64,000 bases of DNA from the NCBI RefSeq assembly GCF_026004075.1, contig NZ_BPIK01000001.1:1032041-1096040 (forward strand). The letters are read 5' to 3'. A program made the translations under genes and the position numbers. This DNA comes from Meiothermus sp. (GTDB lineage Bacteria; Deinococcota; Deinococci; Deinococcales; Thermaceae). Under the pieces are notes generated by a model, which saw nothing but the letters and a program-made list of their open reading frames with translations, was not told where the DNA came from and did no database searches. Numbering within the stretch: the stretch's first letter is position 1; the number at the start of each line of letters is the position of its first letter. Shown in pieces: positions 1 to 64,000 of this stretch.

Positions 1-2048
1 TGGTAGCAGGGGCTGGTTCGGGTAAAACCCGCACGGTGGTACACCGGATTGCCTACCTGCTCCGCGAGCGCCGCGTTTATCCGACCGAAATTTTGGCGGT
101 AACTTTTACCAACAAGGCTGCCGGCGAGATGAAGGAGCGCCTGGAAAAAATGGTGGGCCGAGCAGCGAGGGATCTCTGGGTCTCCACCTTCCATGCGGCG
201 GCCGTGCGCATACTGCGCGCTTATGGCGAGTATGTGGGCCTCAAGCCGGGGTTTGTAATTTACGACGACGACGACCAAAACTCGCTTTTGAAAGAAATTT
301 TGAAGGAACTGGCGCTCGAGGCCAAGCCAGGCCCTTTCCGGGCCATGATCGACCGCATCAAAAACCGGGGCGCAGGGTTGGCGGAGTTCCTGCGCGATGC
401 CCCCGACTTTATTGGAGGTGTACCAAAAGATGTTGCAGCCGAGGTCTACCGCAAATACCAGAGCAGCCTGCGTATGCAGGGTGCGGTGGACTTCAACGAC
501 CTGCTGCTCCTGACCATTGAGCTATTCGAGCAGCAACCTGAGGTGTTGCATAAAGTGCGGCAGCGGGCGCGCTTTATTCATGTGGACGAGTACCAGGATA
601 CCAATCCGGTGCAGTATGCGCTCACCCGCCTCTTGGCCGGCGAACGTCCCAACCTGATGGTGGTAGGCGACCCCGACCAAAGCATCTACGGTTTCCGGAG
701 CGCCGACATCAACAACATCCTCGATTTCACCAAAGACTACCCCGGTGCCAGGGTTATTCGCCTGGAGGAAAATTACCGCTCGAGCAGCAGTATCCTTCAG
801 GTAGCGAATGCGGTTATCGAGAAGAATGCCCTGCGTCTTGATAAGGTGCTGCGCCCGACCAAAGCAGGGGGCGAGCCCGTGCGCCTGTACCGCGCACCCA
901 ATGCCCGCGAAGAAGCTGCTTTTGTAGCCCGCGAGATAACCCGGCTCGGCAGCTTTCAGCAGATTGCCGTGCTTTACCGAACCAACGCCCAGTCGCGCTT
1001 GCTGGAAGAACATCTGCGGCGGGCCAACGTGCCGGTACGCTTGGTGGGGGCGGTGGGGTTTTTTGAACGCCGGGAAGTAAAGGACTTGCTGGCCTATGGG
1101 CGTGTTGCGGTCAATCCGGCCGACTCGATTAACCTGCGCCGTATCGTCAATACGCCCCCTCGAGGGATTGGAGCAACGACGGTTGCTAAGCTAGTTGAGC
1201 ACGCTCAGAAGACCGGAACCACGGTGTTTGAGGCCTTTCGTGCTGCCGAGGAGGTTATCAGTCGTCCCCAGCAAGTGCAGGCCTTTGTACGCCTGCTGGA
1301 CGAGTTGATGGAGGCTGCTTTTGAATCTGGCCCCACCGACTTTTTTGAGCGCGTGCTGGATGCCACGGGTTTTCGGGAGGCCCTGAAGCAAGAGCAAGAT
1401 GGCGAAGACCGTCTGCAGAACGTGGAAGAACTGTTGCGGGCGGCTCGAGACTGGGAAGCAGAAGAGGGGGGTAGCCTCTCCGACTTCCTCGACTCGGTGG
1501 CCCTTACCGCTAAAGCCGAGGAGCCGCAGGGCGATGCCCCGGCAGAGGCCGTAACCCTCATGACCCTGCACAACGCCAAGGGCCTCGAGTTCCCCACGGT
1601 ATTTCTGGTGGGTCTGGAAGAAAACCTGCTGCCCCACCGCAACAGCCTGAACCGGCTGGAAGACCTGGAAGAGGAGCGGCGCTTGTTGTATGTAGGGATT
1701 ACCAGGGCCCAGGAGCGGCTTTACCTGTCCTATGCCGAAGAGCGTGAAACTTACGGCAAACGCGAGTACACCCGCCCTAGCCGCTTTCTGGAAGACATTC
1801 CCCCAGAGCTACTCAAGGAGGTAGGGGCTTTTGGTGATAGCGAGGCTCGGGTTCTCTCGCATGCCCGCCTGGAGCCCAAGCCCAAAACCCAGCTTGCTGA
1901 GTTCAAAGGCGGCGAGAAAGTCAGGCACCCCAAGTTTGGCAGCGGGACGGTGGTGGCTGCAATGGGGGGAGAAGTCACAGTGATGTTCCCTGGCCTGGGC
2001 CTGAAAAAGTTGGCGGTCAAGTTTGCGGGCCTCGAGCGGCTCGATTGA
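1..2048 (+). CDS. pcrA: ATP-dependent DNA helicase PcrA/UvrD (5' end cut by window)
   Basis: Superfamily 1A 3'-5' DNA helicase that unwinds DNA during repair and replication. The reading frame is open from base 3, and the Walker A motif GAGSGKT lies before the first ATG at 36, so the true start is upstream of the window. The SF1 motifs follow in order: TFTNKAA (Ia), VDEYQDTNPVQ (II), GDPDQSIYGFRSAD (III), LEENYRS (IV), TLHNAKGLEFPTVFLVGLEE (V) and LLYVGITRAQERLYL (VI). The last 50 residues (GGEKVRHPKFGSGTVVAA) are the Tudor-like C-terminal domain found in PcrA/UvrD, which in other bacteria contacts RNA polymerase. Only about 11 residues are visible before the first ATG, so little of the protein should be missing. 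Confidence 0.95.
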   Translation, partial: VAGAGSGKTRTVVHRIAYLLRERRVYPTEILAVTFTNKAAGEMKERLEKMVGRAARDLWVSTFHAAAVRILRAYGEYVGLKPGFVIYDDDDQNSLLKEILKELALEAKPGPFRAMIDRIKNRGAGLAEFLRDAPDFIGGVPKDVAAEVYRKYQSSLRMQGAVDFNDLLLLTIELFEQQPEVLHKVRQRARFIHVDEYQDTNPVQYALTRLLAGERPNLMVVGDPDQSIYGFRSADINNILDFTKDYPGARVIRLEENYRSSSSILQVANAVIEKNALRLDKVLRPTKAGGEPVRLYRAPNAREEAAFVAREITRLGSFQQIAVLYRTNAQSRLLEEHLRRANVPVRLVGAVGFFERREVKDLLAYGRVAVNPADSINLRRIVNTPPRGIGATTVAKLVEHAQKTGTTVFEAFRAAEEVISRPQQVQAFVRLLDELMEAAFESGPTDFFERVLDATGFREALKQEQDGEDRLQNVEELLRAARDWEAEEGGSLSDFLDSVALTAKAEEPQGDAPAEAVTLMTLHNAKGLEFPTVFLVGLEENLLPHRNSLNRLEDLEEERRLLYVGITRAQERLYLSYAEERETYGKREYTRPSRFLEDIPPELLKEVGAFGDSEARVLSHARLEPKPKTQLAEFKGGEKVRHPKFGSGTVVAAMGGEVTVMFPGLGLKKLAVKFAGLERLD

Positions 2049-2107
2049 TTAAGGCCGGTTTTACTCTCGCCTTACCCAGACCGCACCCGGCGGAGTAGGG
2101 TAGGCCT

Positions 2108-2566
2108 ATGAAAAGATTTATTGGCCGCCTTGGGGCTGTATTCGTTTTAGTATCGGGTTTGGCGCTGGCCGGGGGGGGCGACCTTGGATTCTCGGTACGC
2201 AATGGCCCGAACGGCAATTTCATGGGACATCTAGGGCTTTATCTGGATGGCTACCCCATTGATTTTCGCTCGCACTTGGTGATGGGTGCGCCGGGGGGCC
2301 TGTACCTAAGCGGCGAGGTGGTATACGTGTTTCCGTATTTCTTCTTGATTCGCCCCTACTTGGCAGGCGGCTTGGCGATGGGCATTACCGGTTATACCGC
2401 GCAAAATGAGCTACGCTTGCGCTTTGGCGAGCGATTTTACGCCATATTTTCTGCTGGTGTGCAGTTTCCAGACCGAGGCTACCGTCCTTACCTCGAGGTA
2501 AGCCAGATTATAGGCACCGAGAGTTTTCAGCGCTTTACGGTGGGCTTTATTGTTGAAGGCTTTTGA
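2108..2566 (+). CDS. small secreted or outer-membrane protein, unknown function
   Basis: A 152-residue protein with a clear signal peptide (MKRF, hydrophobic core, cleavage near ALA-GGG about residue 22). The mature part is rich in Gly, Tyr and Phe with alternating hydrophobic residues (YLSGEVVYVFPYFFLIRPYLAGGLAMG), which suggests a short beta-barrel-like envelope protein. It resembles in style the protein at 19020-19457, which has the same MKR-type leader and the same 'GGEV..F....PY.GGGL' pattern, so the two may be paralogues. A short purine-rich stretch (GTAGGG) precedes the ATG. No enzymatic motif is visible. It starts 59 bases after the helicase gene on the same strand. Confidence 0.75.
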   Translation: MKRFIGRLGAVFVLVSGLALAGGGDLGFSVRNGPNGNFMGHLGLYLDGYPIDFRSHLVMGAPGGLYLSGEVVYVFPYFFLIRPYLAGGLAMGITGYTAQNELRLRFGERFYAIFSAGVQFPDRGYRPYLEVSQIIGTESFQRFTVGFIVEGF

Positions 2567-2622
2567 CGCCTGTACTAAAGGGGCTACATGGCCTACGGTT
2601 GGCCGTTGTAGATTAGGGGGCG

Positions 2623-3375
2623 ATGCACGCCCGTGACTACGCCGCAACCCGCCCGCTGGTGGTCTTTCACCAGGGCCAGAGCCGCTGGTATGAGCCGCTT
2701 TTGACGGCCTCCCTACACCATCAGCTGCCCCTGTTTGTATATCCCAGCCAGCCGGGCGCGAACCTCGAGGCGGCTCTTATGGGCCTACAGCCTTTAGGCT
2801 TTCGGGGAGCAGTACTAGAAGACCCCGGCCTGCAAGCCCTGGCCCTGGACGCGGTACAGCACCTCGAGCCCGAGGCAATGCAAGCCCGGCGTGTAGACCT
2901 GGTGCTACCCGAAGTTACCGGAACCCGCGGGTTTTACCTCGAGGCTCTGGCCTTAGCGAACCTGATCCGCCGCTACGCTTTTGGCGACAAAGCGCTCTGG
3001 CTGGGGCCACTGCGCCCTGAACTGACCCAGGGCCTGCGCGGCCTGACCAAGGTTTCGGTGCTCAGCCGGAGCTTCCCCGAAGGTGAGGGCTTTCTGGAGT
3101 TGCTGCCTCCTCCCCAGCGTGGAGTCGTGGCGGCTGCCGAAGTGCAGGCCACGGTGGTGGCTCGCCAGGCCGACCTCATCATCTACGCCGGGGGTAACCT
3201 ACCACTGGCCCTACTCCAGCCCTACCACAGCGTGATTGCCCTTAAACCCATACCTACCGAGGCTTTGCAGCTTATTGGGGAGTGCGTGCCCCCGGAGGAG
3301 TTCCAAAGGTTCCACTTTGCAGCCCTGCTGGAAGCCCTGGGGTATGCTTTGCCACCAGAGACTTTTGTGCTATAG
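2623..3375 (+). CDS. shikimate-dehydrogenase-like protein, probably degenerate
   Basis: A 250-residue soluble protein. The segment LEAALMGLQPLGFRGAVLEDPGLQ (near residues 48-71, overlapping a phrase typical of AroE: 'L..fl..L...gf.G.NVTIPhK') suggests descent from shikimate dehydrogenase, and the C-terminal half has a Rossmann-like run (VVAAAEVQATVVARQADLIIYAGG). The catalytic Lys/Asp pair of AroE (NVTIPHK and the later D) is not seen: the corresponding place reads AVLEDP. If the relationship is right, the protein has lost its catalytic residues. The gene follows the previous one by 56 bases on the same strand and meets the DUF58 gene tail to tail. The family call is inference from pattern only; an unrelated hypothetical protein remains possible. 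Confidence 0.5.
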   Translation: MHARDYAATRPLVVFHQGQSRWYEPLLTASLHHQLPLFVYPSQPGANLEAALMGLQPLGFRGAVLEDPGLQALALDAVQHLEPEAMQARRVDLVLPEVTGTRGFYLEALALANLIRRYAFGDKALWLGPLRPELTQGLRGLTKVSVLSRSFPEGEGFLELLPPPQRGVVAAAEVQATVVARQADLIIYAGGNLPLALLQPYHSVIALKPIPTEALQLIGECVPPEEFQRFHFAALLEALGYALPPETFVL

Positions 3376-3381
3376 GGCCGG

Positions 3382-4101
3382 TCAGCGCTCCTCCAAAACG
3401 CCCTGTCGGATCAGGCCGGGCACAATCGGCTCGCCCACACGCAACAGGGCATAGCTACCCAGACGGCGGGCTGTGCTTCGCAGGCGCAATAGGTGTTGCT
3501 CGAGGGCCGCCTGATAGCCCTGTATCTCGGCCTGTCCCACCTCCAGCCGCTGGCCTACTTCTACATCGTGCAGCAATGCCTCTCCAAAGCCAGGCGACAA
3601 CTCCTCGGGGGCCATAATCTGAACCAGAACCATGCGTTGTAGCTTTTGTAGCAGGCGTGACCAGTCCAGCTCATCCAGGCCGTCGGTTAACAACACCGTG
3701 ACGCCCCTAGGCCGGGGTTGGTTCATCAGTACCGAAGGGCCTGGCTCAATCCAGCTCAACCGGCCCCGGTAACGCCCACTGCCCCAAAAAAAAGCGCCTT
3801 CCGGTCGAGCCAGCTCTACCAAAAGTCGCGCTACCCGCTCGGCGTAGGGCAGCTTGCCGTGTAGTTGCATACTTTTGGAGCCATCCAGGAAAAAGGTGAA
3901 GCGGGCTGGGGCTTCGGCCTGAAAGATGCGCGTGTATAAACGCCCGGTACGTGCAAAGGCCCGCCAGTCAATAAAGCGAGGTTCGTCGCCCTGAGCATAC
4001 CCGCGCAGCTCGTAGAACTCGAGGCCCCTTCCCGGCACGGCCTGGGTACGCTCACCAGCAAAAGGTTGGGTGGGGCGGGTGCGGATGCGATAGCGGGTCA
4101 C
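3382..4101 (-). CDS. DUF58 domain protein
   Basis: A 239-residue protein with the DUF58 signature in its first third: RGYAQGDEPRFIDWRAFARTGRLYTRIFQAE followed by FTFFLDGSKSMQ, the VWA-like strand with a DxSxS-type metal site (D-G-S-K-S). Family members usually also have N-terminal membrane helices and exceed 300 residues; this one starts directly at the conserved core, so it is a short cytosolic form. Start is GTG at 4101, two bases after the stop of the glycosyltransferase gene, so the two are likely cotranscribed. DUF58 proteins usually sit next to MoxR ATPases and VWA membrane proteins; the VWA protein of this window is 6.7 kb away. The function is not established. Confidence 0.85.
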   Translation of the reverse strand: MTRYRIRTRPTQPFAGERTQAVPGRGLEFYELRGYAQGDEPRFIDWRAFARTGRLYTRIFQAEAPARFTFFLDGSKSMQLHGKLPYAERVARLLVELARPEGAFFWGSGRYRGRLSWIEPGPSVLMNQPRPRGVTVLLTDGLDELDWSRLLQKLQRMVLVQIMAPEELSPGFGEALLHDVEVGQRLEVGQAEIQGYQAALEQHLLRLRSTARRLGSYALLRVGEPIVPGLIRQGVLEER

Positions 4102-4103
4102 GG

Positions 4104-5303
4104 CTAGCGGGGTGTGCCAAGGCCACTTTGCGGTAGGCGAGGGAAGGGAATCTTTAGGCGGCGCGGTTCAATTTCTACTAGGCGGGTCGCCTCATCGTAG
4201 ATGGCTACGATCTGCTCGGCTACACGGCGGGCTGTGCGTTGGTCGGCAAACTTACGAGCCCCTTCGCTAAAACGCTGGCGCAATTGTTCGTCGCGGAGCA
4301 GCTCGAGCGCCCGCTCGGCCATGGCCCGATAGTCACCAGGCCGTACCAGGTAGCCGCTGCTGCCTACCTCTACACCTTGCAACGTACCCTCGGCGCCCAC
4401 CGCTACCACCGGCACGCCCACTGCCTGCGCTTCCCAGAGAACCAACCCCTGGGTTTCGGTCTCACTGGCAAACAAGAACAGCTCGGCCATGCGGTAGTAG
4501 CCGCCGATTTTCTCGTAGGGGACAGGCCCCACAAAGGTGACATGCTCGGATAAGCCAAGCCCGTAAGCCAGCTTCTCCAGCTCATCCCGCTCCGGCCCCA
4601 TGCCGATCAGGGCCAGGTGCGCATCCGATTCCTTGCGAATCTCGGCCAGAGCGCGGATGACCACATCCACACTCTTTTCCTTACCCAGCCGCCCAATGTG
4701 AAGCAAGCGTCGTTTCCCGCTCGGCCAGGGTGAGATTGGGTCGGGGGCCGACTGCAAAATGTCTGTATCAATACCGGTTGGAATGACCTTAATTTCGCGC
4801 TCTATGGCATAACTTTCGGCCAGTTGTTTGACTGGCTCGGTCGGGGCTATCACCACATCGGCCCGGTTGTAGAAGGCCTGACATACCTTTTGCATGATGC
4901 CCACGTACTTGTCGAGGGTGGCGACACCGGGGATGTAGTGGGCGTATTTTTCCAGGTGGGTGTGGAAGGTCGAGACGTGTGGGAGGCGGCTTCGGTAGGC
5001 CAGCCGCGCGCCCCAGATACCGATAAACAGTGGGGTATGGGTGTGGAAAATCTCGAACTCGGTGGGTAGCAGGCGGCTGCTGGGCATGGCCAGCCGCTGG
5101 TTTTCAAAAAAGGGATAGGGCACGCTGGGCACCCGTACTACCCAGTCTTCATGGGGATCGGCATCCGGCATCTCGGGGGCCAGCACCCAGGCCTCGTGGC
5201 CCATGCGACGCAACTCGCGTTTGAGCAGGTAAACGCTGGTTGCAACCCCATTTGGCCCAGGCAGGTAGGTGTCGGTGAACAGGCCGATGCGATAAAGACG
5301 CAC
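4104..5303 (-). CDS. glycosyltransferase family 4 (diacylglycerol glucosyltransferase type)
   Basis: A 399-residue retaining glycosyltransferase with two Rossmann domains (GT-B). The N-terminal TDTYLPGPNGVATSVYLLKR is the acceptor-side signature of the GT4 group that glycosylates lipids such as diacylglycerol, with FHTHTPLFIGIWG and STFHTHLEKYAHY following. The C-terminal half carries the nucleotide-sugar site: LLHIGRLGKEKSVDVVIRA, FLFASETETQGLVLWEAQAVGVPVVAV (the E-x7-E motif) and GYLVRPGD. It most likely builds a membrane glycolipid at the inner face of the membrane; Thermaceae are known for abundant glycolipids. Start is GTG at 5303. It belongs to a minus-strand run with a polysaccharide deacetylase and a GT2 enzyme upstream and DUF58 downstream. 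Confidence 0.88.
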   Translation of the reverse strand: MRLYRIGLFTDTYLPGPNGVATSVYLLKRELRRMGHEAWVLAPEMPDADPHEDWVVRVPSVPYPFFENQRLAMPSSRLLPTEFEIFHTHTPLFIGIWGARLAYRSRLPHVSTFHTHLEKYAHYIPGVATLDKYVGIMQKVCQAFYNRADVVIAPTEPVKQLAESYAIEREIKVIPTGIDTDILQSAPDPISPWPSGKRRLLHIGRLGKEKSVDVVIRALAEIRKESDAHLALIGMGPERDELEKLAYGLGLSEHVTFVGPVPYEKIGGYYRMAELFLFASETETQGLVLWEAQAVGVPVVAVGAEGTLQGVEVGSSGYLVRPGDYRAMAERALELLRDEQLRQRFSEGARKFADQRTARRVAEQIVAIYDEATRLVEIEPRRLKIPFPRLPQSGLGTPR

Positions 5304-5334
5304 GGGTATATGTTAGCACAGCCTGCAATTGCCG

Positions 5335-6501
5335 CTATTGAGGGTTTTCTGGGGCTTTGGCTTTTTTGAGCCACCGGGCCAGGAATTCCTCCCGAGGGCT
5401 ATACCCCAGCAGGGCTGAAGGCAGCGAGCGCCTGGGCAGCTCTCCCCGGTAGAGCCACAAAAACCACGCGCTGGCCGTGCCGCTAATCAGCCGTTGCAGG
5501 AAAGTAACTGGGGCCAGATGAAACCCAAACACCCGCAACCCTGCAGCAGCCTGGGAAATGCCCCATATACCTCTAATTTCCGGATTGGATTGCACATACT
5601 CGGCCAGCAGCGTGAAACCCTTGCGTCCCTCGCGCAAAAGCTGTATCTGAGTCATGGCTGGGGTGCGTACCGAGTCGAGGTGCACCTCGAGGCTGGGTTC
5701 ACCTTTTTGCAAGCCGGGCTGGCTGGGGCCAGGGAAAGCACAGGGGCTTACCGCCAGATAATCGAAGGGGCCCAGCCCCAGCCGCTCTACTTTGTTCTTG
5801 ATGAAGTATCGCTCGTGCCCGCCCTGACTGGCCCGCATAAGGCCTTCGCGCCAGGTGAGCGGTCGGGTCTCGAGCTCATCGAGCCGTACCGGCTGGTAAC
5901 CAAGTTCTTTGAGCCTGGGCAGAATTTCATCCAGAATCGCCAGGGTCTGCGGGAACTGGTCATTGTCGTGCAGGAGAACGATGGAACCGGGCTTGCACCA
6001 TACCAGAATGCGCCGGGCCAGGGCCTGGGGGTCTTGCTTTGTCCAGTCCTTCGACTCCACGTCCCACAGGGCTATCTGTTTGCCCGCGGCCTTGGTCAGC
6101 CAGCGGGTAAAAGGGGTATGAATGCCGTGGGGCGGGCGGTAGAAGCGACCCGGTATGGCCCGAATCTGGCGGGCCTCCTGCCAGGGCCACAGGAAAAAGG
6201 CCGGACGGTGTACCTGACCGTGAGACTCGATTTGATGTCCTTCGGCCCGGATCCTTTCCATGAGCTCAGGGTATTTTTGGGCCTGACTTCCCAGCACGAA
6301 AAAAGTAGCCTTCACCCCGTGTTGTCGCAGGCGCTCGAGGATAGCTTGGGTGTGGGTGCTGGGACCGTCGTCGAAGGTAAGGGCAATTTTGGGGCTGCTC
6401 CGGCTACCCCAGGCAATCGAACCCACGCCCATCCAGCGGTGAATCAGGTCTGCCGCCAGATAAAAAGCTGGCAAAAGCAAGATCAGAGCGACAACTTCCA
6501 C
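5335..6501 (-). CDS. polysaccharide deacetylase (NodB family) with extra C-terminal domain
   Basis: A 388-residue protein. After an N-terminal hydrophobic anchor (VVALILLLPAFYLAADLI, residues about 3-20) comes a NodB homology domain: IALTFDDGPS (motif 1, catalytic Asp and metal Asp), ATFFVLG, IESHGQVHRPAF (motif 2, a histidine pair spaced differently from the usual H-S/T-x3-H), RFYRPPHGIHT (motif 3) and GSIVLLHDND (motif 5). It should remove N-acetyl or related groups from cell-wall sugars outside the membrane. Residues about 215-388 are a second part of unknown fold, containing a hydrophobic stretch near the end (ISGTASAWFLWLYRGEL). Neighbouring glycosyltransferases on both sides support a role in envelope carbohydrate. 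Confidence 0.85.
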   Translation of the reverse strand: MEVVALILLLPAFYLAADLIHRWMGVGSIAWGSRSSPKIALTFDDGPSTHTQAILERLRQHGVKATFFVLGSQAQKYPELMERIRAEGHQIESHGQVHRPAFFLWPWQEARQIRAIPGRFYRPPHGIHTPFTRWLTKAAGKQIALWDVESKDWTKQDPQALARRILVWCKPGSIVLLHDNDQFPQTLAILDEILPRLKELGYQPVRLDELETRPLTWREGLMRASQGGHERYFIKNKVERLGLGPFDYLAVSPCAFPGPSQPGLQKGEPSLEVHLDSVRTPAMTQIQLLREGRKGFTLLAEYVQSNPEIRGIWGISQAAAGLRVFGFHLAPVTFLQRLISGTASAWFLWLYRGELPRRSLPSALLGYSPREEFLARWLKKAKAPENPQ

Positions 6502-6541
6502 GGTAGCCTCACTTGGCTTGGTCTAGTACGTTAAAGCAGGT

Positions 6542-7252
6542 TTATTGCCGTTCCCGGTCTGCATAATAGTCGGGGCCGTAATCCTGGGGCGCACCGCGCA
6601 AGCGGGCCCAGATATTCTTGAGGTGCACCCCGTACATCTTCCAGCGCCCCTTGCTTAAGCGGCGGCCCGAGGTGAGCACCCTGGCTTTGGGGGTATAGAC
6701 AATTTTGCCACGCTGTTTGAGTTTGAGCATCAGCCGCAGGTCTTCGCCGAAGGGTACGTCGTAACCGCCTACCTCGAGGGCCACCTGCCGGCGTACTGCG
6801 TGGTTGCCCCCGGCGGTGTTGGGCTGGCCTAGCTTAGCCATGAGGCCTAAAAACAGCGGGTAGCCATAGCGCGAGAGCAGCCGGTCGAACAGAGGGCCAT
6901 CGAAAAACTCGAGCGGGCCGTAGGTTTCCACCACTTCCGGATCGCTAAAAGCCTCCTGGATGGCGGCAATCCAGCCGGGCTCTACCCTGCAGTCGGCATC
7001 GGTAGCGGCCACCACTTCCCCAGTAGCGGCCTCGAGGCCGGTCTGGCGGGCGATGTGCAGGCCGGGCTGGGGCTGGTAGATCACCCGCACCCCCAGGCTG
7101 CGCCCGATCTCGCCGGTTCGGTCGGTGGAGCCGTTGTCCACCAGAATGACTTCGTAGGGGGGCGGCTCCTGTCGCAAAATGGACTCCAGGCATGCCCCAA
7201 TCATCTCTTCTTCGTTGCGGGCCGGTACTACCACGCTGACGGTAGGTTTCAT
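6542..7252 (-). CDS. glycosyltransferase family 2
   Basis: A 236-residue GT-A fold inverting glycosyltransferase. It opens with VSVVVPARNEEEMIGACLESILRQ and VILVDNGSTDRTGEI, the nucleotide-sugar-binding part, followed by AATDADCRVEPGWIAA, where DAD is the metal-binding DxD motif. YDVPFGEDLRLMLKLKQRGKIVYTPKARV is the typical acceptor/catalytic 'ED' region near residues 165-195. It lacks transmembrane helices. It is the first gene of the minus-strand carbohydrate group (GT2, deacetylase, GT4, DUF58), separated from the deacetylase by 40 bases. Sugar donor and acceptor cannot be told from the sequence. Confidence 0.88.
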   Translation of the reverse strand: MKPTVSVVVPARNEEEMIGACLESILRQEPPPYEVILVDNGSTDRTGEIGRSLGVRVIYQPQPGLHIARQTGLEAATGEVVAATDADCRVEPGWIAAIQEAFSDPEVVETYGPLEFFDGPLFDRLLSRYGYPLFLGLMAKLGQPNTAGGNHAVRRQVALEVGGYDVPFGEDLRLMLKLKQRGKIVYTPKARVLTSGRRLSKGRWKMYGVHLKNIWARLRGAPQDYGPDYYADRERQ

Positions 7253-7414
7253 CTAATCTCCAAGCTGCCATCAACTATTAGAGGACGCCAGGCCCCCTTG
7301 CCGCGACAACACGGTGCTATGTTAGCACAGCCCATGCTAGCGCGACCTAGCAGCCAGGAGCCACATCCGGCTCATCTGATCGACCTACACCCAGCTTGGG
7401 GCAATATCCCCATG

Positions 7415-7452
7415 AAAACGGCGGCGGGGGCTTTGGTTCCCGCCGCCGTTAA
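7415..7452 (-). terminator. hairpin downstream of acnA, probable terminator
   Basis: A nearly perfect GC-rich inverted repeat (AACGGCGGCGGG pairing with CCCGCCGCCGTT) lies 10 bases after the acnA stop. On the acnA strand it is followed by TTTTCATG, a short U-run. The remaining bases between 7253 and 7414 hold no gene that I can see. Confidence 0.7.
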
Positions 7453-7461
7453 GAGTGATCT

Positions 7462-10200
<2,739 letters not shown>

Positions 10201-10318
10201 AGGTTCTCCTTTGTGTTTTGACAGGCATGAAACCAATGTTGCGCGGCAGATAGCCACAAGGCTTTAGCCATTGTTTTCGGCTACCGACCATCCACGTCCG
10301 TTTACGAGGCCCCAACAG

Positions 10319-10343
10319 TTTACTCCACTACAACTGGAGTAAA
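10319..10343. promoter_or_regulatory. perfect palindrome upstream of acnA
   Basis: TTTACTCCA, seven bases, TGGAGTAAA: a perfect 9-bp inverted repeat about 120 bases before the acnA start and 147 bases after the end of the HMA gene. Its AT-rich arms and dyad symmetry fit an operator for a dimeric regulator; without a T-run it is a poor terminator. The rest of the 289-base gap 10201-10489 shows only the acnA ribosome-binding site. Confidence 0.4.
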
Positions 10344-10489
10344 TAGGGCTTGGAAAACGGAGGTATCCGCTGGAGTTTTGGGGCTGGTTTCGATGCCTGG
10401 GCGGGTGCGCCCTGCCTCAGACACCCTCATGTTACCGCAGGATGGCCTTAGTGCAAACAAGTATTGGTTGCAATTGGGGTCAGGTTGAG

Positions 10490-10699
10490 CTACAGCATGC
10501 CGGCCAGGAAGCCCTGCTCACGCACCACACGGATCAAGTCCATCACGGTGAGCTGCTGGGGGTCGTACTCGACCTCGAGCTGGCCTCTATCCACGGATTG
10601 CACGTGCTGTACGCCCTCCAGTCTCTTGATGGCGCTCGAGACTTTAGCCACCTGTTCAGGCTGTTCCATGCCCCGTACACCCAACAACACTCGGTTCAT
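10490..10699 (-). CDS. heavy-metal-associated (HMA) fold protein lacking the metal-binding cysteines
   Basis: A 69-residue protein with the ferredoxin-like HMA/CopZ pattern: [61 protein letters not shown]. In copper chaperones the first loop reads GMTCxxC. Here it reads G10-M-E-Q13-P-E-Q16, so both cysteines are replaced by glutamine, while the rest of the fold pattern (the 'GV..V.VD...G.V.V.YDP..' strands) is kept. It probably no longer binds copper; a role in protein interaction or a different ligand is possible. It stands alone, with no copper ATPase or CsoR next to it. Confidence 0.75.
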
Positions 10700-10729
10700 A
10701 CCAAGGTATTTTAGAGGATTCGTAGCTCC

Positions 10730-10757
10730 TTGACAGGTTTTTGTGCCGCGCTACATC
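10730..10757 (+). promoter_or_regulatory. possible sigma-A promoter for the VWA protein gene
   Basis: A consensus -35 box TTGACA (10730-10735), 16 bases, and a weak -10 TACATC (10752-10757). Transcription would start near 10764, about 43 bases before the chosen ATG. Confidence 0.35.
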
Positions 10758-10806
10758 TGCGGCTACAGTTGCTTTTTTACACAACCCTATACCCGATAAT
10801 GCAACT

Positions 10807-12978
10807 ATGTTGTTTGGGCTTCGGGCCGCTGTGGTTGGCTTGCTGCTGCTGGCCTTCTGGGGGCCCAGCCTGCCATTGCAGCAGTTGCGAACAGTGGTGT
10901 TGCTTGATCAGAGCCCTTCGGCGCGGGATGCTGTCTGGAAGGTAGCACCCCAGGTTCAGCTACCCGGAGCTAAGTACGTGGCTTTTGCCAGCGGGGCTGT
11001 CCAGGTGGCCAGCCCGACGGCCCGAAGGTTGGATCTGGGCGAGGGCACCCGTCTGGGGGAAGCCCTGGAGAAAGCCCGGGAACTGCAAGCAGACCAGATT
11101 GTGCTGGTGTCGGATGGGCTGTTTCAGGATATGCCTGAGGTCATTGGAATACCCATCTACGGCCTTTACCAGCCGCCCAGTCCCAACCTTTCGGTTGCTT
11201 TGACCGGGCCAGCGCTTCCGACCAAGGGGGAGACCATCGAGGTGCGGGCCGTGCTGGAGTCTACCGCGGCGGTGCGGGCCCGACTTACCTTCAACGGGCC
11301 AGCCGGGCTTGTAGAGCGAGAAGTGCAGCTCGAGCCGGGGCGTAGCAGCCTGGGGTATCGCTTCCGGCTGGATGGGCCTGCTGTGGTGACGGCGCGGGTT
11401 GAAAGCGCCTTGGGAGTAGAGCAAGCCCGCCTCGAGCTCGGCCCCTCCGACATCACCCGGGTCTGGGTGCTGGGGGACGTGGCCCTGGCCCGCTACCTGC
11501 GGGCCCAGGGTTTTGCAGTGGAGGAGCCACGGGAAATTTCCCTACCCATCCGGGCCGAGGTGGTGGCCTTGGGGGTGGGAGCGCGGGATTTATCGGTGGC
11601 CGAGCTGGATGCCTTGCAAGGTTTTTTGAACCAGGGGGGAAGTCTGTTGTGGACGGCAACTCCCAGGGGTTTGTTTTTTGGGGGTTGGGAGCGCACCAAC
11701 CTGGCCGATAGCCTGCCGGTGGAGCCGATGGAAGAGCCGGGTGGGGTGGGGATTGTGCTGGTGCTGGATGTATCGGGCAGCATGCTCGAGGCTGACAAGC
11801 TGGGGCTGGCGGTGGTGGGCTCGCTCGAGCTCATCCGTTCGGCTCGTCCCCAGGACTACGTCGGGGTGGTGATCTTTTCCGATCGTCCGCGCTGGCTGTT
11901 CCGGCCCCGGCCCATGACCGAGCAGGGCCGCAAGGAGGCTGAAAGTCTGTTGCTTTCCACTACTGCCGGTGGGGGTACCCGTATCCGCCGGGCCTACCTC
12001 GAGGCCCTCGAGGCTTTAGAGCCGCTGCCAACCGACTCCAAGCAGATTATCGCCCTTACCGATGGGCTGGCTGCGGATGTAACCCCCGATCTGTTCGATG
12101 CCGCCCGCGAGGCTAGCCCAAAAATTAGAACCAGCACGGTGGCCCTGGGTGCCGACGCCGACCGCCAGTTTTTGCGTGAGCTGGCCCAGGCCGGTGGAGG
12201 CACCTTTTGGGATGTGCCCAGCCCGCAGGATCTGCCGCGCTTTTTCCTGGAAGAAGCCCAGCGGGCCTTCAAGCGAGAGGCTCTCGAGGGCAACTTCCCG
12301 GTCTCAGTACGGCCCCACCCCATCACCCGCGCCACCAACCCACCCCCCCTCTCGGTGCTTCTGCCTGCTAAAACCAAGCCCTGGGCTCAGACCTTGCTCA
12401 GTTCAGGAGAAAGTACGGTTCTGGCAGTAGGGGAGAGCGGGCGGGGGCGGGTCGCAGCCCTTTCTACCGACCTCTCGCGCTCCTGGCAGGGCTGGCCGGG
12501 TATATCCCCCCTGATGGCTGAGCTGGTGCGCTGGCTTTCGCAGACCCCGGCCCGGCCCAGGGTGCAGGCCGTACGCGAGCAGAACTTTATTCGGGTGCTT
12601 TTAGAAGGCCAGTTTGAACGACCCAGTGTGCGCGCAGCAGGGCGGGAACAGAGCTTTGCTCCTACAGGCCCTTTGCGCTTCGAGGCGCGCTTACCGCGAG
12701 AAGCTATGGGTGAAGCAGTGGTGTTTGAAAACGAACAACCCCGGCTGCGGCTGCAACTACCTGCCCTGCCCGAGTGGCGCAGTGAGGATGGACGCGAGAA
12801 TCTCCGGCAACTGGTAGAGGCCAGCGGGGGCCGCCTGCTTGCCAACACCGCCGAACTGAGCCGCCTGGTGGGGCGCAAAGCCCTGAACCTGCAAATCCCC
12901 CTGGCTGCCCTGGCCCTGCTGTTGTTTTTGCTGGAACGCTATCTGGAGCGGAGGCGTATTGCTGCCGTGGGGTTTTAG
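10807..12978 (+). CDS. membrane-anchored von Willebrand factor A domain protein
   Basis: A 723-residue protein starting at ATG 10807; earlier in-frame starts lie inside the promoter region. An N-terminal hydrophobic segment (AAVVGLLLLAFWGPSLPL) precedes a strand 'TVVLLDQSPSA' and a large ectodomain. The VWA domain begins near residue 315 with IVLVLDVSGSM, where D321-x-S-x-S is the MIDAS metal site; GGGTRIRRAY and IIALTDGLA (D near 419) complete it. The region before it looks like a class I glutamine-amidotransferase-like fold (QGFLNQGGSLLWTATPRG), common in this group of proteins. A final transmembrane helix lies near 695-713, followed by a basic tail (ERRRIAA). Family members are thought to work with MoxR ATPases in protein assembly; no MoxR gene is present here. 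Confidence 0.8.
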   Translation: MLFGLRAAVVGLLLLAFWGPSLPLQQLRTVVLLDQSPSARDAVWKVAPQVQLPGAKYVAFASGAVQVASPTARRLDLGEGTRLGEALEKARELQADQIVLVSDGLFQDMPEVIGIPIYGLYQPPSPNLSVALTGPALPTKGETIEVRAVLESTAAVRARLTFNGPAGLVEREVQLEPGRSSLGYRFRLDGPAVVTARVESALGVEQARLELGPSDITRVWVLGDVALARYLRAQGFAVEEPREISLPIRAEVVALGVGARDLSVAELDALQGFLNQGGSLLWTATPRGLFFGGWERTNLADSLPVEPMEEPGGVGIVLVLDVSGSMLEADKLGLAVVGSLELIRSARPQDYVGVVIFSDRPRWLFRPRPMTEQGRKEAESLLLSTTAGGGTRIRRAYLEALEALEPLPTDSKQIIALTDGLAADVTPDLFDAAREASPKIRTSTVALGADADRQFLRELAQAGGGTFWDVPSPQDLPRFFLEEAQRAFKREALEGNFPVSVRPHPITRATNPPPLSVLLPAKTKPWAQTLLSSGESTVLAVGESGRGRVAALSTDLSRSWQGWPGISPLMAELVRWLSQTPARPRVQAVREQNFIRVLLEGQFERPSVRAAGREQSFAPTGPLRFEARLPREAMGEAVVFENEQPRLRLQLPALPEWRSEDGRENLRQLVEASGGRLLANTAELSRLVGRKALNLQIPLAALALLLFLLERYLERRRIAAVGF

Positions 12979-13001
12979 GTTACGAATTGGTCAAATCTGG
13001 C

Positions 13002-13029
13002 TTGACTTCTGCGTGGTCAACGCTAGTGT
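13002..13029 (+). promoter_or_regulatory. possible promoter for the subtilisin-like gene
   Basis: TTGACT (13002-13007), 16 bases, TAGTGT (13024-13029). Transcription would start about at the ATG (13037), so the message could be leaderless; a short GTGAGGT also lies just before the ATG, but too close for a good ribosome-binding site. Confidence 0.3.
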
Positions 13030-13036
13030 GAGGTAG

Positions 13037-14989
13037 ATGCGGCTGTATATTCTTGTGTTTTTGCTGTTGCTGGTGGGCTGTTCTGATCAGGGGGTACTGG
13101 CCCCCGCCCACACCCTTCCTGAGGAAGTTGTCTTGGAGGGCCTCGAGGGTAGTCTGGCCCTGCGGGTGGGCTCCAGCGTGGCCTGGCGGGTTGAAAGCTA
13201 CAACACCTGGCTAAGCGCCACCCCTGCCACCGGCTTAGGCCCCAGGACGATACAGCTCAGGGCGGAATTCGCCGATGAGATACAAAACCAGCCCGAGTAC
13301 ACTGGAAGTCTTCGGCTTTCGGGGGATGTGCATGCAGAAATCTTGGTCCGGCTGCCTTTGGTGAGGGTTGTGGGGGGGGTGGTGGACTCGAGCCCAGCCG
13401 CTGCTTCGGTGAGTAGCTCGAGTCTGCCTTCCCAGCTGCAACGTACTTCAAGCACTCCGACCCCCAGTGCAACTGGTGATGAAATTCTGGTCAAATACCG
13501 CACCGACCTGCGCGCAGCCGCCCTCCCGGAGGGCAGCCGGGTTTTGTCCCACGACCGCATCAGCCGCCTGACCAAGCTTCAGTCGCCGAACCCCCAGGCT
13601 TTGCTGGAGCGCCTGCGCCTCGACCCCAGCGTGGAGTGGGCCGAAATTAACGGCACGGTAACGGCCCAGGGCGAGCCCACCGACCAGTTTTATCCCCAGC
13701 AGTGGTATCTGCGGGCCACCGGGGCGCGCTTTGCCTACCAGCAAACCTACACGACGCCCATCACGGTGGCGGTGGTGGATACCGGGGTGCGCTACGACCA
13801 CCCCGACCTGGCCGGGCGGCTCTGGCAGCCCGGCGAGGGGGCCTACGACTTTGTAGGCGATGCCCTCCCGCCAGAGGAGCCAAATAAACCCTATGACCCC
13901 TGTGGCCAACCGGCTCCGGATGGACCCGGCGACAACGACCCTACCGACCCTTGTGATTTGTCGGCCAAAGACAAAGGCAGTCACGGAACCCACGTGACGG
14001 GCATCATTGTTGCGAATGCCGGTACATTTGTGCCTGTCTGCCCAACCTGCACCGATTCGGGTATGGTTGGGCTGGCCTACAACGCTCCAATCAAGGTTTT
14101 GCCCCTGCGGGTGCTGGGCTCAGGCGGCAGCGGTACTTTCGAAGACGTCGCTCTGGCCGTGCGCTATGCAGCAGGAATTCCGGTGGTAAAAGGAGGTCAA
14201 ATTTTACAAAACCCCCTGCCGGTGCAAGTTATAAACTTATCGCTTGGTGCCCTGTTAGAACCCAAGGATTATCCTTACCTTATGTGCGAGGCGGTCGCGG
14301 ACGCGGTTGCGCGGGGTGTTCTGGTGGTAGCGGCAGCGGGCAACTATCAGGATCAAGCTATAAAACCTGGTTCAATGGTTTATCCAGCGGCATGCCCTGG
14401 GGCCATCTCGGTCGCGGCCACCGATATGTACAACCAGGTGGCGGACTACAGCCAGCAAAACAGTGAAGTAGACATTGCTGCGCCGGGGGGCAACATCGCC
14501 CAGTCGGGGGGTGGTGTGCTCTCCACCACCTGGAATTACCAAACCAACCTGCCCAACTACACCTTCTACATGGGCACCTCCCAGGCCACCCCCCAGGTGG
14601 CAGCAGCGCTGGCCATGGCGCTGTCCAGCGGTCGGGCCAGCACTGCCACAGAAGCCTGGAACCTGATCCGCTCGAGCGCCACCGACCTGGGCGCGCCGGG
14701 CCGGGACGATGCCTATGGCTACGGTTTGCTCAACCTGCCGGGGGCTTTTGGCTGGACGCTGCCCAGGGGCGGGTTTCTGGTAAGCCTGAGTGGCCCCATT
14801 GCCCGGCGGGTGCCGGTGGTTGACGGGCGCTTCGAGACCTTTTTGGTGCCGGGGCGCTACACCATGGTAGCCTGCCGCGACGACTCGGGTAACAGCCTGT
14901 GCGATAGCGGCGAGCCTAAAATGGAGCGCCAGGTACAGGTGAACGGCGGGAATACCCTCGATCTAGGGACGATACTGGTTGGGCCCTAA
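13037..14989 (+). CDS. subtilisin-like serine protease (S8), lipoprotein
   Basis: A 650-residue exported protease. The leader MRLYILVFLLLLVGC ends in a lipobox (LVGC), so it should be lipid-anchored at Cys15. Residues about 30-110 are a beta-rich region of unknown role; 145-210 look like a fervidolysin-type propeptide (EILVKYRTDL...VEWAEINGTV). The catalytic triad is visible: D248 in VAVVDTGV, H316 in SHGTHVTG and S515 in YMGTSQATPQVAAALA. A Cys-rich insert between Asp and His (YDPCGQPAPDGPGD...DPCDLS) and a VCPTC loop suggest disulfides. The last 75 residues (GGFLVSLSGPIARRVPVVDGRFETFLVPGRYTM) form a small carboxypeptidase-like beta domain. It is followed tail to tail by ftsK. Confidence 0.93.
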   Translation: MRLYILVFLLLLVGCSDQGVLAPAHTLPEEVVLEGLEGSLALRVGSSVAWRVESYNTWLSATPATGLGPRTIQLRAEFADEIQNQPEYTGSLRLSGDVHAEILVRLPLVRVVGGVVDSSPAAASVSSSSLPSQLQRTSSTPTPSATGDEILVKYRTDLRAAALPEGSRVLSHDRISRLTKLQSPNPQALLERLRLDPSVEWAEINGTVTAQGEPTDQFYPQQWYLRATGARFAYQQTYTTPITVAVVDTGVRYDHPDLAGRLWQPGEGAYDFVGDALPPEEPNKPYDPCGQPAPDGPGDNDPTDPCDLSAKDKGSHGTHVTGIIVANAGTFVPVCPTCTDSGMVGLAYNAPIKVLPLRVLGSGGSGTFEDVALAVRYAAGIPVVKGGQILQNPLPVQVINLSLGALLEPKDYPYLMCEAVADAVARGVLVVAAAGNYQDQAIKPGSMVYPAACPGAISVAATDMYNQVADYSQQNSEVDIAAPGGNIAQSGGGVLSTTWNYQTNLPNYTFYMGTSQATPQVAAALAMALSSGRASTATEAWNLIRSSATDLGAPGRDDAYGYGLLNLPGAFGWTLPRGGFLVSLSGPIARRVPVVDGRFETFLVPGRYTMVACRDDSGNSLCDSGEPKMERQVQVNGGNTLDLGTILVGP

Positions 14990-15006
14990 ACTCAAGCTGG
15001 TTTTGG

Positions 15007-17775
15007 CTATTCGCCGCCAAAATACTCCGGTAGCTGGTCGCGGGTAATCAGCACATCCCGTGGCTTGCTGCCCTGGTGCGGCCCCACGATGCCCATGGCC
15101 TCGAGCGCGTCCACTAGCTTGCCGGCCCTAGCGTGCCCCACCGAGAGGCGGCGCTGGAGCCGGCTGACCGAGGCGTAGCCCTCCTCGATCACAATCTCAG
15201 CGGCTTTTTTGAGCAGGGGGTCGCCAAAATCAATCTCGCCTGCATCGGCGCTGCCACCCCCGCCCAGGTTCAGGGGGCCCTCGAAGTCGGGGCCGTACTG
15301 GGTTACGAAGGCGTCTTCAAAGCTCTGTTCGCGCAGGAACCCGGCAATGCGGTGTACCTCGGTTTCCGAGAGGAAAGGGCCCTGCAGACGCACCGGCTTG
15401 GGCAGGCCCGGCTGATGGAAGAGCATATCGCCCTGGCCCACCAGCCGCTCGGCCCCGTAGGTGTCCAGGATGGTGCGGGAGTCGAAGCCCGAGGAGACCG
15501 CAAAGGCCATGCGGGCCGGGATATTGACCTTGATGAGCGAGGTCAGGATGTCCACCGAGGGGCGCTGGGTAGCCAGAATCAGGTGCATGCCGGTAGCGCG
15601 GGCCATCTGGGCCAGGCGCAAAATGGCCTGCTCGACCTCTTTGGGGGCGGTAATCATCAGGTCGGCCAGCTCGTCAATCACAATCACCAGGTAGGGCAAT
15701 GTGGCCTCGCCGGCGGCCCGCATTTTGTGGTTGAACTGCTCGAGGTTGCGCGCCCCCACCTGGCTCATCATCTTGTAGCGCCGCTCCATGTGAGCTACAG
15801 CACCCAGCAAGACCCCGGCGGCGTCGGCGGGGTTAGTCACCACCGGCCGCACCAGATGGGGGATGCCCTCGTAGGGGGTGAGCTCCACCATCTTGGGGTC
15901 AATCATAAGAAAGCGCAGCTCGGTGGGAAGGTACTTGAAGAGCAGACTGGTGATGAGGGTGTTCACTGCCACCGACTTGCCCGAGCCGGTCGAACCGGCA
16001 ATCAGCAGGTGGGGCATTTTAGCCAGGTCCTTGACCCAGACCTCGCCGTCAATGCTTTTACCCAGCACCAGGGGCAGGGTGTCTTTGCTGCGGGTGAAGG
16101 CGCTGGACTGGATGGCCTCGCTGTAGCGCACCAGTTCGCGCTCGGTGTTGGGCACCTCGAGGCCAATCACGCTCTTGCCGGGTATGGGGGCTTCGATGCG
16201 CACCGAGCCGGCGGCCAGGGCCAGGGCCAGGTCGTTGTGCAGGTTCTGTACCCGGCTGATTTTTTCGCCGGGGGCGGGCTCGAGCTCGTACCGCGTCACC
16301 GTGGGGCCGCGCGACCAGCTCACCACCCGGGCTTCTACCCCGTGGTGCTTGAGGGTGTTGTTGATGAGCTCAACCTGCCGCTGGGTGATGAGCTCCAGGG
16401 CCTTGGGGTCGTAACGGGGGGGCTCGGGCGGGTCGAGCAGGTCGAAACCGGGCAGTTCCAGGGCAGTGGATGTTCGGGGCGTAGAAGGAGGCGTGGGAGC
16501 GGTTTTGACCGAGCTGGGCTTGGGGTTTTCCTGGGCAGGCTTGCTGGTGGCTGCCACCTTATCCGGTTCGGGGAAGACCAGGTCGAAGTCGAAGGGGGGC
16601 TCGGCGGGGGGCTTGGCGGTTGCTACCGCAAAAGCCGGTGGCTCGGCCTGCAGGCCTTTTTCCAGCAAGGCCCGCAGCCCGGCGCGGTGGGCTTCTAAGG
16701 GCGCAGACTCCACCCACTCGGCCCAGCGCAGCCAGCCGTCTACCCGCTGCTCGAGGTCCTGGGTCAGGGCTTCGCTTTCCTGCCAGGCGGCCAGGCGATG
16801 CTGGTGCTCTTCCAGGGCAGTTAGCAGGGCCTGGGTGGTGCTGGGCTTGTCTAACGACCGCGCGGCGGCCTCACCCTGGCGGGTCAGGGTCTGGGCCTTG
16901 GTGAGTAGTGCGCCAATTTCCAGCACCAGCGCGGCGCGGCGTTCCTCGAGCGTCTGGGCCAGGCCCTCGCCTTTGAGCGGTGCGGCCAGCGCGGCGGCCA
17001 GGCGCTCGAGACGTACGGCCAGGGGCCGCGCCTCGGTGGCCAGCTTGCCCGCCAGCTCTTTGGCGCGCTCGGCTTTGAAGCTGTCCAGCAGTTTGGACAG
17101 GCCCTCGAGGGCTTCCCTGTCCTGGGGGTTGCGCCGGATGGCCTCGAGGTCTTGTACCAGGGTGTTGAGCGCCTTGTGCTCGGGGTAGCGCGCCGAAAGG
17201 GCCCGCGCCTCACCCAGCAGGCGGCTGGCAGACTGGGAGAGGCGGTAGGCCTGATACAGCCGTTTAGCAGCCAGTACCACCCGGCGCAAACCCTTACCCA
17301 GCAGGAAGCCCGGCCTTTGGCGCAGGGCCAGATCGGCTACAAAACTGAGGGCCAGCAGGGGAATGAGCAGGCCAAAATTGCCCAGACCGCCCACCAGCAG
17401 TGTGTGCAGATTACTACCCAGCAGCCCACCGTAAGGCCTGGCGAGGTGGGCCACCAGCGGTAAGGTGAGCAGGCCCCCCCCGAAGAGCAGGGCCGTACCA
17501 CGCGCCAAAGGGCCCAGGGGCCGATCCAGCAGCAGCCACACGCCCAGCAGGGCAACCGTCGGTGGAACCAGCCAGGCCAGGTATCCCAGGTTGCCCCAGA
17601 ACAGGGCCTGAATACCGCTGCCCAGTTGTCCGGCCAGGTTGGAGCCAAAATAAATGGCGGCGGCCAGGAGGGCGGCGATGCCCAGTATCAGCAGAGCAAA
17701 GGCCTCGAGGTCGCGCTTGCGTTCGGTAGGATTGGCCTTGCTGGCTTTGTCAGCTTTGGATTTGCCCTTCGCCAT
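15007..17775 (-). CDS. ftsK: DNA translocase FtsK/SpoIIIE
   Basis: Pumps chromosomal DNA through the division septum. The 922 residues contain four hydrophobic segments between about 28 and 165 ([68 protein letters not shown]), then a long Ala/Glu/Arg-rich, probably coiled-coil region (190-375), a Pro-rich linker, and the motor. The motor has Walker A GSTGSGKS at 594-601, Walker [12 protein letters not shown] and [21 protein letters not shown]. The gamma winged helix ([22 protein letters not shown]) reads KOPS-like polarity sites in relatives. The coiled-coil region is longer than in E. coli-type linkers. Its tail is convergent with the S8 protease gene. Confidence 0.95.
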
Positions 17776-17858
17776 CGCTTACGATTGTAACATACCAAAT
17801 AAACCCCTAAGGGTTGTGTTGTAGACGCCAAATCTTGCTGGGCTGGTATAAAGGCACG

Positions 17859-17889
17859 GGCCACAGGCTGCTGAAAAATACCTGTGACC
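17859..17889 (-). terminator. hairpin after the OmpH-like pair
   Basis: GGCCACAGG (17859-17867) can pair with CCTGTGACC (17881-17889), nine pairs with one G-U on the RNA. It lies 14 bases past the stop of the second OmpH-like gene. The U-run is poor, so termination is only likely, not sure. Confidence 0.45.
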
Positions 17890-17902
17890 CGCGATGGTTG
17901 GC

Positions 17903-18391
17903 TTATTTGGGAAGGGCTTTGATTACCGCGTCGGTGATCTCGAGTTCGTCGGCAGCATAAACCACCAGACCACTGCTGGCTGCTACTTTCTTATCGAAGA
18001 TCATTGCAAAGCCTTGTTGCTGGGCTACCTTGGCGATTACCTGATCGATTTCCTCGGTGATGGGCTTGAGGGCTGCGTTGACGCGGTCGCTCCACTTCTT
18101 GCCGGCTTCTTGCAGGCTCTGGGCCAGCACCCGGTAGTCCTGCTGCTCTTTGGCGGTGGCGTTGCCCGCCCGCAGTTTGGCCTCGAGCGGCTGAAGCTGG
18201 TCACGGATGGGCTTCAGCTCGCGCTCGGCCTGGTTTCGGATGTCCTGCACCTTCTTGAAATCTTTGTGGGCCTGCACGATCTTTTCGGCGTCCACATAGC
18301 CGATGCGGTTGGGTGTTGGGCGGTTTTGGGCGATGAGGGAGCCCCCCAGCAAAAAGCTCAAAAGGGCTACGGCAAACAACCAGTTCTTCAT
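17903..18391 (-). CDS. OmpH/Skp-family periplasmic chaperone-like protein (copy 2)
   Basis: A 162-residue exported protein: signal peptide MKNWLFAVALLSFLLGGSLIAQ, then the OmpH pattern RIGYVDAEKIVQAHKDFKKVQDIRNQAERELKPIRDQLQPLEAKL, a long helical, probably coiled-coil tentacle (about 45-110), and a closing strand region (FAMIFDKKVAASSGLVVYAADELEITDAVIKALPK). Skp-like trimers hold unfolded outer-membrane proteins in the periplasm. GGAGAGA stands before the ATG. It is the downstream member of a tandem pair: the upstream protein shares the same leader style and the near-identical 'VAASSGLVVYAA.EL..T.A' ending, so the two arose by duplication. Confidence 0.88.
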   Translation of the reverse strand: MKNWLFAVALLSFLLGGSLIAQNRPTPNRIGYVDAEKIVQAHKDFKKVQDIRNQAERELKPIRDQLQPLEAKLRAGNATAKEQQDYRVLAQSLQEAGKKWSDRVNAALKPITEEIDQVIAKVAQQQGFAMIFDKKVAASSGLVVYAADELEITDAVIKALPK

Positions 18392-18403
18392 AGTATCTCT
18401 CCG

Positions 18404-18904
18404 TTACTTGGAAATAGCCTGTTTTATGGCCTGGGTCAGGTCGAGTTCCTGGGCCGCGTACACAACCAGGCCACTGCTGGCGGCCACCTCCTGATCCAGC
18501 ACAATAGCAAAACCCTGCTCCTTGGCAACCCTACCGATAACCATATCAATATCCTCGGTGATGGGCCGGAGGACGCTGCCTTGCTGCTCGCTCCACTTCT
18601 GACCGGCAGTTTCCAGCCTCTGCGCTGCGGTACGGTAGGCCTGCTGCTCCTGAGCAGTTGCGTTACCTTGACGCAGCTTGGCTTCCAGCGACTGCACCTG
18701 TTCCCGCAAGGGCTTGAGTTCTGCTTCGGCTTTGGCTTGAACCTCTTTTACTCTGGCAAACTGTGGGTGGGCCTCTACCACAGCCCGGGCGTTGAGATAA
18801 CCGACCTTGTCGGCTGTGAGCGGGGTTTGCGCTACCAGCAGGCTGCTCAAAAGCAGAGCGGCTAGCGTGGGCACAAACAACGTGAGTCGCTTCATACGCG
18901 CCAT
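18404..18904 (-). CDS. OmpH/Skp-family periplasmic chaperone-like protein (copy 1)
   Basis: About 166 residues. The frame extends further upstream, but a signal peptide (MKRLTLFVPTLAALLLSSLLVAQ) starts at 18904 (MARMKR) or 18895 (MKR), and both are close to the real start; upstream residues have no meaning. The mature part repeats the OmpH layout: KVGYLNARAVVEAHPQFARVKEVQAKAEAELKPLREQVQSLEAKLRQG, helical arms, then FAIVLDQEVAASSGLVVYAAQELDLTQAIKQAISK. It is divergent from the small envelope protein at 19020 and is separated from copy 2 by 12 bases, so the pair is one transcript. Such tandem OmpH genes suit an organism that must export large S-layer and outer-membrane proteins. Confidence 0.87.
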   Translation of the reverse strand: MARMKRLTLFVPTLAALLLSSLLVAQTPLTADKVGYLNARAVVEAHPQFARVKEVQAKAEAELKPLREQVQSLEAKLRQGNATAQEQQAYRTAAQRLETAGQKWSEQQGSVLRPITEDIDMVIGRVAKEQGFAIVLDQEVAASSGLVVYAAQELDLTQAIKQAISK

Positions 18905-19019
18905 ACTGTAAGGGGGTGCCCTTAGCGTAGCGTGAGAGCGAGGCCACTGGTCATTTAGGCCGGACTTGGCTATGGTATTGCCTGCGAGGTCGCTGACCTC
19001 AAAACAGGAGGTGCATGCC

Positions 19020-19457
19020 ATGAAACGATTACCCTTGCTGCTTGCCATGGTTTTGCTGGCTTTTGCTTCCACGGGACTGGCCCAGCGCTCTTTCCAGCTG
19101 CGCATCTCGGTGCCTTCGCCCACGCTGGGGTTTGGCCTCGAGGCCAACCTACAGCGCGACCTGGTGGCTTTGGTTTACGGCGATGTGATTTTCCAGGGGC
19201 CGGGCTTCCTGATTGGGGGCGAGGTGCTCTTCAAGCCCGACCTGGGCCGGTTCGACCGTGACCTGCGGGGCATCAAGCCCTATTTTGGTGGTGGTCTGGG
19301 CCTGCGGCTGCCCAATGCCAACTTTGCCCTCACCCTGGATGCCGGGCTCGAGTTCGCCCTCGACGGCGACACGGGGCTGTTTATTGGCGGCCAGAGCGTC
19401 TTCCCCTTCAACAGCTCGCCCTACGGCCGGGTGTTGTTTGGGGCCACCTTCCGCTAG
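19020..19457 (+). CDS. small outer-membrane-like protein, unknown function
   Basis: 145 residues from ATG 19020, chosen because ACAGGAGGTGC precedes it and a signal peptide follows at once (MKRLPLLLAMVLLAFASTGLAQ). The mature protein alternates polar and hydrophobic residues with many Gly: FGLEANLQRDLVALVYGDVIFQG, FLIGGEVLFKP, IKPYFGGGLGLRLPNANFALTLDAGLEF, and ends in an aromatic residue plus Arg (VLFGATFR), similar to the C-terminal sorting strand of beta-barrel proteins. It may be a paralogue of the 152-residue protein at 2108. It is divergent from the OmpH pair, which would fit a client of that chaperone. Confidence 0.78.
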   Translation: MKRLPLLLAMVLLAFASTGLAQRSFQLRISVPSPTLGFGLEANLQRDLVALVYGDVIFQGPGFLIGGEVLFKPDLGRFDRDLRGIKPYFGGGLGLRLPNANFALTLDAGLEFALDGDTGLFIGGQSVFPFNSSPYGRVLFGATFR

Positions 19458-19480
19458 TCCCTAGCTTCACCCCAAGCCCA

Positions 19481-19506
19481 TGCGCCCCTTGCGGGGCGCA
19501 TTCTTT
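19481..19506 (+). terminator. rho-independent terminator
   Basis: TGCGCCCC, loop TTGC, GGGGCGCA, then TTCTTT. It closes the small envelope gene on the plus strand and abuts the stop of pheA on the other strand. Confidence 0.75.
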
Positions 19507-20347
19507 ATGGCTCCCTGAGCAGACCCCAGCTTGTAACGGCGGGGTAGGAGCCCAGCACTTTGACAAATGAGGCCCGGCGCAAGAGGGTGAGCAAAGCCTG
19601 GGAGGGGCCGGGGTCTTCGGCGTGGCCTTCGAAGTCGGCGTAGAAGATGGGGGAGAAGGGGCGGTCGGGGTCGCGGCGGGGGCGGGACTCGAGCTTGGTC
19701 AGATTAATCCCCTGGTCGGCAAAGGCCTGCAAAGCGGCCAAAAGCTCGCCGGGGCGGTGGCGGGTGGTGAAGACCACCGAGGTTTTGTAGGGCCCTTCGC
19801 GGCGGGGGAAGTCTTCGCGCGAGAGCACAAAAAAGCGCGTGTAGTTGCCGATGAAGTCCTGAATGCCCTCTGCGATAATCTCCAGTCCGTAGCGCTCGGC
19901 GGCGCGCCGGCTGGCGATGGCGGCCAGACCGGGCTGGGGGTGTTCGGCCAGCTCGCGGGCGGCCCCGGCGGTATCGTAGACCGGTTCGGCCTCGAGCTTG
20001 TACCGGGCGATGAAGCCGTCGCACTGGGCCAGGCCCTGGGGGTGACTTTTAACCTTGCGGATATCTTCCAGGCGGGTTCCGGGCGGGGCCAGCAGGCAGT
20101 GGTCTACCTTCAGCACCAGCTCGCCGACCACATGCAGGTCGGTCTCGAGGAGCAGGTCGTAGGTCTGGTTGATGATGCCGGCGGTGGTGTTCTCGACCGG
20201 CACCACCCCCAGGTCTACCTCGTGGTTCGAAACCGCCGAGAATACCTGGTGAAAGGTGGGCAGGCCGATGGTCTCGGCCTCGGGGAAGGCTTTGAGTGAG
20301 GCTTCTTCGCTATAGGCACCCTCGGTTCCCTGGAAAGCGATACGCAT
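19505..20347 (-). CDS. pheA: prephenate dehydratase
   Basis: Converts prephenate to phenylpyruvate in phenylalanine synthesis. 280 residues, the usual length for the stand-alone bacterial enzyme without chorismate mutase. It starts IAFQGTEGAYSEEASLKAF, contains VPVENTTAGIINQTYDLL, SHPQGLAQC and AAIASRRAAERYGLEII, and has the active-site triplet in NYTRFFVL (T-R-F near 168-170). The C-terminal ACT regulatory domain (about 190-280) carries LTKLESRPRRDP, the ESRP motif that binds phenylalanine for feedback inhibition. No tyrosine or other aromatic genes adjoin it. Confidence 0.95.
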   Translation of the reverse strand: MRIAFQGTEGAYSEEASLKAFPEAETIGLPTFHQVFSAVSNHEVDLGVVPVENTTAGIINQTYDLLLETDLHVVGELVLKVDHCLLAPPGTRLEDIRKVKSHPQGLAQCDGFIARYKLEAEPVYDTAGAARELAEHPQPGLAAIASRRAAERYGLEIIAEGIQDFIGNYTRFFVLSREDFPRREGPYKTSVVFTTRHRPGELLAALQAFADQGINLTKLESRPRRDPDRPFSPIFYADFEGHAEDPGPSQALLTLLRRASFVKVLGSYPAVTSWGLLREP

Positions 20348-20450
20348 AACTCAGCCCAGTATATGTATTTTGTGGTTTCGCTGTACAACGGCTCCTGGCG
20401 ATACCCTGCACAGAGTAACCTGTGGCAACCACCGTTTTTATCCGGTGCAA

Positions 20451-20479
20451 GGGTTGGCTGAGCCTGTTGAAGCCGATTC
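20451..20479. repeat. REP-like hairpin, copy A
   Basis: GGGTTGGCTGAGCCTGTTGA followed by AGCCGATTC: GGCT and AGCC arms close a small hairpin. It matches units at 27249-27275 and 34185-34215, so it belongs to a dispersed family. It is the only recognisable item in the 249-base gap between pheA and the FemX-like gene. Confidence 0.5.
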
Positions 20480-20596
20480 TCGGGTAATTTTGGCAACGAC
20501 TGGAGGCCAATGACCCGTACTGGAAGACGTTGTGCAGAGACACGCCTCTTAACGAGGTTGAAGCGTATCTGCGTAAAGACAGTACAATGGTGATTC

Positions 20597-21619
20597 GTGC
20601 TAAGACTGGAACCCATTTCCGACCCCGCCATCTGGAACCAGATGGTGTCTTCGCTGCCCATTACCAGCGCATTGCAGTCGTGGGGTTGGGGCGAGGTTAA
20701 GAGACTTTCGGGCTGGCAGCCGGAGCGCTACGCGGTTTACGACAACAGCGAGCTTATCGCTGCCGCACAGCTTTTTCGCCGCAGATTTATCGGGCCTGTT
20801 TCGATGCTGTATGCCTCGAGGGGCCCCGCACTCAGGAGCATTCAAGACCTGCCCAGGGTGGTCGAGGTGCTCAAACAACAGGCACAGGGCGCGGTGTACC
20901 TGAAGCTCGAGCCCGAAACCGGCCAGCCGGCCCAGCAGGCCGCACCGGAATTCTCCCGGATGCAAATTGAGGAGACCATCCAACCCGAGTACACCATCTG
21001 GCTCGACTTAACGCTGGGCCGCGAGGGCTTGCTGGCTCAGATGGACAACATGCACCGCCGGAATACCAAACTGGCTGAAAAGCGCGTTGTGACCACCATT
21101 GAAGGCCCCGAAGCCTTCGAAGAGTTCTGGCAGCTCTTTGAGGAGACCAACCGCCGGGCCAAGCTCTTGCAGCATTCCAAAACCTACTACCAGACCGTGC
21201 TCAAGGAGATGAATCAGCCCTTGGGGCAGGCCTTCATTTCGATTTCCCGACTGGAGGGCAGGGCTCTGGCCGCCGGTTTGTTTGTGGCGTTTGCCGGCAA
21301 AGTGGACTATCTCTATGGGGGCAGCAGCCGCGAGAACTCCAACGCTAAGGCCCCCAACGGTATGCACTGGGGGGCCATCAACTGGGGACTTCAGAATGGC
21401 TATCGTATCTACGATTTATGGGGGGTGCCCCGTCAGAGCGAGGGCAGCCATGCGGCCGGTATAGATGCCTTCAAAGAGGGTTTTGGCGGCAGCCGGGTGC
21501 GCTTTCCTGCTTATGACGTGGCCCTCTCGCCACTGTACGGTGTGATTAAAAAGGCCCTGCGCTGGCGTAAAAACTGGGTCAACTATCGCACCCGTGGCAC
21601 AACCCGCGATGTGCTCTGA
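20597..21619 (+). CDS. FemX/FemAB-like peptidoglycan bridge aminoacyltransferase
   Basis: A 340-residue GNAT-fold protein of the FemABX family, which adds amino acids from aminoacyl-tRNA to the stem peptide of lipid II. Seen: ITSALQSWGWGEVKRLSGWQPERYAVYD (the usual N-terminal opening), YTIWLDLTLGREGLLAQMDNMHRRNTKLAEKR, EEFWQLFEETNRRAKL, and AGLFVAFAGKVDYLYGGSSRENSNAKAPNGMHWGAINWG followed by YDLWGVP, the family's second-domain signature. Start is GTG at 20597. Thermus-type walls carry glycine bridges, which fits. It is a single gene with TACAAT (20583-20588) close before it, so the message may have a very short leader. Confidence 0.85.
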   Translation: MLRLEPISDPAIWNQMVSSLPITSALQSWGWGEVKRLSGWQPERYAVYDNSELIAAAQLFRRRFIGPVSMLYASRGPALRSIQDLPRVVEVLKQQAQGAVYLKLEPETGQPAQQAAPEFSRMQIEETIQPEYTIWLDLTLGREGLLAQMDNMHRRNTKLAEKRVVTTIEGPEAFEEFWQLFEETNRRAKLLQHSKTYYQTVLKEMNQPLGQAFISISRLEGRALAAGLFVAFAGKVDYLYGGSSRENSNAKAPNGMHWGAINWGLQNGYRIYDLWGVPRQSEGSHAAGIDAFKEGFGGSRVRFPAYDVALSPLYGVIKKALRWRKNWVNYRTRGTTRDVL

Positions 21620-21729
21620 ATGCACTATGGGAAGCTCGTTCCCTAACGCGTCGCAACAAAACAGACATCTACGCTTCTGACTACTTCCTCGATGTTTGAA
21701 CCGCTCCGTAGTCGAGAGTGGCTAGTGTG

Positions 21730-21864
21730 ATACGCATTTCGGTAGTATCGTTCACTTAGACAAGCCTAAACGATACTACCGAAATGCTTTTCTACTCCCT
21801 TCGGTCGGCTTGAGTCCTTCACCGCTGGGCGTAGTCAGAGGTGAAGGACTCAAGCGGAAACGGT
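21730..21864 (+). repeat. 135-bp double-hairpin repeat element, copy 1
   Basis: First hairpin: GCATTTCGGTAGTATCGTT (21734-21752), 16-base loop, perfect 19-base complement (21769-21787). Linker: TTTTCTACTCCCTTCGGTCGG. Second hairpin: CTTGAGTCCTTCACC (21809-21823), 16-base loop, perfect 15-base complement (21840-21854). A second copy of exactly the same length lies in opposite orientation at 27066-27200. It has no open reading frame and looks like a MITE- or REP/BIME-type element. It fills most of the gap 21620-21895. Confidence 0.88.
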
Positions 21865-21895
21865 ATGAGCAGTGCTGTAGTGAGCCGATCGGTTT

Positions 21896-22498
21896 TTATG
21901 TGAGCTGATGCAGGGTTTGTGCTTGCAACCGATGCCGGAGCGCTAAAAAAAGCTCGGCTGTGGCCAGCGCATCCCACAGAGCATGGTGCTCGAGGTGGCC
22001 GGGCAGTCCAAAAATAGCCCTGGCGGCTCCCAGTGCGCTGGGGTAGGGCCGGCTGTAGGGCTCGAGCTGCCTTCTTCGCTCGTTGAGCCGGGCCAGCAGC
22101 ACTGTCGTATCCACTACCAGGGGCTTTGCCCAGGGCCGGCCTAAAGCTCTACAGCTTTGCTTCAAAAACCCCAAATCAATTGAACTAAAGTGCAACACCA
22201 GCACATCCCGGTTTATTCGCCGCTGTACCTCGTCGAGCACCTGTGCCAGGGGTGGCGCCGTCTCTAGTTCGCCGGGCAGGATATGGTGAGCCTTAATGCC
22301 CTCGATCGAGAGGGTCTCGGGCCGGGCCGGGCGCACCAGGCTGTAGTAGTGCGCGCCAAACTCGATCACCCCGCTGCGGATGGGCACCATCCCCACCGAC
22401 AGAATCTGATCGGATGGCTCCAGGCCGCTGGTTTCCAGATCCAGGGCCCAGTAGTTGACCTCGTTCCAGGCAGGGCTTTTGCGAAAAGGCCACAGCAT
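21896..22498 (-). CDS. DnaQ-family 3'-5' exonuclease
   Basis: A 200-residue DEDDh exonuclease: YWALDLETSGLEPSDQILSVGMVPI (Exo I, D-x-E), VLVLHFSSIDLGFLKQSC (Exo II with Asp) and EHHALWDALATAEL (Exo III, H-x4-D). It resembles the stand-alone epsilon-like exonucleases that are found beside CNB-CBS-DUF294 proteins and acetate symporters rather than replicative polymerase subunits. The gene starts 10 bases after the stop of that DUF294 gene and is therefore the last gene of the acetate-linked operon. Its substrate is not known from sequence; a small RNA or nucleotide-like substrate is as possible as DNA. Confidence 0.87.
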   Translation of the reverse strand: MLWPFRKSPAWNEVNYWALDLETSGLEPSDQILSVGMVPIRSGVIEFGAHYYSLVRPARPETLSIEGIKAHHILPGELETAPPLAQVLDEVQRRINRDVLVLHFSSIDLGFLKQSCRALGRPWAKPLVVDTTVLLARLNERRRQLEPYSRPYPSALGAARAIFGLPGHLEHHALWDALATAELFLALRHRLQAQTLHQLT

Positions 22499-22508
22499 GA
22501 GCGGTACA

Positions 22509-24314
22509 TTAACCCAGACGGTCGGTGTGGAAGCGCTGGCTCATGGCCTCCTGCATCTCGCGGATCTGCAAAAAGGCCTCCTTGAGGTGTCGGCGCTCGA
22601 GCGAGGAAAGCTGATCCAGTTGAATCTTGTTGCTGGGGGCAAGCCCCTGTCGCATGCTGGCGAGTTGCTGACGTAGCCGGAGGCGCATCAGAAAACCGAA
22701 GGCTTCGATCAGAGTTTCGGCTCCTTCCTGGCTTAGCTTGTTCTCGCGGGCAGCAGCCCGCAGGCGCTCGACCGTGCCCTTGGCCAGGCTGCCGGCTTCC
22801 AGGGCATGCACGCGGGCCAGGCTTACGATGGGGGCAATGCCCCCCTTTTTGATATCCACCCCGCCGTCTTCCTCCCGAATTTTCCGGAAAAACCCGATGG
22901 GAGGCCGGAACTGCACCGAAGCCTTGGCCAGGTGTGCGAGAAAGATGGCGTGCGTGCTACTGGAAGCCACAATTTTTTCCAGCGGTTCCAGTGAAAGCGC
23001 ACCATAGACCTTGCGAAAATCGAAGAAAATCTGGGCCTCGAGCAGCTCCTGGGGGGTGGGGGTCTCGACCCAGTGCTGGAAGAGCTTTTGCCACTCTGTA
23101 AGGGGTTTGTGCCAGTGGGTGGCCATGTAGCCGCCGGGGCAGGGTGGGAAGCCGGCTTGTATCAAGCCACCAACTACATACTCTGCCAGTTCGGCGAAAT
23201 ACCGCTGGGCTTCGGGGGACTCTTCGGCGTAGACCAGGGCGTTGTCCTGGTCGGTGAGCAGAGCCTGCTCCATGCGCCCTTCGGAGCCAAAGACCATCCA
23301 GGCATAGGGTGTGGGGGCTGGCCCCAGGCGCTCTTCGGCCTGGCGCAGCAGAATACGAATTAGCTGATCGTTGAGGGAGCTGACGCTGCGGCCAATCTCG
23401 CTGGCCCCCAGGCCTCCCGCCAGCAGCGACTCGGCGATGCCGCTCAGCTCTTTGGCATAGCCTTTCAGGTCATCCAGGCTGCGGGTGCGCTCGAGCCGCC
23501 GCAACAGGTGCAGGGGGCTGCGGGCCTGCTGGCGCATGAAGACCGTATCGGTCACCAAACCCACAATCTGGCCGTCTTGCTCCAGGGGTAGATGGTGAAT
23601 GCCCTGCTCGACCATAAAGGCCAGGGCCTCGAACAGGGGTGTACTGGCGGGCAGGGTTTTGGCCGGGGCGCTCATCACTTCCACCAGAGGGGTTTCGGGG
23701 CCTTTCCCCTCGGCCAGCACCCGGTTGCGCAGGTCGCGGTCGGTCAGGATGCCCATCGGACTGCCCTCGACCAATACCGAACTGATTTGATGCTTTCGCA
23801 TGACCTGCGCCGCTTCCTGCACCGTGGCGCTACGGGCTACAAAGACCGGGGGCCGTGTCACCAGCTCACCTACTGCCAGGCTTAGATCAATGTTGACGAT
23901 CCTGGGCTCCTGGCTTGGCGCTACCAGGCGCAGACGCTCGGCCAGGCCTTTGGTAAAAAACTCGGCAAACGGTGGATGCTCCAAAAGCCTACGAAAAACC
24001 GCTTCGGGCCAGCGATAAACCAGCAGGTCGTCCTCGGCCACGACGTCGAAGGCGGGCGCATCCTGCGAGATAAGGGAGGGATAACCGAAGATATCTCCCT
24101 CTTCCAGGTGGATTACCGTCCGACCGTCGCGCTCGAGGCGGGCCATACCTTTGCGAATCATGTAGAGGTGCTGGCTTTTGGGGCCGTTGCGCTCCAGAAC
24201 CTTGCTGTCCTTGGGGAAAAATGCAATTTCCAAACCCCGTTCTACCTGGCCTAGGGTCTCGCTGGGTAGCAGGTTAAACGGGGCGTGCGCACGAACGAAC
24301 TCGAGCGGGTTCAC
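22509..24314 (-). CDS. CNB-CBS-DUF294 signalling protein with nucleotidyltransferase-like domain
   Basis: 601 residues from GTG 24314, which lies four bases after the preceding stop; an ATG 19 codons upstream would overlap the neighbour by 53 bases. Domains: cyclic-nucleotide-binding domain (1-130, HLYMIRKGMARLERDGRTVIHLEEGDIFGYPSLI), two CBS repeats (about 150-270, TVQEAAQVMRKHQISSVLV...GILTDRDLRNRV and LFEALAFMVEQGIHHLPL), then the DUF294 nucleotidyltransferase-like part (YAWMVFGSEGRMEQALLTDQDNALVY, a G-S-x-G-R...D-x-D motif as in GlnD) and a helical C-terminal domain. GlnD-like sensing of nucleotides is a reasonable guess; the target may be the adjacent symporter. Confidence 0.88.
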   Translation of the reverse strand: MNPLEFVRAHAPFNLLPSETLGQVERGLEIAFFPKDSKVLERNGPKSQHLYMIRKGMARLERDGRTVIHLEEGDIFGYPSLISQDAPAFDVVAEDDLLVYRWPEAVFRRLLEHPPFAEFFTKGLAERLRLVAPSQEPRIVNIDLSLAVGELVTRPPVFVARSATVQEAAQVMRKHQISSVLVEGSPMGILTDRDLRNRVLAEGKGPETPLVEVMSAPAKTLPASTPLFEALAFMVEQGIHHLPLEQDGQIVGLVTDTVFMRQQARSPLHLLRRLERTRSLDDLKGYAKELSGIAESLLAGGLGASEIGRSVSSLNDQLIRILLRQAEERLGPAPTPYAWMVFGSEGRMEQALLTDQDNALVYAEESPEAQRYFAELAEYVVGGLIQAGFPPCPGGYMATHWHKPLTEWQKLFQHWVETPTPQELLEAQIFFDFRKVYGALSLEPLEKIVASSSTHAIFLAHLAKASVQFRPPIGFFRKIREEDGGVDIKKGGIAPIVSLARVHALEAGSLAKGTVERLRAAARENKLSQEGAETLIEAFGFLMRLRLRQQLASMRQGLAPSNKIQLDQLSSLERRHLKEAFLQIREMQEAMSQRFHTDRLG

Positions 24315-24318
24315 GGTT

Positions 24319-24756
24319 CTATTTTGCCGACTTTGCCGGGGAGTTTTGCCCCTCTTCCGGTAGCCGGACAATCAGACCCGAACTGAGCCATGCCGATAAC
24401 GGCAGAATGATGCTCAAAGCCTGATTGGCCCCGGAAAAAACCTGTAAGGCGTAGCCAAACAGCAAAGCGGGAAGCAACATGAAAAAGATGCGGAAAATGC
24501 GCTCGAGTCCAGGTTTAGGCGGTAGGGGCCAGAAGCGCGAAAACACCAACCCCAGCAACCCCCCAAGCATCACCGCTGTGGCAATACGTAAGAGGTCGAG
24601 CGGGGTGGGGAAAGGCCAGCCAGTCAGGTAATGTCCGACCGCGTAAAACAAAAATAAAAATGCTGAAATACCCACCAACAGCCGTAACAAGCGCAGCGTT
24701 AGATTGGGGGGCACGTATATGTTGCTTTTCTTGAGCGATTCGAAGTTTTTGTTCAT
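24319..24756 (-). CDS. small membrane protein of unknown function
   Basis: 145 residues with four probable transmembrane helices: LLRLLVGISAFLFLFYAVGHYL, LLRIATAVMLGGLLGLVFSRFW, IFRIFFMLLPALLFGYALQVF and ANQALSIILPLSAWLSSGLIV. The first 25 residues (MNKNFESLKKSNIYVPPNLT) are polar. I do not recognise a family. It lies between the symporter gene (74 bases upstream) and the DUF294 gene (4 bases downstream) on the same strand, so it belongs to the acetate-linked operon and could be an accessory subunit. Confidence 0.75.
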   Translation of the reverse strand: MNKNFESLKKSNIYVPPNLTLRLLRLLVGISAFLFLFYAVGHYLTGWPFPTPLDLLRIATAVMLGGLLGLVFSRFWPLPPKPGLERIFRIFFMLLPALLFGYALQVFSGANQALSIILPLSAWLSSGLIVRLPEEGQNSPAKSAK

Positions 24757-24830
24757 GGCTGTAAGGTAATCCTATAGCACTCTCAAACCCAAAACGTGTG
24801 GGGGTGGGAAAACCCACCCCCAAGATTGTT

Positions 24831-26558
24831 TTAGTGATAATGCGCATCCTTGGCGCCGCGCGGAATCCGCACCGATTCGACCAAATCCTGTACTTCTTTG
24901 GGCGGTTCGGGGGTCATACGCGAGACAAAGTAGGTGATCACGAAGTTGAGCAGCATTCCTACCGTGCCAATGCCCTCGGGGCTTACACCCAGGAACCAGC
25001 GGGGCATACCAAAGTAGCTGGTGCCAATTATGTAGAACGCTGTGAAGACCAACCCCACAATCATGCCGGTAATGGCCCCCTCGCGGGTGGTGCGCTTGTC
25101 AAAGATGCCCAGCAGGATGGCCGGGAAAAAGCTGCTCGCTGCCAGCCCGAAGGCAAATGCCACCAATTGCGCGATAAAACCTGGTGGGTTTTGGCCAAAA
25201 TATCCGGCAATCAGCACTGCCAGCAAGATACCTACACGGGCTACCAGCAGACGCTGCCCCTCGGAGGCCCTTGGGTTGATGATGCGGTAGTACAGGTCGT
25301 GTGAGAGCGCCGAGGAGATCACAATCAGCAGTCCCGACGCCGTGGAAAGCGCCGCGGCCAGACCACCTGCCGCTACCAGGGCGATGATCAGCGGGGCCAG
25401 CTTGGCCACCTCGGGCGTGGAGAGCACGATGATGTCGTTGTTGATGAACACCTCGTTGGCGCTGGTGGTGTCGGGGTTGTTTACGTCGGGACGGGTAGTG
25501 CCGGGTATGAACTTGAAGGCGTTGCCCTTGGCGATGGTAATGGTGCCGTTGTTATCTTTGTCTACAAAGCGCAACAACCCGGTTTTTTCCCACTTGGCTA
25601 CCCAGTCAATTTGCCGTACCTCCTCAAAGGTTTTGCCGTGCAGGGTATTAATCAGGTTGTAACGAGCAAACACCGAGATGGCCGGAGCGGTGGTGTAGAG
25701 CAGAGCGATGAAGAGCAAGGCCCAGCCAGCGGAGGCGCGTGCGTCCTTGACCGTGGGTACGGTGTAGAAGCGAATGATTACGTGGGGCAACCCAGCCGTA
25801 CCAAACATCAAACATGCCGTAATCAGCAGGATATTCAGCATGTCGAAGCGCTGGAACGGTTGCGTATACTGAGTAAAGCCCAGGTCTACCTGTAGCTGGT
25901 TGAGCCGGGTGGTGATGTCGCTAAACGTCAGGGCCAGTTGCGGGATGGGATTGCCGGTGAGGATGCTGGCGATGGCTACCGCTGGAATCAGGTAGGCGAT
26001 AATCAGCACCGTGTACTGGGCTACCTGTGTCCAGGTGATGCCTTTCATTCCGCCCAGCACAGCAAACAGTGCGGTCACGGCCACCCCAACCCACAATCCG
26101 GTAACACTGGGCACCCCCAGGTAGCGGGCGAAAACCGTACCTACCCCCACGAGCTGCGGGATCACGTAGGTGAACGAGACAAACACCGCAGCCACCACAG
26201 CCACCACACGCGCGGTTTGGGAGTAGTAGCGGTCGCCCACGAAGTCCGGTACGGTAAATTTGCCGAACTTGCGTAGGTATGGAGCCAGGAGCAACGCCAG
26301 CAACACGTAACCGCCCGTCCAGCCCATCAGGTAGATGGTGCCGTCGTAGCCCAGGGTAGATATCAGGCCCGCCATCGAGATAAAGCTGGCCGCGCTCATC
26401 CAGTCGGCGGCGGTGGCCATACCGTTGGCGATGGGAGGAACCCCACGTCCGGCCACGTAAAAGCCCTCGGTCTCACGCACGCGCGCCCAGATGCCAATCC
26501 CCACGTACAGGCCGAAGGTCAGGAGCACAATGATCCAGGTCCAAAGTTCTACACTCAC
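24831..26558 (-). CDS. sodium:solute symporter, probably acetate (ActP-like)
   Basis: A member of the SSS family of about 575 residues with 13 or more membrane helices. Seen: GFYVAGRGVPPIANGMATAADWMSAASFISMAGLI (the SSS signature near residues 30-65), LGGMKGITWTQVAQYTVLI, FGTAGLPHVIIRFYTV and AAALSTASGLLIVISSALSHDLYY (sodium-site helix). An extramembrane insert (LHGKTFEEVRQ...NPDTTSANEVF, about 305-370) is typical of the VC_2705-like subfamily that pairs with a DUF4212 subunit. The GTG at 26558 is the best start because AGGGGG lies seven bases before it; a TTG two codons earlier is less likely. The genes around it point to acetate or another short carboxylate as the substrate. Confidence 0.9.
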   Translation of the reverse strand: MSVELWTWIIVLLTFGLYVGIGIWARVRETEGFYVAGRGVPPIANGMATAADWMSAASFISMAGLISTLGYDGTIYLMGWTGGYVLLALLLAPYLRKFGKFTVPDFVGDRYYSQTARVVAVVAAVFVSFTYVIPQLVGVGTVFARYLGVPSVTGLWVGVAVTALFAVLGGMKGITWTQVAQYTVLIIAYLIPAVAIASILTGNPIPQLALTFSDITTRLNQLQVDLGFTQYTQPFQRFDMLNILLITACLMFGTAGLPHVIIRFYTVPTVKDARASAGWALLFIALLYTTAPAISVFARYNLINTLHGKTFEEVRQIDWVAKWEKTGLLRFVDKDNNGTITIAKGNAFKFIPGTTRPDVNNPDTTSANEVFINNDIIVLSTPEVAKLAPLIIALVAAGGLAAALSTASGLLIVISSALSHDLYYRIINPRASEGQRLLVARVGILLAVLIAGYFGQNPPGFIAQLVAFAFGLAASSFFPAILLGIFDKRTTREGAITGMIVGLVFTAFYIIGTSYFGMPRWFLGVSPEGIGTVGMLLNFVITYFVSRMTPEPPKEVQDLVESVRIPRGAKDAHYH

Positions 26559-26569
26559 TGGCAACCCCC

Positions 26570-26824
26570 TTATTCGTGTACGTCGAACTGCTGGTCAATC
26601 TTGTTCATCTGGGAAACGTAGATGAAGATCAAGATGACGAAGATGATGATGGAGCCTTGGTGAGCAAACCAGAAGCCCAGCGGAACTGACCCGAACTTGA
26701 TGTTGTTGAGCACGTTTACCAACAAAATCCCAAAGCCGTAAGAGACCACTGCCCAGACGATGAGCAGGTTACGGATCAGGGTAATGTTGGCCTTCCAGTA
26801 CGCGTCGGCCTTTGCTTTATCCAT
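26570..26824 (-). CDS. DUF4212 small subunit of sodium:solute symporter
   Basis: 84 residues from ATG 26824 (ATGGAGGTAGGC before it). The start matches the family: MDKAKADAYWKANITLIRNLLIVWAVVSYGFGILLV, then LGFWFAHQGSIIIFVILIFIYVSQMNKIDQQF. Two helices, with the conserved YW-N and FWFAHQGSI motifs. Members of the family always sit just before the large SSS subunit, as here with an 11-base spacing. Confidence 0.93.
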   Translation of the reverse strand: MDKAKADAYWKANITLIRNLLIVWAVVSYGFGILLVNVLNNIKFGSVPLGFWFAHQGSIIIFVILIFIYVSQMNKIDQQFDVHE

Positions 26825-26904
26825 GCCTACCTCCATGTAGCACAAGTCCGGCCACCATAGCCAGGGGGTGGTCGCTTTTGCGCGTTTCAGACTTGCGCCA
26901 TGAA

Positions 26905-26932
26905 TCTATAGCCCTTCTATTAACCGGGTCAA
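26905..26932 (-). promoter_or_regulatory. promoter for the symporter operon
   Basis: On the minus strand TTGACC (26932-26927), 16 bases, TATAGA (26910-26905). Transcription would start near 26898, giving a leader of about 75 bases. Bases 26933-27060 hold nothing else that I recognise. Confidence 0.55.
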
Positions 26933-27065
26933 GTTATTGCCGGTTTTTGTATATATGCGAAAAGCGGTGCAATTATTTGTTTTATGAGAGCCTGGAAGGT
27001 TTACTGCGGGTGCGTTAAAGCCAGCAAAACGACCCCCATACATTCCATGGCTTTATAGCGATAAC

Positions 27066-27200
27066 ACCGTTTCTGCTTGAATCCTTCACCGCCCGCCATA
27101 GTCAGAGGCGAAGGATTCAAGCCGACCGAAGGGAGTAGAAAAGCATTTCGGTAGTATCGTTTAGGCTTGTCAAAGTGAACGATACTACCGAAATGCGTAT
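27066..27200 (-). repeat. 135-bp double-hairpin repeat element, copy 2
   Basis: Same element as 21730-21864 in reverse orientation. The GCATTTCGG hairpin differs by one loop base. The second stem reads CTTGAATCC/GGATTCAAG instead of CTTGAGTCC/GGACTCAAG, a compensated base pair, and has one mismatch. The 16-base loop of the second hairpin (27091-27106) is inverted relative to the rest. The element is flanked by 9-bp direct repeats ATAACACCG (27061-27069 and 27199-27207), which overlap its ends. Confidence 0.88.
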
Positions 27201-27248
27201 AACACCGCACGAAGTAATCTGGCAGTGCTTCCGGGTTTTATGCGGTTT

Positions 27249-27275
27249 GGGGTCGGCTGAGCTTGTCGAAGCCGG
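27249..27275. repeat. REP-like hairpin, copy B
   Basis: GGGGTCGGCTGAGCTTGTCG followed by AAGCCGG. Related to 20451-20479 and 34185-34215; the similarity with copy A extends leftwards through a 'TTTTAT-CGG' stretch. It lies between double-hairpin copy 2 and the acetyl-CoA synthetase gene; the 523 bases 26846-27368 hold this repeat, copy 2 and a promoter, but no gene. Confidence 0.5.
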
Positions 27276-27368
27276 CGTTATTTGACCTATCGGTTATTTT
27301 TGATGCTGGCTCCAGGTCGGATGTAAGCCTCGAGGCTAAGGAAAAGTTATCTCTGGATAAGTTTTTTT

Positions 27369-29252
27369 TTATTCCTCGAGCGTGCTCAAATCGCCCGGAT
27401 CCCGCCCCATCTCCTGGGCCTTGAGCAGGCGTCGCAAGATTTTTCCGCTGCGGGTCTTGGGGAGCTTGTCCAGGAAAACCAGTTCACCGGGGGTAGCAAT
27501 GGGGCCAAGCTCGAGCCGCACATGCTGCACGATTTCATCTCGCAGGGCCTCGGTTTTTTCGCGCCCCACCCGCAACACCACGAAAGCCTTGATGTTTTCT
27601 CCCTTGATGGGGTCGGGTACCCCAATTACGGCAGCCTCGGCCACCGCCGGGTGGGAGACCAGGGCGCTCTCTACGTCGGCGGTGCCAATGCGGTGTCCGG
27701 CCACGTTGAGCACATCGTCGGCACGGCCCAGCACCGTGAAGTAGCCTTCGGCGGTTTTGCTGGCTACGTCGCCAGCGGCATACACGTTGCCGGGTATTTC
27801 CGTCCAGTACTGGGTATAGCGGGCGTGATTACCCCAGACCGTGCGCATCATGTGGGGAAAGGGGCGCTTGAGCGCGAGCAAGCCACCGGTTCCGGGGGCT
27901 ATTTCGTGGCCCTCGGCATCCACCACCGTGGCCTCCACGCCGGGCAGGGGCACCCCTACAAAGCCGGGCCGGCCCTCCAGGGTGAGGGGGGTGCCCAGGG
28001 TGGGGCCGCCCAGCTCGGTCTGCCACCAGTTGTCAGCTACAAAGCCGCGCTTGCCGCCCTCCATCAGATGCTCAACCGCCCACTGCCAGGCCTCCGGGTT
28101 GAGGGGCTCGCCGGCCACCCCGATGAACCGTAGCGACGAGAGGTCGTGCCGGGCGGGCCATTCGGGACCAAACTTCATGAACATACGAACTGCCGTTGGA
28201 GCGGTAAACATTACGTTGACCCGGTAACGCTCAACGGCCTGCCACAAAGCTGCTGGGTTGGGATAGTCCGGCGCACCCTCGCGCAGCACGCTGGTGATGC
28301 CCTCGAGCAAGGGCGCATACACGATGTAGCTGTGGCCCACAATCCAGCCGATGTCCGAGGTGGCCCAGTAGACATCGGTGTCCTTCACGTCGAAAAAGGT
28401 GCGCAGGTGGTAGGCCGTGCCCACCATATAGCCCCCGTGTACGTGCAACACACCCTTGGGTTTGCCGGTGGAGCCCGAGGTGTAGAGGATAAACAGAGGG
28501 TGCTCGCTATCCAGCGGAACCGCTTCGGCCTCGGGTTGGTGCGACCAGAGCAAACTGTTGAAATCGTGAAAGCGAGGCCCCTCGGGCACGGCTTTGTTGC
28601 GGCAGAACCAGATGGTGTGAACGTCTAGGTCTTCGATGGCCTGGAGCACGATGGACTCGAGGTCTACCGGCTTGCCCCGGCGGTAACTCACGTCCCCCGC
28701 AATTACCAGCCTGGCCCCGGCGTCCACGATGCGCTCGCGCAGCGCCGAAACCCCCAGCCCGGCGTACACCACCGAGTGAATCGCGCCAATGCGGGCGCAG
28801 GCCAGCATGGCGATAATGCCCTCCAGAGTAAGAGGCATGTAGATGATCACCCGATCGCCTTTTTCTACGCCCAGACTTTTTAGCCCTGTGGCCAGGCGCG
28901 AAACCCGATCCAGAAGCTCACCGTAGGTAAGCTTCTGCTCGCTACCGTCTTCGCTCAGGTATAAAAGCGCGACCTGGTTGCGCTTGGAACCCTGGGCATG
29001 GCGATCCAGGGCGTTGTAGGTGATGTTGGTCTGGCCGCCCACGAACCACCGGTGGTCGGGGAAGTTCCACTCCAGCACCTGCTCAAAGGGCCGGAACCAG
29101 TGAAACCGCCGGGCCTGTTCCCCCCAGAACGCCTCGGGGTCTTGCAGGCTGCGGCGGTATTCGGCCCAGAAGTCGGGGACGTTGGCGTGCTGCCGCAGGT
29201 TTTCGGGGGCCTGGTAGCTGACCTTGGATTTTAGCAGTTGCTCGAGTTCCAT
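27369..29252 (-). CDS. AMP-forming acetyl-CoA synthetase homologue
   Basis: 627 residues of the ANL adenylating family, acetyl-CoA synthetase branch. Seen: EAFWGEQARRFHWFRPFEQVLEWNFPDHRWFVGGQTNITYNALDRH (the ACS N-terminal region), [24 protein letters not shown] (P-loop), DIGWIVGHSYIVYAPLLEG, DNWWQTELGGP (ACS motif) and KTRSGKILRRLLKAQE, which contains the catalytic lysine that is acetylated in Acs. It is more similar to the ACS half of the next gene than to the divergent acs, so the two look like duplicates; the true substrate could be propionate or another short acid. GGAG precedes the ATG at 29252. Confidence 0.88.
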   Translation of the reverse strand: MELEQLLKSKVSYQAPENLRQHANVPDFWAEYRRSLQDPEAFWGEQARRFHWFRPFEQVLEWNFPDHRWFVGGQTNITYNALDRHAQGSKRNQVALLYLSEDGSEQKLTYGELLDRVSRLATGLKSLGVEKGDRVIIYMPLTLEGIIAMLACARIGAIHSVVYAGLGVSALRERIVDAGARLVIAGDVSYRRGKPVDLESIVLQAIEDLDVHTIWFCRNKAVPEGPRFHDFNSLLWSHQPEAEAVPLDSEHPLFILYTSGSTGKPKGVLHVHGGYMVGTAYHLRTFFDVKDTDVYWATSDIGWIVGHSYIVYAPLLEGITSVLREGAPDYPNPAALWQAVERYRVNVMFTAPTAVRMFMKFGPEWPARHDLSSLRFIGVAGEPLNPEAWQWAVEHLMEGGKRGFVADNWWQTELGGPTLGTPLTLEGRPGFVGVPLPGVEATVVDAEGHEIAPGTGGLLALKRPFPHMMRTVWGNHARYTQYWTEIPGNVYAAGDVASKTAEGYFTVLGRADDVLNVAGHRIGTADVESALVSHPAVAEAAVIGVPDPIKGENIKAFVVLRVGREKTEALRDEIVQHVRLELGPIATPGELVFLDKLPKTRSGKILRRLLKAQEMGRDPGDLSTLEE

Positions 29253-29361
29253 AGGGGCGTCTCCTGTTCTGGCAGAATTATGTGCATTGAGGGTTTCAGT
29301 GGTTTTCCGAGCGTGGTAACGGGCTTTTTCTGGATTTGAGCCGGGAAGTCCTCGCGCTTGC

Positions 29362-32004
29362 TCATGGCTCGAGGGTGGACAGGTCGCCCGGATCGTCGCC
29401 GAGTTCCTGGGCTTTGAGCAGGCGGCGCAGGATTTTGCCGCTCTTGGTGCGGGGTAGCTGGTCCAGGATTTCTACCTCGATGGGCAGGTGGATGTTGCCC
29501 AGTTGGCGGCGTAGGTGGGCTTGCAGCTTGTCGGCCAGGATGGCGCGCACCTCGAGGCTGGTCTCGCGGGTTTTCAGCACTACATACAACTTGATCACCT
29601 CGCCCAGCTCGGGGTTGGTAATTCCCACGGCAGCGACCTCTGCCACCGAAGGATGGGAAAGCATGGCCCCTTCAATTTCAGCCGTACCAATACGCATTTC
29701 GCCAGCTTTGATCACGTCGTCCGAGCGGCCCAGGAGGGCAATGTAGCCCTCGCTGTCGCGTACGGCGATATCGCCGGTGCTGTAGCAGCCGGGAATGCGA
29801 CTCCACTGCTCGAGGTAGCGCTCGTCGTTGTTCCAGAAGGTGCGCATGAAGTGGGGGAAGGGTTGCCCGATGACCAGGTGGCCTTTCTGACCGGGGGGCA
29901 GCTCGCGTCCCAGGGCGTCCACTACCCGCACCTCGACTCCCGGCAAGGGGAAGCCCGTCTTGCCGGGTTTGGCCGGCATGCACAGGGGGGTGGATAAGCA
30001 GGGGCCGCCGGTCTCGGTCTGCCACCAGTGATCCACCACGTGGGCCAGGTGCTTGGCGGCCCAGTGCCAGACCTCGGGGGCCAGGTACTCCCCCACGCTG
30101 GCGACCAGTCGCAGGTCGGACAGACGGGCATTCTGGGCGAACTCGTCGCCGTGTTTGCGCAGGGTGCGCAGCCAGGTGGGGCTGATGATGAGCACGTTGA
30201 CCCCGCAGTCCTCCAGCGTCTCGTAGAAGCTGCTCACGTCGGGGTAGTCGAGCCGCTCCGCCCGCAGCACGGTGGTCAGGCCTTCCAGCAAAGGGGCGTA
30301 CAGGCCGTAGCTGTGCCCCACAATCCAGGAGAGGTCGGCGGTGGCCCAGGAGATCTCGCCGTCTTTGAGGTCGAAGAGGGTGCGCAGGTGGTAGGTGATG
30401 CCCACCATGTAGCCCCCGTGCACGTGCACCACACCCTTGGGTTTGCCAGTGGAGCCCGAGGTATACAGGATAAACAGGGGATGCTCGCTATCCACGGGCA
30501 GGGCGGGAGTGGTGGGGCGGTGGGCCTCGATCAAATCCCAGAATTCCAGCGGTCTGACCGTACCGCCCCGGCTAAACCACAGCACCGGTATATCCAGACC
30601 CTGGGTGGCCTCCTCGAGCACATGGTTGAAGTGCAGGGTGCGCCCGCCCTGGTACATGCGGTCGGCGGCCACCAGCAGCCGGGCCTGGGTATCCTTCAGG
30701 CGCTCACGCAGGGCCTGGCTGCCCAGGCCGGCAGGAATGGCTACGTGCACCGCTCCAATGCGGGCGCAGGCCAGGAAGGTCAGGGCCATTTCCAGCCCGG
30801 TGGGCATATACACCGCCACCCGGTCGCCGGGCTTGATGCCCAGCGACAGCAGCCCACCGGCCAGGCGGGCGGTGAGGTCGCGCAGCTCGCGGTAGGTTAG
30901 CTTGTGTACGGTGCCATCCCCGGCCAGGGCCATCAGGGCGAGCTGGTTGCGGCGGGGGCCGTCGGCGTGCCGATCCAGGGCGTTGTAGGTGATGTTGGTG
31001 GTGGCCCCCACGAACCAGCGGTGGTAGGGGGTGTCCACCTCCCGAACCCGCTTCCAGGGGTTGAACCAGTGGAAGCGCTCGGCCCAGGCGCCCCAGAAAG
31101 CCTCGGGCTGCTCGAGGCTGCGCCGGTACTCAGTGGGATAGTCCTTGAGGTTGGCCTTTTCTACCAGGGGCTTGGGGGCCCAGACGGGGGTTTCCTCGCT
31201 GGACGAACCCAGGTAGACCGGCGCGCTGGCGGGAAGGGGCTTGGCCTCATCCGAGGGCGGTTGTTCGGCTCGAGTGCGGCTGGAAGCGGCCCTGGCTACC
31301 TCCTGCACGGCCTGCACCAGCCGGGTAAAGGCGTAGGGAAAGCGCCTCGAGGGCACCACCACCCCAAAAGCCCCCATCACCGCACCGTCCGGGCTGAAAA
31401 TGGGGGCGGCCACCCCGGAGATGCCGTCGGCGTGCTCCTCGAGCTCCACGGCAAACCCCATCTGGCGCACCTTGGCCAGCTCTTCCTCGAGGGTCAGCGG
31501 GTCGGTGATAGTGAGCCGGGTAAAGGCCTTGAGGTTTTGCAGGTGGGGGGCCTGGGCCTGGCTGTCCATGTAGGCCAGCACGGCCTTGCCCAGGGCCAGG
31601 GCATGAAAGCCCTCGGCGACCTGATCCTCCAGCCCGGCTAGCTTGGGTAGGCCCTGCCGGCCGCGGGTGGATAGGCGCAGCTTACCCTCGCGGTCGAGAA
31701 GGGCCAGATAGGTGCGCTCGCGGGTACGCAGATAAAGCTCTTCCAGGGCATCCGATAGCTTCTCGGGCTCGGCCAGGCGGTTGGGCGAAGGCGCCAGCGC
31801 GCTTTTGGAGAGCCGGTAGGTGCTGCCCTCCCGTTCGGCAAAGCCCTCCGAGACCAGGCTGGCTAGCAGGGCATAGGCGGTGGAGAGGCTTTTGCCCAGA
31901 AAAGCGGCCAGGCGAGCGGCTTCTACCCCCTCGGGATGCTCGGCCAGGTAGGCCAGTACCCGAAGCGCGGCTTGAACGGTGGTTAGCTTACGACTCTGTG
32001 CCAT
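29362..32004 (-). CDS. IclR-type transcription regulator fused to acetyl-CoA synthetase
   Basis: One uninterrupted 880-residue frame. Residues 5-65 are an IclR winged helix-turn-helix (LTTVQAALRVLAYLAEHPEG...LAAFLGKSLSTAYALLASLVSEGFAERE). Residues 75-240 are the IclR effector domain (EGFHALALGKAVLAYM, EEHADGISGVAAPIFSPDGAVMGAFGVVVPS). A Pro/Ser/Glu linker runs to about 280. Residues 283-880 are a full [60 protein letters not shown] and PRTKSGKILRRLLKAQE with the catalytic lysine. Both parts keep their key residues. The gene is transcribed away from acs and sits 109 bases upstream of the other ACS homologue. A regulator that adenylates or senses the acid it controls is a reasonable inference, not shown. 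Confidence 0.9.
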   Translation of the reverse strand: MAQSRKLTTVQAALRVLAYLAEHPEGVEAARLAAFLGKSLSTAYALLASLVSEGFAEREGSTYRLSKSALAPSPNRLAEPEKLSDALEELYLRTRERTYLALLDREGKLRLSTRGRQGLPKLAGLEDQVAEGFHALALGKAVLAYMDSQAQAPHLQNLKAFTRLTITDPLTLEEELAKVRQMGFAVELEEHADGISGVAAPIFSPDGAVMGAFGVVVPSRRFPYAFTRLVQAVQEVARAASSRTRAEQPPSDEAKPLPASAPVYLGSSSEETPVWAPKPLVEKANLKDYPTEYRRSLEQPEAFWGAWAERFHWFNPWKRVREVDTPYHRWFVGATTNITYNALDRHADGPRRNQLALMALAGDGTVHKLTYRELRDLTARLAGGLLSLGIKPGDRVAVYMPTGLEMALTFLACARIGAVHVAIPAGLGSQALRERLKDTQARLLVAADRMYQGGRTLHFNHVLEEATQGLDIPVLWFSRGGTVRPLEFWDLIEAHRPTTPALPVDSEHPLFILYTSGSTGKPKGVVHVHGGYMVGITYHLRTLFDLKDGEISWATADLSWIVGHSYGLYAPLLEGLTTVLRAERLDYPDVSSFYETLEDCGVNVLIISPTWLRTLRKHGDEFAQNARLSDLRLVASVGEYLAPEVWHWAAKHLAHVVDHWWQTETGGPCLSTPLCMPAKPGKTGFPLPGVEVRVVDALGRELPPGQKGHLVIGQPFPHFMRTFWNNDERYLEQWSRIPGCYSTGDIAVRDSEGYIALLGRSDDVIKAGEMRIGTAEIEGAMLSHPSVAEVAAVGITNPELGEVIKLYVVLKTRETSLEVRAILADKLQAHLRRQLGNIHLPIEVEILDQLPRTKSGKILRRLLKAQELGDDPGDLSTLEP

Positions 32005-32069
32005 AGGTCTTCCGGTCTCTGCGCCCTGCTATCAGAAGACCAGCGCAGGCTCGTCTGGATTCTGTGGCT

Positions 32070-32099
32070 ATGATGGCCCGGCTGCGTTTGAACTGTCAA
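32070..32099 (-). promoter_or_regulatory. possible promoter for the IclR-ACS gene
   Basis: On the minus strand a perfect -35 TTGACA (32099-32094), then about 18 bases, then CATCAT (32075-32070) as a weak -10. It lies in the 214-base divergent region shared with acs, where an IclR-type operator would be expected; no convincing operator could be picked by eye. Confidence 0.35.
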
Positions 32100-32140
32100 G
32101 TAAAGCCAGATTTCGCACATTTGCCGAAGCTCGGTCTTTC

Positions 32141-32169
32141 TTGACGCCGTTCCCTGCCCCGCCTATGCT
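32141..32169 (+). promoter_or_regulatory. promoter of acs
   Basis: TTGACG (32141-32146), exactly 17 bases, TATGCT (32164-32169). Transcription should start near 32176, about 43 bases before the acs ATG, which follows AAAAGAGGCGCGT. Confidence 0.65.
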
Positions 32170-32218
32170 CACCAACAAAAGACCCCTTGATTGGTAGTCT
32201 GATCTAAAAGAGGCGCGT

Positions 32219-34165
32219 ATGGAAAAAATCGAAGCGGTTTTGAAGGAGGAACGGGTTTTCCAACCCGCGGAGGCTTTTCGGCAAGCGGCCCGTATTCGTC
32301 GGCTCGAGGACTACGAGGCCCTTTACCGTGAGAGCCTAGAAGAACCTGAAAAGTTCTGGAGTCGGGTGGCCTCGGAGCTACACTGGTTCAAGCCCTGGGA
32401 CAAGGTGCTCGAGTGGAACCCACCCAACGCCAAGTGGTTCATCGGGGGGCAGCTCAACCTTTCCTATAACTGCCTCGATCGCCACCTCGCAACCCGCGGC
32501 AACAAGGCCGCCATCATCTTCGAGGGGGAGCCAGGCGACTCGCGCATCCTCACCTACCAGCAACTGCACCGCGAGGTGAGCAAGTTCGCCAACGTGCTCA
32601 AAGGGTTGGGGGTGCGGAAGGGCGACCGCGTGACCATCTACCTGCCCATGATCGCCGAGGCTGCCATCGCCATGCTGGCCTGTGTGCGCATTGGGGCGGT
32701 GCACTCGGTGGTGTTTGGGGGCTTCTCGGCCTCGGCCCTGGCCGACCGTATCAACGACGCGCAGGCCAAGGTGCTCATCACCGCCGACGGCGGCTGGCGG
32801 CGCGGGAGCGTGGTTCCGCTCAAGGCCAACAGCGACGAGGCCCTTTCAGACGCTAAATCTATCGAGCACGTGGTGGTAGTGCGGCGCACCGGCCACGAGG
32901 TGCACATGGAGCCGGGCCGCGACCACTGGTACCACGAGCTGATGGCCAATGCCGCACCTGACTGCCCCCCCGAGCCCATGGACGCCGAAGACCCCCTCTT
33001 CATCCTGTATACCTCGGGCTCCACCGGCAAGCCCAAGGGGGTCTTGCACACCACCGGGGGCTACTCGGTGTATACCTACCTGACCGCCCAGTACATCTTC
33101 GACCTCAAGGAGACCGATACCTACTTCTGCACGGCGGACGTGGGCTGGATTACCGGTCACAGCTATGTGGTGTACGGGCTGTTGCAAAACGGGGCCACTA
33201 CCCTGATGTACGAAGGCGCGCCCAACGCCCCGGACGAGGGCCGCATCTGGAGCATCATCGAAAAATACAGCGTGAGCATCCTGTACACTGCCCCCACGGC
33301 CATTCGTGCCTTTATGAAGTGGGGCGAGCAGTGGCCCCTCAAGTACAACCTCTCGAGCCTCCGCCTGCTGGGCTCGGTAGGGGAGCCCATCAACCCCGAG
33401 GCCTGGCTCTGGTACTACAGGGTGATTGGCAAGGAGCGCTGCCCTATCGTGGATACCTGGTGGCAGACCGAGACCGGTGGGATCATGATCACCACCCTGC
33501 CGGGTGTACACCCCATGAAGCCCGGCCATGCCGGCAAGCCCTTCTTTGGGGTGAAGCCCGAGATTGTGGACACCTCGGGCCAGCCGGTGAACAACCCCGA
33601 CGAGGGCGGCCACCTGATCATCCAGAAACCCTGGCCCTCCATGCTGCGTACGGTCTGGGGCGACCCGGAGCGTTTCGAGCGGCAGTATTTCTCCCAGTAC
33701 CCCGGCAACTACTTCACCGGCGACGGGGCCCGGCGCGACGAAGACGGCTATTACCTGATTCTGGGCCGGGTGGATGACGTCCTCAACGTTTCGGGCCACC
33801 GGCTGGGTACCATGGAGGTCGAAAGCGCCCTGGTTGCGCACCCGGCAGTGGCCGAGGCAGCGGTGGTGGGGCGGCCCGACCCCATTAAGGGCGAGGGCAT
33901 TGTGGCTTTTGTGACCCTCAAAACAGGCTTTACCCCCAGCGCCGAGCTTGCGCAGGAACTCAAGGCCCATGTGGTCAAGGCCATTGGGGCCATCGCCCGC
34001 CCCGACGAGATTCGCCTCACCGATGCCCTCCCCAAAACCCGCTCCGGCAAGATTATGCGCCGCCTGCTCAGGCAGGTGGCCTCGGGCGAGGAAATTAAGG
34101 GGGATACCAGCACCCTCGAGGATCGGGGGGTGGTGGAGCGGTTGAAGTCCACCCCCGCGCAGTAG
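32219..34165 (+). CDS. acs: acetyl-coenzyme A synthetase
   Basis: 648 residues, the usual Acs length. It makes acetyl-CoA from acetate, ATP and CoA via acetyl-AMP. Seen: [95 protein letters not shown] (P-loop, about 260-275), [14 protein letters not shown] and [13 protein letters not shown] with catalytic Lys611, the residue acetylated by Pat-type enzymes in other bacteria. The sequence is closer to classical Acs than the two homologues across the divergent promoter. With the symporter operon and the IclR fusion it forms an acetate-use region. Confidence 0.95.
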
Positions 34166-34184
34166 CCTGCGAAACATCCCTGAA

Positions 34185-34215
34185 GGGGTCGGCTGGGCTG
34201 GCCGAAGCCGACCCC
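34185..34215. terminator. hairpin after acs, related to the REP-like repeat
   Basis: GGGGTCGGCT (34185-34194), 11-base loop, AGCCGACCCC (34206-34215): a perfect 10-bp stem 20 bases past the acs stop, followed by GATTTG. Its sequence follows the GGTCGGCT-GAAGCC repeat seen at 20451 and 27249, so a REP unit may have been taken over as terminator between the convergent acs and prfB. Confidence 0.6.
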
Positions 34216-34273
34216 GATTTGCTCCACGAAGACACTAGCCTACGGCACCGAGCCTCTTTATCCAGGCCCGGCC

Positions 34274-35372
34274 CTACTCCTCGTCGGCGCTGGCAACCGC
34301 CTCCCGCCGCCCGGCCTTCCACTCCAGCCCGGCCCAGATGAGGCTCTCGAGGTCGCCGTCCAGCACGTTCTCGGGGTCGTGGCGCATCTCGCCGGTGCGG
34401 TGGTCTTTGATGTACTGCTTGTCCAGCACGTAGCTCCGGATCTGGCTGCCCCACTCGATGGGCCGCGACTCACCTTTGAGCCGGGCCAGCTCCTCCTGTT
34501 TTTTCTTCCACTCGATCTCGAACAGCTTCGAGCGCAGGATGTTCATAGCCATCTCTTTGTTCTTTTGCTGGCTGCGTGTGACCTGGCACTTCACGATGAT
34601 GCCGGTGGGCAGGTGCACCACCCGCACCGCCGAGTCGGTGGTGTTGACCCCCTGGCCGCCCTTGCCCTGCGAGCGCATCACGTCGATCCGCAGGTCCTCG
34701 GGGGCGATCTGAACGTCCACCGACTCGTCCACCTCCGGCATCACCTCCACCGCGGCGAAGCTGGTCTGGCGCTTGCCCTGGGCGTTGAAGGGGGAGGGAC
34801 GCACCAGCCGGTGCACCCCGGCCTCGGCCGAGAGCAGGCCGTAGGCGTTCTCGCCCCGCACGATAAACTGGGCCTGGTCAATTCCGGCCTCGGCGCCGGG
34901 TTCTAAGTCCACAAGCTCGAGGTTGAAGCCCTTGCGCTCGGCAAAGCGGGTGTACATGCGGTAGAGCATCTGGGCCCAGTCGCAGGCCTCGGTGCCGCCG
35001 GCGCCCGGCTTGATGGTCACAATGGCGGCATTTTCGGCATAGGGAAAGCCGAGCAGGGTTTGGTGGTAAAGGTCTTCCAGCTCGCGCCCGGCCCGCTCGA
35101 GCTCGGGTTGCATCTGCTCCCGCTCCTCGGGCGAAAGCTCCGGCCAGAGCTCCAAGAGCCCTTGCAGGTCGGACTCCAGGCGCCGGTAGCCTTCTACCGC
35201 CTTGCGCAGCCGGGCCGCTTCCTGCGAGATTTTGCGGGCGTGGGCCGGGTCGTTCCAGAGGCTGGGGTCGTTGATTTGACGGTCTAGTTCCTTCAGGCGG
35301 GCTTCTTTACCAGCGATGTCAAAGATACCCCCGAAGGGCCTCGAGCCGGTGTTCTAAGGTCTCCAAATCCAT
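34274..35372 (-). CDS. prfB: peptide chain release factor 2 (programmed +1 frameshift)
   Basis: Releases peptides at UGA and UAA. The long open part alone encodes a protein that begins within the N-terminal helical domain, but an upstream frame from ATG 35372 ([17 protein letters not shown]) ends at CTT TGA C after 17 codons. A +1 shift there joins it to the main frame and gives 365 residues, exactly the usual RF2 length. The main frame contains the RF2 anticodon motif [18 protein letters not shown] and the catalytic GGQ ([19 protein letters not shown]). The tail is convergent with acs. Low RF2 should raise frameshifting, giving autoregulation as in E. coli. Confidence 0.95.
35319..35336 (-). 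promoter_or_regulatory. prfB programmed frameshift site
   Basis: On the minus strand GGGGGTATCTTTGAC (35332-35318): a Shine-Dalgarno-like GGGGG three bases before CTT, the in-frame stop TGA, then C. It is nearly the canonical bacterial prfB site. Confidence 0.95.
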
Positions 35373-35445
35373 AGCACTTGAGTGTAGGCTGCCCAGGCGC
35401 AAACGTCAAATGCTTGCGCCCGTTCCTTGCTGGCCGAGTTTAGCT

Positions 35446-38400
35446 TCAGGCTTTGCTCAAGCCGAATTTGACCGAGCCCTCTTCGTCGGAAATTTCGGTG
35501 ATAAAGCCGACTGGTTCGCCCTCTTCCATCGAAAGGGCCAGCGTCTCCTCCTGGAGCCTCGAGCCAAACTTGGCCAGGGCTTGCCTGTACTTACCGTCGG
35601 CCTGGTAGGTTAGGCGAATGCGATCCGAGACGTTCAGCCCCATGTCCTTACGGGCTTGCTGTACCAGCCGGATCAGATCGCGATTGAGTCCCTCGAGCAG
35701 CAGGTCTTCATCAAGGCGAACCTCGAGCGCCGCCATATAACCCCCCTCTTCCTGGGCGGCAAAGCCCTCGGGGGAGAGGGCCTCGAGCAGCACCTCCTCG
35801 GGCTTCAGCACGATGCGCTCGCCCTCGATTTCCAGGCTTAAAGTCCGCCCAGCTTTGAGGGTTTTGGCTACCATCCGGCTGTCGAGTTCGGCTAAGGCAG
35901 TGCGGATGGCCGGAACCCGCTTGCCATACTTTTTGCCCAGTACGGGCAGGTTGGGCAGTACCCGGTAGGTGAGCAGTTCCTCGCCCAGGCCCAGCACCTC
36001 GACCGTTTTCACGTTCAGCTCTTCCGCAATTTCGTCGGCGAAGTGGCGCAAACCAGCCAGTTCGGCCTCGGTGGGGGCGGTGACCAGCACCCTGGGCAGG
36101 GGGATGCGGGTCTTGATGCCGCTGGTGGCTCGAGCCCCTCGAGCCAGCCCCACCACCTTCACCACCGCGCCCATCTGGGTGAGCAGGGTTTCATCCATGA
36201 GGCCCGGCTCGGCTTTGGGCCAGTCGGAGAGGTGCACCGACTCGGGAGCCTGGGGCTGAACCGAGCGCACCAGGTTTTGCCACAGGGCCTCGGCAATGAA
36301 GGGTGTAAACGGTGCGGCCAGCTGTGCTACCGTGACCAGGGCTTCCCACAGGGTGGCATAGGCCGATTCGCGGTCGGTGGTATCGTCGTTTTTCCAGAAG
36401 CGCCGGCGGTTGCGGCGCACATACCAGTTGGATAGCTCCTCCACAAACTGCTCGAGGGCCTTACCCGCGCCACGGGCGTCGTAGGCATCCAGGGCAGCCG
36501 TGACCTGCTGGATAAGCTGTTGCTGGCGGGCCACCAGCCACCGATCCATCTCGGGGCGATCCTGTACAGCAGGGCGCTGATTCAGGCTGGGCTTGTCCAG
36601 ATTGGCGTACAGCACAAAGAAGCCGTACACGTTCCAGAGCGTGCCCAGAAAGCCCCGCTGGGCCTCCTGCACCAGGCGCTCGGAGAAGCGCTTTTGCTCC
36701 CCCGGTTCCGAACCGGTGAACAGATACCAGCGCACCGCATCGGCCCCATACTTGTCGAACATGGGCAGGGGCTCCACCACGTTGCCCTTGCTCTTGGACA
36801 TCTTGTGACCCTTCTCGTCTACCAGGTGACCCAGGCAGATGACGTTCTTGAAGCAGGGCTGGTCGTACAAGAGCGTCGAGATGGCGTGCAGCGAGTAGAA
36901 CCAGCCGCGGGTCTGGTCGATGGCCTCGCAGATGTAGTCGGCGGGGAAGTGCTTGCGCCACAGCTCGAAGTTGGCCTCAAAACCGGGCAGCGGCTTGCCG
37001 TCCTGGTCAACCATCAGGTGCCACTGGGCGTAGGGCATGGCCCCCGAGTCGAACCAGACATCGAGCACCTCCGGCACCCGACGGAAGGTTTTGCCGTTTT
37101 TGACAAAGGTAATTTCATCCACGTAGGGCCGGTGCAGGTCGAGGTCGCTCAAGTCCCGGCCGACCAGCTCGGAAAGCTCCTGCACGCTGCCCACGCAGAT
37201 GTACTCCGAGCCATCTTCCGATACCCAGAAGGGCAGCGGCGTACCCCAGTAGCGCTCGCGGCTGATGGCCCAGTCGACGTTGTCCTTGAGCCAGTTGCCG
37301 AAGCGACCGTGCTTGATGTGCTCGGGAATCCAGTTAATTTTCTCGTTGTTGTCGTACAGGGCCTGGCGGAAGTTGGAGGTTTTGATGTACCAGCTCGGCT
37401 TGGCAAAGTACAGGATGGGGTCGCCGGTGCGGTCGTGGAAGGGGTAGCGGTGGCGAATCTGACCGGCATGGTACATGACCCCCCGTTCCTTCATGATGCG
37501 GATCAAACCTTTATCAGCATCCTTGAAGAACTTGCCGCGCTCTTCCGTAACCTGCATCAGGCCGTACTCGTTGGTGCCAAAGAGCAGGGGCGTGCCGTAT
37601 TGGCGGGCCAGCTCCAGGTCTTCAGCCCCGTAGACTGGGGCCTCGTGGGCGACCCCCGAGCCGTCCTCAGCGCTCACGAAGTCGGCCAGGGCGATGAAGT
37701 GCATAGCGGGACGAGCCAAAACTGCTTGCCTCAAGGATTCAAGGGAATCTTCTATCGGGGCCTCCCTGAGTTTGTCTCTGTACCATTCGGTCATCCCAGG
37801 TACTTCCGACCTTCGCGCCCCTTGACGAGGTACAACACCCAGTTCCACGCACACCTCGGGGAAGGGGGGGGTGTACTCCCACCACTCCAGATCGGCGCCC
37901 TTGAGGTGTGCGATCACCTCGAGCTCCTCCTTGTGCAGCTCTTTGAGCCGCTCCACCGCCTCGGTAGCAAAAATCAGGTGGCCCACCGAGGGCGACCGTA
38001 CCACGGCGTAATCCATTTCGGGGTTGACGGCGGCCATGGTGTTGGAGGGCAGCGTCCAGGGGGTGGTGGTCCAGACCAGAATAGCCAGGTTTTCTAAGTC
38101 CTCGAGCCGCACCCCCTGGGCCTGGAGTTTTTCCCGTACCGCGGGCGGGGTGGTCTCGAGCTTCAAGGGGAAGCGCACATACACGCTGGGGTCGTCCACT
38201 TCCCGATAACCATCGGCAATCTCGTTTTGCGAGAGGGTGGTGGAGATGCGGGGCGAGAGCGGCACCACCTTGTAGTCCTGCACCACCATGCCCCTGTCCC
38301 ACATGCGCTTGAGCAGGTTCCACACCGACTCGATGTAGCTGTTGTGGTAGGTCACGTAGGCGTTCTCGAGATCCACCCACATGCCCATGCGCTCGGTAAA

Positions 38401-38814
38401 GTAGTTCCAGTCCTCGATGTTGGCGAAAACCCACTCCCGGCACTGCTTGGTAAACTCGGCGATCTCCTGGTGGTTCAGGGCCTTGCGGCCCAGCACGCCG
38501 AGCTTTTTCTCCACCGCAATCTCTACCGGCAGGCCGTGGGTGTCCCAGCCCCCCTTGCGGGTGACATGGTAGCCCTGCATGGTTTTGTAGCGGGGGAAGA
38601 TGTCCTTGAAGCTACGGGCCAGCACGTGGTGCATGGCCGGCTTGCCGTTGGCGGTGGGGGGGCCTTCGTAGAAGACAAACTCACCCTTGGGCGCAGCTTT
38701 TTGATCCGACTTAGCAAAAATTTGATTCTCACGCCAGAAAGCCAGTACAGCTTCTTCCAGCTTGGGGAAGTTGGTCTCGGTTACCTCTTGAAACAGCTTT
38801 TTTTCCTCCACCAT
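35446..38814 (-). CDS. ileS: isoleucyl-tRNA synthetase with altered HIGH motif
   Basis: 1122 residues, class I synthetase for isoleucine with an editing domain. Domains: Rossmann fold with FYEGPPTANGKPAMHHVLARSFKDIFPRYKTMQG, CP1 editing insert (about 200-400, with WTTTPWTLPSN), second Rossmann half with GHKMSKSKGNVV (KMSKS), anticodon-binding helices (NWYVRRNRRRFWK) and a long C-terminal region. The HIGH motif normally reads PHxGH; here it is A60-M-H62-H63, so the first His has moved and the Gly is lost. The length and C-terminal type resemble the eukaryote-like IleRS2 group. The gene stands alone behind a T-box leader; AAGGA precedes the ATG at 38814. Confidence 0.95.
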   Translation of the reverse strand: MVEEKKLFQEVTETNFPKLEEAVLAFWRENQIFAKSDQKAAPKGEFVFYEGPPTANGKPAMHHVLARSFKDIFPRYKTMQGYHVTRKGGWDTHGLPVEIAVEKKLGVLGRKALNHQEIAEFTKQCREWVFANIEDWNYFTERMGMWVDLENAYVTYHNSYIESVWNLLKRMWDRGMVVQDYKVVPLSPRISTTLSQNEIADGYREVDDPSVYVRFPLKLETTPPAVREKLQAQGVRLEDLENLAILVWTTTPWTLPSNTMAAVNPEMDYAVVRSPSVGHLIFATEAVERLKELHKEELEVIAHLKGADLEWWEYTPPFPEVCVELGVVPRQGARRSEVPGMTEWYRDKLREAPIEDSLESLRQAVLARPAMHFIALADFVSAEDGSGVAHEAPVYGAEDLELARQYGTPLLFGTNEYGLMQVTEERGKFFKDADKGLIRIMKERGVMYHAGQIRHRYPFHDRTGDPILYFAKPSWYIKTSNFRQALYDNNEKINWIPEHIKHGRFGNWLKDNVDWAISRERYWGTPLPFWVSEDGSEYICVGSVQELSELVGRDLSDLDLHRPYVDEITFVKNGKTFRRVPEVLDVWFDSGAMPYAQWHLMVDQDGKPLPGFEANFELWRKHFPADYICEAIDQTRGWFYSLHAISTLLYDQPCFKNVICLGHLVDEKGHKMSKSKGNVVEPLPMFDKYGADAVRWYLFTGSEPGEQKRFSERLVQEAQRGFLGTLWNVYGFFVLYANLDKPSLNQRPAVQDRPEMDRWLVARQQQLIQQVTAALDAYDARGAGKALEQFVEELSNWYVRRNRRRFWKNDDTTDRESAYATLWEALVTVAQLAAPFTPFIAEALWQNLVRSVQPQAPESVHLSDWPKAEPGLMDETLLTQMGAVVKVVGLARGARATSGIKTRIPLPRVLVTAPTEAELAGLRHFADEIAEELNVKTVEVLGLGEELLTYRVLPNLPVLGKKYGKRVPAIRTALAELDSRMVAKTLKAGRTLSLEIEGERIVLKPEEVLLEALSPEGFAAQEEGGYMAALEVRLDEDLLLEGLNRDLIRLVQQARKDMGLNVSDRIRLTYQADGKYRQALAKFGSRLQEETLALSMEEGEPVGFITEISDEEGSVKFGLSKA

Positions 38815-38835
38815 AACCTGGTTCCTTTCTGAGGT

Positions 38836-39132
38836 AGGTCACAAATAAAAACCGCCCGACCTGTGACCCAAAGTTCCTCAGGTGCGGACGAGAAGCTCAG
38901 CTCGAGGTTTCCCGCGTTACCACCGCACTTCCCGAACGCTTTTGACGGCGCTCGGGCACTCGTTCGCGCTGTTTCGGGCGCACCCGTTGGGGTCTACTCA
39001 GGCCCACCGGCCCTTTCTTCCCAAGCGGCCTGGGGTGATCCTTGGCTTCCAGGTTGCCGCCTGGCTCGCACCCTCCCAGGCTCGCTGCGTGGTCTTTGAA
39101 AGCCTACCTGTCCCCAGCTCTTTACACCGGTT
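38836..39132 (-). promoter_or_regulatory. T-box leader (isoleucine specifier) controlling ileS
   Basis: Read on the minus strand. Stem I carries the conserved apical sequence AGGGTGCGAGCC (near 39079-39068) and the specifier codon ATC at 39039-39037, the Ile codon, in GGATCACC. The T-box itself is AGTGCGGTGGTAACGCGGG (near 38929-38911), containing the UGGU-type core that binds the free 3' end of tRNA, with the closing partner CCGCACCT at about 38886-38879. A terminator-like hairpin ending in GGGCGGTTTTTATTT (about 38857-38843) follows. Uncharged tRNA-Ile should let ileS be read. The 485 bases 38815-39299 hold this leader and two promoters. Confidence 0.88.
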
Positions 39133-39141
39133 GGAGCCTGT

Positions 39142-39170
39142 GATATATTCCACTGCTGGCAACCGGCTAA
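39142..39170 (-). promoter_or_regulatory. possible promoter of the ileS T-box transcript
   Basis: On the minus strand TATATC (39147-39142) as -10, preceded at 17 bases by TTAGCC (39170-39165). It lies just upstream of stem I, at the position expected for the start of the leader. The -35 is poor. Confidence 0.4.
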
Positions 39171-39216
39171 CCTGAATGGTAGCAAGCTGCTAACCCCGCG
39201 TCAACAACCAGATCAC

Positions 39217-39246
39217 TTGTTTCTCATCGCTGGTCGGCGATATACT
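39217..39246 (+). promoter_or_regulatory. promoter of tal-rho
   Basis: TTGTTT (39217-39222), 18 bases, TATACT (39241-39246). Transcription would start near 39253, 47 bases before the tal ATG, which follows GGGAAGGAG. Confidence 0.5.
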
Positions 39247-39299
39247 CGCCTGGAAAACCCGTCCAAACCTGACCAGAAGCGGGAAGGAGTGCATGCGCC

Positions 39300-39950
39300 A
39301 TGGATCTGTACCTGGATACTGCTGAAGTGAGTGAAATCAAAGAAATAGCCGACTGGGGTGTGCTGGCCGGTGTTACCACCAACCCCTCCCTGATCGCCAG
39401 GTCGGGTCGCCCGCTCGAGCCCACCATCAAGGAAATCTGCCAGATTGTGCAGGGCCCGGTCTCGGCCGAAGTGGTTTCCACCACCGCCGCCGAGATGATC
39501 GCCGAAGGGCGCCGTCTGGCGGCCATTGACCCGCACGTGGTGGTCAAGCTGCCCACCACCGTGGATGGCCTCAAGGCTTGCAAAGCGCTTTCTGATGAAG
39601 GCATCCGCATCAACATGACCCTGGTGTTCTCGGCCAATCAGGCCCTGCTCTGTGCCAAGGCCGGGGCCTGGTGTGTTTCGCCTTTCCTGGGCCGCATTGA
39701 CGACATCTCCTGGGAAGGCATGGACTTAATCCGCGAGATTGCCGAACTCTTCCAGGTGCAGAACCTCAGCACCCGGATTCTGGCCGCTTCGATCCGCCAC
39801 CCCCGCCACGTGACCCAGGCGGCTATGCTGGGGGCTGACATCGCCACCATGCCGGCCAAGGTTTTCCAGCAACTAGTCAAGCACCCCCTAACCGACCTGG
39901 GCCTCAAAGCCTTCCTGGAAGACTGGGCCAAAGCCAGCGCCAAGGTATAA
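39300..39950 (+). CDS. tal: transaldolase, short TalC/FSA type
   Basis: 216 residues, the decameric short transaldolase/fructose-6-phosphate aldolase class. Transfers dihydroxyacetone units in the pentose phosphate pathway. Seen: [33 protein letters not shown] (TIM-barrel first strand), [14 protein letters not shown] with the Schiff-base lysine (near 83), [32 protein letters not shown] and [38 protein letters not shown] precedes the ATG. It is followed by rho 42 bases later on the same strand, so the two are probably cotranscribed. Confidence 0.95.
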
Positions 39951-39992
39951 GTACCCAGAGCGGCGTGAAACCATCGGAACTGGAGTAGAAAA

Positions 39993-41339
<1,347 letters not shown>

Positions 41340-41363
41340 GTATACTTCCCCCCGGAAGTCATC

Positions 41364-41398
41364 GGAAACCCAGAGAGCTGTAGGTCATCTGGGTTTCT
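41364..41398 (+). terminator. hairpin after rho
   Basis: GAAACCCAGA, about 14 bases, TCTGGGTTTC: a perfect 10-bp stem 25 bases past the rho stop. No long T-run follows, so it may be a weak terminator or a message-stabilising end. Confidence 0.5.
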
Positions 41399-41461
41399 AC
41401 TCGAGGAGCTGCTGCTTTTTGGTATCTCCTTCGAAGAAAAGCGCAGTTTTGGAGGTTGACT

Positions 41462-42670
41462 TTGGCAATAAGCGAACTCTTGAGCAGTGTCTTGGCGACG
41501 GGGGTTCTCGGTCTGCCGCTGGGAATAGCCCAGCCCAACCTACCTGGAGCCGAAATACAAGTCGACACACCCGCCCGCAAAGGTTGGGTTATCTACACCG
41601 TGCGCCCCGGCGATACTTTGAGCCAGATCGCCAGCCGGTTTCGGGTAGATGCCAGGGCCATCATGTATAGTAGCGGCCTCGAGAATGCCACCCTGCGTCC
41701 TGGGCAGGTGCTGCGCGTACCCTTGGTTGAAGAATCCAGCGATGGTATCCGCCTCCCGCCCGATGTTCGTGCTTATGTGGTGCGCCGGGGCGATACTGTG
41801 CAATCGGTTGCACGGCGCTTCGGCCTAACCATGCTGGGGCTGGTTTCGGCCAACCCCAGCCTTCAGAGCTTGGATCGGCTCGAGGTGGGTTCTACCCTAT
41901 ACATTCCAACGGGAGAGCCTGGTTTGCTGCTTCGCCTCAAACAGGGGGAGACCATTCAAGACCTGGCCCAGCGCTTTGGGCTTTCGGTTGCCATAGTGGC
42001 CAAGGCCAACGGGCTGGATTCACCCACTGATGTACGGCCTGGCGACTTGATTTTGTTGCCTGGCGTGCAGGCCAGAACCACCTACGAGCGTCTGTTGCAA
42101 ATTCAGGAGGCCGAGCGCAAAGCTCGCGAAGAAGAAGCGCGCCGCCTGGCGGAAGAGCGCCGTAAGCAAGAAGCGGAACGGCAAAAGCGGCTGGCAGAGG
42201 CACAGCGTATGCAGGCACAGAGCCGTGCCCGTGTACGGCAGCAAGCACAAAGCCAGCCCCAACTGCGTCGGGCCAACGCTGTGGTGGCTGCAGCTGGCTA
42301 CCGCTGGCCGTTATCGAACTTTACCATCACCACCTACTTTGGACGGCGCGGGGTATTTCAACGGTTTCATACCGGCATTGATTTAGCGGCTCCTGTGGGT
42401 ACGCCTATTTATGCAGCGAGAGCCGGACAGGTGGACACCGCTGGCTGGAGCCGCTACGGCTATGGTCTGCACGTGATCATCAACCACGGTGGAGCCCAGG
42501 AGACTCTCTACGCCCACATGTCGCGGATTGCGGTTCGCCCTGGGCAGTGGGTGGGTAGGGGAGAGCTAATCGGATACGTAGGCTCAACGGGTTGGAGCAC
42601 CGGCCCGCATCTTCATTTCGAAGTGCGAGTAGGTGGCGCAGCCCGAAACCCAATGGCCTACTTGCCCTGA
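41462..42670 (+). CDS. LysM-repeat M23 peptidase (cell-wall hydrolase)
   Basis: 402 residues from TTG 41462, which lies six bases after GGAGG; no ATG or GTG is available between the upstream stop (41381) and this point. An export leader of unusual, uncharged start (LLSSVLATGVLGLPLGIAQ) is followed by three LysM domains: WVIYTVRPGDTLSQIASRF (about 40-85), AYVVRRGDTVQSVARRF (100-145) and LLRLKQGETIQDLAQRF (158-200). A charged coiled coil (205-260, AERKAREEEARRLAEERRKQ) leads to the M23 domain: FHTGIDLAAPVGTPIYAARAG (H-x3-D), ETLYAHMS and GPHLHFEVR (H-x-H). It should cut or bind peptidoglycan at division. Confidence 0.92.
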   Translation: MAISELLSSVLATGVLGLPLGIAQPNLPGAEIQVDTPARKGWVIYTVRPGDTLSQIASRFRVDARAIMYSSGLENATLRPGQVLRVPLVEESSDGIRLPPDVRAYVVRRGDTVQSVARRFGLTMLGLVSANPSLQSLDRLEVGSTLYIPTGEPGLLLRLKQGETIQDLAQRFGLSVAIVAKANGLDSPTDVRPGDLILLPGVQARTTYERLLQIQEAERKAREEEARRLAEERRKQEAERQKRLAEAQRMQAQSRARVRQQAQSQPQLRRANAVVAAAGYRWPLSNFTITTYFGRRGVFQRFHTGIDLAAPVGTPIYAARAGQVDTAGWSRYGYGLHVIINHGGAQETLYAHMSRIAVRPGQWVGRGELIGYVGSTGWSTGPHLHFEVRVGGAARNPMAYLP

Positions 42671-42773
42671 CGCTCACTTGATGGGCTCCATACGGTTCCG
42701 GTCTGCAACCAAGCCTGATCCTGATTCTGTGCTGTGCTTCAAAATATAGCAGCTCTCCAAGGGAATGGCGCAA

Positions 42774-42786
42774 TTCCAAATTGGAA
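42774..42786. promoter_or_regulatory. short palindrome upstream of the M50 pair
   Basis: TTCCAAATTGGAA, a perfect 13-base palindrome inside an AT-rich region that must hold the promoter of the M50 pair. The 225-base gap 42671-42895 shows no other structure. Confidence 0.3.
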
Positions 42787-42895
42787 CTTACAATAAATGC
42801 TTTTCCGGGCTTATTTTTTGGGCTGCTTACAGTGGCAAAAGTAGCAAACATTGTGATAATCCATAGCGTGCAGAAACCCGTAAACTGGTGATGAC

Positions 42896-43522
42896 ATGTT
42901 TTTCTTTGAGCTTCTCGGCAGAGATCCATTGGCCTACCTGGTTGCGTTTGCTGCAGCCGCTTTTGGCCTGGTTGTTCATAACCTCTTTCAGGCCTATCTG
43001 GCCGATCGCTACAAGGATACTGACCCCAGACGCTACGGCTTCCTTACAGTGGAGCCGAGGGTGCATCTAGATGGACTGGGTCTGATTTTTCTAGCACTCA
43101 TTGGTTTTGGCTTTCCTCGCCTGGTACCCTGGCGACTCTTTGGGACAAAAGCTGCTCAGACTGCATTGATGGGGCCGTTGGGTTTTTTCGCGGCTGCTTT
43201 TTTCTACCTGCTGCTGGCAAGGCTTTTAGAGAATCTGGGCCCGGCTACCACGAGCATTGCATTAGGCATGCAGGTAGCGGGCTCCTTGATGATCAGCCAC
43301 GCCGCAGTGTATTTGTTTCCCGTACCCCCCCTGGATGGGGCCAGGGTAGTGTACGCCATTGGTAGCGCAGAGGCGCGCCGTTTTATGGATCAGCTCCAAA
43401 GCTATGGCTTCCTGGGATTTTTCCTCATTTTCCTGGTTTTGAACCTAAGCGGGATTTTACCGGCCATCCGGGCGGGCCTAAGCGGTTTGCTCAACAGCCT
43501 CTTTGCCGCAATTGGTTTATAG
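42896..43522 (+). CDS. inactive M50 site-2-protease homologue
   Basis: 208 residues with about six membrane helices. It shares the plan of the next protein: both begin with a short leader ending in D-P-L-A at residues 10-13, carry the zinc-motif position at 28-32, and have a late P-P-L-D-G loop. Here positions 28-32 read H-N-L-F-Q instead of H-E-x-x-H, so the catalytic Glu and the second zinc His are lost. The third-ligand loop FPVPPLDGARVVYA is kept. It cannot be a protease of the usual mechanism, and is most likely a partner subunit or regulator of its neighbour. Its stop is directly followed by the next ATG. Confidence 0.85.
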   Translation: MFFFELLGRDPLAYLVAFAAAAFGLVVHNLFQAYLADRYKDTDPRRYGFLTVEPRVHLDGLGLIFLALIGFGFPRLVPWRLFGTKAAQTALMGPLGFFAAAFFYLLLARLLENLGPATTSIALGMQVAGSLMISHAAVYLFPVPPLDGARVVYAIGSAEARRFMDQLQSYGFLGFFLIFLVLNLSGILPAIRAGLSGLLNSLFAAIGL

Positions 43523-44176
43523 ATGGGACTGTTGCCACTGTTGCAATCAGATCCCCTGGCCTTTGGCCTGGTGGTGTTGGTGCTGCTGGTCTCGTTGGCC
43601 TTGCATGAATGGGGCCATGCTGTTACGGCGCTTTGGATGGGAGACCCAACAGCCAGAGATCAGGGGCGGGTTACACTCAACCCATTCAAACATCTTGATC
43701 TCATCGGCTCTATAATGATTCTGCTGGTGGGCTTTGGCTGGGCCCGGCCTGTGCCTATTTATCCACCCAACTTTCGGCAATACAGGCTGGGTCTTTTTGT
43801 GGTTTCGATTGCGGGAATCTTCATTAACCTTCTCATTGCTACCGCGCTCGCGCTGGTGCTTCGTGGAATTCTGGCAACCGGCCTCTTGGATAACCCCAGC
43901 GGCTTTGTGCTGGTGATAGCCCAGGCCATGGCTGTAGCAGCCAGCATCAATCTAACCCTAGCCGTTTTTAACTTGCTACCTATTCCGCCTCTGGACGGCT
44001 CCAAGATTCTGCAAAGCGTCCTACCGCTGCGCTGGCATTCTTACATTTGGCGTTTGGAATCAAACCCCGCCTACGCAATTGTGGCTATGCTGCTCTTGCT
44101 TACCGTGCTTCGCCAGCCCTTGAGTAGCTTCCTTGGCCTTGTGCGGGCACGCTTTTTTGAGTCTTTTGGCTTGTAA
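43523..44176 (+). CDS. M50 family site-2 protease (rhomboid-like intramembrane metalloprotease)
   Basis: 217 residues, about six membrane helices. H28-E29-W-G-H32 in LALHEWGHAVTALWMGDPTARDQGRVTLNP is the HExxH zinc motif in the first helix; NLLPIPPLDGSKIL in the last third supplies the third zinc ligand Asp. The GRVTLNPFKHLDLIGSIM segment is typical of the small bacterial group without PDZ domain. Members cut membrane-bound anti-sigma factors or signal-peptide remnants; the substrate is not known here. The ATG touches the stop of the preceding pseudo-enzyme, so the two should be translated together. Confidence 0.92.
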   Translation: MGLLPLLQSDPLAFGLVVLVLLVSLALHEWGHAVTALWMGDPTARDQGRVTLNPFKHLDLIGSIMILLVGFGWARPVPIYPPNFRQYRLGLFVVSIAGIFINLLIATALALVLRGILATGLLDNPSGFVLVIAQAMAVAASINLTLAVFNLLPIPPLDGSKILQSVLPLRWHSYIWRLESNPAYAIVAMLLLLTVLRQPLSSFLGLVRARFFESFGL

Positions 44177-44193
44177 AGATGGTCATGAAAATT

Positions 44194-44226
44194 AAACCCC
44201 AGATTGCCTTTATGGCTGCTGGGTTT
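44194..44226 (+). terminator. hairpin after the M50 pair
   Basis: AAACCC (44194-44199) with the next bases pairs with CTGGGTTT ending at 44226, then GCTTAATC. It lies 18 bases after the stop. The rest of 44177-44449 holds no gene I can support. Confidence 0.45.
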
Positions 44227-44449
44227 GCTTAATCAGAGCACATACCTCGCTCTACCCGGCGAATATGGAATCATCCTTCCTCGAGGTAGTGCTGTCCCCC
44301 GCTACACAGATAAATGCGGTCGGGTTGCCTCAGTGATGAACTGCACGCATCTGGTATCACGGGCAGTATTTAGTCTGGGTTCAAAAATCACAGCCTGGAG
44401 CTTGAAGGCTTGCTAGGGTTTGGGTAGGGGAGACGATTCGATAGACTGC

Positions 44450-45076
44450 ATGGCTCAACTCGACGCTGCAAGCGGAATAGAACAGGCGCTCAGGTATCTG
44501 GCTAAGGGCGACGCCGTGCAAGCTTTGCGGGCGCTGGATAGGGTTTCCTGGGTAGATCTGGGCTGGCCGGACTACTGGCGGGTGCGGGCCGAGGCCTTTC
44601 TAATGCTGGGCGAAGCCAGACAAGCGGCCAAATGTGCCGGAGAAGGTTTGTTGGAAGATCCCGACAACCTCGAGCTGCTGGTGCTTTATGTACGTGCGCT
44701 GTTGCAAGGGGGAGAATATCAAAGGGCCCAGGATGCCCTAAACCACGCGTTGTTGGTGGCACCGGACAACCTCGAGCTACAGTCCCTTGCCGATGCCCTC
44801 GAGTCACAACCACCCCACCCGGCCGCTCCAGCTAAGACAGTACTTACTCCCCCTCACAGAGATTCCAGCCCCATAAAAAACTCGCGCTGGGGTAAGCCGC
44901 CATTTACCGAAGCCGAGGCCCGCGCCATTCAGCGGGCCTTTGCTGGTAATAGCCGGGCTTACCCCAGTGTTGGCAAGTCCAAAGCTCCAGCGCGTCGACG
45001 CTGGTGGGGATTGTTGTTTCCGCTGATGGCTATGGGATTGGTGGCTTACTGGCTGTGGCCGCAAGTGGTTAGGTAA
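44450..45076 (+). CDS. TPR-repeat protein with C-terminal membrane anchor
   Basis: 208 residues from ATG 44450; a TTG ten codons earlier is possible and better placed to a purine-rich GGGGAG. Residues about 10-120 hold three tetratricopeptide-like helix pairs (ALRYLAKGDAVQALRALDRV, WRVRAEAFLMLGEARQAAKCAGEGLLEDPDNLELLVLYVRALLQGGEYQRAQDALNHALLVAPDNLELQ). A Pro/Ser linker and a basic patch (KAPARRRWW) precede a single membrane helix (LLFPLMAMGLVAYWLWP) at the end, so the TPR part faces the cytosol. The partner is not known. It lies 78 bases ahead of the thioredoxin-like gene. Confidence 0.8.
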   Translation: MAQLDAASGIEQALRYLAKGDAVQALRALDRVSWVDLGWPDYWRVRAEAFLMLGEARQAAKCAGEGLLEDPDNLELLVLYVRALLQGGEYQRAQDALNHALLVAPDNLELQSLADALESQPPHPAAPAKTVLTPPHRDSSPIKNSRWGKPPFTEAEARAIQRAFAGNSRAYPSVGKSKAPARRRWWGLLFPLMAMGLVAYWLWPQVVR

Positions 45077-45154
45077 AGCCCTATGCCCATACGGGATAGT
45101 TTCGTGTTAGGGCCAACGAATATGTAAGCTACTTCCCCGAGGGAGCTGCCCTGG

Positions 45155-45655
45155 TTGCGTATCCTTCAAATGATGAGGCGATGGATATGGCTGATGTTAC
45201 CGCTGATGGGAGGGCTGGGGGTTTTTTTGCTGCAGCCTCGAGCAGAGTCTACGACAGAAGTTTTGCCCTCCATAACTCTTCAACGACTAGAGGGCACGGC
45301 TATAAATCTGACTGACTTCAAAGGTAAGCCCATTTTGCTCAATGCCTGGGCTACCTGGTGTGAGCCCTGTCGACGTGAAATGCCCCTTCTACTCGAAGCG
45401 GCGCGTACAAATCCAGACGTACAATTTATTTTTGTGAACATCAGCGATGGCCCCGAGGCTGTAAAGGCTTTCGAGAAAGAGCTGGGCCTGAAAATACCGA
45501 ACGTTATACTAGACCCCGAAGCCAGGCTTAGCGATCCCTTGCGGATACAGGGTCTGCCCGTCACCCTGTTTTACGACGCAGAAGGCCGATTGATCAACCG
45601 TCGCATTGGCGAGATTCGAGCTGAGGAGCTGCCAGGGTTGATCGAGGCGTTTTGA
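45155..45655 (+). CDS. TlpA/ResA-like thioredoxin, membrane-anchored
   Basis: 166 residues. TTG 45155 is chosen as start because GAGGGAGCTG precedes it; ATG 45170 or 45173 would remove only five or six residues. A membrane anchor (IWLMLPLMGGLGVFLL) is followed by an extracytoplasmic thioredoxin fold of the TlpA type: INLTDFKGKPILLNAWATWCEPCRREMPLLLEAA with the W-C-E-P-C active site (about residues 70-74), FVNISDGPEAVKAFEKELGLKIPNVILDPEARL and LRIQGLPVTLFYDAEGRL (cis-Pro). It probably reduces disulfides, for instance in cytochrome c assembly; no ccm genes are nearby. Confidence 0.92.
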   Translation: MRILQMMRRWIWLMLPLMGGLGVFLLQPRAESTTEVLPSITLQRLEGTAINLTDFKGKPILLNAWATWCEPCRREMPLLLEAARTNPDVQFIFVNISDGPEAVKAFEKELGLKIPNVILDPEARLSDPLRIQGLPVTLFYDAEGRLINRRIGEIRAEELPGLIEAF

Positions 45656-45669
45656 GCGGCGAAATCTGC

Positions 45670-46062
45670 CTAATGTCTGGCGCTCAGGCACTGGGTACAC
45701 TGACCGTACAGCACAATTTCGTGGCGTTCGGTTCTGAAGCCCTGGGGCACCATAGAGGAGAAATCGCCCGGACAGCCCTCGAGCTCGAATACCTTGCCAC
45801 AGCAGGTGCAGTGAAAGTGGTGGTGGTGCTTTTTGCCTGATAACTCGTAGCGAGGGGCCTCACCTGGAAGTTCAACCGGGATCGCGCTGCCCTCCTCGAC
45901 CAGACCCTTCAGGGTGCGATAGACGGTCGCGATGCCCAGGCCGGGTACTTTGAGCCGGGCCGCCTCGAGCACCTCGGAGGGGGAGAGCGGTCGGTTAAGC
46001 TCTTGCATCACCTGACGGATGGCCTGCCGCTGGCGTGTGGAGCGCTCCATGTTCTTCAGCAT
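45670..46062 (-). CDS. zur: Fur-family zinc uptake regulator (Zur)
   Basis: 130 residues. Winged helix: TRQRQAIRQVMQELNRPLSPSEVLEAARLKVPGLGIATVYRTLKGLVEEG with the recognition helix T-V-Y-R-T-L. Metal-binding part: KKHHHHFHCTCCGKVFELEGCPGDF, and the structural zinc Cys pair CTQC near the C-terminus together with CTCC. It is divergent from znuA, and the intergenic region holds a 7-7 dyad typical of Zur boxes, so Zur rather than Fur or PerR. It may start at ATG 46062 or the ATG four codons later. A zinc-loaded dimer should repress znuA and possibly itself. Confidence 0.9.
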   Translation of the reverse strand: MLKNMERSTRQRQAIRQVMQELNRPLSPSEVLEAARLKVPGLGIATVYRTLKGLVEEGSAIPVELPGEAPRYELSGKKHHHHFHCTCCGKVFELEGCPGDFSSMVPQGFRTERHEIVLYGQCTQCLSARH

Positions 46063-46076
46063 AGCAGATGGGCCGG

Positions 46077-46105
46077 TTGACAGAATGATATTGAGTTATC
46101 ATTAT
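46077..46105 (+). promoter_or_regulatory. znuA promoter overlapped by a Zur box
   Basis: AATGATA (46084-46090), six bases, TATCATT (46097-46103): perfect 7-base arms in the manner of Fur/Zur boxes. It sits between a consensus -35 TTGACA (46077-46082) and -10 CATTAT (46100-46105, 17-base spacing), so bound Zur would block RNA polymerase. Zur's own start is 22 bases away on the other side. Confidence 0.72.
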
Positions 46106-46155
46106 GAATACGGTACTTTTGCCTGGAAAGGGTATAAGGTGCGAGGAGGTTGTTC

Positions 46156-47052
46156 ATGCGAAGTATCCTTCGGACGGGATTGGTGCTGGTCTTGGGCCTT
46201 GGTATAGCCCAGGCCAGTACCCTTTCAGTCTCGGCGACCACCGGTTTTCTGGCCGACATGGTGCGGAATGTGGGGGGTAGCCGGGTCTCGGTTGTGCAGG
46301 TGGTGCCCGATGGCAGCGATCCTCATAGCTTTGAGCCCCGTCCCTCGGTGGTGCGGGCCATTGCTGGTTCTAGGGTTTTGTTTGCCAACGGCCTTTCCCT
46401 CGAGCCGTTTTTGGAGAAGCTCGAGGCCCAGCTTCCAGCCGGCGCCCGCGTGGTTAAGCTGGCCGAAGGGATGCCCAACCTGATCGAGGTGGCCGAAAAC
46501 GAGCCCCACCAGGAAGCCGAGCATGCTCATGAGCACGGTACTTACGACCCCCACCTCTGGCTCGACCCCACCTATGGGGTAAGGTACGTGGAAAAGATAC
46601 GTGATGCCCTGATAGCCCTGGATCCCGCCGGGCGGGCCATCTATACCCAGAACACGGCCCGGTATATTCAGCGGATTCGCCAGGCTGACGCCGAGGTACA
46701 GCGCTGCCTGGCGGCCATTCCCCAGGCCCGGCGCAAGCTGGTTTCCCAGCACGAATCGCTCGGCTACTTTAACCGTTACTACCGCCTCAAAAGCCTGGGC
46801 AGCCTCGCCGACTTTGTCGGCCAGGAACGGGGCCCGGCCAGCCTGGCCCGGCTGGCCCAGGTAATGAAAAAAGAAGGTGTGCGGGTGATATTTGTCGAGC
46901 CTCAGTTTTCGCAGAGCCAGGCCCGCGCCCTGGCCGAGGCTACCGGGGCCCGCATCGTCCGCATCTATTCCGACGCCTTCGATAATACAGTCAACTCCTA
47001 TCTCAAGCTGATACAGGCCAACGGTCAGGCCATTTGCACGGCCTTCAAGTAA
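46156..47052 (+). CDS. znuA: zinc ABC transporter substrate-binding protein ZnuA
   Basis: 298 residues from ATG 46156, spaced seven bases from AGGAGG. Signal peptide SILRTGLVLVLGLGIAQA. The cluster-9 binding-protein plan is clear: LSVSATTGFLADMVRNVGGSRVSVVQVVPDGSDPHSFEPRPSVVRAI (first zinc His), the His-rich loop HQEAEHAHEHG, YDPHLWLDPTYGVRYVEKI (second His), LVSQHESLGYFNRYY (third His) and IFVEPQFSQSQARALAEATGARIVRIYSDAF. It captures Zn2+ outside the membrane. No znuB or znuC gene follows, so the permease and ATPase must be encoded elsewhere. Confidence 0.93.
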   Translation: MRSILRTGLVLVLGLGIAQASTLSVSATTGFLADMVRNVGGSRVSVVQVVPDGSDPHSFEPRPSVVRAIAGSRVLFANGLSLEPFLEKLEAQLPAGARVVKLAEGMPNLIEVAENEPHQEAEHAHEHGTYDPHLWLDPTYGVRYVEKIRDALIALDPAGRAIYTQNTARYIQRIRQADAEVQRCLAAIPQARRKLVSQHESLGYFNRYYRLKSLGSLADFVGQERGPASLARLAQVMKKEGVRVIFVEPQFSQSQARALAEATGARIVRIYSDAFDNTVNSYLKLIQANGQAICTAFK

Positions 47053-47056
47053 AGCG

Positions 47057-47539
47057 ATGCGGTCCAATCCCCTCAATGTGCAGTTCTGGTTATGGGGCCA
47101 GGATGTGCTGGCGGGCCACCTCGAGGCCTTTGGTTTTAGAAGATGTCCCAATGCCAGCGGCCAAGGCTCGAGCCTCTACCGCAAGGGGCCGGTAGGGCTC
47201 CACTCGAGCACGGCCTGGCTGGGTATCGCCCAGGGCGTGCTGGTCTATAAGCGGCCGGTCGAAGGCTTTTTTCTGCTCGAGGATGATCAGTCCATGCCGC
47301 TTCTGCCCGAGCAGGCTCGACCGGTGGATCGGGTGTGGGGCCTCGAGGTGCTGCGGTCTTTTGTGCTGGGCTACGAGGCTTGGATTTTGCGCCACGCCGG
47401 GCCTGCCTACCGAAAGATGCTGATGGAGAACCTGCCCCCTATGCTGCGGCGCGACCGGGCCTCCTGGGAGGGTTGGGTAAGTACAGATGGCTGTTCGACC
47501 CTGTTTAGCGCTGGACATTGCCGCTGTTCAAAAAAGTGA
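47057..47539 (+). CDS. hypothetical protein, unknown function
   Basis: 160 residues, beginning four bases after znuA, so likely cotranscribed and Zur-controlled. It opens RSNPLNVQFWLWGQDVLAGHLEAFGFRRCP, is rich in aromatic residues and Leu, and has no signal peptide or membrane helix. I do not recognise a family. The last 35 bases overlap the end of the amidase gene tail to tail. The reading frame keeps the coding look of its neighbours (GC at third positions), which supports a real gene; the C-terminal cysteine-rich end (DGCSTLFSAGHCRCSKK) could bind metal. Confidence 0.6.
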   Translation: MRSNPLNVQFWLWGQDVLAGHLEAFGFRRCPNASGQGSSLYRKGPVGLHSSTAWLGIAQGVLVYKRPVEGFFLLEDDQSMPLLPEQARPVDRVWGLEVLRSFVLGYEAWILRHAGPAYRKMLMENLPPMLRRDRASWEGWVSTDGCSTLFSAGHCRCSKK

Positions 47540-48563
47540 TAATGCCTGCGGCCAGCCCGTTGGCCAGCCGGGCGCGGTAAGCGCTGGTGCCAAGTTTTTT
47601 ACCCTCGACTGGATGATTAACAAAGCCAATCTCGACCAGAACGGCCGGAATACGGGCATTGCGAATCACGTAGAAGGGGGCAGTCTGAACCCCGCGGCTT
47701 ACCGCGCCGGTTTCGCGCACCATTGCCCGCAGGGTTTTGAGGGCCAGTTGCTCGGAAAACTTGAGGTTGGCCTGGGCCAGCAGGTCGCTCATGAGCCGCT
47801 GGGCTACGCCGCGGGCTTCCTGGGTCAGACGCTGCCCAAGGGCGCCCCCACCGTTTTCCAGGATGGCCTTAGACAAAAGCCGCTGATCGATGGCCTCACC
47901 GAAGTAGTACACCTCAATACCCTGGGCGGCCCGCTCGGCGGCGTTGGCGTGAATAGAGACAAACAGGGTGCGCTTACTGTTGGCCATGGCGGCACGAAGC
48001 CCCAGGTCGGTGGCTTTACTGACCGAGAGGTGGGAGTTGTCGGCTCGGGTAAGAACTACCTGGACACCCCGGGCCTCGAGCAGCCGCTTTGTGCGCAGGG
48101 CCACGTCGAGCGCTACGGCTGCTTCCTGTACGAAGCCTATGGCGCCGGGGTCTATGCCCCCGTGACCGGGATCGAGCACCACCACCGGCGCGGGTGCTTT
48201 GGCACGGGGTCGGGTGCGGGCGGCAGTGCTGCTGCGCACCTCGAGCACCAGACGACGGGGATTGGAAAGCTCGAGGGTGCGGTAGCTTGTACCTGTCTTG
48301 AGGGTCACGACATAGGTCGAGCCCCCCGGACTGGGGGCAGCCCGGTAGCCCGCCACCTGTGGGGTGTTGAGCAGGGTACGCAGGCTGCGAGGTGGGGTGC
48401 CCTGGAAGCGAATGGAAACTTCGTTACCCTGACGAACTAGACCAAACTTTGCTCCACTGGGCAGGCTGAATACCAAACGGGTAAGACCATTTTCTGTGCC
48501 GACTGAAGGCTGAGCAAAGCCCAGCGCCGACAGACATACAATCACCGCAAAAATACACCGCAT
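47505..48563 (-). CDS. N-acetylmuramoyl-L-alanine amidase (Amidase_3)
   Basis: 352 residues. Signal peptide MRCIFAVIVCLSALGFAQ; an AMIN-like beta domain (about 25-135, VSIRFQGTPPRSLRTLLNTP, TYVVTLKTGTSYRTLELSNPRRLVLEV) then the Amidase_3 catalytic domain: VVVLDPGHGGIDPGAIG (zinc His), QEAAVALDVALRTKRLLEA (zinc Glu), FVSIHANAAERAAQGIEVYYF (zinc His) and PAVLVEIGFVNHPVEGKKL (catalytic Glu). Cuts the bond between MurNAc and L-Ala in septal peptidoglycan, like AmiC. It is convergent with the unknown gene downstream of znuA. Confidence 0.93.
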   Translation of the reverse strand: MRCIFAVIVCLSALGFAQPSVGTENGLTRLVFSLPSGAKFGLVRQGNEVSIRFQGTPPRSLRTLLNTPQVAGYRAAPSPGGSTYVVTLKTGTSYRTLELSNPRRLVLEVRSSTAARTRPRAKAPAPVVVLDPGHGGIDPGAIGFVQEAAVALDVALRTKRLLEARGVQVVLTRADNSHLSVSKATDLGLRAAMANSKRTLFVSIHANAAERAAQGIEVYYFGEAIDQRLLSKAILENGGGALGQRLTQEARGVAQRLMSDLLAQANLKFSEQLALKTLRAMVRETGAVSRGVQTAPFYVIRNARIPAVLVEIGFVNHPVEGKKLGTSAYRARLANGLAAGIITFLNSGNVQR

Positions 48564-48699
48564 CTATCGGGATTGTAGCGCTCTGGCATGAGTTTTGATA
48601 GCCCTGGACTGCTTTACGTAGAGAAATATTTTGCCCTTGATGAGATTGTCACTAAACGCCCAGGCGGATAAGCCGGATATTGTAATGGGAGGTGCGCAT

Positions 48700-49161
48700 A
48701 TGCAAATAGACCACAAAAGCGTTGTGAAACTGGTGTATGAGCTGTGGGTGGAAGGGCACAAACTCGAGGGCACCGACGGTCACCCCAAAACTGTGTTGAT
48801 GGGCCATGCAACCGGGCTACCCCCTGGCCTCGAGGCCGCCCTGCTGGATAAAGAGCCCGGTCATTACCGGATAACGCTTCCGCCAGAACCACACAACCCA
48901 GCACTGCGGGTAGAGGTTTCGGCCAGCGAACTGCCCGAGCCACCTCGGCTGGGGGGCGGTTATAGCGGGGAGGGGCCGGAGGGCCAGCCCCTGCTATACC
49001 GCGTGGTGGCTATCGAGGGTGAGCGGGTCACCCTGGACGCCAACTCACCTCTGGCCGGTAAAGCCCTCGAGTATCGTTTGACTATCCTCAGCGTTCGACC
49101 CGCGGAGCCAGAAGAGCTCGAGCACGGCCACGTTCACGGTGAGGGAGGTGTGCAACACTAG
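48700..49161 (+). CDS. FKBP-type peptidyl-prolyl isomerase, SlyD-like
   Basis: 153 residues from ATG 48700, with GGGAGGT six bases before it; the frame extends 23 codons upstream without meaning. SlyD plan: KSVVKLVYELWVEGHKLEGTDG, the gap for the insert-in-flap domain (about 55-110, PPEPHNPALRVEVSASELPEPPRL), then VVAIEGERVTLDANSPLAGKALEYRLTILSVRPA, where DANSPLAGK is the SlyD signature. A short His-rich tail (HGHVHGEGGVQH) may bind Ni or Zn, as the tail of E. coli SlyD does. It acts as a folding helper and metal handler in the cytosol. Its last four bases overlap the end of the next, convergent gene. Confidence 0.82.
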   Translation: MQIDHKSVVKLVYELWVEGHKLEGTDGHPKTVLMGHATGLPPGLEAALLDKEPGHYRITLPPEPHNPALRVEVSASELPEPPRLGGGYSGEGPEGQPLLYRVVAIEGERVTLDANSPLAGKALEYRLTILSVRPAEPEELEHGHVHGEGGVQH

Positions 49162-50207
49162 GCCCCAGGCCACCTGCGCTCGATGTAGTCGAGCTTGCGC
49201 CCCCGCAACAGCCATGCGGCTACCAGGGTAGTGAGGGGAACGGCCAATACCAGGGCCAGTGAACCTACCAGCATGGTTACGATTTCGGCAGCAAAGGTTT
49301 CGTTGTTGAGCAGCAAAGCCAGCGGAACATCACTTTGGTTAATCAATAGCAGCAAAGGGAGCGCCCCTGCTGCATAGGCCAGAATAAGGGTATTGACCAG
49401 GCTGCCGATGTGGTCAAAGCCCACTGCCATGCCGCGGGTGTACAGCTCCCGTACGCTGTAGCGCGAGTTGACTTGAAGTAGGGCCTGCACGACTGCCGCC
49501 TGTGTAACGGTTACATCGTTGAGCGCACCCAGCGCTCCAACAACCACCCCAGCCAGGTAGAGCGAGACCAGATCCAGGTTGCCCCCGAGCTGAAATCGGG
49601 CTAAAAAAGCCTCTTCCGAGGTTAGGCCAGTAAATTGCATCCACTCGGTCAAAAGCGTCGAAAGCACCAGAGCTATTAGCGCAGCTATAGTGGTGCCAAT
49701 GAGGGCAGCGGAGGTTTTTCGGTTAATACCGTGAACAAAATATATTGAAAGCGCCAGGATACCAAAAGCCCCCACAAAGGTAACCAGCAGCGGATTGTTG
49801 CCCGCGGCAATTTGAGGCACCACCACGTAGGCCAAGACCCCCATACTGGCTGCCGTTCCCAACAAGCCCCGCAAGCCCTTGCCGCGCCCTAGCGCGATGG
49901 TCGCCAGGACAAAAAGCCCCAGTAAGGCCCACAGGTAATGCAGTCTGTAGGGTTCGGCAAGGTAGGTTTTCCCGTCAACCTCGTAGATTACTACCAACTG
50001 CCCGATGCGAAAATCTACTGTTTCTGTGGGCAGCTCAGCTTCTTTCATCTGATTTCCAACCCGTACGGTTGCGCGCTCTGGCCCTAATGAAAGGAGGCGA
50101 CCAACGGCATATCCGCCCACTGAGCTTGGGGGTACAGATTCTTGTCCGTCGGCGTTTTGTGCCCAAGCCAGACTTAAAGCAAACAGAAGAACGATAAACC
50201 AGCGCAT
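49158..50207 (-). CDS. YibE/F-like membrane protein
   Basis: 349 residues: signal peptide MRWFIVLLFALSLAWAQ, an N-terminal extracytoplasmic beta domain (about 25-88, VGRLLSLGPERATVRVGNQM...VDFRIGQLVVIYEVDG), then seven or eight membrane helices with the family motifs ALNDVTVTQAAVVQALLQ and TRGMAVGFDHIGSLVNTLILAYAAGALPLLLL. The family is widespread in firmicutes and Thermus relatives; its function is not established. Convergent with the SlyD-like gene, overlapping four bases. Confidence 0.87.
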   Translation of the reverse strand: MRWFIVLLFALSLAWAQNADGQESVPPSSVGGYAVGRLLSLGPERATVRVGNQMKEAELPTETVDFRIGQLVVIYEVDGKTYLAEPYRLHYLWALLGLFVLATIALGRGKGLRGLLGTAASMGVLAYVVVPQIAAGNNPLLVTFVGAFGILALSIYFVHGINRKTSAALIGTTIAALIALVLSTLLTEWMQFTGLTSEEAFLARFQLGGNLDLVSLYLAGVVVGALGALNDVTVTQAAVVQALLQVNSRYSVRELYTRGMAVGFDHIGSLVNTLILAYAAGALPLLLLINQSDVPLALLLNNETFAAEIVTMLVGSLALVLAVPLTTLVAAWLLRGRKLDYIERRWPGA

Positions 50208-50305
50208 GGCTCTAATCTAATTGGGCTTTTGATGAGAGATGCATGGGCAATATTTGAAATTTCGTAGTAAACTACATTTGCTCCAAAAGCGAAACGGGAG
50301 GCTTT

Positions 50306-50863
50306 ATGAATACCACGCCGTCCATTACCGACACCCTGATGAATATGGTCAACCAGAGTATCCAGGTGCTCAGTAAACCCAGTGTGGCGACCTTTGAGCA
50401 ATTTGAGAATAAAGGCACCCTCCGTGAAGCCGTTATCTACGTTCTGGTTGCCTCCATCATCACCGGCTTGCTTAGCCTGGGCAGTGGTTTGGGCGGATTT
50501 TTGAACGGTATTATCGGCACGATTATCGGGTTCTTGGTTTTTACTTACTTGGTGCACTACGTAGGGAAGTCGCAGGGGGGAACGGGATCGCTGGACAATG
50601 TGGCTTATACCTTTGCCTTATTTTGGGCCCCCATTAACGTGCTGGTTGCGGTAGTGAGCCTGATTCTGATTATCACGCTGATCGGTATTTTCCTAATTCC
50701 TCTGCTGGTTATTGTCGCATTGTTTATAAATGTTTACTTTGCTTATCTGGCGGTTCAGTCGAGCATGAACCTGCGCGAAAGCAGCAAAATCTGGATTACT
50801 CTAGGGGTGGCTTTTGTGGGAACTCTGGTTGCGAGTATGGTGATTGCTGCAATATTGTCCTGA
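50306..50863 (+). CDS. Yip1-like membrane protein
   Basis: 185 residues with five membrane helices and the Yip1 look: LREAVIYVLVASIITGLLSL, LNGIIGTIIGFLVFTYLVHYVGKSQGG, LDNVAYTFALFWAPINVLVAVVSLILIITLIGIFLIPLLVIVALFINVYFAYLAVQSSMNLRESSKI and a final helix. GGGAGGC precedes the ATG at 50306. The role of bacterial Yip1 proteins is not known. It is the last gene before the CRISPR array. Confidence 0.8.
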   Translation: MNTTPSITDTLMNMVNQSIQVLSKPSVATFEQFENKGTLREAVIYVLVASIITGLLSLGSGLGGFLNGIIGTIIGFLVFTYLVHYVGKSQGGTGSLDNVAYTFALFWAPINVLVAVVSLILIITLIGIFLIPLLVIVALFINVYFAYLAVQSSMNLRESSKIWITLGVAFVGTLVASMVIAAILS

Positions 50864-50994
50864 ACACTGAATCACGCTTTACAAGGCACGACAAGATAAG
50901 CCCGACTGTAGCCGGATAGGACTTTTTTCCCTACCCAAAGGCATTCGTTGTTGATACAAATATAGCAACCCACTTAGGTGGGCATCCCCAAAGG

Positions 50995-51027
50995 CGCTTG
51001 TGGGTTCCCCTCCCTAACCCACAAGCG
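50995..51027 (-). terminator. hairpin at the leader-distal end of the CRISPR array
   Basis: CGCTTGTGGGTT (50995-51006), nine-base loop, AACCCACAAGCG (51016-51027): a perfect 12-bp stem seven bases outside the last repeat. On the minus strand it is followed by CCTTTGG, so it could end the pre-crRNA; it could also serve the Yip1-like gene. A small CCCAC/GTGGG hairpin is just to the left. Bases 50864-50994 show no gene. Confidence 0.55.
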
Positions 51028-51034
51028 TTGTTTG

Positions 51035-54000
51035 TTTTCAATCCTCACTCGAGCTTTCGCCCGAGTGCAACGTTGCGGCGCTCGCGTACCTGTTCGTCCC
51101 CGCTTGTTTCAATCCTCACTCGAGCTTTCGCCCGAGTGCAACGGCGCGCGCAAAGCGCGTTGACATTGGCGACCTGTTTCAATCCTCACTCGAGCTTTCG
51201 CCCGAGTGCAACCCCCCCTGAGTTACGGCAGGGGGGTGTGTGGTGTTTCAATCCTCACTCGAGCTTTCGCCCGAGTGCAACGCTGAGGGTTGTCACAGCA
51301 ACCGTGGAAGTGACGTTTCAATCCTCACTCGAGCTTTCGCCCGAGTGCAACCAACCAGAGCCGCGTCTGGCGCTGCACTGAGTGCGGTGTTTCAATCCTC
51401 ACTCGAGCTTTCGCCCGAGTGCAACCAACCAGAGCCGCGTCTGGCGCTGCACTGAGTGCGGTGTTTCAATCCTCACTCGAGCTTTCGCCCGAGTGCAACC
51501 GGATCGTGCTGCGCCAGGCCATGTTCGCGGCCCAGGTTTCAATCCTCACTCGAGCTTTCGCCCGAGTGCAACTTCATGTCGTGGATGTAGTTGTACAGCA
51601 TTTCTGTACCGTTTCAATCCTCACTCGAGCTTTCGCCCGAGTGCAACAACCACGCCTTGGTAGCCTGCTGCTACCAGGGCGGCCACGGTTTCAATCCTCA
51701 CTCGAGCTTTCGCCCGAGTGCAACGGGTCAAAATGATTTCGTTGCCGAAGGAGACTCCGGTTTCAATCCTCACTCGAGCTTTCGCCCGAGTGCAACCGGG
51801 CAACACCACCTACCTGCCTGCTCTCGATTTTGTTTCAATCCTCACTCGAGCTTTCGCCCGAGTGCAACGAAGTGCCGAAGAAACCTGAGGTCGCCACCAA
51901 ACAGGTTTCAATCCTCACTCGAGCTTTCGCCCGAGTGCAACCACCTCTCTAGGTTTTTTTGTTTTGACTTTAGAGTTTCAATCCTCACTCGAGCTTTCGC
52001 CCGAGTGCAACATTCTGCTCCCATACCACGCCGCTGGGTGGCCGCGTTTCAATCCTCACTCGAGCTTTCGCCCGAGTGCAACACGTAGCAGCGCAGCCCG
52101 TGCCATGCGCCGATCGTTTCAATCCTCACTCGAGCTTTCGCCCGAGTGCAACCTCTGCACCTGCCCTGGCCTGGTCTGGCTCCTAGTTGTTTCAATCCTC
52201 ACTCGAGCTTTCGCCCGAGTGCAACCGCTCAAGCTGCAACGTCTCCTGCAATCAGCCAACGTTTCAATCCTCACTCGAGCTTTCGCCCGAGTGCAACTGC
52301 GAATCCATCGGTTTGCGGAATCCACTTAGGTTTCAATCCTCACTCGAGCTTTCGCCCGAGTGCAACTGCTGGCTTCTGGCGATGTCGCAGCCATTGAGTT
52401 TCAATCCTCACTCGAGCTTTCGCCCGAGTGCAACGCGATTTGCTCAAGCACGATGTCTCGTCGGCAAATGTTTCAATCCTCACTCGAGCTTTCGCCCGAG
52501 TGCAACTATCGGGCCCTGGCCCTGGCCCTGCACGCGGGCAGCGTTTCAATCCTCACTCGAGCTTTCGCCCGAGTGCAACGGGATATGGGGGTGAGGCATT
52601 ACGGGTACTCCCGTTTCAATCCTCACTCGAGCTTTCGCCCGAGTGCAACCCGCGGGTCTTTAAAATCCGTTCGGCGCGGTATCCCCGTTTCAATCCTCAC
52701 TCGAGCTTTCGCCCGAGTGCAACCTTCTGTATGCGGTGGTGGCCCGTCTACCGAGCATAGTTTCAATCCTCACTCGAGCTTTCGCCCGAGTGCAACGCTG
52801 CACGCTGGTGCGATCGTTGAGCGTGCTAACGTTTCAATCCTCACTCGAGCTTTCGCCCGAGTGCAACCGTCTCCTTGCACGGCGAGGCTATGAGCACGCT
52901 TGCCGTTTCAATCCTCACTCGAGCTTTCGCCCGAGTGCAACGCGCTGGGTGCCATGCTCAGAGTCGATGAGGGGGCGTTTCAATCCTCACTCGAGCTTTC
53001 GCCCGAGTGCAACCCTATGCCGGTGGCCGTGTGGATGCCACCGCCGCTGGCGTTTCAATCCTCACTCGAGCTTTCGCCCGAGTGCAACCGACTGCCTGGC
53101 CCAGCGCCAGTGCCTTGCCCGGGTTTCAATCCTCACTCGAGCTTTCGCCCGAGTGCAACGTGGTCTGTAGTTTGTCGGCCCCCCCGACCAGCGTTTCAAT
53201 CCTCACTCGAGCTTTCGCCCGAGTGCAACCGGGTAGCGCTGTTCACCCTCGTAGGGCGCTCAGGTTTCAATCCTCACTCGAGCTTTCGCCCGAGTGCAAC
53301 CGCCCTGGCTGCAGGGCCGCGTGGCCGTGCCGTATGGTTTCAATCCTCACTCGAGCTTTCGCCCGAGTGCAACCTTGGCGGGTGACGCTTGGGTTGGGGG
53401 TCCTGGTTTCAATCCTCACTCGAGCTTTCGCCCGAGTGCAACGACATGGCCGTCGGAGTCGCAAACGGCCTCGGCGTGTTTCAATCCTCACTCGAGCTTT
53501 CGCCCGAGTGCAACGCAGCGGCCAAGCTGCAAGTCCGTTTTGGCTTGGCGTTTCAATCCTCACTCGAGCTTTCGCCCGAGTGCAACGGCCATATTTGACG
53601 CCAGGCTGCCGCCCGGCCGCCAGTTTCAATCCTCACTCGAGCTTTCGCCCGAGTGCAACGCGCCAGGGCATCGTGCGGCTAGATTTCAAAGCGGTTTCAA
53701 TCCTCACTCGAGCTTTCGCCCGAGTGCAACAACTGCGTCTGAAGCCACTACAGGCTCCCGATGCTGTTTCAATCCTCACTCGAGCTTTCGCCCGAGTGCA
53801 ACCGTACCCGCTCGGGGCCGCGCCGCAAGTGAGCGTTTCAATCCTCACTCGAGCTTTCGCCCGAGTGCAACATCGCCTACGTGCGCCGTGTTGCTCAGCC
53901 TATGTGGTTTCAATCCTCACTCGAGCTTTCGCCCGAGTGCAACGTGCCGCTAGCTGCCCTGAGCCATGGCTAATGGGTTTCAATCCTCACTCGAGCTTTC

Positions 54001-55401
54001 GCCCGAGTGCAACGCCAACTGCCGCCCCAGCAGCCGGTTTTGCCCGGTCGTTTCAATCCTCACTCGAGCTTTCGCCCGAGTGCAACAGCGACGCCGCGCA
54101 CGCCCTGCTAACCAGGGCGGGTTTCAATCCTCACTCGAGCTTTCGCCCGAGTGCAACAGCCCGCGTGAGCGCCAGCTAGCCCGCCCGCAATGGTTTCAAT
54201 CCTCACTCGAGCTTTCGCCCGAGTGCAACGGCGAGCTACGTGGCGCTCGGGCTCATGGCCCTGTTTCAATCCTCACTCGAGCTTTCGCCCGAGTGCAACA
54301 GGCGGGGGCTCGTTTCGCTCTGCGCGTTGCCGTTTCAATCCTCACTCGAGCTTTCGCCCGAGTGCAACCCCGCATGCGCGGGTTCTGCGGGTTTCTCAGC
54401 CATGTTTCAATCCTCACTCGAGCTTTCGCCCGAGTGCAACCCGGTCGGTGCCGATGGTATCGCCTGCACCTGAGGTTTCAATCCTCACTCGAGCTTTCGC
54501 CCGAGTGCAACGCTCGGGTCTTCCGCCTGGCTCGCACATACGTTTCAATCCTCACTCGAGCTTTCGCCCGAGTGCAACGCACGCGCAAGCACGTTGCCTA
54601 ATGGATAAAAGTTTCAATCCTCACTCGAGCTTTCGCCCGAGTGCAACCCTTGGCGCCATGGCGCCGTTCAGGCCGTGTTCGTTTCAATCCTCACTCGAGC
54701 TTTCGCCCGAGTGCAACCGGCCGAAAAGCTGTGCCGCGGTATTGGCCGTTTCAATCCTCACTCGAGCTTTCGCCCGAGTGCAACGGCTGGGTTCCATCGC
54801 GTCAGGCCATTGCTTGTTTCAATCCTCACTCGAGCTTTCGCCCGAGTGCAACCCGTGGTTGTGAGCCCGTACCGTGGCATCTGTTTCAATCCTCACTCGA
54901 GCTTTCGCCCGAGTGCAACCCGCCAGAACACGATGCTGTCACTGTCTGCCTGGCGGGTTTCAATCCTCACTCGAGCTTTCGCCCGAGTGCAACGCTTCCA
55001 GGCCAGCCTCTGCCGAGCGTGCGCAGTTTCAATCCTCACTCGAGCTTTCGCCCGAGTGCAACCCGCCGACGTGCTGCAGATCCCAGCCGGTTTCAATCCT
55101 CACTCGAGCTTTCGCCCGAGTGCAACTCAGCTGGTGCCCCATGCTGGAACCGGAGGAGTTTCAATCCTCACTCGAGCTTTCGCCCGAGTGCAACCGTCGC
55201 ACGGACGGTGAGCGCCTGCCTGCTGGGTTTCAATCCTCACTCGAGCTTTCGCCCGAGTGCAACGATGCGGTGGCGTAGACGTTGCGCATACGCTGGTTTC
55301 AATCCTCACTCGAGCTTTCGCCCGAGTGCAACCGAGCGGGGCGCAGATGCTTGGGCCAGTAGAGGTTTCAATCCTCACTCGAGCTTTCGCCCGAGTGCAA
55401 C
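51035..55401 (-). CRISPR. CRISPR array, 62 repeats and 61 spacers
   Basis: A 37-bp repeat written on the plus strand begins GTTTCAATCC and ends CCGAGTGCAAC; its middle CACTCGAG/CCCGAGTG arms make a hairpin with loop CTTTCG. Hand count: 62 repeats, spacers 27-40 bases (mostly 32-36). All repeats appear identical except the one at 51035, whose first base is T instead of G. On the minus strand the repeat ends ATTGAAAC, the standard 8-base crRNA tag of type III and I-A/B systems, so transcription runs right to left, away from the cas genes. The oldest end is at 51035. The spacers at 51352-51388 and 51426-51462 are identical. Frames seen across the array are artefacts of the period. Confidence 0.99.
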
Positions 55402-55603
55402 GGCCTCATTCTAGCGTGCGTACTGGACGGGGTTCAATAGGCCGTTTGCGCGAACCCCCCAAAAAAGGGTTCCGACGCTGGGTGGGGGAAGGTGGAGGGA
55501 AAGCGGGTTTTCAATGTCCCCTAGCCGATTTCTCGGCTTGCGCGAACCCCCCTGGGTTTTGGCACTTGCTTGGGGTTCGCGCAAAGCAAGTGCCAGGGTG
55601 GGG
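55402..55603 (-). promoter_or_regulatory. CRISPR leader
   Basis: The region between cas2 and the first repeat. It contains three copies of GGGGTTCGCGCAA (inverted on plus at 55446-55460 and 55538-55552, direct at 55572-55584). An 11-bp hairpin GGCACTTGCTT/AAGCAAGTGCC (55561-55594) has the third copy in its loop. Next to it is a short GCCGA-TTTC-TCGGC hairpin. Such elements could guide integration of new spacers or end the cas transcript. Confidence 0.7.
55408..55437 (-). promoter_or_regulatory. promoter of the CRISPR array
   Basis: On the minus strand TTGAAC (55437-55432), 18 bases, TAGAAT (55413-55408). The expected start is about 55401, exactly at the first repeat. Confidence 0.7.
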
Positions 55604-55903
55604 CTAGATTACCAGTGGATCGTCGAAGTCGGTATACCTGTCCTGGCCGTGCACCCGCAGACATTTGTCGCGGCCACCGGGGAGGGTGTAGATGCGCAGG
55701 CTGTCTTTGTCGGGGTCAATCACCTTTAGCAGCCTGGCTTCCATGTCCTCGAGCTGGGCCCGCGAGACGCGGCACTCGAAGACCGACATCTGCACCCGCT
55801 GACCGAAGTTTTTGCAGATCTTGGCGACACGGGCCAGGCGTGCCTGGCCGTCTGCGGAGGTTACGTTTACGTCGTAGGTCACCAGAATATCCAGCCGTTC
55901 CAT
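55604..55903 (-). CDS. cas2: CRISPR-associated endoribonuclease/integration protein Cas2
   Basis: 99 residues from ATG 55903: MERLDILVTYDVNVTSADGQARLARVAKICKNFGQRVQMSVFECRVSRAQLEDMEARLLKVIDPDKDSLRIYTLPG. The first beta strand with D11 (VTYDV) and the QxSVFEC strand are diagnostic of Cas2; the long I-C-like form ends in RVHGQDRYTDFDDPLVI. The dimer joins two Cas1 dimers to insert new spacers. It starts two bases after the cas1 stop. Confidence 0.97.
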   Translation of the reverse strand: MERLDILVTYDVNVTSADGQARLARVAKICKNFGQRVQMSVFECRVSRAQLEDMEARLLKVIDPDKDSLRIYTLPGGRDKCLRVHGQDRYTDFDDPLVI

Positions 55904-55905
55904 GC

Positions 55906-56925
55906 CTATCGCCCCACAAAAGGTAGGTACTGCGGAAGGTCGCCCCGCAAATAGCGGGCCAGCAGGCGGGCCTGAATATGTGGTAGCAGCCCCACCGGAA
56001 CAGGTTCTTTGAACAGGGGGTGCTGCACGGTTTCCAGGCGGCGTGTCTGGAAGGCTACAATTACCACTTTTCGGCCTTCCTCGTTCAGCAAAACAGCCCC
56101 ACCGGGGCGTGTCTCGAAGTGCTCGAGGGTCAGTTGCTTGCGGTTCAGGAGCGATAGGGTCAGCCGATCGGCCCACCAGGCCCGGAACTCTTCCATCAGG
56201 TCGAGTGCGAGCGCGTGGCGTCCGGGGCGCAGGGCGTGCAAGAAGCCGGCCTGGGGGTCGAGCCCCACCCCCTCGAGCGCCGCGGTGCACTGGGTGGTGA
56301 GCAGGGCATATACGAAGCTGAGCAGGGCGTTCACCGGGTCGCGCGGGGGTCGTTTGTTGCGGCCATCGAAGCGGAACTCGCCCGAGAGCAAAAGGTCGCC
56401 AAAGGCCGCAAAGTAGGCGCTGGCCGCGTTGCCCTCGAGGCCCCGTACTTCGTCCAACGAGCGGGCCTGCGGAAGCTGGCGCAGCGCGGCTTCGTGCTCG
56501 TAGAGGGCCAGAGCCAGGGCCTCGGTTTCGCCGCGCTCCCGCACCGCCCGTTGCAGCACCAGGCGGGCGTTTTTGAGTTTGCCCTCTACAAAGCGCTGGG
56601 CCAGGTAAAGGCTGCTCGAGGGGTTGTCCAGCGCGCGGTACTGGGCCTGCCGCAGCAGCACATTGCCCGCAACCGGGCCCGCAAGCCGACCCTGGAAGCG
56701 GCCCGACTCGCTGAACCAGGCCACCTCGAGGCCGTCCTGGGCGCAGCGGTGCAGCAGGTAAGGCGAAACCAGCACGTTGCCAAACAGCGCCAGGCCCCCC
56801 AGGTGGTGCAGGGGTACGTTGCGCAGGGTTACGTCTTCGTGCTCGATGCGCAGGGTATCGCCCTCGAGGCGCAGATACACGCCCTGGGTTTGTATGTAAA
56901 GGGTGTTCAATACTTCGCTGTTCAT
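55906..56925 (-). CDS. cas1: CRISPR-associated integrase Cas1 (I-C type)
   Basis: 339 residues. N-terminal beta domain (LNTLYIQTQGVYLRLEGDTLRIEHEDVTLRNVPLHHLGGLALFGNVLVSPYLLHRCAQDGLEVAWFSESGRF), then the helical catalytic domain with E164 in RGLEGNAA, H230 in GLDPQAGFLHALRPGRH and D242 in ALALDLMEEFR, the three metal ligands. The opening MNSEVLNTLYIQTQGVYLRLEGD is typical of the cas1c group found in type I-C systems. The ATG overlaps the cas4 stop by four bases. Confidence 0.97.
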   Translation of the reverse strand: MNSEVLNTLYIQTQGVYLRLEGDTLRIEHEDVTLRNVPLHHLGGLALFGNVLVSPYLLHRCAQDGLEVAWFSESGRFQGRLAGPVAGNVLLRQAQYRALDNPSSSLYLAQRFVEGKLKNARLVLQRAVRERGETEALALALYEHEAALRQLPQARSLDEVRGLEGNAASAYFAAFGDLLLSGEFRFDGRNKRPPRDPVNALLSFVYALLTTQCTAALEGVGLDPQAGFLHALRPGRHALALDLMEEFRAWWADRLTLSLLNRKQLTLEHFETRPGGAVLLNEEGRKVVIVAFQTRRLETVQHPLFKEPVPVGLLPHIQARLLARYLRGDLPQYLPFVGR

Positions 56926-57578
56926 GATGTTTGTCGGGCTTGCCAGGCCTGCAGGGCCTGCGGCACCTCAGGCATGCACACCCCCAGGAGGGAGCAGTGT
57001 TTGCAGCGTTCGTCGGCAGCGGGTGGAGGCAGGTGCTCCTGCTGCAACAGCTTGCGCAACGCGCTGATGGTGGCGAGGGTGGTCGCGCGCAGCTCGGGGG
57101 TAAACTGCACCACCCGGCGGCGCTGGCTCGATTTGCTGAACAGCGCCCCCTCCATCACGCTCTGGCCGAACATCTCTTCCAGGCACAGAGCCTGGGCGCA
57201 AAGCTGCACCTCGGCGGCTTTGCGGGCCAGCTCGCGGGGCCAGCGCCGGCCCACCTTGTACTCCACCGGGTAGGGCACGCCCTCCACAAACTCCACCACA
57301 TCGGCCCGGCCCGTAAGCCCCAGCCGCTCCGACCACAAGGGCAGGCTCCGCTCCACCCAAACCCCCTCGCGCAGCAAGCCCTGCGGGATGTCTACGTTCT
57401 CGTGGGCGCGCGTACCGCGCAGGGTGAACTCGTTGTCCTCCCACTCGCCCTCGAGCAGAATCAGGGCCGCCCGGCGGGGGCAGTAGGTGTACTGGGCCAG
57501 GGCGCTCAGGGGTAGGGGCTCCTGGGGCAGGGAGGGTGCCGGGATTATTTCGGGAAATACATCGTCCAGTTCATACAT
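56922..57578 (-). CDS. cas4: CRISPR-associated Cas4 exonuclease
   Basis: 218 residues from ATG 57578, which follows GAGGGGGATTTT; a start six codons earlier is possible. PD-(D/E)xK nuclease with an iron-sulfur cluster: LPLSALAQYTYCPRRAALILLEGEW (first Cys), GLTGRADVVEFVEGVPYPVEYKVGRRW (D, E-x-K active site), EVQLCAQALCLEEMFG (QxxxY-like helix), and RCKHCSLLGVC for the other three Cys. It trims prespacers and selects PAM ends in systems that use PAMs. Confidence 0.96.
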   Translation of the reverse strand: MYELDDVFPEIIPAPSLPQEPLPLSALAQYTYCPRRAALILLEGEWEDNEFTLRGTRAHENVDIPQGLLREGVWVERSLPLWSERLGLTGRADVVEFVEGVPYPVEYKVGRRWPRELARKAAEVQLCAQALCLEEMFGQSVMEGALFSKSSQRRRVVQFTPELRATTLATISALRKLLQQEHLPPPAADERCKHCSLLGVCMPEVPQALQAWQARQTS

Positions 57579-57614
57579 AAAATCCCCCTCAAACACGCCG
57601 ACCTGCCGGGTTGC

Positions 57615-58675
57615 CTAGCCTTCCCAGGGTTCAAAGTCTTCTTCGGAATAGTTGCTCCAGCGAAAGCCTTCCCGGCACATCTTTTCGTATTCGGGGCCGT
57701 GGCGGGTCAGGGCAAACACATAAAGCTTGCCGTCTTTCTCGGTATAAAAAAGCCGCTCGTCCACCTGGCCTTTGGGATAGCCCAGGGCATCGCCTCCGCC
57801 ACTTTTGAATTCGCTGAGGGCCGCGCGGTTGGGCAAGCGCAGACGCTGGAGTAGCCTGTGGTAGCGCTCCTGGGTGGCGGGTTCCAGCTTTTCAAGTTCT
57901 CGCCGGGCCTGTCTGTAAAGGTAGATGGGTACGCCCTGGGCCTGCTCGAGCTCATTCTTGAAGGCTTCCAGGTAAGCTTCGCCCAGTGGCGACAGGCCAA
58001 GGTATAGCTGTCCCTCAAACTCAAATTCCTCGAGAAGCACGTGGGCCTCTTCGGGGAGCAAAGCGGCTCTGGACTCTGCCTCCGCTTTAGGCCGCAGCCC
58101 AGCTTCTCCCGCACTCAGCCAATCGAAAAAATCGGCGTACCAGACAAAAAGGCTGCTATCCCAGCCGATGGGTGTAGGTGGGAGGATGGCAATTTCCTTG
58201 AACTGTTCGTGAATATAGCAGACTGGAACCTTGAAGACCAAGCCCAGAACGGTGGCGTAGGAGATCTCAGCCTTGAAGCCTCCTGTGGCGTTGATGATAA
58301 TCTCCCTTTGTCTTTTTGCTGCTTTGCGAATCTCTCCGGCCAGGGTGCGAACGAAGTTTTTTAGGCCAAAGTCCACAAAGCCCTTTGCCTCGTAAGCCAG
58401 GCCCCCAATCTCAACCAATCCACAGGGTACGTTGGCTTGCAGGAAATATTGCCGCAGCAAATGCGCTGCCTTACGGCCTTCCTCGGTGGCACTATACAAC
58501 AAGACGATCTCGTCTCCAGCCTGCAAAATGCGCGAAAGGGAGTTGGTCTCAGCACAGGCCTTTTGGGGATCTGCCTGCAGGTAGTTCAGGATCTCCTGAT
58601 CTGTAGGGTTCTCCTTGAGAGCCTTCTTGGCGTTAGTAAGCAGACTGGTGCCTACGGTGGTAAGGATGACGGTGC

Positions 58676-58679
<4 letters not shown>
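57615..58679 (-). CDS. CARF-RelE fusion, cyclic-oligoadenylate-activated toxin (Cami1-like)
   Basis: 354 residues from GTG 58679; the GTGA overlap with the cmr6 stop decides the start. CARF domain (1-165): VILTTVGTSLLTNAK with G10-T-S at the ligand loop, LLYSATEEGRKAAHLLRQYF, and N130-A-T-G-G-F-K136 in REIIINATGGFKAEISYATVLGLVFKVPVCYI, the second conserved loop of the APE2256-like CARF group. A winged-helix-like linker follows (206-245, EEAHVLLEEFEFEGQLYLGLSPLGEAYLEAF). Residues 255-338 match the RelE/ParE toxin fold (RELEKLEPATQERYHRLLQRLRLPNR, DERLFYTEKDGKLYVFALTRHG). The last 16 residues (RWSNYSEEDFEPWEG) are acidic and aromatic. It sits between cmr6 and cas4. Confidence 0.85.
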
Positions 58680-59630
<951 letters not shown>

Positions 59631-59644
<14 letters not shown>

Positions 59645-60023
59645 CGTCGCCTCCTGCCTCGACCTTCAGAACGCTTTTAGCAAAGCGCTTGAAGTAGACC
59701 CAGGCCTCCAGCACCCGCCGGGTGTGGTGCATGTAGGCCGTGGTAGGGGCCTCATGCAGATGCGCCAGCAGGTCGCCTTCAACCTCGAGGATGGCCCCCA
59801 GGTGCTCGAGCAGCTTCTGGTGGGCCCGGGCCCGCGGGCCTTCGCCGCTGGCTTTGTCGGCGCTAAAGGCCACTGCCTGGCACAGCCCGCTCTGCAGCAC
59901 CATCACCGGGAAGCTGTGGCACAGGCCGCCGTAGATTCTCTTGAGTTCGGGGTCGGCCTGCTCCAGGCTGCTCACCAGCTCCAGGGCCCGCTTCATATCC
60001 TTCTGGTTGCGGGTTTGGGGCAT
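59631..60023 (-). CDS. cmr5: type III-B small subunit Cmr5
   Basis: 130 residues from ATG 60023, two bases after the cmr4 stop. An all-helical protein: TRNQKDMKRALELVSSLEQADPELKRIYGGLCHSFPVMVLQSGLCQAVAFSADKAS, then HQKLLEHLGAILEVEGDLLAHLHEAPTTAYMHHTRRVLEAWVYFKRFAKSVLKVEA, with the conserved 'P.....GL....AF' and 'Y...T...L....W.KR.A' patterns. It forms the belly filament that supports target RNA. The frame is open 79 codons upstream without meaning. Confidence 0.94.
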
Positions 60024-60025
60024 GG

Positions 60026-60814
60026 CTACACACCCCCCAGCACCCGCAGCAAACCGCGCCCCACACTGGCCTCGCCCCCTATCTGGAGGTAGGGGCGCCG
60101 GTGCAGCTCGGCAAAGTGCGCCGCGTCTTTGGCAAGGGCAAAGCTCGAGAAAACGGCCTCGGCAGGAATGGCCTCCTCGTACCACAAAGCCCCGCTGGCG
60201 ACGGTTTTGCTTGCGCTCTCGAGGCGCACCCGTGCAATGACCTCGAGGCCGGTCTGGCAAAAGTAGCTGAACACATCGTTGCTCACCAGGGCCAGGCGCT
60301 CCATCAGGTCTGGCTCCTCTTTGCCAAACAGCAGCCCGCTGATGGCCTTAGCCAGCGCTTCAGAGGAGCCTTTTACCTTCAGGTCGATGTCCTCCAGAAT
60401 CACCTGGTTGTTGTACTGGATGGCGCTCCCGGCCAGGGCTTCCTCACCGGTGATGCTTGGTTGAGATAGTTTCGACGATAGGCCCAGGGCTTCGGCATCG
60501 CGCTGCCAGCGCTGGAGCACCAGCGGGCAGGTGATGAGCGCGAAGGTTCCAGCATAAGAACGCACCGGCAGCAGCAGCAGACGGGCATCGGTGAGGGTAA
60601 GTTCGCCCATCTGCTCCAGCGAGCCAAAGACCTTATTGGCCGCTTCATCCGCGCGCCCATCGCGCAGCACCCCCTTGAGGCTGCTGGCGGGAATCAGCGG
60701 AAAACCTGTGGCTGCTTCGCGGGCCACCGGCAGGTCAATCACCGAGCCCGAAACCTGCCCAGTGCCGGGGTGCACCGGGGTCAGGGCCTGTAGAAAAAAA
60801 GCTTTAGTCTGCAT
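60026..60814 (-). CDS. cmr4: type III-B backbone RAMP Cmr4
   Basis: 262 residues from ATG 60814. Opening KAFFLQALTPVHPGTGQVSGSVIDLPVAREAATGFPLIPASSLKGVLRDG, the Cmr4 start, in which the DLPVARE thumb and the loop aspartate that cuts target RNA at 6-nt steps lie. ADEAANKVFGSLEQMGELTLTDARLLLLPVRSYAGTFALITCP is the central RAMP core, and YLQIGGEASVGRGLLRV the Gly-rich end loop. Several copies form the helical backbone. Overlaps the cmr3 end by 11 bases. Confidence 0.95.
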   Translation of the reverse strand: MQTKAFFLQALTPVHPGTGQVSGSVIDLPVAREAATGFPLIPASSLKGVLRDGRADEAANKVFGSLEQMGELTLTDARLLLLPVRSYAGTFALITCPLVLQRWQRDAEALGLSSKLSQPSITGEEALAGSAIQYNNQVILEDIDLKVKGSSEALAKAISGLLFGKEEPDLMERLALVSNDVFSYFCQTGLEVIARVRLESASKTVASGALWYEEAIPAEAVFSSFALAKDAAHFAELHRRPYLQIGGEASVGRGLLRVLGGV

Positions 60815-61934
60815 AACTTCCCACCCCCCATAAGGCAAGACCAAAGCCGTCCTTACGGTCTTGCTCGCTATCCGAAACTGGACGCAACCAGCTTTCCAGC
60901 ACCGCGCTGGGATCGCCCTCCAGCAGCTCGAAGAAGTAGACGCTGCCCGCGGGCACCATCCAGCGCACCGGCTTGGGTCGGTTGTTGCGCAGGCTCCAGC
61001 CCGAGACCGGCTCCCGCCGCCCCACCGCTGCGGCCACCAGCCGCAGCCTGACCTTTGCCAGCCCCCGGGGCAGGTGCTGTTCACCCGGCTTTTTCAACCA
61101 CCCGGGCTTCCAGCCGTCTTCGAACAGGGCCGGCGTGGCTAAAACCATGCGGATTAGCTGGCCCTTGGCAAGCCCGGCAAAGGCTTCCTGGATACTTTTG
61201 GGGCAGTCCCACCAGTAGCGGGATAGTTCCTCGCGCACCCGCAACGCTACTGGGCGCGACTCACCCCCCAAAAAGCCCAGAAGCTGGGGCTGGTGGCCTT
61301 CGGGTAGGGCGGCCCTGGCCCGCAGGGTATAGGGGATGTACTGCCCGTCCTGCACTTGCTCGAGAGCCCGGTAGCTCGCGCTAAAAAGCTGGCCTTCCCG
61401 GGCCTTGCCCTTGGATGGATCCATTGCCACATGGATACGCTGCTCGCTGGGCAGGCCCGCCATCGGCTCAGGCAGAGTAGTCTCCCCTAGTAGCCACTGC
61501 TCCATATCGGTCTGCCGCCATAGGCTGTAACCGGGCTGGGGTTTGACATCTTCGCTCACCCGGAGCGGCATCAGGCCATTGGGCAGGTTGCATCCCCCCA
61601 CCGGCCTGAAAGGTTGCAAGCGCATAATTTTGTTATGGCCTTCCTTCTGGTAAACCAGCGCATCGCGTGGTGCGGGCAGCACAATTTCTTCCCTGCGGGC
61701 CAGCAAAGGGCCATAAATGGGTAGGCCGTGCAGGCTCCGAAGGAACTGGTAGTTGCCCCAGTTGACCTTCTGGGCCAGGCCAATCTGAGTTCGAACAAAA
61801 CCCGCTACTGTGATGGGTAAGGGTAAAGGCAGGCTTTGCGCGGCTGTCTCGGTTCCATCGGCGGCGCTAAAGGGCCTTCCATCGCGCCAAAACTGGGGGG
61901 TGAGGGCTTGAATTTCCAGAACACGTTCAGGCAC
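60804..61934 (-). CDS. cmr3: type III-B RAMP Cmr3 (Cas5 group)
   Basis: 376 residues. Opens VLEIQALTPQFWRDGRPFSAADGTETAAQSLPLPLPITVAGFVRTQIG, typical Cmr3 (P-x-x-x-x-R-D-G-R-P-F). Ends with RMVLATPALFEDGWKPGW and GWSLRNNRPKPVRWMVPAGSVYFFEL, where AGSVY is the Cmr3 Gly motif. It binds the crRNA 5' tag and Cas10. Overlaps cas10 by eight bases. Confidence 0.94.
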   Translation of the reverse strand: MPERVLEIQALTPQFWRDGRPFSAADGTETAAQSLPLPLPITVAGFVRTQIGLAQKVNWGNYQFLRSLHGLPIYGPLLARREEIVLPAPRDALVYQKEGHNKIMRLQPFRPVGGCNLPNGLMPLRVSEDVKPQPGYSLWRQTDMEQWLLGETTLPEPMAGLPSEQRIHVAMDPSKGKAREGQLFSASYRALEQVQDGQYIPYTLRARAALPEGHQPQLLGFLGGESRPVALRVREELSRYWWDCPKSIQEAFAGLAKGQLIRMVLATPALFEDGWKPGWLKKPGEQHLPRGLAKVRLRLVAAAVGRREPVSGWSLRNNRPKPVRWMVPAGSVYFFELLEGDPSAVLESWLRPVSDSEQDRKDGFGLALWGVGSYAD

Positions 61935-63393
61935 GGCTAACCTCCGGTTGATTTTCGGTTTTTACACCGCTTAGAAAACGAGCAACAACCAGCTCTTTGG
62001 CGTAGTCGAGCAGATCCTGGCGGGATTCGAACAGGGGCAGCTTCAGGCCCTTGCGCTCCTTACGCCCCAGGATGCGCTCGGCCTCGGCTTGCAGGTAGGC
62101 CACGTTCATATCGTCCTGCCACTCCCGGGCTAGCTCGAGCAGCTCGTAGGCCAGGCCCTGGGTGAGATCGCCCTGCTCGAACGACTGCAGTAGCTCACGC
62201 CAGCGCAGCCTGTCCCAGGTGCGCACCACGGTAATGGGTGCTCCCCCTCGAGTGTGCAGGGCTACCGCCAGGGCGTTACGTCCCCCATCCTTGGCCGCTT
62301 TTTCGGCGTCTCGAGCCCGCTGCAAAGACTGGGAGAGCGGCTCGCGGTAGTGCACCACCGCTATCCCTGCCGAGAGGGTGCCGCGCACCCGGTGCCGGAA
62401 GTTTTCGGAGAGGTCTTGCGCGCAGGCAACGGCCTGGTTCACCGGCAAAAAGGCCAGCACATCGTCGCCGCCGGAGTAGACCATAAAGCCGTGGTGCTCC
62501 CGAACGATCCTCTGGGCTTCGCGGGCGAAGTCGTCGAGTGTGTTGGAAAGCGCGCGGTGGGCTTCGGGGTTATCCTGCCGGCTAATCAGCTCGCCCATGC
62601 GGTCGCCGTCGGCCACCAGGATGGCGAAGTAGGGCTGGGGTTCTGTGATGTGATCGTCGTCCTCGCCCCAGCGATCTTCGGGCTGGGCTTTGGGGTTTTG
62701 GGCCCGGCGGGCCATGGTGCGGGTGTCCACCACTGTCTGGTACATGCCCGCGCCATAGCAGCGCTTGAGCAGCGAGATGGCGTCGAGGTGCTCGGTGGGC
62801 TTGATGCGCAGGGGGCGGTGGGCGCCGTCGGGCAGGCGCAGGGTGGCCTCGCCCCACATGCGGGGGTCTATCACCGCTGCGCGGGAAGGGTCGAGGGGCG
62901 ACTTGGGTATGCCCTCGTCGTTTTGCTGGGTGGGGGCAAACTCGCGCAGGGCCTTGCGTCCGGCCAGCAGACGCTCCACGCCCTGCCGGGCCTGGGGGTA
63001 GTTGTTTTCCAGCGGAACCCAGGCCGCGTAGAACTCGAGGAAACTTTCAAGCTGAAGCTGCGCCCTGCCCTGGTCAATTTGCTTCTGGTATTGCTCTGGG
63101 AGGCCGTCCATGGCTTCTTGCCAGAGGTACTTCAGCTTTTCCTGAGCGGCTTTGCGGGCCCCCTCGACCAACTGCTGGGGGTCGCCGGTCGCCTCGGCCA
63201 GAATTTTGTTGGCCCCATCGGCTTCCTGGTCGGATGGGAAGATGAGCAGGGCGTTCTGGTCGGCCAGATAGCGGGCCACCACCCGGCTCAGTTCCTGCAA
63301 AATCTGCGAACCGGCGTACAGGTCGGCGGTGCGCCGGGCCGCGACGATGAAGTCCTGTACGGGGCCGATGGAGATGGAGAGCAGGTAGGTCAC
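61927..63393 (-). CDS. cmr2: Cas10/Cmr2, cyclic oligoadenylate synthase, without HD domain
   Basis: 488 residues, much shorter than the 800-900 of Cmr2 with an HD domain. It begins directly with the first palm-like domain (LLSISIGPVQDFIVAARRTADLYAGSQILQELSR), so the N-terminal HD nuclease is absent. FAILVADGDRMGELI (about 265-275) and YSGGDDVLAFLP (G308-G-D-D311) are the metal-binding motifs of the two cyclase domains. GTLSAGIAVVHYREPLSQSLQRARDAEKAAKDGGRNALAVAL is the rest of the second palm. Thus DNA cutting is lost but cyclic oligoadenylate synthesis is expected. Confidence 0.95.
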   Translation of the reverse strand: MTYLLSISIGPVQDFIVAARRTADLYAGSQILQELSRVVARYLADQNALLIFPSDQEADGANKILAEATGDPQQLVEGARKAAQEKLKYLWQEAMDGLPEQYQKQIDQGRAQLQLESFLEFYAAWVPLENNYPQARQGVERLLAGRKALREFAPTQQNDEGIPKSPLDPSRAAVIDPRMWGEATLRLPDGAHRPLRIKPTEHLDAISLLKRCYGAGMYQTVVDTRTMARRAQNPKAQPEDRWGEDDDHITEPQPYFAILVADGDRMGELISRQDNPEAHRALSNTLDDFAREAQRIVREHHGFMVYSGGDDVLAFLPVNQAVACAQDLSENFRHRVRGTLSAGIAVVHYREPLSQSLQRARDAEKAAKDGGRNALAVALHTRGGAPITVVRTWDRLRWRELLQSFEQGDLTQGLAYELLELAREWQDDMNVAYLQAEAERILGRKERKGLKLPLFESRQDLLDYAKELVVARFLSGVKTENQPEVSRA

Positions 63394-64000
63394 AGGCGTA
63401 CCTCCTCAGTGAAGCCCTCCTTTTGGGCAGCCCGCAAAACAGTTTCTATCAAGTCCTTCCCACCTAGCGCCCGTACCACACGATCGTCGGTGGGCCAGGA
63501 AAGATCGTAGGTCTGGCCTTTCACACTGACCCCCTGGGGTTCGGGCGCGGAAAGCACCAGCACCATCGCCCGCACCGAGCCATCAGCGAAGGCGACCGGC
63601 TTGAGGAGGACGGGTGAGGCCATGCGGCTTCCATCGGCAGGGGTGATTTCCCCTGCGAAGGCGCCGGTGAACTTCTGGTAGATAATGGGCAAGCCCATAT
63701 AAGGCTTGGCCAAGCTGACTTTTTGGCCTGGAGTGAGAGCTTTTAACTTGGCGTGATCTTCCCACATGGCCCCGCCCATCGCGCTGTACTCGGGATACTT
63801 TCCGGTGTAGTGCCCCTTGCGGAAGCGGGCCCAAAAAATGCTCAGGTCTTTCCAGGCCCTTACTCCGTCTTTGTAGGGCTTGGAGAAGGTAGCCCTCGCC
63901 CCAGATAGACACGAGTAGTACCCGTTGGATTGAAGCCCCGCGAACCACCCCTTTAGCTCAGAGAGGTCTTTGGGGTGCCATCCGGTTTGGGATGAAACGA
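63390..64000 (-). CDS. cmr1: type III-B RAMP Cmr1 (5' part beyond the window)
   Basis: The frame is open to the right end of the window, so the N-terminus is missing; 202 C-terminal residues are visible. WKDLSIFWARFRKGHYTGKYP and YMGLPIIYQKFTGAFAGEITPADGSRMASPVLLKPVAFADGSVRAMVLVLSAPEP resemble the C-terminal RAMP domain of Cmr1 (GLPI...R-x-ASP-x-LL-K/R-P). Start-stop overlap of four bases with cmr2. Cmr1 binds the crRNA 3' region. Confidence 0.85.
   Translation of the reverse strand, partial: VSSQTGWHPKDLSELKGWFAGLQSNGYYSCLSGARATFSKPYKDGVRAWKDLSIFWARFRKGHYTGKYPEYSAMGGAMWEDHAKLKALTPGQKVSLAKPYMGLPIIYQKFTGAFAGEITPADGSRMASPVLLKPVAFADGSVRAMVLVLSAPEPQGVSVKGQTYDLSWPTDDRVVRALGGKDLIETVLRAAQKEGFTEEVRL

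Follow-up and report, generated by a model that had tools for sequence, protein, structure and literature searches.

Two adjacent genes at positions 42896 to 44176 of the window, a stretch of 64,000 nucleotides from Meiothermus sp., encode related proteins of the site-2 protease (S2P, M50) type, and only the second carries the zinc motif HExxH. The question raised by this locus is what the first protein does with an altered active site, and whether it does so for its neighbor or on its own account. Gene A (42896..43522, plus strand, 208 aa) starts with ATG and ends with TAG, and gene B (43523..44176, plus strand, 217 aa) begins with an ATG that follows directly, in the same frame and with no spare base, so that stop and start are in direct contact at 43520..43525. 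The range and both open reading frames had been correctly placed in the preliminary description, which also attributed one S2P plan to the two proteins. Both comparisons bear this out over the full length: A and B share 30% identity over 211 columns (blastp, E 4e-17), and the two families align with a probability of 99.95% over 204 columns with their motifs in register (hhalign, E 8.5e-38). As had been noticed, the zinc motif lies at residues 28-32 in both proteins, as H28-N29-L-F-Q32 in A (42977..42991) and as H28-E-W-G-H32 in the sequence of B (43604..43618), and the PPLDG loop, with the Asp of the third zinc ligand position, is kept in both (D147 in A, within the loop region at 43325..43342; D158 in B).

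Judged by its sequence, B is an ordinary member of the M50/site-2 protease family, with HExxH, LDG and a Pfam M50 match above the cut-off (E 1.4e-12). In A, HExxH is missing and the third-ligand Asp of LDG is present; the window copy scores 16.7 bits against PF02163, below the curated cut-off of 27.2 bits, and 16 of 39 members of the A family match this profile at E 0.01 or better, a few distant ones lying near or over the cut-off. Besides B, the window genome encodes two further M50 proteins, one of them RseP-like and the second located on another contig.

The S2P membrane fold is predicted for A with high confidence. The AlphaFold2 model of the A family reaches a pLDDT of 96.5 and a pTM of 0.91, and its best matches among solved structures are MjS2P (3b4r; Z 9.8, rmsd 4.4, 152 residues) and Escherichia coli RseP (7w6x; Z 9.8), followed by SpoIVFB (8vjm; Z 7.5), with unrelated helical proteins at about 5. 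Foldseek alone also ranked MjS2P first, yet with an E of only 0.02. In RseP and SpoIVFB, the substrate strand is held by a membrane-reentrant loop (PMC4597795, PMC11486902). The segment G70-F-G-F-P-R-x-V-P78 of A (43103..43129, plus strand) matches the region of this loop, and its GFG/P residues probably form the counterpart of the substrate-holding loop, a position assigned by homology only. Conservation among A copies is high here: 100% for G70, 97% for F71 and 94% each for G72, P74 and P78. The closest known relatives are the minimal M50/S2P proteins, such as MjS2P and the 'site-2 protease family protein' encoded beside scpA/scpB in Clostridia, which A resembles in fold, order of elements, reentrant-loop region and PPLDG. 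It differs from them by HNxxQ, having neither the catalytic Glu nor one of the zinc His residues nor the Asn conserved in the core helix that follows, a position that is aromatic in most A copies, and the window copy falls under the Pfam M50 cut-off. More generally, core Asn residues of S2Ps that are invariant in B are lost in A: N102 is replaced by an aromatic residue in most copies, and N143 and N150 are variable.

The altered motif itself does not vary. Each of the 79 full-length A copies aligned across the phylum has H28, N29 and Q32, just as each of the 54 B copies has H28, E29 and H32. The A alignment contains only 10 invariant columns of 208, the three positions are all among them, and the chance of this is about 8e-5 (720/(208x207x206)). 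An intact HExxH in the first gene of a relative, which had been named in advance as an observation that would refute the proposed reading, was found in 0 of 79 A copies, with no intermediate and no revertant; HNxxQ was in all 79. The codons at these positions vary, with AAC and AAT in 72 and 6 copies at N29 and CAG and CAA in 53 and 25 copies at Q32; this synonymous variation indicates that the residues are held by selection at the protein level. D147 is kept in 78 of 79 copies. The one exception, in locus L041 (genome G048), reads LSG where all other A copies have LDG: Ser takes the position of the third ligand, and HNxxQ is retained. Since the catalytic Glu has become Asn and a zinc His has become Gln, hydrolysis of peptides by A through the M50 mechanism is very unlikely, and the loss of Glu29 and His32 leads us to infer that proteolytic activity is absent.

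Could A then be a decaying pseudogene, or an artefact of assembly? The active-site motif is lost, and in one Thermus-like genome (L046, G064:C1:908486-909662) A is split into two frames by a real frameshift or a sequencing error. However, an A orthologue occurs in 85 of 86 genomes of the phylum (each at least 90% complete) and in 29 of 30 genera, and the loci studied covered all five families of the order; together with the invariant residues, the confident fold and the low dN/dS, this conservation rules out decay and leaves an artefact next to no probability. The one complete genome without A is G086. Pairwise dN/dS has a median of 0.045 for A vs 0.093 for B in the window genus, where a high dS makes the absolute values rough, and of 0.156 vs 0.217 in a second genus. 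Similarly, identity inside the window genus is about 0.84-0.93 for A and 0.73-0.87 for B. The dead protein A is more constrained than the live B. It combines homology to S2Ps, loss of the catalytic residues and conservation across species, the three features by which an S2P pseudoprotease is recognized.

The preliminary description proposed that the two proteins are made together and form a heterodimer, in which the dead subunit either holds the substrate or controls entry to the active one. Joint production agrees well with the wider comparison. Where B adjoins A it lies directly downstream, and in the several dozen genomes in which the two genes were inspected together, stop and start are mostly coupled or overlapping: an ATGA overlap in a Thermus-like genus, TAATG, TAGTG or TGATG overlaps in others and exact abutment in the window genus, with short gaps in a few genomes. 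In its strict form, the proposal makes A and B an obligate heterodimer in which A does not catalyze and has no role where B is missing. The paralogy of A and B and their adjacency are in keeping with this, as are the S2P oligomers seen in detergent (PMC11486902), although the authors of the SpoIVFB study deem these oligomers a likely detergent artefact (PMC11486902). When the two genes were modeled as one read-through chain, with the TAG read as Gln, both halves were S2P-folded at a pTM of 0.66 (0.91 for A alone); the mutual placement of the halves was not confident.

However, A is not always accompanied by B. A genome-wide PF02163 search found no B in about 24 genomes that carry A, a count that is approximate because some of these assemblies are fragmented; 23 of them belong to one family, probably the Deinococcaceae, and one to another, in which one further genome has B located away from A (L215). 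The A motif is intact in the B-less genomes, and their M50 matches are RseP-like, mostly with a CBS-type protein in addition. Since A is kept without B, it must be more than a subunit that works only with B, and we regard the obligate heterodimer as unlikely. What stands of the proposal is that A is an S2P homologue without catalytic residues that is made together with B; what does not is that it exists for the heterodimer. The heterodimer reading is in this way partly supported, and the observation on the pair itself is confirmed in a stronger form than was first noted. Because HNxxQ is identical in every relative examined, even where B has been lost, A very probably serves a function of its own.

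A also has a usual neighbor upstream. A gene for a DHH-CBS-PolyA_pol protein, an architecture that we take to be that of A-adding tRNA nucleotidyltransferases, lies near A in 49 of 67 loci (L083, L069, L062 and 46 others), usually directly upstream, and its end overlaps the start of A in some genera. In the window genome, A is preceded by a LysM-M23 gene; no full DHH-CBS-PolyA_pol protein was found in this genome, and a match confined to the PolyA_pol part lies elsewhere. A function of A through the upstream gene was set aside, given that A is kept where the full protein is absent. Since this genome keeps A without a full DHH-CBS-PolyA_pol gene and others keep it without B, A is tied to neither of its usual neighbors.

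With regard to origin, an IQ-TREE analysis of 108 proteins places all A copies in one clade (support 100/100) on a long stem of 2.26 changes per column, and all B copies in another (100/98) inside the wider S2P family. A tree that joins the two in a single clade is not rejected (p-AU 0.39), which allows A to have arisen by tandem duplication of a B-type S2P in the ancestor of the phylum. Outside the phylum, no A-type protein was found among 84 relatives (the best 80 from a genome scan and four loci from a plasmid collection): all carry HExxH, and none of their loci holds a second match to the family. Similarly, a profile search of 535 genomes from five other phyla (61+119+119+119+117), Chloroflexota and Cyanobacteriota not among them, returned no A-type protein at a threshold of E 1e-37, which is sound, since none of the true A copies checked scores below 252 bits; its single match (L218, 131 bits) has the motif HEVAH. 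Within the range of these searches, A is specific to the phylum.

What might the function of A be? The reading that we favor, tentatively and with somewhat less than an even chance of its being right, is that A is an S2P pseudoprotease still able to bind transmembrane segments, which it presents to membrane proteases or gates for them; among these proteases, B would be an optional partner. Fixed as a pseudoprotease in the phylum ancestor, A would have kept the S2P fold and the membrane-reentrant loop that live S2Ps use for the substrate strand, and both argue for retained binding of transmembrane segments. Its clients would most likely be membrane proteins, whose transmembrane segments would lie in the old groove, with His28, Asn29, Gln32 and Asp147 as part of the putative binding site, and A may present them to membrane proteases or withhold them. 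The presumed partner would be B where B is present and co-translated, and another protease, of the RseP or FtsH type, where B is absent.

The adaptor role is drawn by analogy, from another superfamily, the rhomboids, and from one plant protein. The Bacillus subtilis rhomboid YqgP acts as an adaptor for FtsH independently of its own proteolysis (PMC7231995): as proposed for A, an intramembrane protease fold serves there as substrate adaptor, but unlike A, YqgP has a rhomboid serine fold and is a live protease with a second role. EGY3 of Arabidopsis chloroplasts is closer in kind, being, like A, an S2P homologue without HExxH beside live paralogues, and a non-proteolytic role in stabilizing chloroplast proteins has been reported for it (PMC10978774). 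However, EGY3 is eukaryotic and organellar, whereas A is a minimal protein of bacteria that occurs throughout a phylum, and its translation is often coupled to that of a live S2P. Both cases may serve as precedents for the mode of action, not for the A family.

That the new polar residues never vary speaks for a remodeled site that is itself at work in A, by binding or perhaps by other chemistry. Why a passive adaptor groove should require Asn and Gln without exception where the catalytic residues once stood is not obvious, and a site altered to take a metal or ligand would account for them no less well. A could accordingly still be an enzyme or a metal or ligand sensor: a different metal, or a small ligand, would be bound by His28, Gln32 and Asp147, aided by the polar side chain of Asn29, for non-proteolytic chemistry or membrane sensing. 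Two of the three zinc ligand positions are kept, and the old active-site positions became invariant after their replacement while their codons vary synonymously, which means that selection acts on the replacements. Against this, neither Asn nor Gln is a good ligand for metals, and the Ser at position 147 of L041 may be difficult to reconcile with metal binding. On balance this is an account to which we give a low probability, and we give the same to its broadest form, in which A would be a phylum-wide bacterial family with the S2P zinc site rebuilt to H-N-x-x-Q...D, serving a new chemistry other than proteolysis or the sensing of ligands in the membrane, with no need for a live S2P partner.

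The client-binding pseudoprotease that we prefer has a further rival, in which A inhibits or regulates another S2P, of the RseP or CBS-domain type, as a decoy for clients or partner contacts and not as a presenter. Candidate targets exist in the B-less genomes, with their RseP-like and mostly also CBS-type M50 genes, and there is a precedent for live S2Ps being kept inactive by partners in the membrane: in Bacillus sporulation, the activity of SpoIVFB is controlled by BofA and SpoIVFA (PMC11486902). This likeness has its limit in that A is itself S2P-folded. In the neighborhoods studied, A shows no genetic linkage to RseP-type or CBS-type genes, and a decoy seems to us distinctly improbable.

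Pseudoproteases have been well studied among the rhomboids. For S2Ps, a search of the open-access literature found no bacterial pseudoprotease, and plant EGY3 was the only example met. A adds a minimal bacterial form of about 210 residues that occurs phylum-wide, has an invariant altered site and is under tighter selection than its live twin. It opens a direct test of a non-proteolytic role for an intramembrane protease fold in genetically tractable relatives, for which species with A and B and species with A alone provide a natural comparison.

Some further observations were made around these genes. Just downstream of the pair, the window holds at 45670-47052 a minus-strand open reading frame that looks Fur/Zur-like when read by eye and a zinc-uptake gene of the ZnuA family (Pfam ZnuA, E 1.1e-69), the two facing away from each other. 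In genome G000, the matches at G000:C1:2471953-2472810 and G000:C2:18005-18862 are identical and present the same 417-aa frame with one internal TAG, a stretch duplicated on both contigs. Finally, a second and different degenerate S2P homologue occurs at L094:4421-5026 (G050) and at L219:4882-5496 (G086), in which HExxH is replaced by HGxxL or CHGFVLV, and LDG by LTGG; the copy in L219 adjoins a large protein whose N-terminus, read by eye, resembles BatA/von Willebrand-type membrane proteins.
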